From: Collybiopsis luxurians FD-317 M1 | Lineage: Eukaryota > Basidiomycota > Agaricomycetes > Agaricales > Omphalotaceae | DNA: 64,000 nucleotides | NCBI GenBank assembly: GCA_000827265.1 | Contig: KN834774.1 | Coordinates: forward strand, 146,384 to 210,383 | Reading direction: 5' to 3' | Shown: piece after piece, positions 1 through 64,000 of the stretch | Layout: the number at the start of each line of letters is the position of its first letter | Numbering within the stretch: the stretch's first letter is position 1 | Program-made: the position numbers and the translations under genes | Notes under the pieces: model-generated | The model's input: the letters and a program-made list of their open reading frames with translations, nothing else | Told to the model about the DNA's origin: nothing | Databases searched by the model: none

Positions 1-257
1 AGAGAACAGAAACAACACAGATCAAGATAGTTCAGGTAATAACAGCATTATCGTGAGAGATGTAGGTACAAGGCTTTTATACTCTGCAGGAAGACATGTG
101 GCCTTGTGAATAGAAGTTTGGAATGAGCAACGGGTTAGTTCGCCTTGCGAAATGCGTGTCAGGTTTGGAGAGCCGAGTTGATTGGTAAGACTATTATCAA
201 GTTGTGTTGTGAGTGTACTGGTTGGAAAGAGCGGAAAAAATAGCGTAGGGCATAACA
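1..257 (-). mobile_element. Truncated LTR of the 36-48.6 kb Ty3/gypsy family (reverse orientation)
   Basis: The reverse complement matches the first 257 bp of the LTR at 36053, from the TGTTATGCCC start (base 257) through the TATAAAAG box and the AATGCTGTTATT transcript-start motif to the window edge. The bases after 257 do not look like the element's G-rich polypurine tract. This is therefore the outer edge of a 5' LTR or a solo LTR, not a 3' LTR with internal sequence to the right. It interrupts the ORF that resumes at 285. The other half lies outside the window. Confidence 0.9.
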
Positions 258-284
258 CTGTCAGAATTTGTGGCATTCTGATGA

Positions 285-1328
285 AAGTTCTCAAAAAAGA
301 ACCCAGATGCACTGACAGATGTGCAGAAAGCCATGCTGGCTTTTGACAATTTCCCCAGCTGGTTCGGGGACCAGAAGGAGATTATAGAGTCCTTCAACCC
401 AATGTCTTCAGCGAGGAAGACTAAAAAAGCTTGTGTATTGATTGACCTTCTGCTGGGTGAATCAAGTGTCATTCCTACTTAGGAACCTACCAACATTGGA
501 AAGGAGAATGACTATATTTCCAACAATGCTCAGGCCCAGATTGGCAGCCTAGAGCCAGAATTCGACGTCCCCTATACAACCCAACTAGGGAGACCAGTGC
601 GTCTGTTGTTTGGCAATCCTGTCAAACAACCATCGGAACTTGCCTCATTAGAGGATTGGGGCATGTATTGCCTCCAATACCCTAACATGTTCTTAGGGGT
701 ACCTTTAACAACATGGGAGAATGCCCCACCCACCATCAACCTATGACTTGTTCATGGGTTGAGATTCATTATCCAAGCTCTCCCCAACGCTCCCAAAAGG
801 AGCAATGGGGAAGCCACCTTTTTCCTCTGGCTCATCCAATTCATATTGGACCCGGAGCGTTGCTCTAGTGGTCTTGATTACTGGAGAGTCCACATTGCCG
901 ACACTAGGCGAATAATGCCATTCCCTGATGAGGAACAATACTACACTGACCAAGGTATCATCAAATACCTGGCAAAGGCCGGTGTAACAAGTCGTGAGCT
1001 CAGCGACATGGTGTTGTTTGCAGTGCAATGGTTGAGGGTATACCAGCCTCAACCTGAACAACTTGACACAGAGTTTGTACGGGAATGGCTGGATTACTAC
1101 CATATTGACTTTGTCACAAGCATTGAGGCAAAAGGTCTCCCTTTGGGAGACAATGAAAATCATCTCAATGTGAATGGCGAGACGATCCAAGGTGCCTGTT
1201 TGTCACATAATGGACAATTGTACTTGTGGGCTCGAGAAATGGCAAATATTCCACCCCTGAGTCTACACTACACTGGAGACCCTTTACCTGACACTGATGC
1301 AGAAATGGCTCCTGTTACTGCTGAATAG
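285..1328 (+). pseudogene. Decayed ORF of unknown family at the 3' end of an LTR element
   Basis: One reading frame stays coding-like from about 285 to the TGA-free end at 1328 (TAG), broken by TAG at 480-482 and TGA at 744-746. The longest open part (759-1328, 189 residues) contains stretches such as YYTDQGIIKYLAKAGVTSRE and ends in EMAPVTAE. No domain was recognised and there is no CCHC knuckle or catalytic motif. It ends about 40 bp before a polypurine tract and LTR, so it is probably the last, perhaps only, ORF of a non-autonomous LTR element. Its 5' part is cut by the LTR at 1-257. Confidence 0.55.
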
Positions 1329-1370
1329 CAGTAACAACTACCTCTGACATAGATTGCCTGAGGACAATCT

Positions 1371-1679
1371 TGTGGGGGAGGGTGTAGCGGCGGCGCCGCT
1401 ACTGCTTTGACTTTCCTTAATTTGGACATACGGACTTGGTATATAGAATTCATTACCTATTTAGTGTATCTTTTCCTGCACCCTCCCACTACATATAATT
1501 ATGTACAGACACTTCGCCGCTCTTTAGACTTACTTTCATGCCATGGACACACTTAGGACATACCAAGACTAATAGAACTCATTGTGTTCAGTGCCCGCAT
1601 GAAACTGTTAGCTCAGTGATAAGCTAACCACTTAAGCTCAAGCCACTGAGCCTAAGATACCACTTGCATAGTGGTTACA
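1371..1679 (+). mobile_element. Polypurine tract plus 297-bp 3' LTR of a third LTR element
   Basis: TGTGGGGGAGGG (1371-1382) is directly followed by TGTAGCGG at 1383. The proposed LTR runs to TTACA at 1679, giving TGTA...TACA ends. It opens with a GC hairpin, GTAGCGGC-GGC-GCCGCTAC. From 1680 onward the minus-strand gypsy pol reading frame resumes, so this LTR marks an insertion into that pol gene. The 5' LTR of this element is outside the window or lost. Confidence 0.65.
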
Positions 1680-3735
1680 GTATGACTCTTTCATCAGTGG
1701 AGTTCTGACATTCCAATAACTGGGTTAGTAAAACTATGTTATTTAGCCATGTGTCATTGTCTGATTCTACTACTTCATCCTCATCTATTCATATCTGAGA
1801 TAATGTGTCTGGTCCTTTAAACTTGTATGCTGGTACATGTCTAAGATTGAAGTCAAATAATAAAATACCCTGAATCCATCTATTAATTGTTGTATTCAGC
1901 TGAATATCAGGTTCTTTCAGCATTCCTGAAATGTACTGTGCATCCACTTCTACTCGAAGATTCTTTACTCCTATTAAATATAGTTGCCAGTGTCATAATA
2001 CTTTGTATAGTCTGATTAACTCTAGCTTAGGCTGGGAATAATGATTTTCTCAGTCACTCATAGGTAAGGATCTATAGTGAGCAGGTACTAGTTTTCCATT
2101 TTTATCTTCTTGTTCTAAGACCATTCCAGTTCTGTATTTTGAAGAGTCTACCTGAAGTATTACCCAGCGAAGGGATTTGTAGTCTAAGGGTCTCATCGCT
2201 GGTGCTTGGGTTATGGCTTTCTTTATTTTTCTGAATGCTCTCTGTTGTTCTGATCCCCAGATAAATTCAATATCTTTTCTGAATAGAAGAGTAAGTGGTC
2301 AGATGATGATTGAATAGTCTTTGATCCATATTCTGATGGTTCCACATAGGCCAAGGAATTGATGGGCTTCTGTAGGTGTCTTTAGAATAGGCCACTTTAG
2401 AATCTTCTCAACTTTCACTGTATTGGGACTTTGTCCTTGAATATTTCAGAGTTGTCCAACTATTAAGACTTCTGGGTGCCATATTTGAGTTTTATGAGCT
2501 GAAAACATGGCTCCCAAGCATTTGATTCTATGAAGTATATGATGTACATCTTGTGCATGTTCCCATATGAATCACTTAATACCCCTGTTCTCAGGAATTG
2601 TTTGTGGTTCTCCATTTTCATCCCAATACTCAGTAGGTGGACCCTTGATAGCTAGATCATCAATGAAAATATTTGCAACTTGAGGGATTTCATCTTGGAT
2701 GACAATACCATACTCTTCTGGAACTCCACAGGCAGGTTTGTAAATCCCTGCAGTAAAACAGTAATCTGTAGTAATCCCAATGGCATCATGAATGCAGTCA
2801 TTTCCCTTGATCCTGGTGTTATCTTTCTTGCATCAAATCCAGAAAACAAGTCAAAGACAGTATAAATTGTGCATCCAGCAAATCCTTCTATGAAGTCATC
2901 CAGTATAGGTAACATACCAGTGTCACAAATAGTAACTTTGTTCAGGGGTTGAAGGTCATGTACAATCTGGATCTTTCTGCTCTTCTTCATCACACAAAAC
3001 CATTTAGATCAATAGGATGATTTGCTCAGCTCATAAACTCTGGCAGCAATTTTAGCTTTGAGGGTTTCTATAACTTGATTGAGTGTGCCCGGTGGTATTG
3101 GAATATTCTTGAACTCCCATGGACAGTGCAGAATAGTGGGTATAACATAGGGAGAGAAGTATGTGTCCTTGAAGGAACCATATTCAGAGTTGTCGAATGC
3201 CAGAGCATTGTTATTAACAGTCATTATATAGGTGAGCAGCTTCTCTTCCTCTGGGGATAAATAACTGTCCTTGTTAATTTCCAGCACTGGAAGTCTTTCT
3301 GCTGTCAGCCTTCCCATCAGTTTGAATTCAGGCAGATGAGTTGGTAATATGGGCAGGGTCTTCAAAGGGTTCTTGGGTACAGTTCACTGTACTCTTGAAG
3401 TGGTAGGCATTGTAGTTGGTACAGGTTTCACTTTGACACCTACACATTTATATGCTGTGAATACATTTTCTTCCATGTGTTCTCCTCATTTGCCTGACTT
3501 GAAACAGGTTCTAGAGTTCAGTATGAATAACACTTTGTCATCATCTTCAAATGGGTATGTGGTAATAAATTTTTCATATTCCTTTAGTTCATCATCTTCT
3601 TCAACCTCCATGTCACTTTCTACTGTATCTCTATTGGTTTCTTTACCAATATTTTGTACTCCTTCTTGTGTTCCATAACTGTATAGACAAATTTTCAGCT
3701 TAAGGAAATCACACTGAACTTTTTCTATGTACAAA
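1680..3735 (-). pseudogene. gypsy pol fragment: reverse transcriptase and RNase H
   Basis: The minus strand encodes a linker (DPLKT-like motif KNPLKTLPILPTHLPEF near 3385-3320), then an RT core with IVHDLQPLN (about 2960), FDLFSGFDARKITPGSREM (about 2850), LQGFTN and an intact FIDD catalytic box at 2656-2667. RNase H and connection-domain sequence follows, including FDFNLRHVPAYKFKGPD near 1850-1800. Stops are TGA at conserved arginine sites, for example SSY-TGA-SKWF near 3010 and MSD-TGA-ENHYSQP near 2055. The frame is cut at 1680 by another LTR. Integrase is absent from the window. Confidence 0.85.
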
Positions 3736-4525
3736 TTTTTGATTTCGGTAGGTAATTCTGTAGGTAATTTGTAGGTAAACTTAGTAGATAAGCTGGTAAG
3801 TAATTTGGGATCTATAGGTAACTTGTGTCCAAGAGATTCATAGGTAATACAAAAATTTTGGAAGCAGGGTTGGTAGCAATTTCAGTAGCAAAGTCCATGG
3901 CAAGGTTGGCAGCATAATTGGGTCCATAATTGTAAACAGCTAGAAATACAATATATACAAGATAATAGATGCACAGTTTTCAAACATCCATGGAGTCAGT
4001 GCAGGAACAGATAAGACATAATACAGTTTCAATAATAAGAGTTGTGATTTGAAGCATTTCAAGTTCCTGTTCCAGAGTTCTCTGCCATTCTGGATGTTCT
4101 TTGGCAATGTTCTCAAAGCAATTCCATCTTTCCATGTAGTTGACATGGTTGCAATTACATCAGTAAGGTTGAAAATGTTTGACAGTTTTCAATTCTGTTC
4201 CTGCCCTGCAATGGCAAATCAGCAAATTGGCAATTTCCAGACTACAGGTTTGTCTTTTGGATCAACCATTCAGTTCCTCTTCCTCCAGTCATTGTTGTCC
4301 ATACTGCAGTTGTTCTTGGCCATAGGGAATGCATGAGCCACAAACTGGGAGATAGAAGCAGGAAGAAGACTTTGAGGTGGTGAAGGCTTCATAGGTAAGG
4401 GAATAGAAATTCAGGGTGGAATGGCAATAGATGGGGGTTTGCTGAGATGTTGGAGAGGTTTCAGAGGGGAAGAGGGAAGAGGAGGTGGTTTCACAATAGG
4501 TGGTAGAGGAACATGTAGATAACAT
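3736..4525 (-). pseudogene. Coding-like segment between accessory ORF and reverse transcriptase
   Basis: On the minus strand a proline-rich stretch (about 4525-4330) is followed by a better-preserved block with KDKPVVWKLPI and WKDGIALRTLPKNIQNGREL (about 4240-4060). Its stops are mostly TGA. It lies between the accessory ORF and RT on the same strand, so it probably belongs to the same element's polyprotein or accessory gene. I do not recognise a domain. Confidence 0.4.
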
Positions 4526-4534
4526 AATTGAAGG

Positions 4535-7500
4535 TCAGTAAGATTGGAAAATTTGCGCTATGTCAATAGTAAGTGCAGGGAACAATATAAAAGAAAAATT
4601 GCTGCATACAGAATCTGTAGCCTCAGACTCCTCACCCTTCAGATTCTCCTCTACTAGCATTGCAAGTTTCCTAGAGACTTTGTTTGCTATGAAAATTCTC
4701 ATTAGAGAGCTTTTGCAACCATCTAATAGGAAGCTTACCTGGAACAGGTGAAATGGCATTGACAGTTTGGCTGGTAAAAGAAGCACAAGATGGAGGAGGC
4801 AGAATTGGAGTTGGTGGATGAACTCCTGTATAGGTTAGGCTGGTTGGATACCAAATACTGAGAGGGTTGAGCCAGTATTGTTTAGCTCCAATAGTGTATA
4901 CTCCAATCACAGGCTCCTTTCCATTGGGGGTAAGATATTGTTTGAAATTGTAGTTATACCATTTGCAATAGTGCTTGCAGTAATGTCTACTCCATCACCA
5001 GCCGGCAAGGATTTAATTGTACAATAGTCAAAATCTTCATATATTGTTCAAGGAGTGGCATTCAGTTCAATAAGAAGACTGTATCCTATAACAGAAATGG
5101 GATGATGATGGTTGAGAGAGGATATGGTGCAGCCAACTTTCACTATGTAATGATGCCAGAAGAAAGGCTTTGTACAGGGGAGAGGAGATTGAAGGGAATC
5201 AATATAGTTATTATTGACTAGATAATGCAGTCCATTGGGGTCCAGAAATTTCTGATAGAGTATAGAATGAAAAATGCTTGATAACATGTAATCAGCATGA
5301 TAATGAGCAGCAGTAGACATAGCGAGAAGAAGCTGAGCTTCAGGTCAAGTGAGCATAGGGTTAAAATCTTTTCAAGGGGAAAGAACAAGTCCAGCACAGA
5401 AAAATTTGTTGGGAATTTCATAGTGATAGTTATAACAAATTATGAATTTGCAACCTTCTTTGATGGCTGCATGCAATTCCTGCTTGAGCAGAAAGACATG
5501 CATCTGTTGTGAATACCAGCATTCAGCTTTCTTGGTGTCAGCTCCATTAAAACATGAAATATTCTGATAAAGTTGTGAGCCAATAATCCATTAGAGTTAG
5601 GAGGGGGAGATTGAATTACCAGATTAAGTACAGCTTCTGGCCAAATTTGTCCTTCCAAGGGAGTGGCTTCATAGTTGACCTCAGAATTATCAGGGAATCT
5701 ATGCACAAATCATTTTACCCAACCAGCTAGGGGTATTATCTGTTCAGAAAAAATGGGAATCAATTCAGCAAGTTGCAAGTACATGGGAGAAAAAATGGGA
5801 TCAAAGGTCAGAATGGTGAGATACTGTTGAGCATGTTTGACCACAGTGAGAAGATGGAAATTATAGATGAATTGAGGAATTTTGTTAGAGCTCCACAGCC
5901 AGTAGTTGTACTGACTTGATGGAAGTCCAACAGGGATGAGTCCCAAGTTAAAAACCTCATTCTCATCGAGATTGGCAGGGGAGTCAGGGTTGGGGGATAA
6001 GGATGGGGTGGTGGTTGAGTTGTCCATCGAAGAGTTCAATTCAGGAGCATTACGCCAGTCAGAGAAGTTAGAGTTGTTTGGTGAACTCTTCAATCCCCTA
6101 AGCAATGGTTGTTTCATGTTAGGGATTTTCAGAGAATGTCTTAGGAGCATTAACCATGGATTGATGGATACTGACAGCTGAATTGTTTTTGTGCCAGAAT
6201 CTTCCTTTGCCTGTTTTTCTGGACAATCAGGAATAGGGGAGTTTAATGAACATTTTTCTGTGTTCATACTACTGCTAGATTCTCTGAGTTCCATACTTGC
6301 AATGGAGTCACATTAAATATCCTTGTTGAAGGTAGGATTCAGACTAAAAGACCAAGATGATTCAGTGGCAGTCAATGGATAGGCAGAAGAGGAGGAAATT
6401 GATTGGAGTGAGGGAAGGGATAATGGTGTAGGTGACCTTGACCCTGGTCTAGTGGCAATATGTGTAGTTTTCTCCTCTTCATCTGATCCTATTTGTACTG
6501 TAAACTCTGCATTAGAAAAATTATTAAAGACTTTTGTACCATTATTATCATAGATTATGCTTTTGTCATTTAATGTGACAGAAAACAATTGATCTCATTC
6601 AGAATTGTCATTCAGTGAGGGATGTGTAACTTCAAACTTGAATTTTTGAATCAGGTTCACATTATCATTGTCAGCAGCAAGAAGATCATAATCCTTGTTG
6701 AAGGATGAGTCAATGTCCATAGCAGTGAGTTCCAGCTGGTTGTTCTGACTTTCCTGCTCTTTTTCTTCATCATCCTCACCCTCTTCCTTGCTGTTGTCCA
6801 TTTTAGTGAGTTCATTAATTTGTTCCATGAACAGATGTTGACACAGAGCTGGACCTCTTCCTCCTCAGTCTGAGCTTGAGTTGAAGGGACAGGGAGGTGG
6901 AGTTGTCCACAGCTACAGCTGAGAGTGGTGGTGGAAGGAGCAGACAAGTGTAGGAGAATATTGCATGAAACTTCACAGTTGCAGGACACATGTTCATTTT
7001 TAGTGCTGTCAGCACTTATGGACTCTCTTTCTCTCACAGCTTCCTTCCCTTCATCCTCCTTTATTTTTCCTCACCAATTCTTCACTGTTTCATTCAATTC
7101 AGACATTGGCAATGGGACAAAGGAAGAAGAAGAAGAAGAAGAAGAAGAAGAAGAAGAAGAAGAAGAAGAAGAAGAAGAAGAAGANNNNNNNNNNNNNNNN
7201 NNNNNNNNNNNNNNNNNNNNNNNNNNNNNNNNNNNNNNNNNNNNNNNNNNNNNNNNNNNNNNNNNNNNNNNNNNNNNNNNNNNNNNNNNNNNNNNNNNNN
7301 NNNNNNNNNNNNNNNNNNNNNNNNNNNNNNNNNNNNNNNNNNNNNNNNNNNNNNNNNNNNNNNNNNNNNNNNNNNNNNNNNNNNNNNNNNNNNNNNNNNN
7401 NNNNNNNNNNNNNNGAAGAAGAAGAAGAAGAAGAAGAAGAAGAAGAAGAAGAAGAAGAAGAAGAAGAAGAAGAAGATAGAGTTTCAGATTCATTTGGCAA

Positions 7501-7923
7501 CAATGTATTTGGCATTGACAACTGGACTTTTGATAACAGCATATCATGGGGCAAGACTATATTACAAACTGATGGCAAGAACTCATCTTGAAAACACAGT
7601 AGAGAGGGATGAGGGACTTGTAGAGCTGGAGGACAAAAATAGCAAGGGTTATTAGCAATAAAGGTACCTTTAAAATGTCCAGTCCAAAAGTCTAATTCAT
7701 GTGTATTCAGGTTAGACAGGATAATGGTGGCATCAAGAAAGGAAATTTGCTGTTTTAAGTCTTTGCTATCAGGGTGTTGAGTACGCTGGGTTTGGAGAGC
7801 AATGGGGGCAATGATTACAGCAAGGCAACTAGTTGATCCAGGTTTGTCTTCCTCCTTCTTTTTCACTTTAGCACACAGGGTCCTAACATCTTGTAGGGCT
7901 CTGCTTTCTTCTCCAGATGGCAC
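4535..7923 (-). pseudogene. Accessory ORF of the minus-strand gypsy element, function unknown
   Basis: A long minus-strand coding region with several TGA stops and shifts starts near MPSGEESRALQDVRTLCAKV (7923) and continues through blocks at 6294-5710, 5706-5440 and 5320-5048. Recognisable stretches include FRFPDNSEVNYEATPLEGQI-like sequence near 5700 and NNNYIDSLQSPLPCTKPF near 5190. It contains a (GAA)n expansion with a gap (7122-7476). It sits between protease and RT. The sequence style recalls proteins common in Agaricomycete genomes, but I cannot name a domain and its link to gypsy elements is inferred from position and strand. Confidence 0.45.
7122..7476. repeat. (GAA)n microsatellite with a 230-N gap
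   Basis: Uninterrupted GAA units flank the gap at 7185-7414, so the true array length is unknown. The long poly-E, poly-K, poly-R, poly-S, poly-F and poly-L reading frames here are by-products of this triplet repeat. Confidence 0.98.
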
Positions 7924-8223
7924 TGTAAAATTGGGAGTTCCAGCAAAACCTTGAGGGGATTTCTATTAGAATAATGGTAAGAAATTGTTTGATTCTATAC
8001 CACTCAACTGAAACTCACACTCATCTAGGTCATTTGTGGAATTCAGAGGTGGTAACTGTGGGGATAGACTTTGAGTTATTCAGTGTAGGCAAGGATAAGA
8101 AGCTGGAGTTTTGGATTGCTGGATGGCTAGGATGGCTGAGTTATTACATTTTCAGTTTGATAGAGGTTGGGGAGATGAAGTTGGTGTTGGTTCTGGGTTT
8201 TTATCCCTTTTGATTTGCTGTTC

Positions 8224-9063
8224 TTAGCATTCAATTTGGGTATGTATCCAGTCTATCAAAATAAGTAAAATTAAATATAAAAGGTGTGTTCCAAATTCAG
8301 TTAAATGGTCAAGTATCTCCTGATTTTGGTCTTTTTCAGCTCTACATTCTTCTTCCTCTCTTTTTATTGGCTTGTCTTTATCAGACCCAAGACTTTGCTC
8401 CTCCTCTTGGTCCCCATAAATTTTTTGCTCCCCTGAATCTTCACTTGTACTATCCCTAATAAATTCTCTATATACATTTTCATACTCTGCATTGAATAGT
8501 GCCAGCAGCTGGGCCTGGGTTGAGAAAGGGGGCATGTCATATGTGTCTGAATTGTAGTTAACTGCTAATTCCAAATCCATACTTGTTGATCCTTCCTTGG
8601 AGTCCATTCAATTTTTTGTTGTGTGATAACTGACCAGCATTGGAAGCTTTTCCCTTGTTAATTTCTCATACACTTGCTCTGCCATGAGGAAATTGGCTGG
8701 GCTAATTAGTTTTTTGTATACTTCATTCCATCCCTCATCTTTAAATACTAGATATGTGCCTTTTTCACACTTGTCAATTGAGATTTTGTTCTGTCTTTGC
8801 CATGGACAGCCTAATAGCATGTCAAAATTTCCTCTTTGGCCAACATAAAAGTCTCCAATTAATTGAACTTTGCCAAAGGTAGTTATTACACCTTCAACAA
8901 TACCAGATAACCTACTCTCACACCATTGGCATCACTCATGTTGGTATAATGTAATTTGTTGACTGGTTTGGCCAGTTTTTCAGCTATACAAGGTGACACA
9001 ATATTGAGTTCTGAACCCATATCTAGAATTCCTTCAATTTTCATACTGTTACTAGTTAGTCTG
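8224..9063 (-). pseudogene. gypsy aspartic protease region and acidic linker
   Basis: On the minus strand ILDMGSELNIVS (about 9030-8998) fits the retropepsin active-site pattern with DMG in place of the usual DSG/DTG. FDMLLGCPWQRQNK (about 8830-8795) corresponds to the second conserved protease stretch (hydrophobic-LG-hydrophobic-PW). An acidic, low-complexity region (8607-8224) rich in E, D, K and S follows. Stops and a frame change separate the blocks, so the gene is broken. Confidence 0.7.
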
Positions 9064-9410
9064 AGTCAAATTATATGTCCTTGTCCGGCTTTGTGTGCTG
9101 ATATAGTATTCAGTGCTTGAGCCAAATTTTCCTAAGGTACTGTCTCTCCTTGTCTTCAATTCTTGTAGTAGTTTTAAAAATGTGAGGCTCTCTATGGTTC
9201 TTCAAGTGTATCATTTTGCCCAAATGTTTGCATACCTCACCAGAGGTTCCAAGTACTTCTTTTATGGGTAAAGTGACTTCTGTATTCATCAACCTGCTTA
9301 CAACTGTCTTAGAATCAATATTACTGGATAGTTCAGATTGCCTTTTCATAACCAGTGGACCATATGTTCAAGTAGGTAATTGTGGCTTGTGAGAATTTTC
9401 ATTCCAATCC

Positions 9411-11641
9411 TTATCTCTGTTCTAACAACTCATGCTGGACTTCTCTTCTCTGAATTTCTTTTACATCAATGGGTTTTGGTTCCCTTGGTATAGATGAGGT
9501 CATATCCTTCATAATTGCATCCTTGTCTAGTCTCGGGGTTATCAGTTTGATCAGTGGAGGATTTGATTGACTTTTGATAGGCTGTAAAATTTTCGTGGGT
9601 AGTACTTCCATATTAGGGTTAATTTTTAATTTAGAAACTGGTACCAGATCATCAGTTCAGGGCTCTGAAATTTTAGGAATTTGACTATGACTCATACTGG
9701 GTAATTGTGACTCAGTCTGAGTTTCTGATTGATTAAACCTATTTGGGTTAGTATGACTCAACTCTGGATTCTTACCCTTTCCCATAGTTTTTCTCTAGTC
9801 AACATTTGTCCCATCAGCTTGCTTTGGTGCCTTCACTATCCTCTTAGGCCTGAGACTTGCATCCTTCACAGCATGTAATTGGGCTTCTCTGGACTTCCTA
9901 TCATTATTAATATCCTTCTTACTTACCTCATAGACTATACCATCATCATCTTCTTCAGAATCTGATACCTCATAACACTGACTTCTCTCTTCAAACATTT
10001 CTCTTTCTGGTTCCAATTTATATTGTTCAACCTCTTCAATAGGTTCAAAACTATCTCTTTCATTTTGCCAATATTTATCTTCCCATACATCACTACTGGT
10101 GTCTTCATCATCTGAGTCAGAAAAATCCACCAGTGGAATATTTGCTAGGTACATCTGAGTGGGTCTTGGCATAGTAACTAATAGGGATTGAACTACCTGT
10201 GAAGCCCTTTGCTCTAGTGTCTGATCAACTGCTTGAGCTATGGATTCACCAGCTTGTTTTCATATAGTATTTCCATTAGCAAATGTATATCAGCAGGTTC
10301 CTGGTTCTATTACTACTTCTCCTCTAGTAAGTCTATCCTTCATTACTTGACATTCACTAAGGGTATGACCTGGTAAACCACAACCATAGCATCCAGAGGG
10401 TCTAGGCTGCTGAGCTTCAAATATACAGGGATGATGGTAATTTTCAGATTGATTTTGAGTCTGATTTGGCATAGTGGACTTTGTCAAATGCTGTTCTTGT
10501 CTCCTTGATTGGGGAGTTTGGAAACATTTCTCTATAGCTCCTGATTTATCTAAGCGTAGGGCTGATAATACACTGCTGGATAGGAGGGATCATCAACTTT
10601 AAGATTACTGAGCTTATGGATTATTTCCGCAATTTCATCTTTAGAACCTTGGGGCTTTGTCCTATGAGCTTGAACTTCTGCTTGCAATCCTTCCTTTGAC
10701 TTTTCCAGATTAGGGGTACTAGTAAGTTTGGGAGTAATATCAGGAACTGATCTTCTCCTCTTACTTCTCTTATGTGATCAGTGAGACTTCTTGTGGTATT
10801 TGTCATCATTGGAGTCTGAATCACTAGATGAGTCTTCATCAGAGTCTTCATCTTCAGAGGGTATATTGAATATATATGGACTGGAAGTGATTAATGATGT
10901 AAATTTGTCCCTGCTGAAATACTTCTCTGCTACTTCATTCACTTCTTCTACCTTCTTATATGCTCCGGTATCCCTTAATGGAAACTTCTTGTCCAATTTA
11001 TCTTCTAATATAGCTCTCAGCTTCTCTGGTATGCCTAACCAGAAGAAACCATAATATTCAAGTTCAGAAAGTTTATTCTGCTGGTATAGTGTTCCTGATA
11101 GTGCTTGGTATTTACATGAATATTTTAGCCATTTGGTAAGGTTATTGCATGTCTTGTTACTGTGTTTCTTAGCACAGGCTAGGACATCACTAGGCTTGTA
11201 TTGGAATCCTGCTCATTCAACATCATAGACTTTCAATAGGTATTTCTTCAATCCTTTCCAATCATTAGCCTGGTATTCAGTTATTGATAGGATGAGAGTC
11301 TTCACAGTCAGAGTAACATATTCAAGTATCCCATTGCATTTGTTGGAATTATCAGTAATATTATATTTCAAAATGAGTTTCTCATAGTGGCAAATGAACC
11401 CTTCTACTCTAGTATATTTTCCTTTAAATGTCTTCAGTGCATTCCTTGTACCTCTAGCAGGTAAGTCCATTGTACTTCCTGTTCAGATAGAAGAAAAGCT
11501 TGTTGGGAATGGAACTTGATTGGTATTCAATTGTGTAGGAGGTAGATTACTATTAGGAAAGAAATAAGCACTTGTTGCTGGTAGTGGTCTCTCTGCTCAG
11601 ATTCCACTGCTTCAAAGTTCTGGTGATTCAGATTGGCTCAT
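9411..11641 (-). pseudogene. gypsy gag with CCHC zinc knuckle
   Basis: The start MSQSESPEL (ATG at 11641) precedes a capsid-like region (11470-11213, with RVEGFICHYEKLILKYN), a further helical part (10996-10778) and an SDSD-rich linker. The CCHC knuckle CYGCGLPGHTLSEC (C-x2-C-x4-H-x4-C) lies around 10410-10355. A long acidic tail (10172-9795) and another block to 9411 follow. In-frame TGAs occur right after the start (LTGA SSGI-TGA-AER) and at several other arginine-like positions. At least one frame change lies near 10550. Confidence 0.8.
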
Positions 11642-11699
11642 AGATGGAAAATTGGTAAAATCATATAGATACCTTTTGGACATACAACTCCTCCCTATC

Positions 11700-12096
11700 T
11701 CCACTCCACACAGTATCATTGTTCTTTTTCTATTTCATTCCCACTGTCATTGTTTTATTAATGAACTGTCCTTGTTTCTCTTCTCGCATCTGTCGCATGA
11801 CCACATGCTCCATACCTTTTATTCTTGTAGCTGTCACTTAGCTATTGTCTTCCAGTAGCATTAGTTTCTCATCCTATCCTCCAGTGGCATTAGTCCCTCT
11901 TACAGCTTACTACAGTATATATACCTACCACCTGTAACCTAAGTCCCCATCTTGACCTCTCTGTCAATTGGGACCAGGTGAGTATCCTGCTTGTACCAGT
12001 AGACTATTTAATTAACTCTGTCAATTGGGACCAGATTCTGCCTGAACTGATTACTGTGCTCCTGAAAGTCACTCCACTGTAAACTGCTTCGTGACA
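11700..12096 (-). mobile_element. Probable 5' LTR of the minus-strand gypsy element
   Basis: On the minus strand TGTCACGAAGCAGT starts at 12096. A TATATATA box lies near 11915-11922 and gag starts at 11641. The motif CTGGTCCCAATTGACAGAG occurs twice (about 12035 and 11985). The inner LTR boundary and primer-binding site are not resolved because no second LTR copy is in the window. Confidence 0.5.
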
Positions 12097-12649
12097 GCTT
12101 CTCAGGAGTCCTGGGCTACATAGGCTGCCCAGGATTCCAAGGGACACCCTCCAAATCCTGTGGAGCCAGAGAATCTAGTAAATGATGCTTCTATTGTTTG
12201 CATTAGGCACAAGTGTACACAAGTCTTTAATTTCCAAAAATATTGATTGTGACTCAAGTGCTCACTCATGGGAATGAGTCTTTGGACACTCACGGGTGTG
12301 TAAATTACAAGTCACAAGTGCAAGTGTACTTGCGCGAATGACCATACCCCATGCTTTCCCTTTACGGCATCTCTAAACCGACACTCGACACCAATTAACA
12401 TTATTGACAGAAAGTTTGGAATTTTGAACAAAAAATGTCTTCATAATTAAAATAATCAACAGTAAGCTTCATTAATTTTGCGGAGTGGTACTCCTTTGCA
12501 CGAGAGTTCTACTACTCATTTCCTGAGTCATGCAGCACAATACAAACCCAACAATTGATATCACACTTCACACACATTGCGGTAACGATAAACAAGAAAC
12601 CAGGTTTTTCTTTTCTTTCTTCCTTGTTTAGCAACATTCAGAGCAATGC

Positions 12650-13299
12650 TCACGCGGCAATAAGCATCCAGCTGCAACTATCTCCAGGACTACCGGTATC
12701 AAGGAGGACCTATATATTAAAACTGATGAGAACTGGATGATAGAAGAGTGTCTCCAACTTACTGTGTGAAAGGGTTGTTCGGATGCAACATCATCACACC
12801 AAAAGCGGTGTTCGCCAAGCAAGCGGATGCTGCATTAATACATATGCAGGACAGCATTCTGCTATGATGTTATACTTTGAACAAAACGAGAACGTACTTG
12901 AAAAGTCCAGGACCAGCATCCATGATTTTGAATTTCCGTTCTTTGACTGTCCAGATGACAGTAGAACCCTAGAACATGGATTTCAGGATTTTATATCCTT
13001 TCAGGATGGCATATCGCACAATGGCAGGAGCTCCGACATCGACACCAGAATAAAGGGAGGAGATGAAATACTGGTCGATATCAACTTTTGTCAAGTTGAA
13101 GACCTATTTTCATCTCAGATGATCAGGAAGGAGAAAAGTAGTACATGAGAAACGGAACACTCACAAACTTGACATCAAGATCGCCGGTACGTATTGTGGT
13201 AGTGACTGGGGTCGAGAAAGAGTCTTTGCCATCCGAGGTCACATAGTATCCGGATACCTTATTTTGAATATAGTAGTGTCCGCCAACAGGTGGAGACAT
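12650..13299 (-). CDS. Small beta-trefoil-like secretion-signal-less protein, paralogue 1
   Basis: Five exons (13299-13165, 13103-13020, 12968-12898, 12829-12763, 12709-12650) with introns of 51-68 nt encode 138 residues. The start MSPPVGGHYYIQNKVSGYYV has the AGxYYIxNxxSG opening seen in small fungal beta-trefoil proteins (ricin-B-like lectins and related protease inhibitors). The C-terminal tryptophan stretch is CSWMLIAA. There is no signal peptide, so a cytoplasmic product is expected. The third exon lacks the first nine bases present in the other two copies. No internal stop was found. Fold assignment is by resemblance; sugar binding or inhibitor activity cannot be told apart here. Confidence 0.75.
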
Positions 13300-13381
13300 T
13301 TGAAAGTAAGAGTTGGGTAGTGCAATCAGGAAAGTATAATGAGTCCCTCTTGTGAGTTGGATTGCAGGGGAAATCCAAGGT

Positions 13382-13389
13382 CTTTTATA
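13382..13389 (-). promoter_or_regulatory. TATA box of paralogue 1
   Basis: TATAAAAG on the minus strand about 85 bp before the ATG. The same box at nearly the same distance precedes paralogues 2 (17445) and 3 (55891). Confidence 0.75.
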
Positions 13390-14020
13390 AGCCCTGAAGG
13401 AGCTGCCGAGCAGGAAACTAATGAAGAAATGTAAAGCCGAAGATAGGGAACGAAACCAAGGGCGGCTTGTTCGGTAAGTAATCCATGAAAGCCAAGATAC
13501 TGACCTTAGGTATCAGTTATGGCGAACCCTATCACTCATTTCACTCTATGTTTAGGTACTGTGTAATTCCGTGAGCACAATATTCATCCATTATCCATCC
13601 ATCTATTTGCCTATCTATACAGAACGATTTTTTCCATACATCGCAGTAGAATGATATGAATCGAAGATTCATGTGAAAATCTAGACGAGGGACAAGGTTA
13701 CTACGCAGCGATTCTTTATCGATCCGCCCTGCAAGTTATGGTGCTACAATATGATAAATGGAAGTCTGCCTCGTGTGCCGTGTACTTTTTAGCCTAGTTC
13801 CCCTGTTAATGCTGGAAATTGACAAAAAAGGCAAGACATAATGTGGTGAATGGAGGTCTGCCTCGTGTGGCCCGGAACTTTTTAGATTAGGCAACATGTA
13901 ATTCCATTCTACCTTGCCCCGTCCGTTGTTCAAAATGCGAGGCCTTGCTGCGTAATATTGCCTTATCTATCTATCTCTCTATGTTTATCGATTCCTTTCA
14001 TTGATGAAAGCGATCCATAG

Positions 14021-15085
14021 TTGGACACATACTATAATGCTGAAACGAGGCGGGTTTACTCTTCATCGATTTCTATACTCGATGAAAACTTTACGGCACA
14101 GTCTAGAGACTCTCAGTGTGACAATCTAGACAAGATGTCAAAATGGCTGCAGGAGGGACTCATCCTCATTGAAACTTTTGAGAAAAAGTCAAAGTACAGG
14201 AACTATCCATCAACTGAAGGCCCTGTTTGACAAGTGCTCCATCCCAGCTAATGCGCCCAATACTTCTGACAATTTTATTGAACAAGAAGGACCACAACAG
14301 GCTTATGTCAAATACAACAGCATTAACCTTTCCCCATCCGATATCCATGCTGGGAGTGCCAACATCATTTATTGACCATCAGCCAGTGAACCTCCTGTGG
14401 CTGGCAAAATTCAATGCATTCAGAATATTCATACTCCAGACAGTAAAAATACTGATGTTCGCCTCCATTTGCAACATTATATCGAAGGTGGATGTCATCA
14501 ATCTTGACAATGTAGTCGCACATGCCACTCATTTTGATTACTCTCATGGAAGGTCGGTCATCAGTATGAATGATGACTGATGCTCATGTAGTTATCTTTT
14601 AATGTCTTATTCTCAGGAAATACTTAGGTTTTAAGCTAAATTTGTACTATACTTTCCACTATGTAGTTGTTGAATTGAACCCCTTCCCCTTCCTGTCAGA
14701 AAGTTTCGTCTTACAATGTACTGGTCCGCAACGACATAAAACCAGCGGCTTATCTTTCCCAGACCATTCTGGAAGCTGCTGTGTCAATGCCCTGACGCAG
14801 CAGCTTCCTTCCCGCTGCGGTGAAATATTCTTTTCCAGATGGGGTATTGGATAATCTAAAGGTCGATCTGAATTGTGAGGTTTCGGGTTATGCTTCAGTT
14901 TGGGTAAAAGTGTATCGTTCAGACCAGATCCAGGCTACACCGAAAATATTTCTTTCATTCCAGTTGATATGGCTCCTGAAACAAGGGATTTCATCTGCAG
15001 CTTTATCCGCATCAAAACCCATGTGTCGGTTACCGTTTCTGTTGAGGTTTATGGTGCCATTGATATAGTTTCTATGGCTTTTTAA
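14021..15085 (+). pseudogene. Decayed protein-coding gene of unknown family between the two lectin-type genes
   Basis: Coding-like segments alternate between frames: SILDENFTAQSRDSQCDNLD (about 14075-14140), QLKALFDKCSIPANAPNTSD (about 14210-14270), VINLDNVVAHATHFDYSHGR (about 14490-14550), SSYNVLVRNDIKPAAYLSQT (about 14700-14765) and PVDMAPETRDFICSFIRIKT (about 14960-15020). The last ends with TAA at about 15085. Short introns could explain some switches, but TGA at 14373 and the frame change near 14920 suggest real breaks. I do not recognise the family. It sits in the CpG-rich island and is not a copy of the lectin-type gene. Confidence 0.45.
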
Positions 15086-17444
15086 GTTCAATCGATACTT
15101 GTTATTTTGCTTTCATTCTCACCTGGGGTGAATGTGTGACAATTTATTAAGTATCCACTAAGCTTTCTGCTCTATGGAAGGAACTCTACTTTTGCTGTGT
15201 GAACAGATCGCACCACCAAATCATCAGGGCAAGACCACCGATAAGGGAGGGTCACATTGTGTGTTAGTGAAATTGCAGTCAAAATACTACAGTACTTGTC
15301 CAGCAAAGAACCTGCAGAAATCATTCAATGTAGAAGATGATCACCATATACAGAAGGGTCAGCGGTTCACCCAAGGGGAAGCTGGGCCGTGAATCCGAAA
15401 TACTCGGTCGCTCGGTTAGTGTCCTGGTCCAAATTGTAATATATAGTTCCCACAGCCCCAGATGCGAGGCTGTTGCTTGTCTGGGGGATGGAAAATTGTG
15501 CGTGCCAAGGGGCAATGGACATGGATCACCCAAGCATGAGTGTGAGTGTGACCGACCAAAATATCCTTAAACCTACGGGTGAATGGGATTTGCTCCTGGA
15601 TTCGATCTCTTCCTTTTCAAGGTTCTGTCCACTATCTATCGAAGATCTGCACACGATTCTTTTCATCGATCGCATTCAATCTGGTCTGCCCAAGGCCCAA
15701 GGTAACCTTAGAGCTTTTTCTTTATTGTAGTTACGATATTCTCCATGTTCGGGCCTTCGGTAAAGAAATTAGAAACAGAGGAAAGATACAGAGATTGCTC
15801 CTCATCATTTGAGTGCCGAAGTTCTGGTTTGATTTTGATGGTGGTAAATGTCGATTCCGGATAACAGCATGTCGACGATCAGGATCTCTATCTTCATTTA
15901 TTCATGCTTCCATTCATCAAAATTCCTTTACATTGACATTGATAAATGGCTGAACCCTCGAATGCCTCATGATTCAGAAATCGATGGAGCTCGAAGCGAT
16001 TTCTAAGGTATTAAATATCGCCTTTGCCTTATGTGTTTCGATCTCGCTATCTTCGGCTCATATGCGACAGATCAGGCTGAACCCTCGAATGCCTCATGTT
16101 TGAGAAATCGATGGAGCCTCGAGGTATTAAACATCCCCTTTGCCTTATGCGTTTCGATCTCGCTGTATCTCCGGCTCATATCCGACCGATCAGGTTGAAT
16201 GTGGTAACTCAAATGACCCGGTATATGACTAACCTTGACACAGGATATTCAAATCGATGGATTCAATGCCACGGTGGCAGTTTTAGTTTATCGCTGCTGC
16301 ACCATGCGTGTTGTGATATTTGACCTTCATCGATGCAAAAAAAATTGAGACGTAGAATTCTGATACGAGGGAGTAGGGTTGCTACTCTCCCATTTCTTAT
16401 CGTTTCAAAATGTTACTACTGGCCGATTCCTTACCGATTCACACTGCAACGTAAGGTGCTGCAAGCTGCCAAAAAGGAAAGGCATGATATGTGAGTGGAA
16501 GTTTGTTTCGTGTGCGCCTCTTCTCAGACATCTATACCCGCTCAGCTTTACTCTGCATACATCGCGTCCACTTGCGGTTTGAATTGAGAAGAATAGTAAC
16601 CCCGTCCCCTTCTTCCAACGTTCTATGTGTCCAATTATGGATCTGCTTCGTATGCCCTTGATGGCTTAGCACTTTCCCCTAAATTCCAAAATTCCGAGCC
16701 ACACGAGACAGACTTCCGTTGTAGGGGCGCGTACTGCGCCGAGCTCATTATACCTTCCACGAATCACTCAATATAAAGTAGACAGAGTTTAATTCATGTA
16801 CTAGAGTATATCGAATGATAGGTCGTGACGGTATAAGAAAAAGAGCTGAGTCCGTTCTTTCCCGACTCGTGTACATACTTCATCCGGACGGTCCGCCACT
16901 GTGTCGGTGACGGATATACCATATCCGTTACATACGTTCATCACCATATGTCTTTCTTTTTTGTCGATTTGGAGCACTTTAAACACGGTACCTAAACTAA
17001 AAAGTACACAGCACACGAGGCAGACTTTCACTTGCAGTGTGGATCGATAAAGGATCGCTGCGTAGTAACGTTGTCCATCGTTTCCATGTTCCGTGTATCA
17101 AATTGTGACTAAATTTTCACATGAATCTTTAGTTTACATCATTCCACTTTCTTGTATGGAAAAATCGTTCCGTATAGATAGATAGATAGATGAATGGATT
17201 AATGGATGGATATTGTCCTCACGGAATTACACGGCACCTAAACTTAGAGTGAAATGAAAAGGTTCTCCAGAACTGATACCCAAGTTCAGTATCTTTGCTT
17301 CCATAGATTGCATACTGAGAAAGCCGTCCTTTGTTCTGTTCACCTACTTCGGCTTTACCTTTCCTCATCAGCTCTATTCAGTGTTCTTGCTTCTTATTCG
17401 GCGACAGTATCTGGGCCAGTAGCTATTCCAGGTTCTTGTGAGCT

Positions 17445-17453
17445 TATAAAAAG
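17445..17453 (+). promoter_or_regulatory. TATA box of paralogue 2
   Basis: TATAAAAAG about 90 bp upstream of the ATG at 17537, in the conserved promoter block. Confidence 0.7.
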
Positions 17454-17536
17454 ACCTTGAATTGCACCTGCAATCCAACTCACAACAAGGACTCATTGCA
17501 CTTTCCTGATCACACTGCCTAATCCTTACTTTCCAA

Positions 17537-18205
17537 ATGGCTCCACCTTCTGCCGGAGACTACTACATCAAAAATATAGCATCCGGATACTTTATGACGG
17601 CGGATGACAAAGACTCTTTCTTGACCCCAGTCTCTACCATAAAACCTACCGGCGATCTTAATAACAAGATGGTCAGTAATCCATTTCTCATGTTCCACTT
17701 TTCTCCTTCCTGATAACCTGAGACAAAAATAGTCCTTCACCTTGAGGAAAGGAGATGGCGAATGGTATTGCATCTCCGCCACTTATTCTAAGGCCAATGT
17801 CGGAGCCCCTGCCAATGTGAGATATTTGATGAAATCAAAGATCCATACCTGAGAAACAGACTCCTGAAATACATTCTCTAGCCCCAACAGGGTTCTACTG
17901 CCATCTGGACACGCAGCGAGGTGGCATTCAGAATCCTGGATGCTGGTGAAGCACTTTACAAGTATGATTCAGCTTTTGTTCACATTGTATGTCACTAATT
18001 TTATCGTGCTTTTATACAATTCCAGCATCCACTTAGTTGGCGAAAACTTCTTCTTGTATGATGATCTTTTGTCTACGCAACCCTTTCACACGGTAAGTTT
18101 GAGATACTCTTCCATCTTCCAATTCTCATCAGTTTTGATATGTAGGTTCTCTTTAATAAGGGTAGCACTGCAGATAGTGCCAAGTGGATGTTCCTAGATG
18201 TGTGA
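17537..18205 (+). CDS. Small beta-trefoil-like protein, paralogue 2
   Basis: Five exons (17537-17671, 17733-17816, 17882-17961, 18026-18092, 18146-18205) with introns of 53-65 nt encode 141 residues starting MAPPSAGDYYIKNIASGYFM and ending SAKWMFLDV. Exon boundaries and phases are identical to paralogue 3 at 55982. The first donor is GTCAGT where the other copies have GTGAGT. There is no signal peptide or membrane segment. Length and the YYIKN...SG...W-F pattern fit a single beta-trefoil domain as in fungal ricin-B-like lectins or I66-type inhibitors, which act as cytoplasmic defence proteins in fruiting bodies. That role is inference. Confidence 0.78.
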
Positions 18206-19615
18206 ACGTCGCTCTGAATCTTGCTAAACAAGTGAGGAAGAAAGGAAGAGGAAAAAACCCAATTTCTTGTATATCATTATAGCAAAGTGTGCGGAATGCA
18301 ATATCAACTGCTGGGTTTGTATTGTGCCGCGTGCCTTGGGAAATTAGTGGTAAATCTCTCATGCAAAGGAGGAGCAGTCCTACTTTGACAAGGCAGGAAG
18401 CAGGCCCAAGGCAGGCTTATTAAGCTCCCAAATAGACCTATATGGAAGCACTTTTAATGTTCCTTTACCTCAATGCTCATTGGGTTGCATTTTCCCTCAT
18501 TTGAGCTTCTTCGACCCATGCATTGACTTAATAACAAGTGGAAGTGTAAGGCATCGAGAAAATTGCTTGAACAGCCAAGAAGTGTCATGCTTGCTGGAGG
18601 GCTAAATTTCGCAGGTCCTTTTTTATGGAAAGCCGGAAGGGCCTGCTCACTTTTAACAGATCCGTTGATGTCAACATAACAGGACCCTGGTCACCCCTTT
18701 GCGCGCCAGTAATATTATGCAATCAGCGCTTAATGATATTCTCGCTGTTTTTTTTTAATTCATGTTTGGAAACAAGTTCAATTCAATCATTACCTTAATT
18801 TCAGAAAGGCTCAAAGACTCGAGGATAGAGACAAATGATGTTTTGTTTACAGATATATAAACTATTGCAACCATATGACCACTGCATGTTAAATCGGGCG
18901 ATTCTGCACAAAGCGATGCATAGTATATTCTTAGTGCCGCCGAGGCGGCAATCCCCGACTCGAATGCCAGTGAGGGGCTAAATAAGTCCCATTGACATTG
19001 AAGAAAAGACAACTGGCATAAATACAGATGACAGCAGAAGAATTAAGCTACATTGTACCATCTGCTCAAAGCTTACTTGTTAACCAAGTGTATGTATAAC
19101 TCCAGTCTAAGCAATGGACAGCGAAATGTCAGGTGTATGATAAATTGTCATACTTATATTTACTTTTGGATAGCGGATCCAGGATGAGGATGTAGCTGAT
19201 GAGTAGATTTTCTCAATCGTGACTTAATCTTTGTACAAGCCAGAAATAAATGGAGGGATTTTTCTGTCTCCTTGAAATAGGCAATAAGCTCTACTACACA
19301 TGTCCCAGAAGATGCAGAACATTATTGTGAAGCCTATTGTTATTGAAAGACAGTTAGCAGCATTTTTCTTTTTTTTTCTTTTTTTTTTTTTGCTCTGCAA
19401 CCCCTGTTAAAACATGCTTAGAGAAAAGCTACGAAATTATAAGTATCCATTGAACCATCATGTCCTTTGTTATTGGATTGCCCAATAGTATAATAACACT
19501 CTCATACTTTTGCATTCGGGCCACAACTTGCTTTCATCAGAATTCATCTGCTGTCTATCTCTTAGACACCATGCATACCAATCTTTCTCATCTTCCTATT
19601 TTAGTACCTGCTAAT

Positions 19616-20309
19616 GCTAATTGTCACTCACCATTCTCATGTTATGCAGTAGGGAGAACTTAGAAGTTAGAATGCTTGCAAATGAGAGCTTGGCCACAGG
19701 ATTGGAAATGTGCACTTATTTGTGAGTGTATCTCTTGCCCAAACTTTGGGTCCATTCTTTTACCACTGCCCAACTCTTTTATTTGCTGGCTGCTTTTAGT
19801 GGCTTTGAATATCCAAAAATGATATTGTCAGCTGTAGTACTTTCTAACTCATGTATCAGCGGCGCCGGTATATATTAAGCTCCCATTTCCAATCCTTACT
19901 GAACCCAACTTTTGTAATCAAATCTNNNNNNNNNNNNNNNNNNNNNNNNNNNNNNNNNNNNNNNNNNNNNNNNNNNNNNNNNNNNNNNNNNNNNNNNNNN
20001 NNNNGCTAATTGTCACTCACCATTCTCATGTTATGCAGTAGGGAGAACTTAGAAGTTAGAATGCTTGCAAATGAGAGCTTGGCCACAGGATTGGAAATGT
20101 GCACTTATTTGTGAGTGTATCTCTTGCCCAAACTTTGGGTCCATTCTTTTACCACTGCCCAACTCTTTTATTTGCTGGCTGCTTTTAGTGGCTTTGAATA
20201 TCCAAAAATGATATTGTCAGCTGTAGTACTTTCTAACTCATGTATCAGCGGCGCCGGTATATATTAAGCTCCCATTTCCAATCCTTACTGAACCCAACTT
20301 TTGTAATCA
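19616..20309 (+). repeat. About 305-bp direct repeat on both sides of a 79-N gap
   Basis: 19616-19920 and 20005-20309 appear base-for-base identical (from GCTAATTGTCACTCACC to CTTTTGTAATCAA). The first copy ends at the gap (19926-20004) and the second starts exactly at its other side. This pattern suggests two overlapping contig ends placed side by side rather than a real tandem repeat. Confidence 0.9.
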
Positions 20310-21568
20310 ATCTCGGACATACATGTAGTCATTCTGGGAGTATCCCCAGTACTTTGCCCAGCACTTTCCCGGTAACTGGGCATTAAATATTACCTGCGAA
20401 ATTCTTAAACTTTGACAAAGGCGAAAAGCCAAGGATTTCAATTTGATTCACACATGAAAAAATGCATTCAATTCAGGCTTGATATGGTCCCAAATTACAA
20501 GTGAAAAAAGTATTTCAATTCACTCAAAAATCAGATAACATTTCGCAAAACTTTTTGCACAAAAATATTACTGATATACTATCTACATTACAATTCTTAT
20601 CTCCAGTAATAAGAGAGAGATATCTTCGGCGAGATATCAGCATCTTATCATCACCCTTTTCCCTGTGCATATCCTCAACAATAATCAGCCTCTGCCCTAG
20701 TGTAAAGAGCTCATTGCACCACCAGTGGCCACATTTATTGCCATTTGCTGTGAGAGGAATCTTGGCTTGCATGGCTCAAGGTTTGCCATGGGTGTGGGTG
20801 TGGTGCTAACAATAGGTCAGTGTCAGAAGGAATGTAACTTGTATTTATTGCTTTGATATTATGAGAGTGAGTTAGCTATTTGTGCAAAATTCTGAACATT
20901 TGGGGCCATTTGCTGCAACAAAGACCCTCCCTTCCCTTCAGTCAGAGTCAGGGATGAGACCATGTGAGCATGATGGTGTCCTGTGGGTTTATCAGAGTAT
21001 GAGTTGACAGGAATATGGTTACAGATGTAACTTATTCTTTCTACTTTTGTGCAGATATCTCTGCATAGTCATTTCAGCCAGTATATATTTACTTGTTCCA
21101 TACTTATTAGTTATCTGTAGACATGTGTACTTACATAGGATGATGGTAGCATGGACAACTTACCCGTGTACTTACATAGGATTATAGTTTAACACTGCGG
21201 CTTTGCATACAATCAGAAATGTTCCAGACCCAGCCATAAACAGAAATTATTGCACTGGTGCTCAAATGGGAATTTATCAAAATAGTCATTTATATTTCCA
21301 TGCCCAAATAATCCCTCCTCTGGAGTTGAAAGCTTGGGTCACTATCAAATCCATCAATGATCTGCAGTAACTCCCTGTTGGAGAGTCAGATTTTGGAGGA
21401 CAGATAATGAAACTCATTGTGCAAGCCTCTTACAAGGAAGGCATAATTTGTGCTTCAGTTAGTAATCCTCCATAACCTTAAATTCATAAGCCATCTGGTG
21501 ACTTGGGTTGATGCATTGGAAATGTATATAGGAAAATGCAACTATGATACTCAGAATTTTGCAATAAA

Positions 21569-22300
21569 TTGGGAGATGGACTACTGTTATCAAATTACTT
21601 CTTAAACTGTTCCCCATCTGGTGAGGATCTGCACTGTAACTTTACAGTACAGTTTTATGGTTACGGCTGTATGGGTACTCATAACCATACTGCAAAGGGT
21701 GAAGGTGGTCATTTTTTACCACCGCTATATGGGGGCCCTGTCCTGCAGGAACTGGGCTATTACCATTGTACCAGTATAACTCAAAAAGCTCAAATCAATG
21801 ATTTTTGCATCATTGAAGTTGACTGGGGCCCAGTGACCTTCCATTTGCAACTATTTTCCCAAGCTGTGCACAGGTATATGGGTGCAGGAAGTCCCATATC
21901 AGGCAAATTTGGCCAAATTCATGGGTTGTATTTGTATGGCCATAACCATATACTACAGTTACAGTGCAGAAGCTTACCCAGTTCCTTTCTTCTCAAAATA
22001 TAGTATGGGGATATTGCTCTTTCAATACAAGTCCACTGGTGTTCCGATTCCTATGAATGACTCATGGAAAGGCTGTGCTCAGAAGAGCATAGGGTGGCTA
22101 TGTGACATATCTTCAAGGCAATATTTTTATAATAACACTGGAATATTTATGAAGATCATTTCAGAAAGTTTCAAAACAATGCACCACTTATGGACACTTT
22201 ACTTATGTGGCTAAACAATAACCAAAAGGGGTTTGTAGATGACGTGAGGAATGCACTTAATACCAGTGTCACAAACCATGAACAAACCATCTATAAGGTA
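21569..22300 (+). other. Weak coding-like stretch, possible gene remnant
   Basis: A 144-codon open frame (21569-22003) is followed by a second frame (21882-22214) with stretches such as YPVPFFSKYSMGILLFQYKS. No motif is recognised and frames overlap. It could be a decayed transposon gene or chance. Confidence 0.2.
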
Positions 22301-24714
22301 AAGAGCTTTTGTTTTGCTCCATTGTCAATCTAAGGTCTGCACTTACACTGTTGCGGTCTTATTCAGCAGAGGTGAAAAGGCACACTGTTTTCAGTTTCTG
22401 GAGTAGCTCTGTCAAAGTCTGGAGACAAGGAATTACATTCCAGTTGTAGATGTGGTGGAGGAAACATCTCAAGTCATATTGTACTGTACTGCACTACATA
22501 AATAAATCATTAATTAGTCACAAAGGCCTATTGTCAAGTCCATGAGATTGCCGTGCAGAGATAGTGACTTATGAGTTACCATTACCAATTTAGTACCACC
22601 TTGCTCCTCTTCCTGCTTTTGCCTCTCCAACTCCTCCTACTATTCCTAATAGTACTAATTATTGCTACTCATCTTATTGCATTGCTGCTGCTACTGTTGA
22701 TAGGACCTACAAAATGAAATGCAGAAATACAACATTAGCTGGGAGTTCACCCATATTCCATGAACATGATAGAGTTTGACTTACTACTAGTTCGGTGAAA
22801 CAAAAATCAAGTCAAGTCAGTCATTAAGCAAAGCTAAAAAAAATATAGAGAAGAAGGATATATGCCCTTGACAATGACTATTCACAATCATGAGCCAACA
22901 GGATAGGTATTGCCATCCCTTGCACACTCGGCAACCCAAACAAAAGCAATGAGTATCAGAGGTTTGGTTGTCATCTGGCGAGATTATATGTCTGGCAAGT
23001 TACTTTCATTTGTTTCATTTTTCAAACATATAATGATGACATCATAATTGGGCATATACCCTATATTGACAGTGGCTTGGCCCAGAAGTTGAAGACACTG
23101 GCCCGACAGATGCAATAGCTCAGTTTTCTTTGGATGAAAATCAACTCACAAGCGATGTAGAGGAACAATCAATTAATTGTGTAATATAGTTGTAGTGTCC
23201 GAGGTCCCCTTACCGTATTTAGATTGATCACTGAATATGTATTGCAAAAAATGATGGGAATCATTTGTTGACAAGCAGGCCCTTCCAGCTTTCCATACTT
23301 TTTGGACAAAATTATTCTTTTGTGCTGGGCAAGTGTGATTGAGTTTCTGTGTTATGATCATAGAGTGATTTGATTTTTGTGCAAGGACATTCATGATGTG
23401 ATCATGATCACCAGTGTCAGTGCAAGTTTCTTAATGCCAACATAAAACTGTGGTCATGATCATGATCATGATTTTAAATTTGTGCAGACTGAATTTGAAT
23501 TTGTGCATGCATAATTAGTTTGTGCATCTGAGGTATCTCACCTTAGAATAGGTAATGAGCCTCATGATATGCCATCTCAGAATTTGCTGTGGATAAAGAC
23601 ACTGGCTCTGTTAGTGCCAGTACTGTACTGTCTATATCTTTGCTCAAGCCTTGCCTCTCTATCTTCTTTGGACTACCTTTAAATTTCAACCAACCAATTT
23701 TGGTATGAGGAGTTTAAACTTTAAAAGGTAATGAGTGTGTCCACAATGAGTGCCTAGCTTATTACGTAGACCCCATGGACCCACTTCTTCTGACATGGGA
23801 TTTAAGTCTCAAATAAAAATAAACAACAGAATACTCAGAACCAGGAAATCTCTAGACAGGGGAATTCACTTCACTATGAGTCCTACATCATGAGCATTGT
23901 AATGTCTATCCTCCCAACAGCAAACATACTAACACTCTCACACTGGTCCAATTAGGACAAACCTACTTTAGATGTCAAAGCTATGCATCCCATTACCACA
24001 TTGCTGATGTAATCAATACTGGGGCCCAATGGATAGAGTACCATCCACTTCATCTAAACTAATTTATTACCTCTTCTGTATTTTATAAAATATTTCAAGG
24101 GTGCTCAGAACCCTGGATGCTAATACATAGCCTGTAAAAATATATCAAGCATTATAAACCATCAACTTTACTGACAGTATTCACAAAGTAAACATTGGGT
24201 AGAAGAGAGATGCATCCACCACACAGTTTTGTGGCCACATATGGAGTGCATGTCTCCATTTTTTCTAGTTATTTTCCACAATTGAAAGATATAAACATGT
24301 GCTCTAAGAGTGCAAATGATTGACATGATCATGACTGTGATTGCAAAATTAAATAATCATAACTGCTTTGGTAAGTGAAATTAGAGAGGTCAAAGCTGGG
24401 CTGTGCCAATAAGCAATCATAGTGTGATCACACCACAAAAATTAAATCACAGTATGATCATGCTGCAAAATAATTTAGTTTGATAAGGACCTTCATAATA
24501 AATAAACATCATTGATATTTATGCATAAAATAATGCAGAGAATTGTGACAACAAATTTGGCACTTCCATATATGGGATGTCATTATGTGATCTAATTGGT
24601 CACTTAATAGGCCTGCCCAAAAGTTCTTGAATGATCAGCAGGCAATACATACATCAGTCTACTGATTGTCATGTTCTCTGCCTACAGGAGACTAGAGCAG
24701 TCTGCAAAATCAAC

Positions 24715-24960
24715 AAAGCTTGCACTTGATTATTTAAATACCCCAGAGCACCTGAGGTCTGACCTTAACTACTTAAGATCTTGCACCCTTCCAAATTGCC
24801 TTGGTGCTCAAGCTCATCACTGTCCCAGGGAATACCTGTTCATACATTGATTTCTTGGAGATCTACTTCCAATTTGTGTAAGGGTACCACTTTTCACTTG
24901 TTTATTCTGCTGTTATCCTGCTCAAGACTCAGTGAGGCAGAGGATTCATTATAAAAGTTG
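24715..24960 (+). repeat. Dispersed repeat shared with 56835-57110
   Basis: Both stretches share, with many substitutions, the same succession: AAGCTTGC(A/T)CTTGATTATT, CACCCTTC, AGCTCATCAC(T/C)GTCCC, ACCTGT(T/A)CATACATTGATT, GATCTNCTT, and ACCACTTTTC/ACCACTTTCC. The copy at 56835 abuts the 3' end of the third lectin-type block. Confidence 0.7.
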
Positions 24961-25290
24961 TATACCTTAAACATACATTCACTGCACATTTACCACTTGA
25001 TGGCATAGATTGTTTTAGTCCTGGAGGGGTCCCGTGCATTGACTGAGTTTTAATATCATGTGGTGTTCTGTTGCCATGCATCCTGTAGGGTTGAGGGAAC
25101 AAGCTAGGTTTGGCATGAGTTCACACGATTTTTGGTCTGGAACTGGTTCTGACCCTCCTGCCAGGCCCTTTGGACACCTGTCAGTACCAGATAGATATAT
25201 ATATAAGTAAAGTTACATTTTAATATGGCTAAAAGTCAATAAAGGTCCTTATCTCTGGAGTTCTGGGAGGCTTCTGAAGGGTCTGGAGGG

Positions 25291-28200
25291 TAGTGCTCCG
25301 ATGGCTGAGCTTAGCTCCACTTGACGTGGCTTTGTTTGGCTTCAGCTTGTGACAGCTCAGCTCACCTAAAAGTGGTAATTGGCTTGGCACGCCACAGCTT
25401 GAGCTGAATGTCACGCTATATTTAGAAACACTTCCTTTCCGCTGAGTTCTATATACTTGTTTGCGACAATAATACATTATTTAACCTAGTATACACAGTT
25501 CAAATGTTATGTCCTTTGATGAAGGCTGTCATGTAGTCTGGAACATCAAACTGATCATGTGTCATTCCTTCGATCCATTGCAATTGCTCTTCAACTGACA
25601 ATCCCACTGTAAGGTTCAGTGTCCTGTACTTTTTGAGCCCATATTTGAGAACTTGAAGAGCTTCCATTGACTGAGGACTAAGGGACAACTGTCACACTGT
25701 GATTGTTTCTTTAGAAGAGAATATGCACTCACAGTGGACAGATGTGGCCTGAATTGGTAGGATATCCATTGCTAATTGGAAGATCTTCGGGTAGTGTTCT
25801 CGGTTTTCCTAAGAGTAGTGAGAGATACATTATAATGTCCAAATATTAAACATACCTTCCAGAAGCTGAAGCTCTAGTGATTAACAATTGACTCACTTAA
25901 ATATAATTTGACTTCTTTTCTTGCAGAATTGACAACTGGATGGACACTACTTGACTGTAGCAACTGGTCAGCAAATGACAATTCTGTCATAGGCTGTGCA
26001 AAAGATGTGTTATCATGATTACTGTAGTTGTCTTCACCATTGCACTGCTCAACCTGCATGACTGTGTTAGAAATTGAACAAAATCATAAGGGTCATAGTA
26101 CATACTGCCTCAATAAAGAGATCCCTAGCCCAAGCAAGTTGGTCAATCTCAGTCATTGCATAGAAATCAAGTTTTTCAAGAGGATTCAAAGCTGGGATCA
26201 TATCAAGAATCAAGATATGTTTTGAATTCAGAGGAAAATGACACACCCATTGCAAGAACATATGCTGGAATTTCCTGAATATGCTGATAGTAGTCGGTAG
26301 GTTTATCTGATCCAACCTGTGCAGCTGTGGCAAGGTGCAGGTGCTTGACAATCATCCATTTATAGCTGGTGATCATGACTGTGAAAGATGGGATGACCCA
26401 GCATAGTGTAGGAGATTTTTCAGTAGCAAGAGGTTGTTGAAAGAGATGAGGGATCTAGTAATAAGCATTAAAGCAGTAACCACATATCTATATTAATACA
26501 GCTTACTGCCAAAATATCTTGGATTCCATGAAGATTCCACTGATGATCTGTAATTATATCACTTTGATTAGATGTCTCAAAATAATCAGTGAAAAAGGTT
26601 GTAAAAGCCTATGAGTATAAGATCAATTTGCAGAAGTTGCTTCTAAATGTAGACTAGGACATACCAGCCTCAGCCTCAATGCCCGCTGGATCATAAGATA
26701 TGTTGATGACCATCGAGTATCCACATCTAGTATTAACTGAAGCTCAGGTAGATGAGATAATCTGAGGCATCTTGCAAAAGATTCACACTGATGCCCTGAG
26801 CTTCTTATCTTGATTGAAAGTCGATTGAAAGAAGTTCGAAAAGCTTAAAGAGGCCCTGACATACCATATGAATGGCTTTCTGAAGCTGAGCCAGAACTCT
26901 GTTCCCAATATGTTCTAGTTTACCAAGAACTGCCTTTCCCGAGAGATTAACAACATGAGAAAAACATCTATATTGAAATATCTTAAGAGTGTTTGACAAG
27001 TTAGTACCCAATTAAAGCTTACCTAATTCACCTTTCTTCTGGATCCCAGTAAAGTGGAAGTCCCATAAGCTGCACCAGTGGCTCCATGAGTGTCTCATTA
27101 TTACTTGCATTGTCAGAAGTAATCCACCCAACCTAATGTGTACAGTCAGAGACTCAATACAATACACAAACAATAAAGAGTGCAAACCCTGTCAGGTGTG
27201 ATTCCTAATCAACACAAGACAAAGTAAAAAGTCTCTGCTAGATTGACTCCAGCATGTGATCCAGGAACATGAACAAAACCAATCAAGTCTGTACAATGAA
27301 TATATTCTGTCTGGGATCCTGCTGGAGTTTCAACTTCAACTTTCTGTATCCAGCTAGCTGTGATGGCCATGAAACTATGTAGCTTCAAATCTGTCCAAAT
27401 ATCATCTGCAAAGGCCATAGAGCCAACACAAGTGTTCTATCATTGTGGTATTGAGTATCAAATTCTGATTCAATATATTCTGTATAACAGGAATTACGTA
27501 CTTTGATTTCATCTTGCAATTTGGCAAAGTATTCATCAAGTGTTTCAATAACCCATTTGTGTATAGTATCAGCATGTGGAATATCCTTGTCCTTCAGATC
27601 ATTGTGCAAGTAGGGATCAGCTTGTGGAAGAAAGGACTCTCCACTACTGTGAATGACTGTTACAAAAGCATTAGTGAGATCAGATTAAAGAAAATAAAAA
27701 CTTTCCTCATCTTCAGCAATGATAAATTCCATTATTGCATCTATGAAGGCCTCCATAGAGAATGCATACTGATGACCATCTCCCAACCCTATGCCTGTAC
27801 TTGCCTCATTGCCCTCTCAAACATATCTAAGCTTATATTCTGCCAGGGCTTTCTGCAATTTGTTGGTATCTAGTGCAATTTGCTGGGACACACATGCCTC
27901 AATCCAGACTTTGAGGTGATGTTTTTGAAGGTGGTCACAGAGATTGTCAGTTCCAGTTTTCTCACTATAGGTATTGAATGGAACTTCTTTTCCTTCATTC
28001 TTCAGTTGCCTAGAGTCAATAAGTCAAAGAAATTTTGAAGAAAGAATAGATAGAAGAATACATACTCTCAGAAATGGCGATGATATTCATCCCCAACTTT
28101 CTTGAAAAAGGTCCAAACATCCCTAGCTCGAGGCCCAGCTGCTGTACCTGCCCGCTGGATTTGCCTCTGTACTGGAGTGTGGGTGCCTCCTACAATATGT

Positions 28201-29561
28201 GCATGCTGAGGAGTTCGAGGGGTTGAGGGGGTTTGAGTGGAGAAAGGCTGAGACTCAGATGCCATAGTAGACTGTGTGCCATGCAGATTTTGGTGAGGTG
28301 TCAGCAACTCAGGTGGGCTTGGTGAAGTGTTTGAGAAGTCAAAGGCCTCACCAGGTGATCCTCCAGTGTCCTGGCTTTGAAAGTGTACATGTATTCTACT
28401 CTGTGAATCAGGTGTCTGCGGTACATGCTGTCCAGAGGGTACTGACAGAAACCAAAGTGAATCAATAGCACAATCAAGATATTAGATTTACTATCATGGA
28501 CAGGAGAAGGTTGTCTTTCTGAAGAACCATAATTGTCATCCTGCAATATATCCTCACCCGGTTGACTGCTTGTTGTTCGAGCTTGAGGTTACACAATGAG
28601 AAAAGACAATGAATATAAAACAAAGTGGTATACTTACCAGCATTTTGGCTGTGGGTGTGCTGCCTTGTGTTACAATTAGTGGTGGACTGTGTGTGTCCCA
28701 GAGACCTAGCTTGAGATGTGCAAGTTGTTTGGGTAGCTGTGAGATCTACATTTAGAGAAAAACAATTGTAAGAGTACTAGAAACACCCTAACTTTGAATG
28801 TGAAATGTGGTCATGATTGCACCATTATTGAGTTCAGTGTGCTCATCCTGATTGCAGGGCATTCCGAGCAGTGGAAGCAAAAGACTTAATTGTAAACAGT
28901 AGGTTGCACTTTTAAAGAAAACTGTAAATGCACTGTGGTGCACTAAAATTCCAGTTTGAGCTACAAATTTTGCCCCCAGAACAGTCACCATTTGAAAGAT
29001 GGTAATCTCTGAGTGCTGTTTAGCCTTTCAAATGGTGCATATACATTGCAAACACATTTTGTGAGTCCAGCAATCCAATCGGTTCTGACAGTTGATACTA
29101 AAATGGAACATAAAAATGGAGTGCAGGTCAACTTGGACACTGTTGAGGCTATGGTCAATACATAAGTAGTACTGGGTGGGGGACTCAGTTATTTGGTGAA
29201 AGGAAACTGTTTGAGTGTCTAGGAATGATGATCTGGACTAGTGCGGATCTCTTTCAGTGTACTCAGAGTCCAAGCCTTGTAAGAAAAGCTGTATTCTCTT
29301 GCTGAAACACCCTCTAATCATTCTGAATATACTGTACAGTAAAATGAAGCAGAGTAATGGAGAAGCCATAAACTATGCAAATGGTGAAGACAGATGGACA
29401 AAGGATTTGACAGTGATGAGGCTTCCTAATTCAGTCGGCTGGTAATAGCTCAGCTGCTCCAAGCTGTGGGAAGCTATATATAGAGTGGCTCCGCTCTGCT
29501 TGATGTGGCTTCAGCTTTAAGCCGAAGCTGCACTATTCCAAGCCAAGCCATTGGAGCACTA
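25291..29561 (-). mobile_element. Complete hAT-family DNA transposon
   Basis: Terminal inverted repeats TAGTGCTCC(G/A)ATGGCT start at 25291 and, reversed, at 29561. The flanks 25283-25290 and 29562-29569 are the identical 8-mer CTGGAGGG, the target-site length expected for hAT. Both ends carry many GGCT/AAGC-type subterminal repeats. The transposase gene is on the minus strand. Length is 4271 bp. Confidence 0.93.
25500..28265 (-). pseudogene. hAT transposase, multi-exon, partly decayed
   Basis: It starts near MASESQPFSTQTPSTPRTPQ (28265). A BED-type region follows, with KTGTDNLCDHLQKHHLKVW (about 27955-27900). The RNase H-like core has FADDIWTDLKLHSFMAITAS (about 27410-27350; D expected), GFVHVPGSHAGVNLAETFY (about 27275-27220), WITSDNASNNETLMEPLVQL (about 27130-27070; second D) and DVDTRWSSTYLMIQRALRLR (about 26725-26665). 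The C-terminal part has CIFSSKETITV and SPQSMEALQVLKYGLKKY, ending at 25500. Short introns (for example a GTACGT...AG intron near 27500-27430) interrupt it. In-frame stops such as HF-TGA-E near 28065 suggest it no longer makes a full protein. Confidence 0.8.
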
Positions 29562-29569
29562 CTGGAGGG

Positions 29570-31540
29570 TCTGGAGTATCTATTACTAAATAGGGAAGTC
29601 TTAAAAAAATATTCCTGAGACTCCCAAAAAATTCCCAGGGTCTAAGAATAAATATAGGGAGGTACATCAGCAAAATAACCCTTAGACCAGGGCACCTAAG
29701 GCAGCCCAGGAATTTTGCCAAATCCTGAGTAACCTTGGGCCTTCTAGGCAGCCTAGTTTGCCAGGGCTACCCAGGTTTTTGTCCAAATCCTGGTCTCCCT
29801 GAGAGTCCCTGGGTCATCCCTGGGCACCCCTGGGAGATACATTGGTGTGCCTGAAACATAATATAAAATTTATATAAAAAAACTTGTTCACAGCATTGGC
29901 ACAATTAACAGGCCATAACTTGAAATATCTTTTGGCATGAGTTTGTGCTTAATTATGCTGATTACACACCCTTTACTCTGAGCCTGAATAATAGTTTTAA
30001 GTCATTATTACACCTACAGAGTGGTGCCTTGTCACAGAAATTTTTTTAAAAATGACATGATTTTTGAAATTAAAGAAGTGGCATGATTTTTTATTTAAAA
30101 AAATGGCAATCACCTGCTTGTGGACTTGAGCACATGACATCACATGACTTTTGGTTGAAATTTTGTGCACTCCCTCTTTTTGACTTCATTCCTTCTCTTC
30201 CCTTAACTACCATGTCTAATGAACTTCAGTTGCCCTATACTTTTCATATCTTATTTCTCATGCTATATCTCTGAGAAATAGCATAGCCTTGGATGTTGAG
30301 GGACATTAAGGAGGATTAGGGTGAGTTTTTGACTATCTACTGGCTGGAATAGAACATGTCCTGGTGAGCTTTCTATCACTTTTCTGATTCCTTATGCTTA
30401 TTGAATATCTTAGATTCATTTTGTACATCCTACATTTGCACCTGAAGCCTATATTGCTGTTTGAGAGCAAGGACCTGTGTAGAGAGGAGGGCTATTATCT
30501 TGGGTGAGTTCTTGTCTTTTTTTCCCTTCTTTAATACTGATTAATCACCTTGGATTGATCTTCTTGACACTGCATTTACTTTCCTGCTTACTGAATGTCT
30601 GTCTACTTACCCATCTTGTCTTCAAGTTATATTTCTACTGTTGTATTATGTAATCAAGTTAATGTATATTCCTTGTTGCTCAAAACATATGTGAGATGAG
30701 ATATACAGGGGTTTAGATATTTATCTAGGGTTACAAGATTGATTTTAACATAAGCAGATACCTTCCAGGGATGCTCAGGGATGCTCAGGGATGCCCAGGG
30801 ATGCTCAGGGATACTCAGAGATACACAGGGAGCTCTCAGGGCTGCTCAAAGATTCCCAGGATACGTTGGGCTACTTTAATTTGCCTGAGTGTGCACAGGA
30901 TTTGGGGGTGTCTCCTGGCAACCTTGGGCAACTCTGGCACCCTGGGTCTACCAGGTAGCCCAGGAGGCTCCAGATTTCCCAAAAGGAATCAAAGTGAGCC
31001 TAGGCTTTGAAGTACTTTTGCAGATGTAATAGATATATTTTGAAAGGAGTGGGAAGTTAGTTAGCATGTAGAAAGGGTCCAGAGTAACCATTTCTAAAAA
31101 TGGAAGTTATTAAGACAAAGTTTAAAGAGTGTGAGGTGGTGGAAAAGTTTTAGATAACAGAATGTGGTGACAGCTTTGATACAGCTATTCTCTTCACTGG
31201 CAGGGTACAGCAATTGTTGTAGAAGCTGAAGGTGATAATCAATGTTATGTTCACAATTGTGAAATCTCAGGGCAACTTTGTGTATACTATTAACTTGCAG
31301 AATACAACTTGTATTCTGCATCCTCACCCTCACCCTCACCCTCCACCTCCTTACCCTTCAGAGCTGGTAAAAGACTAAAAAACAAAGACAATTGAGGAAG
31401 GTGGTGGTTGAGGAGAAAGAGAAGTTAAGTCCAAACTCAAGTCAATCCTGGACTAAATATCAACATTGGTCACATGCTACTTTCCCAGGTGCACAAACTG
31501 ATCATATGATTTCAAAAAACTCGCACCATTTTCATAAGAA
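29570..31540. other. Non-coding region with CC(C/T)GGG/CCTAGG-rich repeats
   Basis: No supported gene. Between 29690-29830 and 30768-30990 there are many short units around CCCAGG, AAATCCTGG and CCTAGG. At 30768-30830 about six tandem copies of a 10-mer, CAGGGATGCT, occur. Similar motifs recur at 32600-32830. Confidence 0.6.
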
Positions 31541-31544
31541 ATTA

Positions 31545-32540
31545 AAGGAGAAAGAAGGAAGGAGAGGAAATGCAAGGAGAATAGAGTGAGAGTGAGGAGA
31601 TGTGGAGAGTTGAAAAAGGTAAAGGAGGAGGAGAAGGAGAAAAAAGATGAGAGTGACGGGGGGAAGAGGTAAGGGAGCATAAGGAGGAGAAGGGGGTGGG
31701 AGAGGTGAGAGAATGTGAGGGAGCGAGAGAGGGTGAGGAGGTGAAGAAAGGTGAGGGAGTGAGAGAGGCTGAGGGGGTGAGGGAGGATGGGGGGTGAGAG
31801 AGGATGATGAGGGAGGGTGAGGGGGTGAGGAAGAATGAGGGGGTGAGGGAGGGTGAGGGGGTGAGAGAAGATGAGGGGGTGAGAGAGGGTAAAGGGGTGA
31901 GGGAGGGTAAGAGGGGAAGGGGGGGAGGATAAGACAGTTGTGAGAGAATGAGGAGAGTGAGAAAAGGTGAGAGGGTAAGGGAGGGTAAGGAGGGGAGGGA
32001 GGGTGAGGGGGTTGGAAAAGAGAAGGAGGGTGAGAGAAAAAAGATAAGGGTGTATAAAAGTAAGGGTGAGGGAGTGCAGGTAAGGCTGAGAGAGTGAGGG
32101 AGGGTGAAAGGGTGAGGGAGTGTAAGGATAAAGAGAGGGAAAGGGTAAAAGATGAGGGAAAGAGAAGGAAGATGAGGGTGAGGAGATGAGAGTGCTAGGT
32201 AAGGGTGAGAGTAGAAAGAGGGGGAGAGTGAGAGTGTCAGACAAGAGAAGGGGGTGAGGGGGAGGGTGTAAGATGAGGAGGGAAGAAAGATGAGGGAGAG
32301 GAGATGAGAGTGCCAGGTGAGGGTGAGAGTGGAAAGGGGAGCAGAGTGAGAGAGCCAAATAAGAGAAGGGGGTAAGGGGGAGAGTAAGAATGAGGGTAAA
32401 GGTGGGAATGAAAGAGGGTAAGAGAATGAGGGTGAGGATAAGAGTAAGAATATGGGCCAGGGAGTGTGAGGGGTGAGAGAGAGAATAAGGGTAAGAAATG
32501 AAGGTAAGAGTTAAGAATGGGAGGTGAGGAGTAAGGAGTG
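31545..32540 (+). repeat. About 1-kb polypurine tract (GGTGAGGGA-type minisatellite)
   Basis: The plus strand is overwhelmingly A and G, in degenerate units such as GGGGGTGAGGGAGGGTGA, with T mainly in GTGA. On the minus strand this reads as an open frame of Leu-Pro-His-Ser repeats, which I do not regard as a protein. The strand asymmetry suggests slippage or a structured DNA tract. Confidence 0.9.
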
Positions 32541-32579
32541 AGAAAAGCATAAAGGATATAAATGAAATATCTAAATTGA

Positions 32580-33340
32580 AATATTTATATATATATTTCT
32601 AAATATATCTCAAAGACTCCCAGGGATCTCCAGGAATGCCTAGGATTTGGCCCAAATCCTAGAGATTCAGAGGCTTCTTCCAGGGAACCTCCGGAGATTC
32701 TCAAGGACTTCTAGGGAGCCTCCTGGGCTTACCTGGTGGCCTAGGTAGCTTGAGGGTTTTCAGGCACTCTCAAGTTCCCTAGGATTTGGCCTAATTCCTG
32801 GGAAACCCCAGGTAAACTGAGTTTGCCTAGGCTTTAGGTGACAAAAAGGAGCAATGACGATTGACAGGATTGGTACAGGACATTGACTGGTGGTTTAACT
32901 GAATAAGGAGCCCTAAAAATTTGAGAGAATGCAGCTCAAAATGATCCCATTTCCACTTCTAGATAATATGCATAAGTCAATATTCCATTATCTCAATATA
33001 CTACACACCTCTACTTCATGAAGGGGATTACATCTGTGCCTAAACAGACAGCGGGTTTGACAAACCAGATCCTCCATGAAACAATCTAGACAGCAGAACA
33101 CCAGCAAGCCTAGCAGCTTACATGGGATGCAAAACCCATGGCAGTACACTCCACAACACTGGGGCAAATGCCCACTTCTGGGCCAGGCCTTATAGTGGTG
33201 TGTGCCTGCATGTGCTCATGATTAAACACAGTGCATGCCACTCAGTGGCGTGGTGTGCAATTGCCACACAAGTCATTCTCTTTGTTCTGTACTTGCATTG
33301 ACACTTTTGCTTTTTACTTTCGTGCCTTTTTTTACCCACT
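32580..33340. other. Non-coding region with short palindromic repeats
   Basis: It contains AGGATTTGGCCCAAATCCT (about 32641-32659, a near-perfect palindrome) and other AGGATTTGGCC and CCTAGG motifs related to those at 29.7 and 30.9 kb, then unique sequence leading to the gene at 33345. No gene seen. Confidence 0.5.
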
Positions 33341-33344
33341 TGTT

Positions 33345-35162
33345 ATGGCAGATACTGATGATAGAATGGGTGGGGCAGGTGTACCTAGTAAAAAAAAGGG
33401 GCCAAGACTCTACAGATGAGCCTTTTGAGACACAGGAGACTGTTCAGCCATCGAAAGGTAAGGAGAAGGAAAAGGTGGTAGCAGATCTAAGTCAAAACCA
33501 AGGTAAGTCTTTACTTTAAGTACCCCAAGTATAGCATATATATATTATGGACTGCTATTGGTCTTCCACTGGCACAAGCTCTGATAGTGCTCATCATTCC
33601 ATTTCTTTTGTCCCTGGCCCAACCCTGTTCCCTGAGCCAGGTGATTCTTACCTGCTGGAAGGGAGTGCTCCTCAGCCAAAGAAGCCCTGGGCTAACTTCA
33701 AGGCATGGAGTGCAAAGAGAAAGGGAGAAAGTAGTAAGAGTGGTGGAGGTCATAGTGGTGGGAGTGGCAAGGGCAGAAATGCTAGCAAGAAGGGAGGAAA
33801 GGGGAAGAAGAAGAAAACCAAGTTACAGGTATGAGCTTTATAACTTTTTGCACTTGTTTTGTTTATGCAAACCTTACAGACATCACTCCATCTGCATATT
33901 AGCATTCTATGGAATATGCTGGGACACTCCTCTGTTCTGAAGCCAGTTAATGGAGCAAGTATCATTGAATTTGACCAGAAATTTGCAGATACCCCACAGC
34001 CTAGCCTGAAAGAGCATGTTGAGGGTATGCTCAAGGCTTCTGCTACCTCAAATGCTCAAGTGCTGACTGCAGTAGAGACAGTCACACAAGAGGCATTTCT
34101 AGATTGTGGGGCAACTACAGCCTGAAATGCCAGTAGACTTGAGACTTCCTGGCTCCAGAGGATGTTCAGCAGTGTTGCTGCTGTAGGGCTGAGTAAGTGG
34201 GAACCAGATCTGCTTTGCCATCCAGATTCTGTCTATAGCATTGTGCATGAACATGTTGCACTTTGAGGTTATCAGGCACTTCTGGGAGACTTGGCATATG
34301 TTCAAATTGCTCCAGGGGATTTAGTTCTGCATAATCAGATGGAGCGATGCAGATCAATTTACTGCAAGTATGTCTTTGGGTACCAGGCACAGAGATTGCA
34401 ACTGGAGATGAAAGAGGAAGGAACAAATGAGAAGAGGGATGCACTTGTTAACACATATAAATGTAGGACTCAGGTATGTATTTTTCTAAACTTCTTATTT
34501 AGCTGTGCTTATCCAAGTAACAGTTGCAGGATAACAGAGTTCATCAGATTAAACAGGATGCTTATTGACCTCAAGTTCTTCAACTTGCATTGGAGGCAGA
34601 GGCCCACTGTGATGATGAAATAGATCCTGATTCAGGCTCCAATAATCCAGAGTATCTCATCTGAAAAAAGGTTGGGCACAGTGGACTTGTTACTAAATTC
34701 TTCTGTGAGTTGGATAGGAAGTACCATGTGTCACTTGATCATCAGCCTGGCCAACAGTAAGCATACACAAACACCTTATTTGCCTAAATTCTCATTGGAA
34801 ATGCTACTCATTTTAGGGGAGATTGTATCTGGAAGACACAGGAAGATGCTCAATGTCAATCACTTCCACATCTTCCAATGGATGTACTGATTGACTATTT
34901 CTCTCCTAATTACTTCAATAACTTCCTCAGTGCTAAGCTGCATGCTCACTATGCAGCAAATGGTGTTGCCTTACCATTGGAACAGCACTGCCAAGTTCAG
35001 GGAGAAGTGGAGTCATGGAAGAACATGAAGGAGGAAGAATTTGTGGAAGCATATGGGAATGCAGTCTTGGCATTATACCACATTCTGACCCAAAAGGAGC
35101 TGGATCAAATGGATGAATATAACTATACAAATGATGATGAGGACATGGAAAGTGAGGAATGA
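33345..35162 (+). pseudogene. Decayed multi-exon gene convergent with the Tnp2 transposase
   Basis: It starts MADTDDRMGGAGVPSKKK; the frame changes at an A8 run (about 33391), then DEPFETQETVQPSKGKEKEK. A Gly/Lys-rich basic stretch (about 33735-33830) is followed, after a short intron, by ASIIEFDQKFADTPQPSLKE (about 33957-34015) and blocks to the C-terminal VLIDYFSPNYFNNFLSAKLH (about 34880-34940) and an acidic end (stop at 35160). In-frame TGA at 34123, 34264, 34566 and 34662 fall in otherwise coding sequence. Donors include GTAAGT (33503) and GTATGT (34474). The family is unknown to me. Its placement suggests the second gene of the Tnp2-type transposon. Confidence 0.6.
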
Positions 35163-35627
35163 TGGGTATGAATTTTGTATGTGTTCTCTATTTTCACCGG
35201 TCTTTTCATGATTTGGTATTCTTGAACTATTTTGCTTGATTTTTACCTCTGAACCTTTGCCTATGCAATTTTCTCTTACTCATATGTTCTTCAATTATGC
35301 ACACCATTCTCAATTTTTTATTGCTTTGCAGCAGGTATCTGCATTTATGCCACTTTTTATGACTGTGTTGCTCTTTTTTATATTTTTATAGGATATGCCT
35401 CTTTCATTCTTAGATACTTACTGTTAGTCTTTCTCAAGGTTTTTATTTATCTTATGACCTATTTCTAATGGGTCATTGAATATGATTAACTATTTATTTA
35501 TTTGTCAGTGTGAACAAAGATTCAGGCAACAAGGAAGAAAATGTTCTAAAGTTCTATAGTAACATATGCTATTTACAGCACAATATAGTGGGTAATACAT
35601 TCATTTCTTCCCTCTATTTAATGCCCA

Positions 35628-36052
35628 TCAAATGATCATTGTCTTATATGGAAAATTGAAGCTACCTACTGGCATAGTCAAGGTTGTCAAATGGGTAATG
35701 ATGTGTGCAGGTTCAATAATATAAAATATATTTGAAGCAGCAGCACTAACAATCTTTGACTTTAGCTGAGGATATAAAAGATAGGGTGCTTTCTGCTCCT
35801 CCTTAACAGATAATGAAGAATGTTCTTCAACAAAGAAAAAAACTTGTAATCTATCCTGCAATGGTATTTGTAGGATTTTATGAATAAATCCAGTGCAATT
35901 GACATAATTGAAATGGTCATAAAATTGGATTCCCCTATTTCCTGGATGGGAAGAGTAGCAACTGTATACAATTCCATCTATAGTGTACTCCTTTAGTTGC
36001 TTCACAGTAGGTGGAAGGACAAGTGAATGCTCAGGGTGAGGGATATCTGTAT
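35628..36052 (-). pseudogene. Tnp2/CACTA-like transposase, C-terminal part
   Basis: The minus-strand frame begins at the LTR junction with DIPHPEHSLVLPPTVKQLKE and ends at TGA 35628-35630. It continues the reading frame that stops at 48620 on the other side of the inserted retrotransposon. Joining the two across one copy of the TGTAT target duplication keeps the frame (…HQMYT / DIPHP…). Confidence 0.75.
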
Positions 36053-36747
36053 TGTTATGCCCTACGCTATTTTTTCTGCTCTTTCCAACCAGTACACTCA
36101 CCACACGACTCGATAATAGTCTTACCAATCAATTCGGCTCTCCAAATCTGACATGCATTTCGTGAGGCAAACTAACCAGTTGCTCATTCCAAACTTCTAT
36201 TCACAAGACCACATGTCTCCCCGCAGAGTATAAAAGACTTGTACCTACATCTCCCATGATAATGCTGTTATTACCTGAACTATCTTGATCTGTGTTGTTT
36301 CTGTTCTCTTGTTCACTAGTCTATAATATTATTCTGCTTAACACTGAGTCGAGCAAACCCCATTGACACCGAGTCACTGGCATATCCACTTCTCACTTGT
36401 CGAACCAATCAACAAGACTATTCGACTGCTGTAGCCTCTCGAATATTCTGTCTCGTAGGGTAAATGGACACCGAGTCACGAACCTTCTGAGTCAACCCTC
36501 ATTAATACTGTCTTAACGAGTCCTTTCGATATACAATCTCTAGTCACACTGAGCTACTAGAATTGTTATTCGACACTCAAGGATCATTCCTCTATATCAA
36601 ATACTCAAACTGTACAGGACTCGATCACTTGTCGTACGTAGCGACTCCCCATCGCATACTCTGTCTCGGCTGTGGTATAATAAATTACTTTCTACTCACT
36701 GAACCTGCTACAAGCTTCTAACAACAAAGGTAGTAAAGGTCCTAACA
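36053..36747 (+). mobile_element. 5' LTR of the 12.57-kb element
   Basis: 695 bp. It contains TATAAAAG (36229-36236) and, 32 bp after the start of that box, AATGCTGTTATT (36261-36272), the likely start of R. It differs from the 3' LTR at roughly 25-30 sites by eye, mostly CG versus TG/CA, plus a 3-bp length difference. Confidence 0.95.
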
Positions 36748-36748
36748 A

Positions 36749-36760
36749 AATAACAGCATT
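36749..36760 (+). promoter_or_regulatory. Self-complementary primer-binding site
   Basis: AATAACAGCATT, one base after the 5' LTR, is the exact reverse complement of AATGCTGTTATT at 36261-36272 near the predicted transcript start. No TGG-type tRNA 3'-end complement is present here. This is the arrangement of Tf1/sushi elements, whose RNA 5' end is cleaved off to prime minus-strand DNA. Confidence 0.8.
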
Positions 36761-36775
36761 CTCTCCATCACTGAG

Positions 36776-39700
36776 ATGTCTGGGGAATCTGCGAAACATT
36801 TTGTAAGTGAACAAGAAAGACGGCGTCAAGAACAAGAATGCCAAAGAGCAGCGAGAGCTACAAGGTTCCAGAGAAGAGAGGAGCGATGTGGAGCTTCTAC
36901 ACTGGATGACTGCTCAGTTTCATCAGCACCTGCAAGAGGTGCCATACCCTCAAGAACGGGGGAAATTTTGGAACATAATGATAGAGACCCGTTTGACCTG
37001 GAAAATCCTGTCGAACACGGGTCTCCTCATGTTCCAGGACACCTGGTCTCGACTCCATATGTTTTGAGTTGCTCCCAGCGAGGTCAGCCATATCATATGG
37101 CAGCTAGAGCTGACTCGAGGCTAGTCATGAGGCCAACACAAAGTGCCCCAATAACACCCAAAAAAGGAAGGGAACAAGAAACAATTCATTTATCAGAATT
37201 AACTCATTCCCCAGAAGATCCTCGAGGTTTTAGTGTGGGAGTCAGCTCAACACGCCCCTTCCACATGCCAACTCATCCTGAGAACCAGGATTATTATGAA
37301 GATATCGGCATATCTCCAACAACACGATATACATCTATAGGGGCAAGATGCGAGGTCATCTCCCCATTAGAACATATCAGACATCCACTTCCTCTCACAC
37401 CAAGAGAAGAAGAATCTAAATTTGCATCGCAACAATCAGAACGAGAGACGAGTCGGGGGTTGTACTTGTTGGGGCCACTCTCATTAAGGGGCCCATGGTC
37501 TCTGTTCAATTTAAAACAGTCTACTCCAATAGTAGAAAGCAACGCAATACAGGCTCAGGGATTGTTGAGCCCAATCCCCGATATGCTGTATCGACAACTC
37601 ATTTTGCTAATGAATCTCACCCTGTGGGTCAATATCCCAAACAAACAGTGACAGAGCCTGATTTGGGACACTCATTATGGCCAAATCACTTGGGATTCAG
37701 GACTGACGGTCTGACATATCATAGAAGAGAAACACCCAAAACTTTCCATGAGAATAATTGGTTGGAAGGACCGGGTTGGAATGCAAGGGGTTTGGTGAAT
37801 TCCCCAAATACCACCGGACCTGGAATTCCTTTCTTGTCTCAATATTCAGATCCTGGAAACACAGCCCGAGTCGGTGAACAGCAAAACCAATGGGAGACAT
37901 CGGGACCAGGTCAGGTAAAACGGTGGAATATGGCATATGCCCCACCCTCAGGGGAAAGGAACAAATTTGAGAATGAAGGATTTAACTTCGTGAGAAGTTG
38001 AGATGACTGGGATCTCTCATTTTCCAAAGACCAGCTTTGCCCTTCAGCTCTCGAGACTCATCACCCAATGCCCCCACTAGAGAAAAAGGAATTCACCCCC
38101 CTACAAAATGTAAAGGGTAGAGGGAAAGTGGTTAATCCTTTCGCTAAGGAATCGAGTTGCCAGACTTCCGAACCACTGAGAATCACAGAAGTCCCCCCTC
38201 AACAGCCTGCAGTTCAACAAACAGTGCATGTCCCACCACCAGTAGTTGTGGAAACTGTTCCGCAGGCTGGAGGATTCACTCCACCTGTATTTACAGCTGC
38301 TCCTAGGCAATACGTCCATCCGACTGGCAGAAATTTTGACTCGATACCTGCAATTCCACATAGAACACCCAGACAAGTAACGAATGATTATCACCCTATT
38401 GTCTCGATGCGTCAGGAATCTGTGAGAGTTCCAGCTGAACAATATTGGAGATCGGGGACTCAAGAATATAGACCCTACATAGCGGAGCCGATGTATGACT
38501 ACTCAAATTGTGCCAGTACCTACAGAGGGTATGGAGTAGCAGGACCTCCAGGAGGACCCCCGTATGGAGGAGTCACGCAGACGGGAGGAATTAGTGATGG
38601 AAATTCGGAAAGAGAAAGAGGTAGTAGAAATGGCAGTTTTAGAGGGGGATCTGGAGGTGGTGGACCAGGGGGACCGGGGGGACCAGGAGGACCAGGTAGC
38701 CCAGGAGGACCACCCGACAATCCTGACAATTGGGGTTCGAATCACGACGCATATTGGCACCTGGCAAATGGATGGATAGCTGTATGAGGCCCCAGAGGTG
38801 AGAGAGGAGAACCAGGTCCTGCAGGACAAGATGCGAGTCAGATTCCAGAATTCGATCAGTGAAAAGATCAATTAAATAAGGAAGCAAAACTTGATGTCAA
38901 AAAACCTGACCCTTTCGACAGTTCTGATAGGTGGAAATGGGAACCTTTCCTCTCGCAAGTCCGTTGCACTTTCATGGCCAAACCTACTATCTACGAGAAC
39001 AACTCAGATAAAATTGGTTTTGCTGTCTCATATCTGACAGGGGCAGCAGCTACTCACTATGATAATTTGCTGAAACAGGAAAAGGCTGGGATCCCCATCC
39101 CTGCTCTCCATACTTGGATTGATTTTGTCGCAGAATTCACATTGTATTTCGGATTATTCGATCCTGCATGAGACGCACAGGTGAAACTGGCCTGGATCAA
39201 ACAGATGGACAATGAATTGTTTTTGACATTTATTATTTGATTCCAGGAATATGCATTCAAGACAGGATACAATGACACAGCATTAGTAGCAATGCTCCGA
39301 GGGGCAGTAACAAGGAGCCTCAATGTGACAGTAGCGGCTCAAACTCATCCCCCTCAGAATTATCCACAATGGGTACAGCGATTCCAGGAGTTGGACAATT
39401 CAATTTGTGCAACCAATGCAGCTCATTCTCGTGGAGGAAATTCTGGTTTCGGGATGTATAATCCTATGGCCCCATCGAATCCTCAAAACTCTAACCCGCG
39501 ACAAGGATCCAATAATAATAATGCCCAGCAAGCAGGAGGTCAACAAGGTAGGAATCAAGGTAATTGGACCAATCGACAAAGAGGAGCTGCAGCTTGGGAT
39601 AGTAATGTAAATTTGGACAATATTAGTGGTACGGTATATGGACAATCTGAAGACTTTGTGAGCGCCTCGAGTCAGAATGGAAATAGTGGAGAAGGCTTAG

Positions 39701-40047
39701 AAAATCAGGGAGGAAATGACAGAGTCTCAAAAAACCCAGGAGACAAAGAATTCCTATGGGAAATTCGAGCTGCCAGGACCCCTGAGCAAGTCAAAGAGTT
39801 CCATCGACGTTGTAAACTGGGACTCTGTTATAATTGTGGGGGATCAGACCATATTGGTAAAGATTGCAAAAATTGGGAGAATTGGGACCCTCCAAAAAAT
39901 GGAACTTCGAGTATAAATAATCAACAAAGTGACCAGTTGAGGGCTGCAACCTTCACTCTAGAAGGGGACCCATCTAATGATGAGATTTGGAATGTCGAGA
40001 TAGAAAATGACTTGGGAAAAGTGGAGGGGATTCCAGAGACACACTGA
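36776..40047 (+). pseudogene. gag of the 12.57-kb element, with collagen-like stretch and CCHC knuckle
   Basis: It starts MSGESAKHFVSEQERRRQEQ at 36776. A frame change near 37500-37560 links to the frame carrying the rest. A Gly-Pro-rich, collagen-like stretch (about 38540-38830: GGPGGPGGPGGPGSPGG, then GPRGERGEPGPAG) precedes a capsid-like region with FDSSDRWKWEPFLSQVRCTF (about 38915-38975). The knuckle CYNCGGSDHIGKDC (C-x2-C-x4-H-x4-C) is at 39826-39867. In-frame TGA codons at 37999, 38785, 38860, 39169 and 39238 sit in otherwise continuous sequence. The frame moves near 40000 to that of the protease. Confidence 0.85.
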
Positions 40048-43000
40048 GAGCAGCCTGGAATCCAAAAAACCCTGCTCAAGCAGTCTGTCATGGGGCAGTA
40101 ATAGAAAAAACATCCCCAGCTCATCTCTCGTCTCGCTCTAACAACTCATTTCTCATCTCGACACATTTCCCTTTCTCTGATTCCAAAAATCTAAGCTATA
40201 ATACTCTTATTGATTCGGGCGCGACTTGTTCTTTTATCGATAAAAACCTTGCAGAAAAATTCCCAAAGAATATCTCTGATTTAGATACTCCAATTCCACT
40301 TGAATTATTCAATGGTCAACCAACTTCGGCAGGGGATATAACAAAAATCTTTAAAGATACTATCAGCTTCACCGACGGTTTAATTCAAACAGTCGAATTC
40401 CTAATAACCCAACTACACCCAATGGCTCCTATCATGTTAGGTTTACCATGGCTCAAAGAATTCAATCCTGAAATAAATTGGAAGGATTTGACTTTGACAT
40501 TCCAAGGAAGAGAATGAATTTCAGCTTCACTAGTTGATTTGTTCACCGGTACATGGAACTTGAATACTAGCGAGAAGCAGGACCCATCAGTCCCTGACTC
40601 GGAACACAAATCAGCCTATAACAAACAAGAAAATGGGGATGTAGACTTGTCAGTTTTGGAATTCAATGAATGGTTGCTTTATATGAATTGGGCTAATGAT
40701 TACGACAAGGATCTTGAAAAATGGAAAAATAAATACNNNNNNNNNNNNNNNNNNNNNNNNNNNNNNNNNNNNNNNNNNNNNNNNNNNNNNNNNNNNNNNN
40801 NNNNNNNNNNNNNNNNNNNNNNNNNNNNNNNNNNNNNNNNNNNNNNNNNNNNNNNNNNNAAAGCTTGGGCAGAAAGGATTGACAAAAGAAGTTCAAAACT
40901 GCCAGCATACAAGCAGAAACGGAGATGGATATATAAATGAGTCGGAAAATTGCATCAGGAATCCATTCCACAAGGCCTGTCGACAAGGGTATTAAATATC
41001 TCAAAAACCTCAGCACTCCAGCAACAAAGAAAATGTACAAAACAAGGGATGAAGATAGGAAAACCCAAAAAAGTCGAAAGGAGAATGGGTCCAAACCTCC
41101 CAGGCAAGGCAGTAAGTCTCATCAGTGCAGCTGCAATGGACAATATAATATGAGATGGGATGCCTGCCTATTTCCTGCATATCACCACAGTCTCGAATCA
41201 AGTGAATAATGATGATACCACTAATACAGAAAAATCTGAAACTCACAAGTCAATTTGAGGAAATAGGGAAGCTACAGAAAAATTTCCGACAGAAGCAGAG
41301 ACTGGAGAATCTCAAAAAGATGAAGAAGAGATACTCAAACATGTTCCCGAGAAGTATTGAGACTTCTTGGACATATTCTCCCCAGGAGAGGCAAAGGTCT
41401 TACCTCTGCACTGTCCGCACAATTTAAAAATTGAGACAGAAGGGGACTCAGCCCCTCCCTTTGGGAAACTCTATAACATGTCAGAAACAGAGCTAAAAGC
41501 CCTAAAAGACTATATCGATGATATGCTAGAGAAAGGGTTTATTAGAGCCTCCAACTCGCCTGCTGGGGCTCCAGTGCTATTCATAAAAAAGAAGGACAGA
41601 AGCCTAAGGCTTTGTGTTGACTATCAGGCCTTAAATCGAATCACAAGGAAGAATAGGTATCCCTTACCCCTTATAGGCCCACTTGTCGACCAACTACGAA
41701 AGGCAAAATATTTTATGAAACTCGATTTGAGAGCTGGATATAACAATGTCCAAATAGCGGAAGGCCACGAGTGGAAAACAGCATTTCATATGTGATACGG
41801 ATCCTACGAAATGTTGGTCATGCCTTTCAGGTTAACAAATGCCCCTTCGGCTTTCCAATTTTTTATGAACAACATTTTCCATGATTTACTGGATGTATGT
41901 GTGGTTATTTACTTGGACAACATTCTCATTTATTCGGATGACAAAAAAACCCATGAGGAACAAGTCCGAAAGGTACTACAAAGGCTATGAGACAACCACC
42001 TACATGCAAAACTGGAAAAATGCAGTTTCGATACTGACACAGTGGAATATCTGGGGGTAATAATAAATCCCAACAGGGTGTCGATGGATCAGTCCAAAGT
42101 CAAAGCCATAACATCTTGGCCAGTTCCACGGAATATAAAAGAACTGCAGTCATTCTTGGGTTTTGCGAATTTCTATTGCAGATTTATTGACAATTATAGT
42201 GGTATAATGAAAGCCCTAACATCACTACTGCAAAAGGATGCCATTTGGCATTGGGACGAGTCATGTCAAAGGTGTTTCGATTTATTAAAAAATGCCTTTA
42301 CACATGCCCCAGTGCTATGACATTTTGACCCAGAACTTCCAATTATTCTGGAATGTGATGCATTGGATTGGGCAATAGCAGGAATATTGTCTCAGCTGGA
42401 TCCGAAAACTGGAGAAATACATCTGATTGCTTTTCATACTAGGTCCATGATACCAGCGGAAATAAATTACAATATTTACGACAAGGAGCTACTGGCTATC
42501 GTGGAATGTTTTAAAGTTTGGAGAGCCTCTTGTGATGGTTTGAGATTCCAAATCCAAGTTTATTCTGATCACAATAACCTGCAGTGGTTTACAACTACCA
42601 AACAGCTGTCAGTGAGACAAGCGAGGTGGTCAGAGGCCTTATCAGGATTCGACTTCCGAATCAACTATAGACCCAGAACTTTGGGAGCAAAACCAGATGC
42701 TTTGACGAGATGAGCAGATGTATACCCAAAGAAAGGAATCGATAGGGACTCTGCCAGAGCAGGAAGAGAGCAGATATTGATTCCTCCAGAATGACTCAAT
42801 GCAGCATTGCTTTTGAATGAGGATTTGTTATTAGAATGGATTCGAAAGGTGGAACAAGACAAATTCATGCGAGACACAGTAAAGCAGATTCGAGAAGGAT
42901 TAACAATGTGGTATTTGAAAATGGGTTACTTAAATGACAAGGTCAGATACATGTCCCTAATGACACAGACCTTCAATGAGACGTACTATCTGCCTATCAC

Positions 43001-44340
43001 GATCACGCACTTAGAGGACATCCGGGCAAGAAGAAAACAAAAAAGATACTCAATCAGTTGTTCTTTTGGAAAGGAAGCAGCAAGGACATACATCACTACA
43101 TACAAAGCTGCCATACTTGTATAAGATCCAAGGCTAGAAGAACTCTCCAATATGGGAATCTGAAACCTCTACCCATTGGGCAAAGACCCTGGAGTTCAAT
43201 TTCAATGGACCATATAGTACAACTCCCAAAAGCAGGAAAGGAACAATTCGATGCAATCCTAGTAGTAGTAGATCAGCTCATGAAACAAGCCATCTATATT
43301 CCCTGTCACACAACAGACACTGCAAAAGAATTTGCAAGACTATTCCTCAAAAATGTATTCTCGAAACATGGGCTACCAGTGGATATCATCTTGGATCAAG
43401 GAAGCTTGTTCATCTCCCAGTTTTGGAAGGAATTGTGTAAGATACTTGGTATCAAGTCTCGTCTCTCGATGGCATATCACCCTCAAACAGATGGGCAGAC
43501 AGAGAGAACTAATCAAAGCCTCGAAGGATACCTAAGAATCTATATGTCTTATGACCAAGATGACTGGGATGCCTTATTACCTATCACAGAATTCATATAC
43601 AACAACATGCCCCATTCAACTACAGGATTAACACCCTACTTTGTGAATAAAGGTTACCATCCAAAACTTTCAATCAACCTTTCAAAGGTGAACAACTTGG
43701 AAGCAAACCAGTATGCTACCGAGTTAAAAGAAATACACAAATATTTAAAACAACGCATATACGAAGCAAACGAGGCAGCAGTGAATCAGTTCAATCGCCA
43801 CTGTGCTGGAAATCCTGATTGGAAAAAGGGCAACCAAGTCTGGTTGGACATGGGTAACATCCGAACAAGAAGGCCTACCAAAAAATTGGATCACAAGTGG
43901 GCAGGACCCTATACGATACTCGATAAAATAGGATCTCATGCCTATCGACTCAAGTTACCAGGGGACCTACAACAAATCCATAATGTATTCCATGTTGATA
44001 GACTAAAACCCCATCATCCAGATCCTTTCCAGCAAGTCGTATCGCCACCTCCACCAATCTTCATTAAAGGAGAACCAGAATATGAAGTCGAGTCAATAAA
44101 GACAGTTGTCCAATGGGAGAAATGGACAGAGGAATCCAGTACTTGATCAAATGGAAAGGGTATGATGAGGAGTCCTGGATTCCCTGGAAAGGTATGGTAG
44201 GAAGTATTGATTTGATTCGCAAGTGGGAGAAAGCACATCCAAGGAAATGAAAGTTACCTCTCGAGCTCCTCAAAGAACTTGAAAGCCTAGCCCTGCAAGA
44301 CAAGGAGGAAAGGGAGTTGAGACAAGCAGCTGAAGCTGTC
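40048..44340 (+). pseudogene. pol of the 12.57-kb element: protease, RT, RNase H, integrase, chromodomain
   Basis: Protease: LIDSGATCSFID near 40206-40241 with DSG at 40212. A 123-N gap lies at 40737-40859. [22 protein letters not shown] (about 41457) to the catalytic box, here YLDN (41910-41921) instead of YLDD. RNase H: about 42345-42713. Integrase after a frame change near 42900: zinc-binding H-H-C-C with YHDHALRGHPG (about 43000) and CHTC; catalytic D at 43208 and 43394 (LDQGS where DRGS is usual) and E at 43523 in YHPQTDGQTERTNQSLEGYL. GPY(F/T)I-type C-terminus, then a chromodomain (YEVESIKT...YLIKWKGYDEESW, 44080-44240) split by a frameshift near 44115. About ten TGA stops, no TAA or TAG seen. 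Confidence 0.88.
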
Positions 44341-44552
44341 ATTTAATTGGGAGAAATGACTCTCAAAATTGAAACCTCAACCTTAAAGGGGGGGTAAAAG
44401 CAATACTTCAAGTTTTCATTTCCAATTTCTCGACACATTTCTCTTTACTATTATCAAAAATCATAACAAATTCACGATTGTATTTCAGGGAAATAAAGTA
44501 TACAGTGGGCATAGATTGGGATATACAGGTACAGAAGGCTGGAATGGAAGGA

Positions 44553-45496
44553 CTAGTCAAAGGACGACTTGCTTAATTTGTCATGTTCAGCTCGAATGTT
44601 GAAAGGGATTCCAAATACTTCCTCCAGTTCCTGGGCATATAAATCCTCAACACACTCGATCTCCATCTGCTCCTGTATATCCTGCAAGGACAGAGCCATA
44701 TGGAGGCTGGGATCTGCCAATTCATCTTCATTCTTCTCGACCAATGAATAGGTCAAAGGATCCTCCCCGGTGCAAACAAAATAGGCATTAGGGTGACCAG
44801 ATGAAAAGATCACTACAGGAGATGTATTGCGAGTCTCAACAAGAGTACTGGGAAGGGAAGTGGTATTGAGAGAAGGAACAAAATTGGATAGGGAATTGGG
44901 AGTGGAGTCACTCTTCATCTCAAAAGGAAAGGATTCAGATGAAGGACCACCCCATATGTCCATAGGGGCAACGGTGCTAGTAGTTACTGGTTCCAAGGGC
45001 AGATCTCCAATATTCAAGAGACAACAAAGCTCCTCATAAACGCCGTGAAATTGAGATAATTCAACTCCACGCCCCTGGGCCAAAGCTTCAGCAGCCAGTT
45101 GGAGGTTGTGGGACTCGACAAGAGAGTCTCGCAACTCCTTAATAACCCGATCCTGCTCCTTAATGGTCACCTCAGCAGTTTTGTGAAGATATCTGGCTTC
45201 CTGGGCAACTCGCTAGGAAGGATCAGTGAGCCATGGAAACCCTACAACAAGTCAAAAAGACATACAGACAACTCGAGCATCTTATCTTCAAATTCCTGCG
45301 TGGTTCGACTCAAGAGTTCTCGCAACTCATGGATCTCATTGGATTGACCCTTGACAACCCTCTGCAGTTGCCCAAACTCACAACGAGCTTGGTTCACAAG
45401 GATGTCCTGATCAGATACAACTTGAGAAATACTCTCAGCAGCATCAGCGAGATGATCTAGGAACAAAGCAGAGTCAAAGGGAGAAGGGGAAGCCAT
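44553..45496 (-). CDS. Antisense gene 2 of the retrotransposon: acidic, probable coiled-coil protein
   Basis: Two exons, 45496-45266 and 45212-44553, with a 53-nt GTATGT...CCTAG intron, encode 296 residues without an internal stop. Residues from about 30 to 130 are rich in heptad-like Leu/Glu/Gln (VKGQSNEIHELRELLSRTTQ; TIKEQDRVIKELRDSLVESH), suggesting a coiled coil. The middle is Ser/Thr/Pro-rich and the C-terminus acidic (EDLYAQELEEVFGIPFN). It runs opposite to gag-pol, entirely within the element, downstream of the chromodomain. No known domain recognised. Unlike gag-pol it has kept its reading frame. Confidence 0.7.
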
Positions 45497-45798
45497 GACA
45501 AAGGAGGATCTCAAAATGAGGATAGAAAAATAGTCTCGAAAAAGTATCCTTTTATTGAGACAAAGATGCCCGATATGAACCTAATAAGGGACGAAACATG
45601 CAGCCACATGCATACGCCTCATGGAAATTTTTGAATACTTCGATTCTCAGGAGATATCTTATTTCGAACCCGGGGCAACTTCTTATTTCACACAAAGGAG
45701 GGGCCCAAAAAAGAAAAAGATTTAATTTAGGAAGGGAAATACAAAAAAATTTGGAATAAGGATCTATCAATATACAAAAAATCTATGAGCCAAAAGTC

Positions 45799-47730
45799 CT
45801 AGGAACTACTGGAAGAAGGCTTTGTGGGCGAGGCAGCAGCAAACTGCCCTCGGACCGACTCAAAAAGCTGTCAAAGTTGGCCGAGTTCATCATCTTGCGA
45901 CTTCAACTCTTCTGCTGCAACTCGACAGGCCTCCTCACTTGCAGCCAACTTCTTCTTTAGCTCCTCTATCTTGCCATCCTGAGCTTCCAATGCTCCCCTT
46001 AATCGCTGAACCTCCTGTAAGATATCCTATCAAAAAACTAAACCAGTCGAAAGAGAAGAAAGGAACTTACCGATGACTGAACGTCACCTTTGAAATGCCT
46101 TACGAAGGATTTCAGATGAGCTAATTCCTTGTCCTTCTCCTCCAACTGACTTTCCTGCAAGGACACTTGCTCCTTCAAATGGAGATTCTCGGTCTCCAGA
46201 CAATCTGACTTCTGCGATAAAGCTTGATACTCCCGATACGCTCAGAGGAGTTCATCCTGTTGAGAATCGACGATGTTTGCAGAAGTCATATTCATAACTG
46301 TTAGCGACTTGATGAATTGAAGCAGGGATTTGCTTGAGAATGGTGCAGGTGGCTTGGAAGGGGAGTGCTGCTAAAGGAACATGAAAAATGGTAAACAACT
46401 AGATAAATCCACGGAAGTGTGGGATTACGCACCAATTGTTCTTCAAGATCTGCGAATGCTCCTTGAATCATTCCATCCACCAGAGCCCATAAATCCTGCT
46501 CAAGCATCTTCTTCCCGGGACCAGCAAACAACGATGCCATCCTTGTAACCACACATTCTACGGCGGTCTGTATCACTGAAGAGGTTAATTAGTACAGACG
46601 TGCAAAAAGAAAAAGAGTTTAAACTGAGACTTACTTTTGTCCCAAGTCAGAGAAGACCCATTGGAAGGGACTTGCTTGATGAGAGGTTCAAAAAACCACA
46701 TTTTCAAGCCAGAAACCTTGCAATAGGACCGGTTATTGCTAGCCTTCCAGACGGGGGCAGAAGGTGTTGGAACAGGGACAGGGGGAGGTGGAACATCTTT
46801 GGGATAATCCAAAGTCATGGTGTCCAGCTCTTCTGGAGTGCCCATCTCCATGTCAACATCTGCGGTGTTGCAAATGACCTCCTTCCCCTTACGATACAAA
46901 TTCAGAACAACCTGTTTGCAACTTGACTCCCCTAAATGTATCCCCTCCTGTCGAAGGAGCTGACTCTTTCGAAAGGCATTCGAAGAGACAACTAGGAAGA
47001 TAATGAGTACTATAACAACCCTAGACTCATTGAACTCACCAGCTTTCCTTTTGCCTTCTGAAACCCTCGGCCTGTCCGACAATAAACCTAACTCCTCAGG
47101 ATGATTACAGTAGTAAGGGATTTTTCGCAACCCCATTGTTAAGGCATTCCATTCCTTGCCCCGAATAGCAAACAGCCCTCAACTTGACACAATACGATAC
47201 GCGACGATGAGGGGGAGCTTAGTGAGGATGTGGAATTGGAGGAGACGAAAGATACTCTTGAAGGAACAAAACTTCTTGCTAGAAGGATAGTTCGCTTCGC
47301 AAGTACTACACGATAAAGAGTCAGGGTGAAGGGAGCAGGAGGAGCAAAGATTATGCAACTCACAATATTCGCAAGATGGGTAGTTCCCGAAAATATTCCT
47401 CCACTCTTCGACATCTACCCTATCCAAAACCTCGGGACTTGAATTGGCGAGATAAGCATCCTCGTAAATAGGCTGGAGGCCGGTAGGAAGGGAAGGGGGA
47501 ACGCGGTCTATAATTGAAATTGAGGGATAGCTGAGACGTGTACTACACTCAAAGGCCACATGTCACATCTTCTTGGCCGCTGGGGGAGCAGAGGGAAGAG
47601 TGTTGGAAAAGGGAACCAGCGACACCAATTGGAGAGTCTGTGGAATCTTGATGATGAGTCGGGGCTTTGACCCTCCTGATTTACTAGACAACATGATGGG
47701 CTGGTTGGTAGACAATTGAGATGAAGACAT
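45799..47730 (-). pseudogene. Antisense gene 1 of the retrotransposon: Cys-rich plus coiled-coil protein, four TGA stops
   Basis: Five exons fit consistently: 47730-47040, 46991-46635, 46575-46433, 46367-46071 and 46026-45799, with short GT-AG introns of 44-65 nt and matching phases (571 codons plus stop). Start MSSSQLSTNQPIMLSSKSGG. A cysteine cluster CEYCELHNLCSSC...CSTC near 47370-47290 could bind zinc. A proline-rich patch (PPPPVPVPTPSAP) lies in exon 2, and exons 4-5 are strongly coiled-coil (LKEQVSLQESQLEEKDKELA; LRGALEAQDGKIEELKKKLA). Internal TGAs at 47565-47563, 47181-47179, 46244-46242 and 45873-45871 each fit a lost CGA. It begins about 200 bp inside the 3' LTR, so that LTR could supply an antisense promoter. 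Family unknown. Confidence 0.65.
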
Positions 47731-47916
47731 AGTGGTCAGGGGGAAAGAAGAAATTGACTCAAAAACCCAGAGTGCCAGCTTTATAAGGGCTTCGGACTTA
47801 GAGTTTTCAATTGAAATTCAGCAGCCGGCACATCAAAAACTTAATCTGACAGCATGGCAGTCACAACACCATGTCGCATCAAAAGCTATGCATCCTTTCG
47901 AGGGCTCAAGGCCCTT

Positions 47917-47927
47917 GGGGGGGGTAA
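47917..47927 (+). promoter_or_regulatory. Polypurine tract
   Basis: G8 followed by TAA immediately before the 3' LTR start TGTTATG at 47928, the expected plus-strand primer position. Confidence 0.8.
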
Positions 47928-48619
47928 TGTTATGCCCTACACTATTTTTCCTGCTCTTTCCAACCAGTACACTCACCACATGACTCGATAATAGTCTTAC
48001 CAATCAATTCGGCTCTCCAAATCCGACACATGTTTCACGAGGCAAACTAACCAGTTGCTCATTCCAAACTTCTATTCACAAGACCACATGTCTCCCCGCA
48101 GAGTATAAAAGCCTTGTACCTACATCTCCCATGATAATGCTGTTATTACCTGAACTATCTTGATCTGTGTTGTTTCTGTTCTCTTGTTCACTAGTCTATA
48201 ATATTATTCTGCTTAACACCGAGTTGAGCAAACCCCATTGACACCGAGTCACTGGCATATCCACTTCTCACTTGTCGAACCGATCAACAAGACTATTCGA
48301 CTGCCGTAGCCTCTCAAATATTCTGTCTCGTAGGGTAAACGGACACTGAGTCACGAACCTTCTGAGTCAACCCTTGTTAATACCGTCTTAACGAGTCCTT
48401 TCAATATACAATCTCTAGTTGCACCGAGCTAGAATTGTTATTCGACACTTGAGGATCATTCCTCTATATCAAATACTCAAACTGTACAGGACTCGATCAC
48501 TTGTCGTATGTAGCGACTCCCCATCGTGTACTCTGTCTCGGCTGTGGTATAATAAATTACTTTCTACTCACTGAACCTGCTACAAGCTTCTAACAACAAA
48601 GGTAGTAAAGGTCCTAACA
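47928..48619 (+). mobile_element. 3' LTR of the 12.57-kb element
   Basis: 692 bp, TGTTATGCCC...GTCCTAACA, collinear with the 5' LTR and keeping TATAAAAG and AATGCTGTTATT. A direct TGTAT duplication follows at 48620. Confidence 0.95.
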
Positions 48620-51288
48620 TGTATACATCTGATGGGGTCTTCCAGTCTGATTTAAATACTGTAGCAGCACAACATATTCTTGCTCACTAAGCCTTGGGGA
48701 TTTTGATAGGAACTGACCAAACTCTAAAGTAGATAAAACACCAGCTGACTGATTTTCCTGCTTATTATTTGGAATAATAACAGAATGCAGCTCCTGTACA
48801 GAGTCCTCGCCAGTATCATTGTCATGCCACAAAGCTTTCAACCTGAGTTGGCGGCACATTTGCTTCACCATGGTATAGGCCATGTCATCTATAAGTGTTA
48901 TAAGTCAATTTACAAATCTAAAATGACACATCAAGATCAAACTCACAGACACAATGATTGGTCTTAACCTTCTGCAACATGCCATTCAGGTGCTCTCCTG
49001 GAAATTCACTAAGACCTGCCAAAGGACTCCAGTGCTTTAATAACATTTCATTGTGCATTGCAAAATGATGATTTGGAAGGTCATGGCATTCAGGGAAAAG
49101 CTACTGTATAGATATCTGGTAGGCAATATAAAATTGGGTGAACTGCTCTGCTTCAAAATTGGAAGTTTCAAATGAACAGATAATATTTGTAGCCACTGTC
49201 AAATTGACATAGCTTTCTAGCAATCTGCATTCTCTTTCATTACCATTCTGCCAAAGCTTGGGCATAACCAAGGGAAATATCATAGAAAATAAAACTAGAT
49301 AATCATTTGCCTTAAGTTTGCCATGCTTTGACATTCCTAAATTTATTGGAGGACAATCAACCGAGGTAGTCAACCACACCTCATGAATACAATCACAAAT
49401 GTAGGACAGCTCATTTTCAGAAAACTTAAAACACTCTTCTGGTCATCAAACAGAGGAATATAGTCTGGATCAAGATCTTCATCTTCATCATCTGCATTAT
49501 CAATTTCCATTAGAAGAGCTCCGGGACTTGTAGAAGGAGTTGGTTGTGGAGTAGGTGTACTCTGCTCCGATGATAATGTTGCAGACTGAAATTGAGATGA
49601 TGCATATTCTTCAGCTTCTTCATGCAATTCCTCAAGCTCACTCTCTGATTCTGAGAGATCTCTTTCAGTGTAACTTTCATTTGCTATGAGTTCTTTATAT
49701 GCTTCATCCAATGCTTTAGCTTTTTCTGTGTCACGGCCAATGCCCCATCATGTTCTCAGCTGGTGTTCAAGAACTCCTTCAAGCCAGTTATGCATAAATC
49801 CAAGTATAAGATTCCTGACTGGATCACAATATGGTAAATGATTTAAAGGTGTCCACCATACACCAGTTGCTGTAGCAAACTTTTTTCTTTTGTCCTTTGT
49901 ATTTAAAGACAGCCACTCCTGTGCTTGTTGCTGTACCTGAACACTATTATGAATGGTCCAAGAATTGGGATTCACAGAATCCAAGTTCTCATACAAACAG
50001 TCACAATATGAGCAGAAAAGACCAGCACTTGGAGCTAGGAATCCTCCAACTTTGCTGATAGCCTGTAAATCTGCAATAACAGCCATAATTCTGCTCTGAA
50101 TGGAAACTCCTTCAGGATGACGATATGTGACAATTATCTTTCATGGGTGTTGAAATTCCAAAATTTTATTAACCAAGGGGCTCAGAATATTTGAGATAGT
50201 AACAGGATCAGGAGTGCTTGGAGGAGGTATCAGCCCAACAATAAAAATATTTTCTGGCAAGTAGCGGACTTCTGGAGGCAAATTCAAGCAATAAAGAACA
50301 ATTGCTCCACATGAAACTACTTTTCCTGGAAAACTTGAACTCAGGTTTCTTTACAAAATACAATAAGTGATGCATACCAGCAATTCTGTTTGAATGGGGA
50401 TTAAACCAATCAATGTATAATCCAAACACTAGGTTATACCTTGCTTTAAGATAATCCTGTAAATCTTTCCAAGCTGGGCTTTCTTGGAAGTCATGCATGG
50501 TTGCTCCAAGAGGGGCTGGACTAGGTAGAAATGCAGACTCTAAATAATCCTCAAATACCCTTCAATTCAGAAAAAAGGAAAGCCAAGCCTCAAAATCTTG
50601 GGTACTATAAAGAGATTATGGGACCCATTTGAATGCTTTCCCAAATCTTTGAAGATGCCAAAGGTTAGTATTAAATGGGCATGCCTGAGATGTTTCCTTC
50701 CAGTCACAATGGGTAGGACAGGGAGCAGTATTGAACTGTTTATACCAGACTGGACAACAAACTGTGTGAACAATTGTTGGGTTGATTCCTTGCACATGGT
50801 TGAAAGCGGTGTGAATATCATGAGGAATCTGTAAACTTGAAAACTGTAAGTCAATACCAACAGTACTGCATATTGTGCTAGACAGAATTGCAAAAATTCT
50901 GGATAATATAAAATGCAAGCTCCGCAGGACTGTATTTGCAGTGGCTTGACTAATACCAGCATTGAGGTGAAGCCACACAATTAGTGTGCAGCACAATGTA
51001 GTAATGAGACTAGATGGAATGGTTATATCTACAATATAGAATTAATTTAGTATCTCTGGATTCAGCCACAAATAATATACCTTTGGGTGGAGGATTCTTG
51101 GGCAAGGATGCACTAGGTGTGCTTGTGCTTCTTCCTTCCCGAGCTGACCTGGGAACATGTTTATCAAGCCTAGCATCTCTTCGCTCATGCTGACTCCTTT
51201 TTGAATAACTGACACTACATCCAAGTATCTGAGCTCCATTTACCTCCACCCATTCCTTTGAGCAACATTTACAAGTGCAGATTGGCAT
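48620..51288 (-). pseudogene. Tnp2/CACTA-like transposase, N-terminal and central parts
   Basis: It starts MPICTCKCCSKEWVEVNGAQ (51288), a Cys-rich N-terminus usual in basidiomycete Tnp2-type proteins. A core block has LVFGLYIDWFNPHSNRIAG (about 50440-50385), comparable to the Transposase_21 pattern (D-x-FNP). Then come APSAGLFCSYCDCLYENLDS (about 50030-49970), CDPVRNLILGFMHNWLEGVL (about 49825-49765), an acidic linker (49711-49440), and SKHGKLKANDYLVLF (about 49330). A TGA interrupts QLRT-TGA-WGIG near 49747, and other stops and frame changes occur. The frame is cut at 48620 by the retrotransposon and resumes at 36052. Confidence 0.8.
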
Positions 51289-51299
51289 GATTGAATACA

Positions 51300-53845
51300 A
51301 GAAAAGGCTATCACCTAATGTTTTTGAATGCGACTCAGTTAAATAGTTTAATCAACCATGAGAAAATCAATCTTGTATGTATTATAATATTGTATTTCAA
51401 TGTGATCCAGATTCGGACCATTGCTCATACACATATCAGCGGCATGATCTGGACCGTTATCATACTGCCATGGGTTTTGCATCCCGTGTTAATACATCTG
51501 AGCCAGCATTCTGAGCACAATGCTTGTTCTCACATGTCTCCACAGCCATTGCGTCAAAGTAGCTCATCCAAGAATGCATCTTGAAAATGCAATTTCCAGT
51601 ATTAATGGGGTCCTCACTGTTTGGATGTCAATGAGCTAGCTCAATGTCTAAAATACCTGCCAAAAACACATTCAGAATGGAGTGATCTTTTCAATTTTTC
51701 TGGATCTTTTGGCTTTTCAGGGACAGTATCCCCATCAGAAACATCCTCCCAGTTGTCTGCCTCATTCTTGTAACACAGTGTGTGAAGTTGATCATTGTAT
51801 AGTTTGGACAATCCATCCAGGCCAAAATTCTTATGGTCCTCCAGCTCCCAAGCCTTCTTGTCCATCCACAAGGTTCGACCTTTTTTCAGAGGAATGTGTT
51901 TGACTTGCAGGGGCCCTCAAGCATCCAGAGTGGCTTCCCTTGTATGCATAAAATAGTAATCTTCCTTCATACTAATTCAGTTTTGCTGGCCTGTGAACAC
52001 TTGATGCCCTTGGGCATCATTGTAATGGGGGAAAGATGCAGAAAGGATGATAGTCCTCAATGTGTCACAATGAGTAATTCAATTGATAAGTACAATGATA
52101 ACAAAAATGATAAAGAAGCATTCCTGCTCTTCTGTCATACCTTCCCTTTCTGAGTTCCTCAGTCTCACTCTAACCTTGATATTTACTATATATTAGTGCA
52201 CATAATATGTGCAAGGCTTTCCAATGCTTTCATTGCAATATTTTCCATCTCTTGCATCACCCAGCCAATTGCATAAATCATAGCCTTTTATCTCAATCAT
52301 TTCCAAAACCAACTCCTCCTGTAATTTTCTGTCACTTTCCCCTTGCTTGTATCATCGATTCAGTCATTTCTCCAACCCTGCTATCCCAGCAATGGTCAGC
52401 ACACAGCAATTTTCCACTCTCCATTCAGGGCAACCCATCACCTCGAGTGCAGTTAAGTCCAGTACAAGCCAGAAGGTGGAAGATCCTATCTGGAGCATTG
52501 ATAGTGAATAGAGCAAATGACCTAGTCTCATCACCATCAGAGCACGAGAACTCAATAGATTCTTCAGTGAGAGTTAGGGATAGGTAAAAGCCCAACATAT
52601 ATTTGATGAGATCCCCTGTAATGCTGAAGATGAGTTGGTCCCAGTGAGTGCAATGCAATGGCATTTTAAGGCCAAGAGGGATTCACGAATGAGGGGCCAA
52701 ATAGATGACTGAGTAGCACTTGATACCCTGCAAAAAAAAATCTTGAACAATCCGAGAGTCTAAACTGGTAAATTCTCACCTGTCTCTCGAGACCATGCTA
52801 TTGAAAACCATCAACAAGAAAGAAGACCAGAATCTAAGAAAACCTACTATGAAATCCCATTGAATTTGTTGACATGGCCAACATTGAATCAGTCGTCTTT
52901 TGTCAATAAAGATAATGCAGATAGACCTATGGCATCCATTGCAGAGTTGAGATTCAAAGGTTATGCTGTCCTTGCTCCAAAGACAACATTCAACCAGCAT
53001 TTTTCATATGAAAGCCTTGATTTATTTTAGGTAGGACTGTAGGCTTCTGTAGACTGAACCTACAGATCTATTAAATAACGGAGAATAATAAGTTGTATGG
53101 ACAGTTATTATTTGAGCTGGACAGGTTGCAACAGATTCTGTGGTGTACTCATTGGTGAAGTGTTCAGTGAGATATCGATACTGTCACAAATTAATGTCAA
53201 GCCTGAAGTCTGGGACTCTTGAGAAGAAGACTGAATGGAGCTAGGCAATGTGGGTGAGGAAATTGACTGTGAAGGTTGAGATGTCAATAAAGCCTATGAA
53301 GATTGGCTTGCCATGCCATGAGGTATCTGGGATTTGTATGAGATTTAGGTTTTGGTTTCTTTTTAGTATGTCTTGAATCATCATGACAGTAATTTCATGG
53401 AGGCAGATCCCAAGGGATGTTCTGTTTTGTGTTTATGTCCGACTTCTTTTATTCCCGACATTGGCCTTTCCTTTGTATCAGAGGTTTTGGTAGAAACTTA
53501 ATCTTGTATCCACTGTATCTGACCTGTTTCATCACTCAAATCAATCTCAGGGGGCCGCCGCTGTATCAGGCTGCCCCAATGTTTCCCTATAATCTCAGGT
53601 CCGACTAAGCAAATATGATGTTGCAATGATTAGATAGCTTAAACCAATGTAAGTATTTGATCTATGTGCTTGAATGGGCCAGAAAGTATGAATACAAGGG
53701 AGTTTTTGGCTTGGCGTATTCATATGTAAAAGGAAAACATGAAATCATTGACTACACAACACTCCCGGCAATATGGGACACTCACTAACTCGGTGCACTC
53801 ATGATACATCAAGTATTCTTGATTTTGATCTTGAACGGTGCCAAA
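51300..53845. other. Region without a supported gene
   Basis: Only short open frames occur. A minus-strand stretch at 51871-51641 (WELEDHKNFGLDGLSKLYND) looks mildly coding-like and could be a remnant of the neighbouring transposon, but nothing confirms it. No transposon ends were found for the Tnp2 unit. Confidence 0.5.
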
Positions 53846-53849
53846 AACG

Positions 53850-53956
53850 AACTTAAATGAGCTAAAAATAAGTTTTAATGAGAGTTACATTTTGCCGAGA
53901 CTCGGCAAGTTAACCTGGCAAGTGCGGGAAACAAAAGTTACTTTGCGCACACTTGC
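53850..53956 (+). repeat. Short dispersed repeat with a GCCGAGACTCGGC palindrome, copy 1
   Basis: TTTTAATGAGAGTTACATTTTGCCGAGACTCGGCAAGTTAA... then GTGCGGGAAA and AGTTACTTTGCGCACACTTG. The same succession occurs reversed at 57953-58075, with an extra AAGTTACTTG...CAAGTAACTT hairpin, and in a decayed form at 59232-59395. Confidence 0.8.
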
Positions 53957-55890
53957 TGCATGATATCCCTTATCTACCTACAAATTGGTCCGTGAAAATT
54001 ATCAACAATTCACAATCTCCTGTTTCCCAAAGATTCCTTTCAAGAAGGCTCCCAAGCTGGTTCGGAATCAGTTCGGAACCAAAAATCACATGTTTTATGT
54101 TAAATAGATTGTTCCCTCAATTATAATCGTGATGCATTATGATTTTGAGAATGACCAACCGCACGGGGTCACATTGTGTGACGTGAAGTTGCGGACAAAA
54201 TACTACAGTACTTCTCCAGCAAAGAACCTGCGGAAATCATTAAATGTAGAAAATGATTACAATATACAGAAGGGTCAGCAGGTCAGCCAAGAGGAAGCTG
54301 GGCCGTAAACCCGAAATACTCGGTCTCTCGGTTGGTGGCCTGGTCTGAGCCGTCTAGTTCCACAGCCCCAAATGTAAGGATGTTGCATGTCTGGGGGATA
54401 AAAAAGTGTGCGCGCCAAGGGGCAATGGACATAGGTCACCCAAGCATGGTTAGTTTGACCTACCAGAATGCCCTTGAACCTATGGGTGGCATGGTACTTA
54501 CTCCTGGATTCGATCTCGCTCTCTTCAAGGGTATCTTCACTGTCTATCTAAGATCAGTACACGATTCTTTTCATCGACCGCCTTCGATCTGGTCTGGATA
54601 AGGCCCAAGGCAACCTGAGAGCTTTTGGTTTATTCTAGTTACAGTACTCTCCACATTCGGGCCTTCGGTCAAAAAATTAGAGACAGAGGACAGATACAGA
54701 AATTGCTCCACTGATACGACGTCACTTGAGTGCCGACGTTCTGGTTTGATTTTGAGGGTGGTGAATGTTGATTCCTCAGAACAGCATGTCGACGGTCAGG
54801 AGATCTCTCTTCATTTATTCATGCTTTTATTCATCAATATTCCTTGACATTGACATTGACAAATGGCTAAACTCTCGAATGCCTCATGTTTGAGAAATCG
54901 ATGGAGCCTCGAAACGATTTTGTAAGGTATTAAATATCCCCTTTGCCTTATGTGTTTCGATTTCGTTGTATCTTGCGCTCATTTCCGACAGATCAGGTTG
55001 AATGTGGCAACTCAAATAACCCGGCATATGACTAACCTTAAGCAAAGGATATTTAAATCGATGGATTCAATGCCACGGTGGCCGTTGTAGTCTATCCCTA
55101 CTGCAGCGTGTTGTGATATTTGACCTTCATCGATGCAAAAACAATTGAGACATCGAGTTTTGATACGAGGGGGTATTGCTACTCTCCCATTTCCTATCAT
55201 GTCTAAATGTTACTAGTTATCGGTTAATAACCCCGTCGCCTTGCTTCAACATTATATGTGTCCAACCATGGATCGATTTATGAAGAAATCGATAATTATA
55301 GATAGATTGGTCATTTCTACGCAGCAGGGCTCGCATTAGGAACAATGGAAAGGGGCGAGGTAAAATGAAATTACTTGTCGCCAAAAGTAAAAAGTTCCGG
55401 TGCACACGAGGCAATCACATCATGTCTTTCTACCCGGCACCTAAACAGAAAAGCACACAGCACGCAAGGCAAACTTCCATTTATCATATCATGTGATATC
55501 ATGTCTTTCTTGCAGCATTGTAACTTGAAGCATGGATCGATCAAGAACTCTAGAGTGGTAACCTTGTCCCTCATTTCAAAGCTTGATGTGTCGAACTCTG
55601 ACTATGAATTCTACTCATATCTATGATGAGGTCGTTCGGTATCAGTGGATAGATGGATGGATGGATAGATGGATGGATATCATGCAGGTTGAGCTACACG
55701 GTACCTAAATTAGGAGTAACTCGGAATGAAAGGGTTCTCAAGAACTGACACCTAAGATCGTACAATCTTGGCTTTCATAGATTACTTAGCGAACAAGCCG
55801 CCCTTTGTTTTGTTCACTAAGTTCGGCTTTACATCTCCTGATTAGTTCTTTTCGATGTCCTTGCTTCCTCGTTGGCAGCTCTTTGAGGGC

Positions 55891-55898
55891 TATAAAAG
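55891..55898 (+). promoter_or_regulatory. TATA box of paralogue 3
   Basis: TATAAAAG about 90 bp upstream of the ATG at 55982. Confidence 0.75.
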
Positions 55899-55981
55899 AC
55901 CCCGGATTGCACCTGCCATCCAACTCCCAAGTTGCTCTCATCGCACTTTCCTGATCACACTAGCTCACCCTTACTTTCTAA

Positions 55982-56651
55982 ATGTCTCCACCTGCTGCCG
56001 GAAACTACTACATCAAAAATAAGGCGTCCGGGTACTATGTAACTTCGGATGGCAAAGACTCCTCCTCGACCGCAGTCAATACCATAAAACCTGATGGTGA
56101 TCTTGATGACAAGTTTGTGAGTGATCCATTTCTCGTGTACTTCTTCTCTCCTTTTCCATCATCTGAGATGAATATAGGTCTTCAACTTGAGGAAAGGAGA
56201 TAGCGACCAGTATTTTATCTCCGCTAATTATTCTGGGGCCAATGTGGGAGCCCCTGCCAACGTGCGAAATTTCATGCCATCAGGGTTTCACGCTGGATGG
56301 AAATGAAATCCTGAAATACATTCTCTAGATCCAACCGGGTTCCACTGTCATCTGGACAACCAATGAGCAGGTATTCAGAATCCTGGATGCTGGTCCTGGA
56401 CTTTACAAGTACAATTCAGCTTTTGTTCATATTATGATGTCACTAATTCCACCCTGCATTTTGACAATCCCAGCATCCGCTTGCTAGGAGAAAACCGCTT
56501 CTGGTATGATGATGTTGCATCCATTCAACCCTGTCGCACAGTAAGTTGGAGACACCTCCTATGTTTCAGTTCTTATAGTTATGATATGTAGATCCTCCTC
56601 AATACCGGTAGGACTGGGGATGCTTGCAACTGGATGTTCCAAGCTGCATGA
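55982..56651 (+). CDS. Small beta-trefoil-like protein, paralogue 3
   Basis: Five exons (55982-56116, 56178-56261, 56329-56408, 56474-56540, 56592-56651) encode 141 residues, MSPPAAGNYYIKNKASGYYV...CNWMFQAA. Introns are 51-67 nt with standard GT-AG ends and the same phases as paralogues 1 and 2. Exon 4 reads IRLLGENRFWYDDVASIQP, close to paralogue 1 (IRLLGEHRFWCDDVASEQP). No signal peptide and no stop. Same reasoning for fold and role as paralogue 2. The changes between copies are spread over the protein, so the duplications are not very recent. Confidence 0.78.
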
Positions 56652-56834
56652 ACATCGCACTGTATCTTGCTAAACAAGGAAGAAAGGAAAAGAAAAAAAA
56701 AACCAGTTTCTCATATATCATTACCGCAAAGTGTATGAAGTGTGATATCAATTGTTGTGTTTATGTTATGCCGCGTGACCCACGAGTGATAGACCTCTCA
56801 TACAAATAAGGAGCAGTCCTCAAAATCAATGAAG

Positions 56835-57110
56835 CTTGCTCTTGATTATTGAGAAACCTCAGACCACTTGAGATCCAACCCTGATTAAATGTTACATCAG
56901 ACGGCCCTTGTCTCGACTTTTGTCAATGACATCTTTCACCCTTCAACTCTAGCTCATCACCGTCCCGGGATTACCTGTACATACATTGATTACTAGGTGA
57001 TCTGCTTTACTCCATGTTCCATTGGTGTAATGATACCACTTTCCATTTGATTCATAGGCTGTCATCATCCTACTCAAGCGCAGAGGACTATTATCTTCAA
57101 TTACCTTCCT
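56835..57110 (+). repeat. Dispersed repeat shared with 24715-24960
   Basis: See the entry at 24715. This copy starts at the end of the duplicated lectin-type block. Confidence 0.7.
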
Positions 57111-59400
57111 GAACTATGAGTATAGGTAATCAGTTTGCCTCTGGATGGGTATCTATGCATAATTTTCTTCCTTATCCTTTTGCTTTATAGTTAACCATTA
57201 TATTTTACACTTTTGTTCCTTTATATGTAGCTTGCATATGTTTCATCTACCCTCAGAACCTTTCTATGATTCTGAGGGTACATCTTCCATTTTATTTCCC
57301 TTGTATTCTTTGTCTTACACCTATGCAATGAGCAACACATGTACATTCAATAGCACCAATCTAGGTCGGTGAAGTGAAAACAGCTAGTACCATCCTTTCC
57401 TCCCCTTGCATACGGCTGCATCTCATCCCTGGTTGAGGGAGAAAAGTGGTTGAGACTGATGCTCTCTCAATGGAAGAAAGTTGTGAAATAGACTAACGAT
57501 AAAGCACTACAAAAATTAACTGTTTTCCAGAACATGATTCTGAAAGGCTAACAAGTGAGAATTTTCACTTAGTGTAGCTGCTCACTGTAGTATCGGACTC
57601 TGTCAATTTTGAATCGATACCATTGGTAGCACATGGAAATCGTATGAGCTAGGATAACATCAATGAAAAGGCAAAAAGTAACAAGACATGTACCAAACTG
57701 ACAGCGTTCATCACATGATGAAGTAGCGTACAAAGTCGAAGTGTCAAACACAACCATCCAAGTTTACACATTACATTTTATTACATAGTGACATCCATCG
57801 TGGGGGGGAAGGAAAAGCATAGGAAGGAGGAAGGGTTTTCGTGGTCTCAATGGGCCATCGTTCACCAAAATGGGGGATGTTGGATAAGTCAGAATCAATA
57901 GCCTCCTTTACTTGCACGGCTGTAATCTCTTCTACAACTTCCTTTGACTTCCTTGAGTGTGCGCAAAGTTACTTGAAAGTTACGTCCAAGTAACTTTTTT
58001 TTCCCGCACTTGACAGTTTAACTTGCCGAGTCTCGGCACAATGTAACCCTCATTAAAAGTTTCTTCCGACTCATTATTTATGTTTGCATCACCGTTGAAG
58101 CTCCTGAATTGAAGATATCACTGAGAACTGACATTCTATAAATGCCCTGAGTAAGTTATATGCCTACTATTGTTGAGACTGTTGTTTAATCAATAGTCTC
58201 AAAATATGTTATCTGCATTGGAATGGACTTGTTAAAGACTTACAGCATGTATGCTTCAAGGCCAATTTAGGCAGACATATTGGTATACTTCATTGCTAAA
58301 CTGGCAAGAATATTGTATCCCATTGAATCAATTACAACAGCTCTGTAAAATTATTGACTGTCATACCACTATACTTACACTTGATTACAGTCTACTCCCA
58401 ATACTGTTCTCATCTTGTACGGCACTTGCCCATATTGTAACAAGATTGTAATATTGTACTGCATATGCAGTACAGCATGGGATAGTTCCAATGATGCCCT
58501 TGGCTTTATTCTGGCACTTGACCTTGAATTTCCATCAAGGGATGGATGGATCTTCTCCATAATCCAAGCTATGGTTAGAAAGTTGCACCTTGCTGCCTTT
58601 CTTCTTTAGCCTCATGGCTTTTAACAGCAATAGCAGTGGACTCAATGTTTATTCCACTTGAAGCACCACTCATAAATGCTTTTGACATTGATTGAAAAAG
58701 TCCATAGAGTAAGTCAATCAAACATTCTGAACTAATTCTGAAACAGGCTCAGTCTCTGTACTGCCAGAAAACTGTTCTGAATACTTGAGGATTTTAAAAT
58801 CATGAATATTGATAATTTGAAAGTATGTTCGAGGCAAAACTATTTACACGATGCAAGTTAGTTTATTGTGTATCAGTGTAAGCACTTGAGAGAAGGCTCA
58901 CCATCACCTATGGACTTTATACCCCACAAGTAGGATTATGCAGTTTGGTCTTAATTATTTTTAATGATTTTAACTTTTCATGTGCTTTGGCACACTTTGA
59001 TGTAAATTGCCTTAAACCAGTGTACTCATGTGAATATAGTGCTAAATAAACCCCAGAATCTGCGGGCCACAGTGAGCTTTTATGTCCTAAGCCATGTGCA
59101 TTCTTGTGGAGATGATCAACCTTGAGAACATGGATTAAATAGCAGCCTCAGCAGCCATAAGCATGTGACTCACTTAGGAGATCTGTATAATGTAATCATT
59201 CACCAATATCCTCAACTGAGAAGCTTTAGTAGTGAGCTAAATACAATTAATGAGCTGGAACAAAGTTTTAATGAGAGTTCCATTTTCCAAGACTCGGCAA
59301 ATAAAGCTGTTAAGTGCAGGAAAAAAAAGTTGCTTACACATAACTTTCAACTAACTTGATTAAATTAAAAAAGTTACTTTGCACACACTCAATTCCCACT
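57110..59400. other. Region without a supported gene
   Basis: Only short chance frames. It contains reversed copy 2 (57953-58075) and decayed copy 3 (59232-59395) of the GCCGAGACTCGGC repeat. Confidence 0.55.
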
Positions 59401-59411
59401 GGCTGTCAATG

Positions 59412-59539
59412 CTTCCTGCTCACTGTTACCACTTCCTGCTTGCTGTCCCACCATCCTGTTCACTGTCCTGCTGTCCTGCTCACTGTCCCACCATCCTGCT
59501 CACTGTCCAACTGTCCCACTCACTGTCCTGCCTCCTGCC
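59412..59539 (+). repeat. CCTGCTCACTGTCC-type minisatellite
   Basis: About seven imperfect units built on CCTGCTCACTGTCC(CACCAT), read as low-complexity frames on either strand. It directly follows copy 3 of the dispersed repeat. Confidence 0.85.
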
Positions 59540-59818
59540 ATTCCTTAAGTTACAATCATATTGTTTGTTACTGTGTATCAAGTGTACTGTAGTAATGCTG
59601 GAATAGAAAGAGTTCAGGTAGCAGGAACATTGATGTAAGTGGGAAAAGTGGATAGAAAGGAACAATCGTAGCTTAGTAGCTAAAACTCTGAAGGCACAAC
59701 ATTTCTCAATGGAATTCATGAGTTCATTGAAGACTCATCTGGGCATTCTGAGCTCAGGCTTGATCCTACCTCTGCACTCTTTATAGCCCAGTGCTCCTCT
59801 GTAATAAAGTGTTTGAGG

Positions 59819-60557
59819 TGATGTTGCCGCAGCTCGGCTAGCCGCAAGTCGACTCACCTAGCCGCGGCTCTCACACTCAGCCGGCTCGATAGCCGGAATG
59901 AGCCAACTTGAAAAAGCTTAGCCGACTTGAGCTGGAGTCAAGCTGACTTCAAGCTGGCTAGCCGGATGCAAAAAGCCCTTCAAAATCAATGTAGAATACT
60001 TCTACAATGATTGGGGAATACAATAAGGGTGCAAGTGAACAAAAAGTATGGGGTGCTAGGCCTCGAATGAGTGTTTAGCGGATGCTGTGGACTGACATAG
60101 TTACATTGCCTGATGTAATGACGTGAGTGACGTGGCACAGTGTAGTGACATGCGACAGTGTTTGGATACCATAGTGACGTGGCGAAATTCTCTCAAATTG
60201 GCCTGTAATTTAAATGCAGTCTCAAAATGCAAGTTGATTAAAAGTTGTAGCTCTATTTTTTGCAGGAAAGTACTTTGATACACATATTAAATATCCATGC
60301 AATTTTCAGTAGAAGCAAAGACTACTGCAAGAAAGGGTTTTCAGTGAATCAAAGGATGAAACGTGAGATCTGAAGTGAATTTCTGGATGATTGTAAGATG
60401 ATTGACAGTTGAGCCGGTAGGAGTAAACTGTGAGCCAGCTCCAAGCCGCGACATTCAGCTTGGAGCCGTGTGAAGCTGGCTCACATGAGGGCGCCCGCCG
60501 GCTGACCGGCTCGGCTCCGGCTATTAGCCGGCTTATTCGCAAGCCGCGGCAACACTA
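59819..60557. mobile_element. Non-autonomous hAT element (MITE-like), 739 bp
   Basis: The right end reads, reversed, TAGTGTTGCCGCGGCTTGCG; the left end reads TGATGTTGCCGCAGCTCGGC. The 8-mers GTTTGAGG (59811-59818) and GTTTGAGC (60558-60565) flank it. Both subterminal regions are packed with AGCCGGCT/GGCT/TAGCCG units. No ORF of note inside. Confidence 0.88.
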
Positions 60558-60565
60558 GTTTGAGC

Positions 60566-63500
60566 CTTGCATATGATGGTGCATCTTCAAAGGCAAGTTG
60601 TATAATGAGCAGTAGCTGACACTCCTGCAGACACTCTGGTACTCATTGGTCTACTGGTTTTCGCACTCTGGCCCCAAGCACTATGTCAAGGATTTTTACT
60701 GCAGGACAATGCACACCAGAGATTGACACATATAGACCTCATTTACAATAACAATGGGTGCAGCTTTGATCACTAGAGAGTCTAGGCATTTGCAAAGGCA
60801 TGAATTAGGTATATGTACTCAACCATGATGCACTGCTAGATCTTAGACTGTGTAGACACAACAGGACTCAGACAACTGCTATCACACAATGTACCACCTA
60901 CCAAAAAACCAGGACAACAATGAACAGACATAGCATAGATGGATCACTTGTATCTGACTTGTACTATGCACATTGTATTTGAATGTTCTGTTGGCATTCA
61001 ACATTGAACCTCATACCTCATTGCAATAAGAGTCTCAGGAAGTACCTTGTGTAAGTATCAAGGGTCTCCTGTTGAATGATTGTTCATACATATAATTCTT
61101 GAGCTATTATAAATGGGACTTTGAAAATACTCTCCAGGCAAAGGTCATAGCTAATGCAGGGTCCTGCTTCTTTACAAGCATGCATTGTGCCTTGGTAAAA
61201 AGTCATTAAAAAGTTGAACTTCTTTCAGATATTTGAAAACCTAAAATGGAAAAGTGCCAGAGCACTTAGATGAGTGTTAGACCTGATCCAAAGTATGAAA
61301 CTGGGTTGTTGAGAATGGTTGTGAGGTTGATAAGCTAAGTGATTGGAAGATTTAGATAGTTGTTGAGTCCAGAGTCTTTAGAAGGGCAACTGTAAGGCCA
61401 TGCCATTTTTGGGGGCTTTGGGTCTCTGGCATGGAAATAGGTGAGTGCCAAATTGCAATGACAATAGGGTGGAGTGTGGGGATCACATGGTGTGGGTAAG
61501 GAAACCTGTAATGTCCTTGTCTTGGAGATCACAGGAGTAGAAGGTGCAGAGTGTAATGTGGATCAGATAGACTGGTTTGTAATGAGATCATTAGTAGTAT
61601 GAACCCTAGAAAGTGTTATGCAGAACATTGACAGGGGTGGTCTGTGAGGTCATAAAGCAGAATTCATAAGAAGACAAATTGAGAGACTGAGACAAAGACA
61701 AAATCAACTGTATGAGTACATTCCGACAATGGGGAACTGGAGTAGTTGAGTTCCACAGCTATATATAATATACAGGCATATGACTCAAGTAGAGTCATAC
61801 ATAAATCCGAGTTCTGAAGATTATATAAGCTCCAGAACCTCGGGATTATCTAATAGTATAGCTAGACATATTTGGACATTTAAATAAGTGCAAGGCACAT
61901 CAGAATAAGCTGCGGAAGAGTGAGCAGCACATGGGCACTTAAATAAGCGCCAGAATGACATTCTGCAACAGTAGATGTAATAATAAAGTAGAGTGAAAAA
62001 TGGTCTGGGGCATTACAGGGTCCTACTGTGATCAATCAAGAAGTGCATCATGCAGAGATCCAGACCTTCTTGAGGGCTCAAGAAATCACAGGGGGGTACT
62101 GTTATGTCCCAACTAAAACTTCTTTTGCATTTCTGTCCAAATCCTTTGCATTTCACACCCAATACAACTTATGGATAACATTGCCTACTGAACCTACTAT
62201 TTTCAAGTTCTGACTGTAAGGCATAACAGCTGGAGAACTTACAGTCATATTGATACTGCCGATAGCCCATTCTGTGACAGTGTCATACAGTACTTTGTAT
62301 ATTTCGGGTGCAGCGCTCCTAGTACCCATTTATTTGCATCTATTAATTAACCAGGGACATGCCCTTTTGTTTACAGCACTTATGAGAAAGAACTAGTCAG
62401 ATTAGTCAGAGCAAACAAGTTTTGTCATGGAAACAGGGCCCTGAGCCTAGGTAATTGATAAATATAAATCAACAGATGCAAGTTATACAAAGGTGTGTGC
62501 AAGATTGAAAATTACAGATGACAATATGGTCTATGGCTAGTTTCTGGAGTGACTGGCATTAACATGATATTTGAAGGGGTTGCCATTCTGCAATCTTCAG
62601 CAACAGGGTTGTCAAATAAAATAATCCCTACTACTATCTAGGTACCAGAGTTGATAACAAAAATGTCAGTATTTGATTGACTCTCTTCATAATTGAGAGA
62701 TGTTAAATATACATGTCAAGCTTTAAACTGACTAAGTTTAAAAATTTGGGAGCCTTCAATGTTGTGCCAGCTATCTCCCGAGAATAGAGATTAAAATGGC
62801 AGGAGTTGATATTCAGACTGGTGCTTTCCAAAGCCCATCTATTTTCAACATCCTTGTTTGTTTGAGAGAAATCTGCATTGTTTCAAATTTACAAATGGTG
62901 CTCAAATGCTTCAGAATGACATAAAGTATGCAATTTCTGAAACCAAAGCATTTTTAATGCTTCCTAGTACTGATAAAGGGAAAAACTCATTGATTATTTT
63001 CAAGCTCAAGAATGCCCATAAAAGATCCTTAGTCTATCTATTAGTTCCAATTGAGTGTGCAGAATGCTCTCAAGCGGTACCATTTTCTGCAAAAATATCA
63101 ACTCTGGGTAGTTATCAGCTCTGGTACACAGATCAAAACACAGATAGTACAGCAAGATGAGGATGAAATGTGTCAGATACTGAGCTAAAAAGTAACACTC
63201 AGCATCAATGTCCAGTGGAGGAGTAACGAAGAGACAGAAGCAGTTTGCTTCCTTGGTACTGCTCCCTCTCAGTTGTCTCACTGCCTGCACAATGGCACTG
63301 GGCCAACAAGCAATTTTTGGTCCCAACCCACTTTGTCCCTTGTCCATGCAAAGCCTCCTCAAACTGTCTCCCATTGTACTGTTAAGGACTGACTTGAGTG
63401 ATTTGGGCATCACTCTGCATGCAGCATCCTAGCTTGTAAACAAGTGATTATTAATTAATTTGATTTGTTTCCTAATGGAGAAGGTTGGATGCATATTTCC

Positions 63501-64000
63501 CAATCACAAGGAACAAGACCCTCCCTTCCCTTCAGTCAGAGTCAGGGAAAGCAATGCTTGCCGGAAATGCCATATGTTTGCAGCTATTTGAATTATTTCC
63601 TTATTGGTGGTGGCTGCAAGAGGAACCAGATATTCAGATTGGGAACACACTATGTTGCCATGTGAAAGGCTGCGGTCCAGAAGGTTCTGTGATGGCAACC
63701 AGCTGAGTAGTAGCTGAGGACAATGTTGTTGCTGCCCATCCTGTTGCACTGAACAGTCACAGCGGCCTGCAACATAGTGAAATGGACACAAAGTCAAATT
63801 TTAGGTAGAGACTATCCAATAACATTGAAGTTTGCTTCACTTCGAGATCCTGGGAGTATTGGATAGGAATACAGTAACAATTGCTTGCAAACAGGAGCTG
63901 TAATCTGATTTACCATAATCTTGAATTGTATTACACATCAGAATCACTACAAGAGCCAGTTTGGGTCCTGGTATATGCATGCAATAGACTTGCTGATGGT
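60566..64000. other. Region without a supported gene
   Basis: Only short open frames. A possible small LTR-like relic lies at 62076-62228. 63508-63548 repeats 20919-20957 (AAGACCCTCCCTTCCCTTCAGTCAGAGTCAGGG). Nothing else stands out. Confidence 0.55.
62076..62228 (+). repeat. Possible relic of a gypsy polypurine tract and LTR
   Basis: GGGCTCAAGAAATCACAGGGGGGTAC precedes TGTTATGTCCC at 62100, resembling the GGGCTCAAG...GGGGGGGGTAA / TGTTATGCCC junction at 47903-47937. The stretch ends CATAACA at 62228, an inverted repeat of its start. No homology beyond these ends was seen. Confidence 0.3.

Follow-up and report, generated by a model that had tools for sequence, protein, structure and literature searches.

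Genes on the antisense strand of gypsy retrotransposons have been reported since the 1990s and are described in a review as lacking an assigned function (PMC7264820). In plants, additional antisense open reading frames (ORFs) are described in Grande, RIRE2, Retand, and PvRetro13; the Grande ORF has its own promoter, and the plant antisense proteins are suspected to be nuclear or DNA-binding regulators (PMC7264820, PMC11963269). Among fungi, the same review describes the gypsy element Boty of Botrytis cinerea, in which the interval separating pol from the 3′ long terminal repeat (LTR) carries an antisense gene (PMC7264820). This gene is called brtn in a title cited in a further paper (PMC8365987). 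A version-dependent system is known from the Saccharomyces element Ty1, in which, according to the abstract cited, the effect of copy number control depends on the version of gag, and gag is exchanged by recombination (PMC7055915).

We analyzed a 64,000-nucleotide stretch of the genome of Collybiopsis luxurians, referred to here as the window, that contains a gypsy element with two antisense genes, which we call gene A and gene B. Like Boty as described, it is a fungal gypsy element with antisense coding capacity between pol and the 3′ LTR. A sequence-only reading of the window had regarded a pair of spliced antisense genes in a fungal chromovirus as undescribed, which overstated the novelty of the arrangement, given the precedent of Boty. 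What sets the present element apart, in a comparison made by description only, is a second gene, introns, and hypervariability, features absent from the accounts of Boty in the parts of PMC7264820 and PMC8365987 considered. It differs from the plant elements in its hypervariable gene A. The Retand paper does not contain the word intron, compared with four introns in gene A and one in gene B, and the TRP28 domain of Retand (PF04195) was absent from the Pfam matches of the C. luxurians proteins at E values up to 1. In the literature searched, which was mostly non-subscription, we found no mushroom element described as having an antisense gene that is hypervariable, recombining, or interrupted by several introns. 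The element is laid out as follows.

36053..36747, plus strand: 5′ LTR, with target-site duplication TGTAT at 36048-36052
39292..40047, plus strand: gag piece with CCHC zinc knuckle (Pfam PF00098, E 6.4e-5)
41478..41795, plus strand: reverse transcriptase piece (Pfam PF00078, E 6e-10); the pol frame is broken by stops in the window copy
43205..44146, plus strand: integrase with Tf2-1-like SH3 domain (PF24626, E 1.3e-19; PF00665, E 3.1e-7)
44140..44250, plus strand: chromodomain-like piece YLIKWKGYDEESW..., found by eye, out of frame with the integrase in the window copy
44385..44397, plus strand: internal polypurine-tract-like sequence AAAGGGGGGGTAA, where the antisense cassette borders on pol
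47917..47927, plus strand: terminal polypurine tract GGGGGGGGTAA
47928..48619, plus strand: 3′ LTR, with target-site duplication TGTAT at 48620-48624

The whole element runs from 36,053 to 48,619, with TGTAT target duplications on both sides. Its LTRs, target-site duplication, polypurine tract, and a reverse transcriptase (RT) encoded before the integrase (INT) are Ty3/gypsy features. The integrase core PF00665 scored 31.0 bits, just under the Pfam cutoff of 32.6, and the SH3 domain scored well above its cutoff. The piece at 44140..44250, a motif spotted by eye with no Pfam score, we take to belong to the chromodomain family, and we use RNase H as a presumptive label for the region between the RT piece and the integrase. 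Over 699 aligned columns, the two LTRs share 95.1% identity; of the 31 mismatches between them, 16 are of the CpG type. Pol of the window copy contains several stops. A run of N, either a gap in the assembly or withheld sequence, occupies 40737-40859 in the pol region. The interval between the leader and gag is apparently about 1.2 kb longer in other copies, judging from match positions on contig C8; the window copy may have lost about 1.2 kb near 37583. The internal and terminal tracts (44385-44397 and 47917-47927) mark the two ends of the antisense cassette, and a polypurine-like tract between pol and gene B was present in 32 of the 35 loci showing the terminal tract, the window counted. The internal tract may be an ancestral element end to which the cassette was a later addition.

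We searched the 64.26-Mb, 200-contig genome assembly, in which the window lies on contig C26, for further copies. A DNA search with the cassette stretch, in which the best 40 of 92 candidates were scored, gave at least 42 rows at 40 or more places, the window included. Gene B alone as the query (best 40 of 77 candidates scored) added at least nine further places, for at least 48 besides the window. The alignment consists of the window copy (L001) and 41 other copies, 42 rows in all. Outside it lie a split copy at C78:114579 and, of the nine places added by the gene B search, the five on C70, C47, C74, C37, and C114; L026, a split match with extra sequence, was excluded from the copy comparisons. 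Truncation, frame breaks, or missing flanks led to the exclusion of further rows from the indel, window, distance, type, and recombination tests. The gene models on the minus strand, with row counts from this alignment, are as follows.

47780..47785, minus strand: TATAAA, located some 50 nt before the start codon of gene A, in 37 of 38 rows with sequence there
47040..47730, minus strand: gene A exon 1, with a Cys cluster at codons 120-155 (47373-47266)
46992..47039, minus strand: gene A intron 1, with both GT and AG in all 41 rows that have sequence
46635..46991, minus strand: gene A exon 2
46576..46634, minus strand: gene A intron 2, GT in 42 of 42 and AG in 41 of 42 rows
46433..46575, minus strand: gene A exon 3
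46371..46432, minus strand: gene A intron 3, with both GT and AG in all 42 rows
46071..46370, minus strand: gene A exon 4, predicted helical
46015..46070, minus strand: gene A intron 4, with both GT and AG in all 42 rows
45799..46014, minus strand: gene A exon 5 and stop codon, with the start as in aligned C. luxurians gene models
45549..45555, minus strand: TATA-like ATAAAAG preceding gene B, with ATAAAA in all 42 rows
45266..45496, minus strand: gene B exon 1
45213..45265, minus strand: gene B intron, with GT in 41 and AG in all of the 42 rows
44553..45212, minus strand: gene B exon 2, whose last 86 residues include 19 D+E and 4 K+R

The two gene models proposed by the sequence-only reading were found at the place it gave, and their GT-AG junctions were kept with few exceptions across the 42 rows. 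Gene A (47,730-45,799) retained its location and five exons, with its length revised from 571 to 568 codons. Exon 5 was placed at 46014 rather than 46026 because the acceptor AG at 46016-46015 was present in all 42 rows; the earlier acceptor, which would give the 46026 start, ends in TAG in 27 of 42. Gene B (45,496-44,553) has two exons, and its 296 codons are open in the window copy, as had been claimed. Window gene A contains four in-frame TGA codons and is therefore a decayed copy. The TATA-like sites upstream of both genes, judged by motif and position, may be their promoters.

The gene A introns vary from 47 to 75 nt among copies, and their splice sites are retained. A branch-like CTNAY motif was present in gene A introns 1 to 4 in 41 of 41, 42 of 42, 20 of 42, and 11 of 42 rows, respectively, and in the gene B intron in all 42. 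Gene A introns 2 to 4 and the gene B intron were present in every row, and intron 1 was present in 41 of 42, the remaining row (L036) being truncated there; no precise intron loss was found in the 42 aligned rows. Retention of the introns is what templating by the sense genomic RNA would predict: because they are antisense to this RNA, they would remain unspliced through reverse transcription. The copies thus show that the antisense introns pass through transposition, in agreement with the sequence-only reading.

That the frames encode proteins is supported by the distribution of indels. In 32 of the 41 other copies, frame-breaking indels occurred at 0.17 per kb in gene A coding sequence and 27.2 per kb in gene A introns; the values were 0.07 for gene B coding sequence, 2.84 for the gene B intron, and 9.66 for the spacer between the genes. 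A comparison of the frames and dN/dS across copies had been put forward as a check, and both frames and introns were kept. Relative to the window copy, gene A reached a dS of 1.46 with a dN of about 0.2, and omega ranged over 0.15-0.25 in the 28 members of the group L015-L043. The copies nearest to the window, 11 in number (L002-L012), gave an omega of 0.34-0.48 for gene A and 0.30-0.65 for gene B, near decay; post-insertion decay weighs more in these copies. We also compared median pN/pS by frame in eight far copies, with exons A3, A5, and B1 outside the test. The predicted antisense frame was lowest for A1 (0.33), A2 (0.37), and A4 (0.24), and the next lowest were sense frames (0.49, 0.45, and 0.33). 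In gene B, which is shallow (dS 0.08-0.18 to the window copy), the predicted frame gave 0.42 and one sense frame gave 0.39, so that antisense was not separated. The case for gene B as a coding gene is made by the indel test together with a full-length, indel-free frame in most copies, though most carry stops. Across the gene A and gene B copies, 208 of 227 in-frame stops fall at codons for which certain other copies have CGA, and stops at such CpG-containing codons look like a sign of methylation-linked decay. At the level of sequence conservation, these comparisons confirmed that the antisense gene models are real and that their frames have been preserved by selection over dozens of copies. 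An earlier suggestion that antisense RNA alone might be the function was not borne out, since the codon-level and indel constraint points to selected proteins.

Protein A contains six spaced cysteines, C-x2-C-x8-C-x8-C-x2-C-x10-C, at codons 120-155. Cysteines 120, 123, 132, 144, and 155, together with His 126 and Trp 110, were present in 41 of 41 rows, and Cys 141 was present in 40 of 41. Codons 121-180 are among the most constrained windows of the gene (pN/pS 0.22 and 0.10; 28 rows). Zn2Cys6 fungal transcription factors have six spaced cysteines with a coiled coil further on. Gene A has a similar order of cysteines followed by a putative coiled coil, with longer loops, and five gene A proteins gave no Pfam match to the Zn2Cys6 zinc-cluster family at E values up to 1. 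The C-terminal part of protein A is predicted to be helical, with moderate confidence within an otherwise poor AlphaFold model. Protein B is predicted, in a low-confidence model, to form a long helix over residues 9-122, and its C-terminal part is acid rich. The AlphaFold means were 45 for gene A and 52 for gene B. Pfam matches were weak and mostly to coiled-coil families, with none pointing to a regulator, and a PDB profile search gave one match (E 0.87).

The element is otherwise uniform, and gene A is hypervariable and mosaic, a feature that the sequence-only reading had missed. At the 39 other places listed for each part, identity to the window was 92-95% for the leader (matches spanning 36750-37584), 91-95% for gag, 90-95% for RT, 91-94% for INT, and 93-96% for gene B; the interval 37,582-38,890 was slightly more variable, at 87-95%. 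Gene A third positions were 53-75% identical in 25 of 37 listed copies (L014-L039), and gene B third positions in these copies were 89-94% identical; for gene A in L002-L012, the corresponding range was 89-93%. When identity of 37 copies to the window was scored in 200-base bins, integrase, gene B, and the LTR gave 86-100% and gene A gave 64-96%, with a sharp drop only over gene A. Mean non-CpG distances in 28 rows were 0.167-0.193 for parts of gene A, 0.091 for the spacer, 0.076 for the upstream flank, 0.055 for the LTR, 0.047 for INT, and 0.044 for gene B. Divergence therefore peaks at gene A and decays to both sides.

We sorted segments of the element into types at a 17% cut, without L011, L012, L035, and L036. 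Segments of gene A fell into three to nine types each, and a single type was obtained for the upstream flank, for the spacer, and for gene B; the six types of the downstream segment exist only because five rows without sequence there received a filler distance. Gene A segment types are reassorted among copies. Whole combinations are common to two to six copies, and assembly chimeras alone are therefore no explanation. Recombination was also evident in a permutation test on 37 rows (L009 omitted as well), in which 0 of 1,000 permutations matched gene A (526 sites); with increasing distance, r2 dropped from 0.153 to 0.029. The test likewise gave 0 of 1,000 for gene B (56 sites). Covariation that might point to a cis target was sought in 28 rows, with the leader outside the test, and no part was singled out: correlations with gene A parts were 0.25-0.40 for the LTR, 0.17-0.30 for gene B, and 0.20-0.28 for INT, mostly decaying with distance. 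Diversifying amino-acid selection was not seen in gene A, in which no 30-codon window had a pN/pS above 0.42 (28 of 42 rows). Together, the deep versions, the peak decaying into the flanks, the purifying selection, and the recombination resemble what long-term selection for diversity on one gene would be expected to leave.

A pattern of a polypurine tract followed by an LTR start occurs at 18 places in the genome, some belonging to the window family, and six of these were read. Terminal tracts at other places in the C. luxurians genome are similar to the internal tract of the window element. In L045, L046, and L047, a stretch of 2-3 kb with antisense open frames lies between the last pol match and the tract. 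L044, which has no integrase match, likewise carries antisense open frames, in about 4 kb after its RNase H match. The antisense frames of these four loci are coiled-coil-like, and L044 and L045 also have acidic-tailed ones. Hidden Markov models of genes A and B matched L044 and L045 only at E values above 0.04. The pattern was absent from L048, which has no long gap between pol and the tract, and from L049, which has no pol match. L048 is a gypsy element with a long unbroken sense frame and without an antisense cassette.

L046 and L047 form a second family. Their pol regions are 92-96% identical, the middle of their antisense region is 63-69% identical, and the sequence flanking this middle region is 79-86% identical; the first 576 bases are unaligned. 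In a 131-codon antisense block, identities at the three codon positions were 65, 79, and 37%, and the pN/pS of 0.33 was the lowest of the six frames (best sense frame, 0.40). A pattern like that of gene A is thus seen in two copies of a second gypsy family. Between L044 and L050, the antisense frame was favored for the first gene (0.37 versus 0.46 for the best sense frame) and not for the second (0.41 versus 0.39). The antisense frame at L045:2214-2972 (minus strand) has relatives at nine places, with 24-40% identity. On C78, one of these adjoins a homolog of the antisense gene of L044; another, on C26, lies about 6.5 kb beyond the end of the window.

Because the otherwise uniform element carries gene A in many versions that recombine, we tentatively favor, as a reading with a near-even chance of being correct, that it encodes a version-specific, element-encoded regulator on a two-gene antisense cassette kept by selection. 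Genes A and B would be transcribed antisense from their TATA-like sites and spliced. Protein A, a predicted zinc-binding, coiled-coil protein, might pair through coiled coils with protein B, which is itself predicted to be coiled-coil and acidic. Gene A would regulate the expression or replication of its own element. Rare versions would escape control by common ones, with presumed selection for rarity, and element copies would restrain, or escape, one another according to their gene A versions. As an element-encoded, version-dependent factor, gene A would be analogous to p22 of Ty1; it differs in that p22 derives from gag and gene A is a separate antisense gene, and gag is uniform in the C. 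luxurians element.

Other explanations would account for parts of the same evidence. The sequence-only reading had suggested captured host genes, and genes A and B, with their short introns and TATA-like sites, do look like ordinary genes of a fungus. This origin is very improbable, however. Among the candidates scored in three protein searches with genes A and B, no named homolog outside C. luxurians was listed (seven further matches were unnamed metagenome proteins), although in two of these searches distant relatives may lie beyond the candidates scored, and by our count by eye a gene B model lies one locus number away from 33 of the 64 listed C. luxurians gene A models. Chance open frames with splice-like signals would fit the indecisive frame test of gene B, but they are negligible as an explanation given the conservation of indel pattern, codon positions, splice sites, and cysteines across copies. 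A host-driven escape, in which the gene A protein or sense-antisense double-stranded RNA is a target of host defense that the versions evade, deserves more weight, though we judge it rather unlikely. Diversity with deep versions in one gene fits an arms race equally well, the genes sit where sense and antisense RNA would overlap, and the CpG-type decay at 208 of 227 stops suggests host action on the element. If RNA were the target, gene B, which shares the antisense region with gene A, should also diversify, yet its non-CpG distance is a fraction of that of gene A, and no gene A window exceeds a pN/pS of 0.42.

A comparable, rather low probability attaches to passive mosaicism, in which old lineages recombined into one successful backbone with no selection for diversity. 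The strong recombination and the decay of between-segment correlations with distance speak for it. It leaves unexplained why old variants persist in gene A and not in the leader, gag, RT, INT, gene B, or LTR, and why the other family shows a like pattern. The version-specific regulator can also be extended: gene A may be a retrotransposon immunity determinant, with old versions advantaged when rare, immunity groups like those of phages, and two families in parallel, a bolder proposal that we consider unlikely. In phage immunity regions, the backbone is conserved and the part encoding the regulator is diverse and mosaic. The likeness to gene A would be one of function only, in another kind of element.

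The versions of gene A seem to be much older than the surrounding element, which suggests that gene A has been under selection unlike that on gag or pol. Its likely function is narrowed to something version specific, either competition between elements or conflict with the host. If the immunity proposal were true, each gene A version would restrain elements of its own version, and C. luxurians would harbor retrotransposon immunity groups built with antisense genes.
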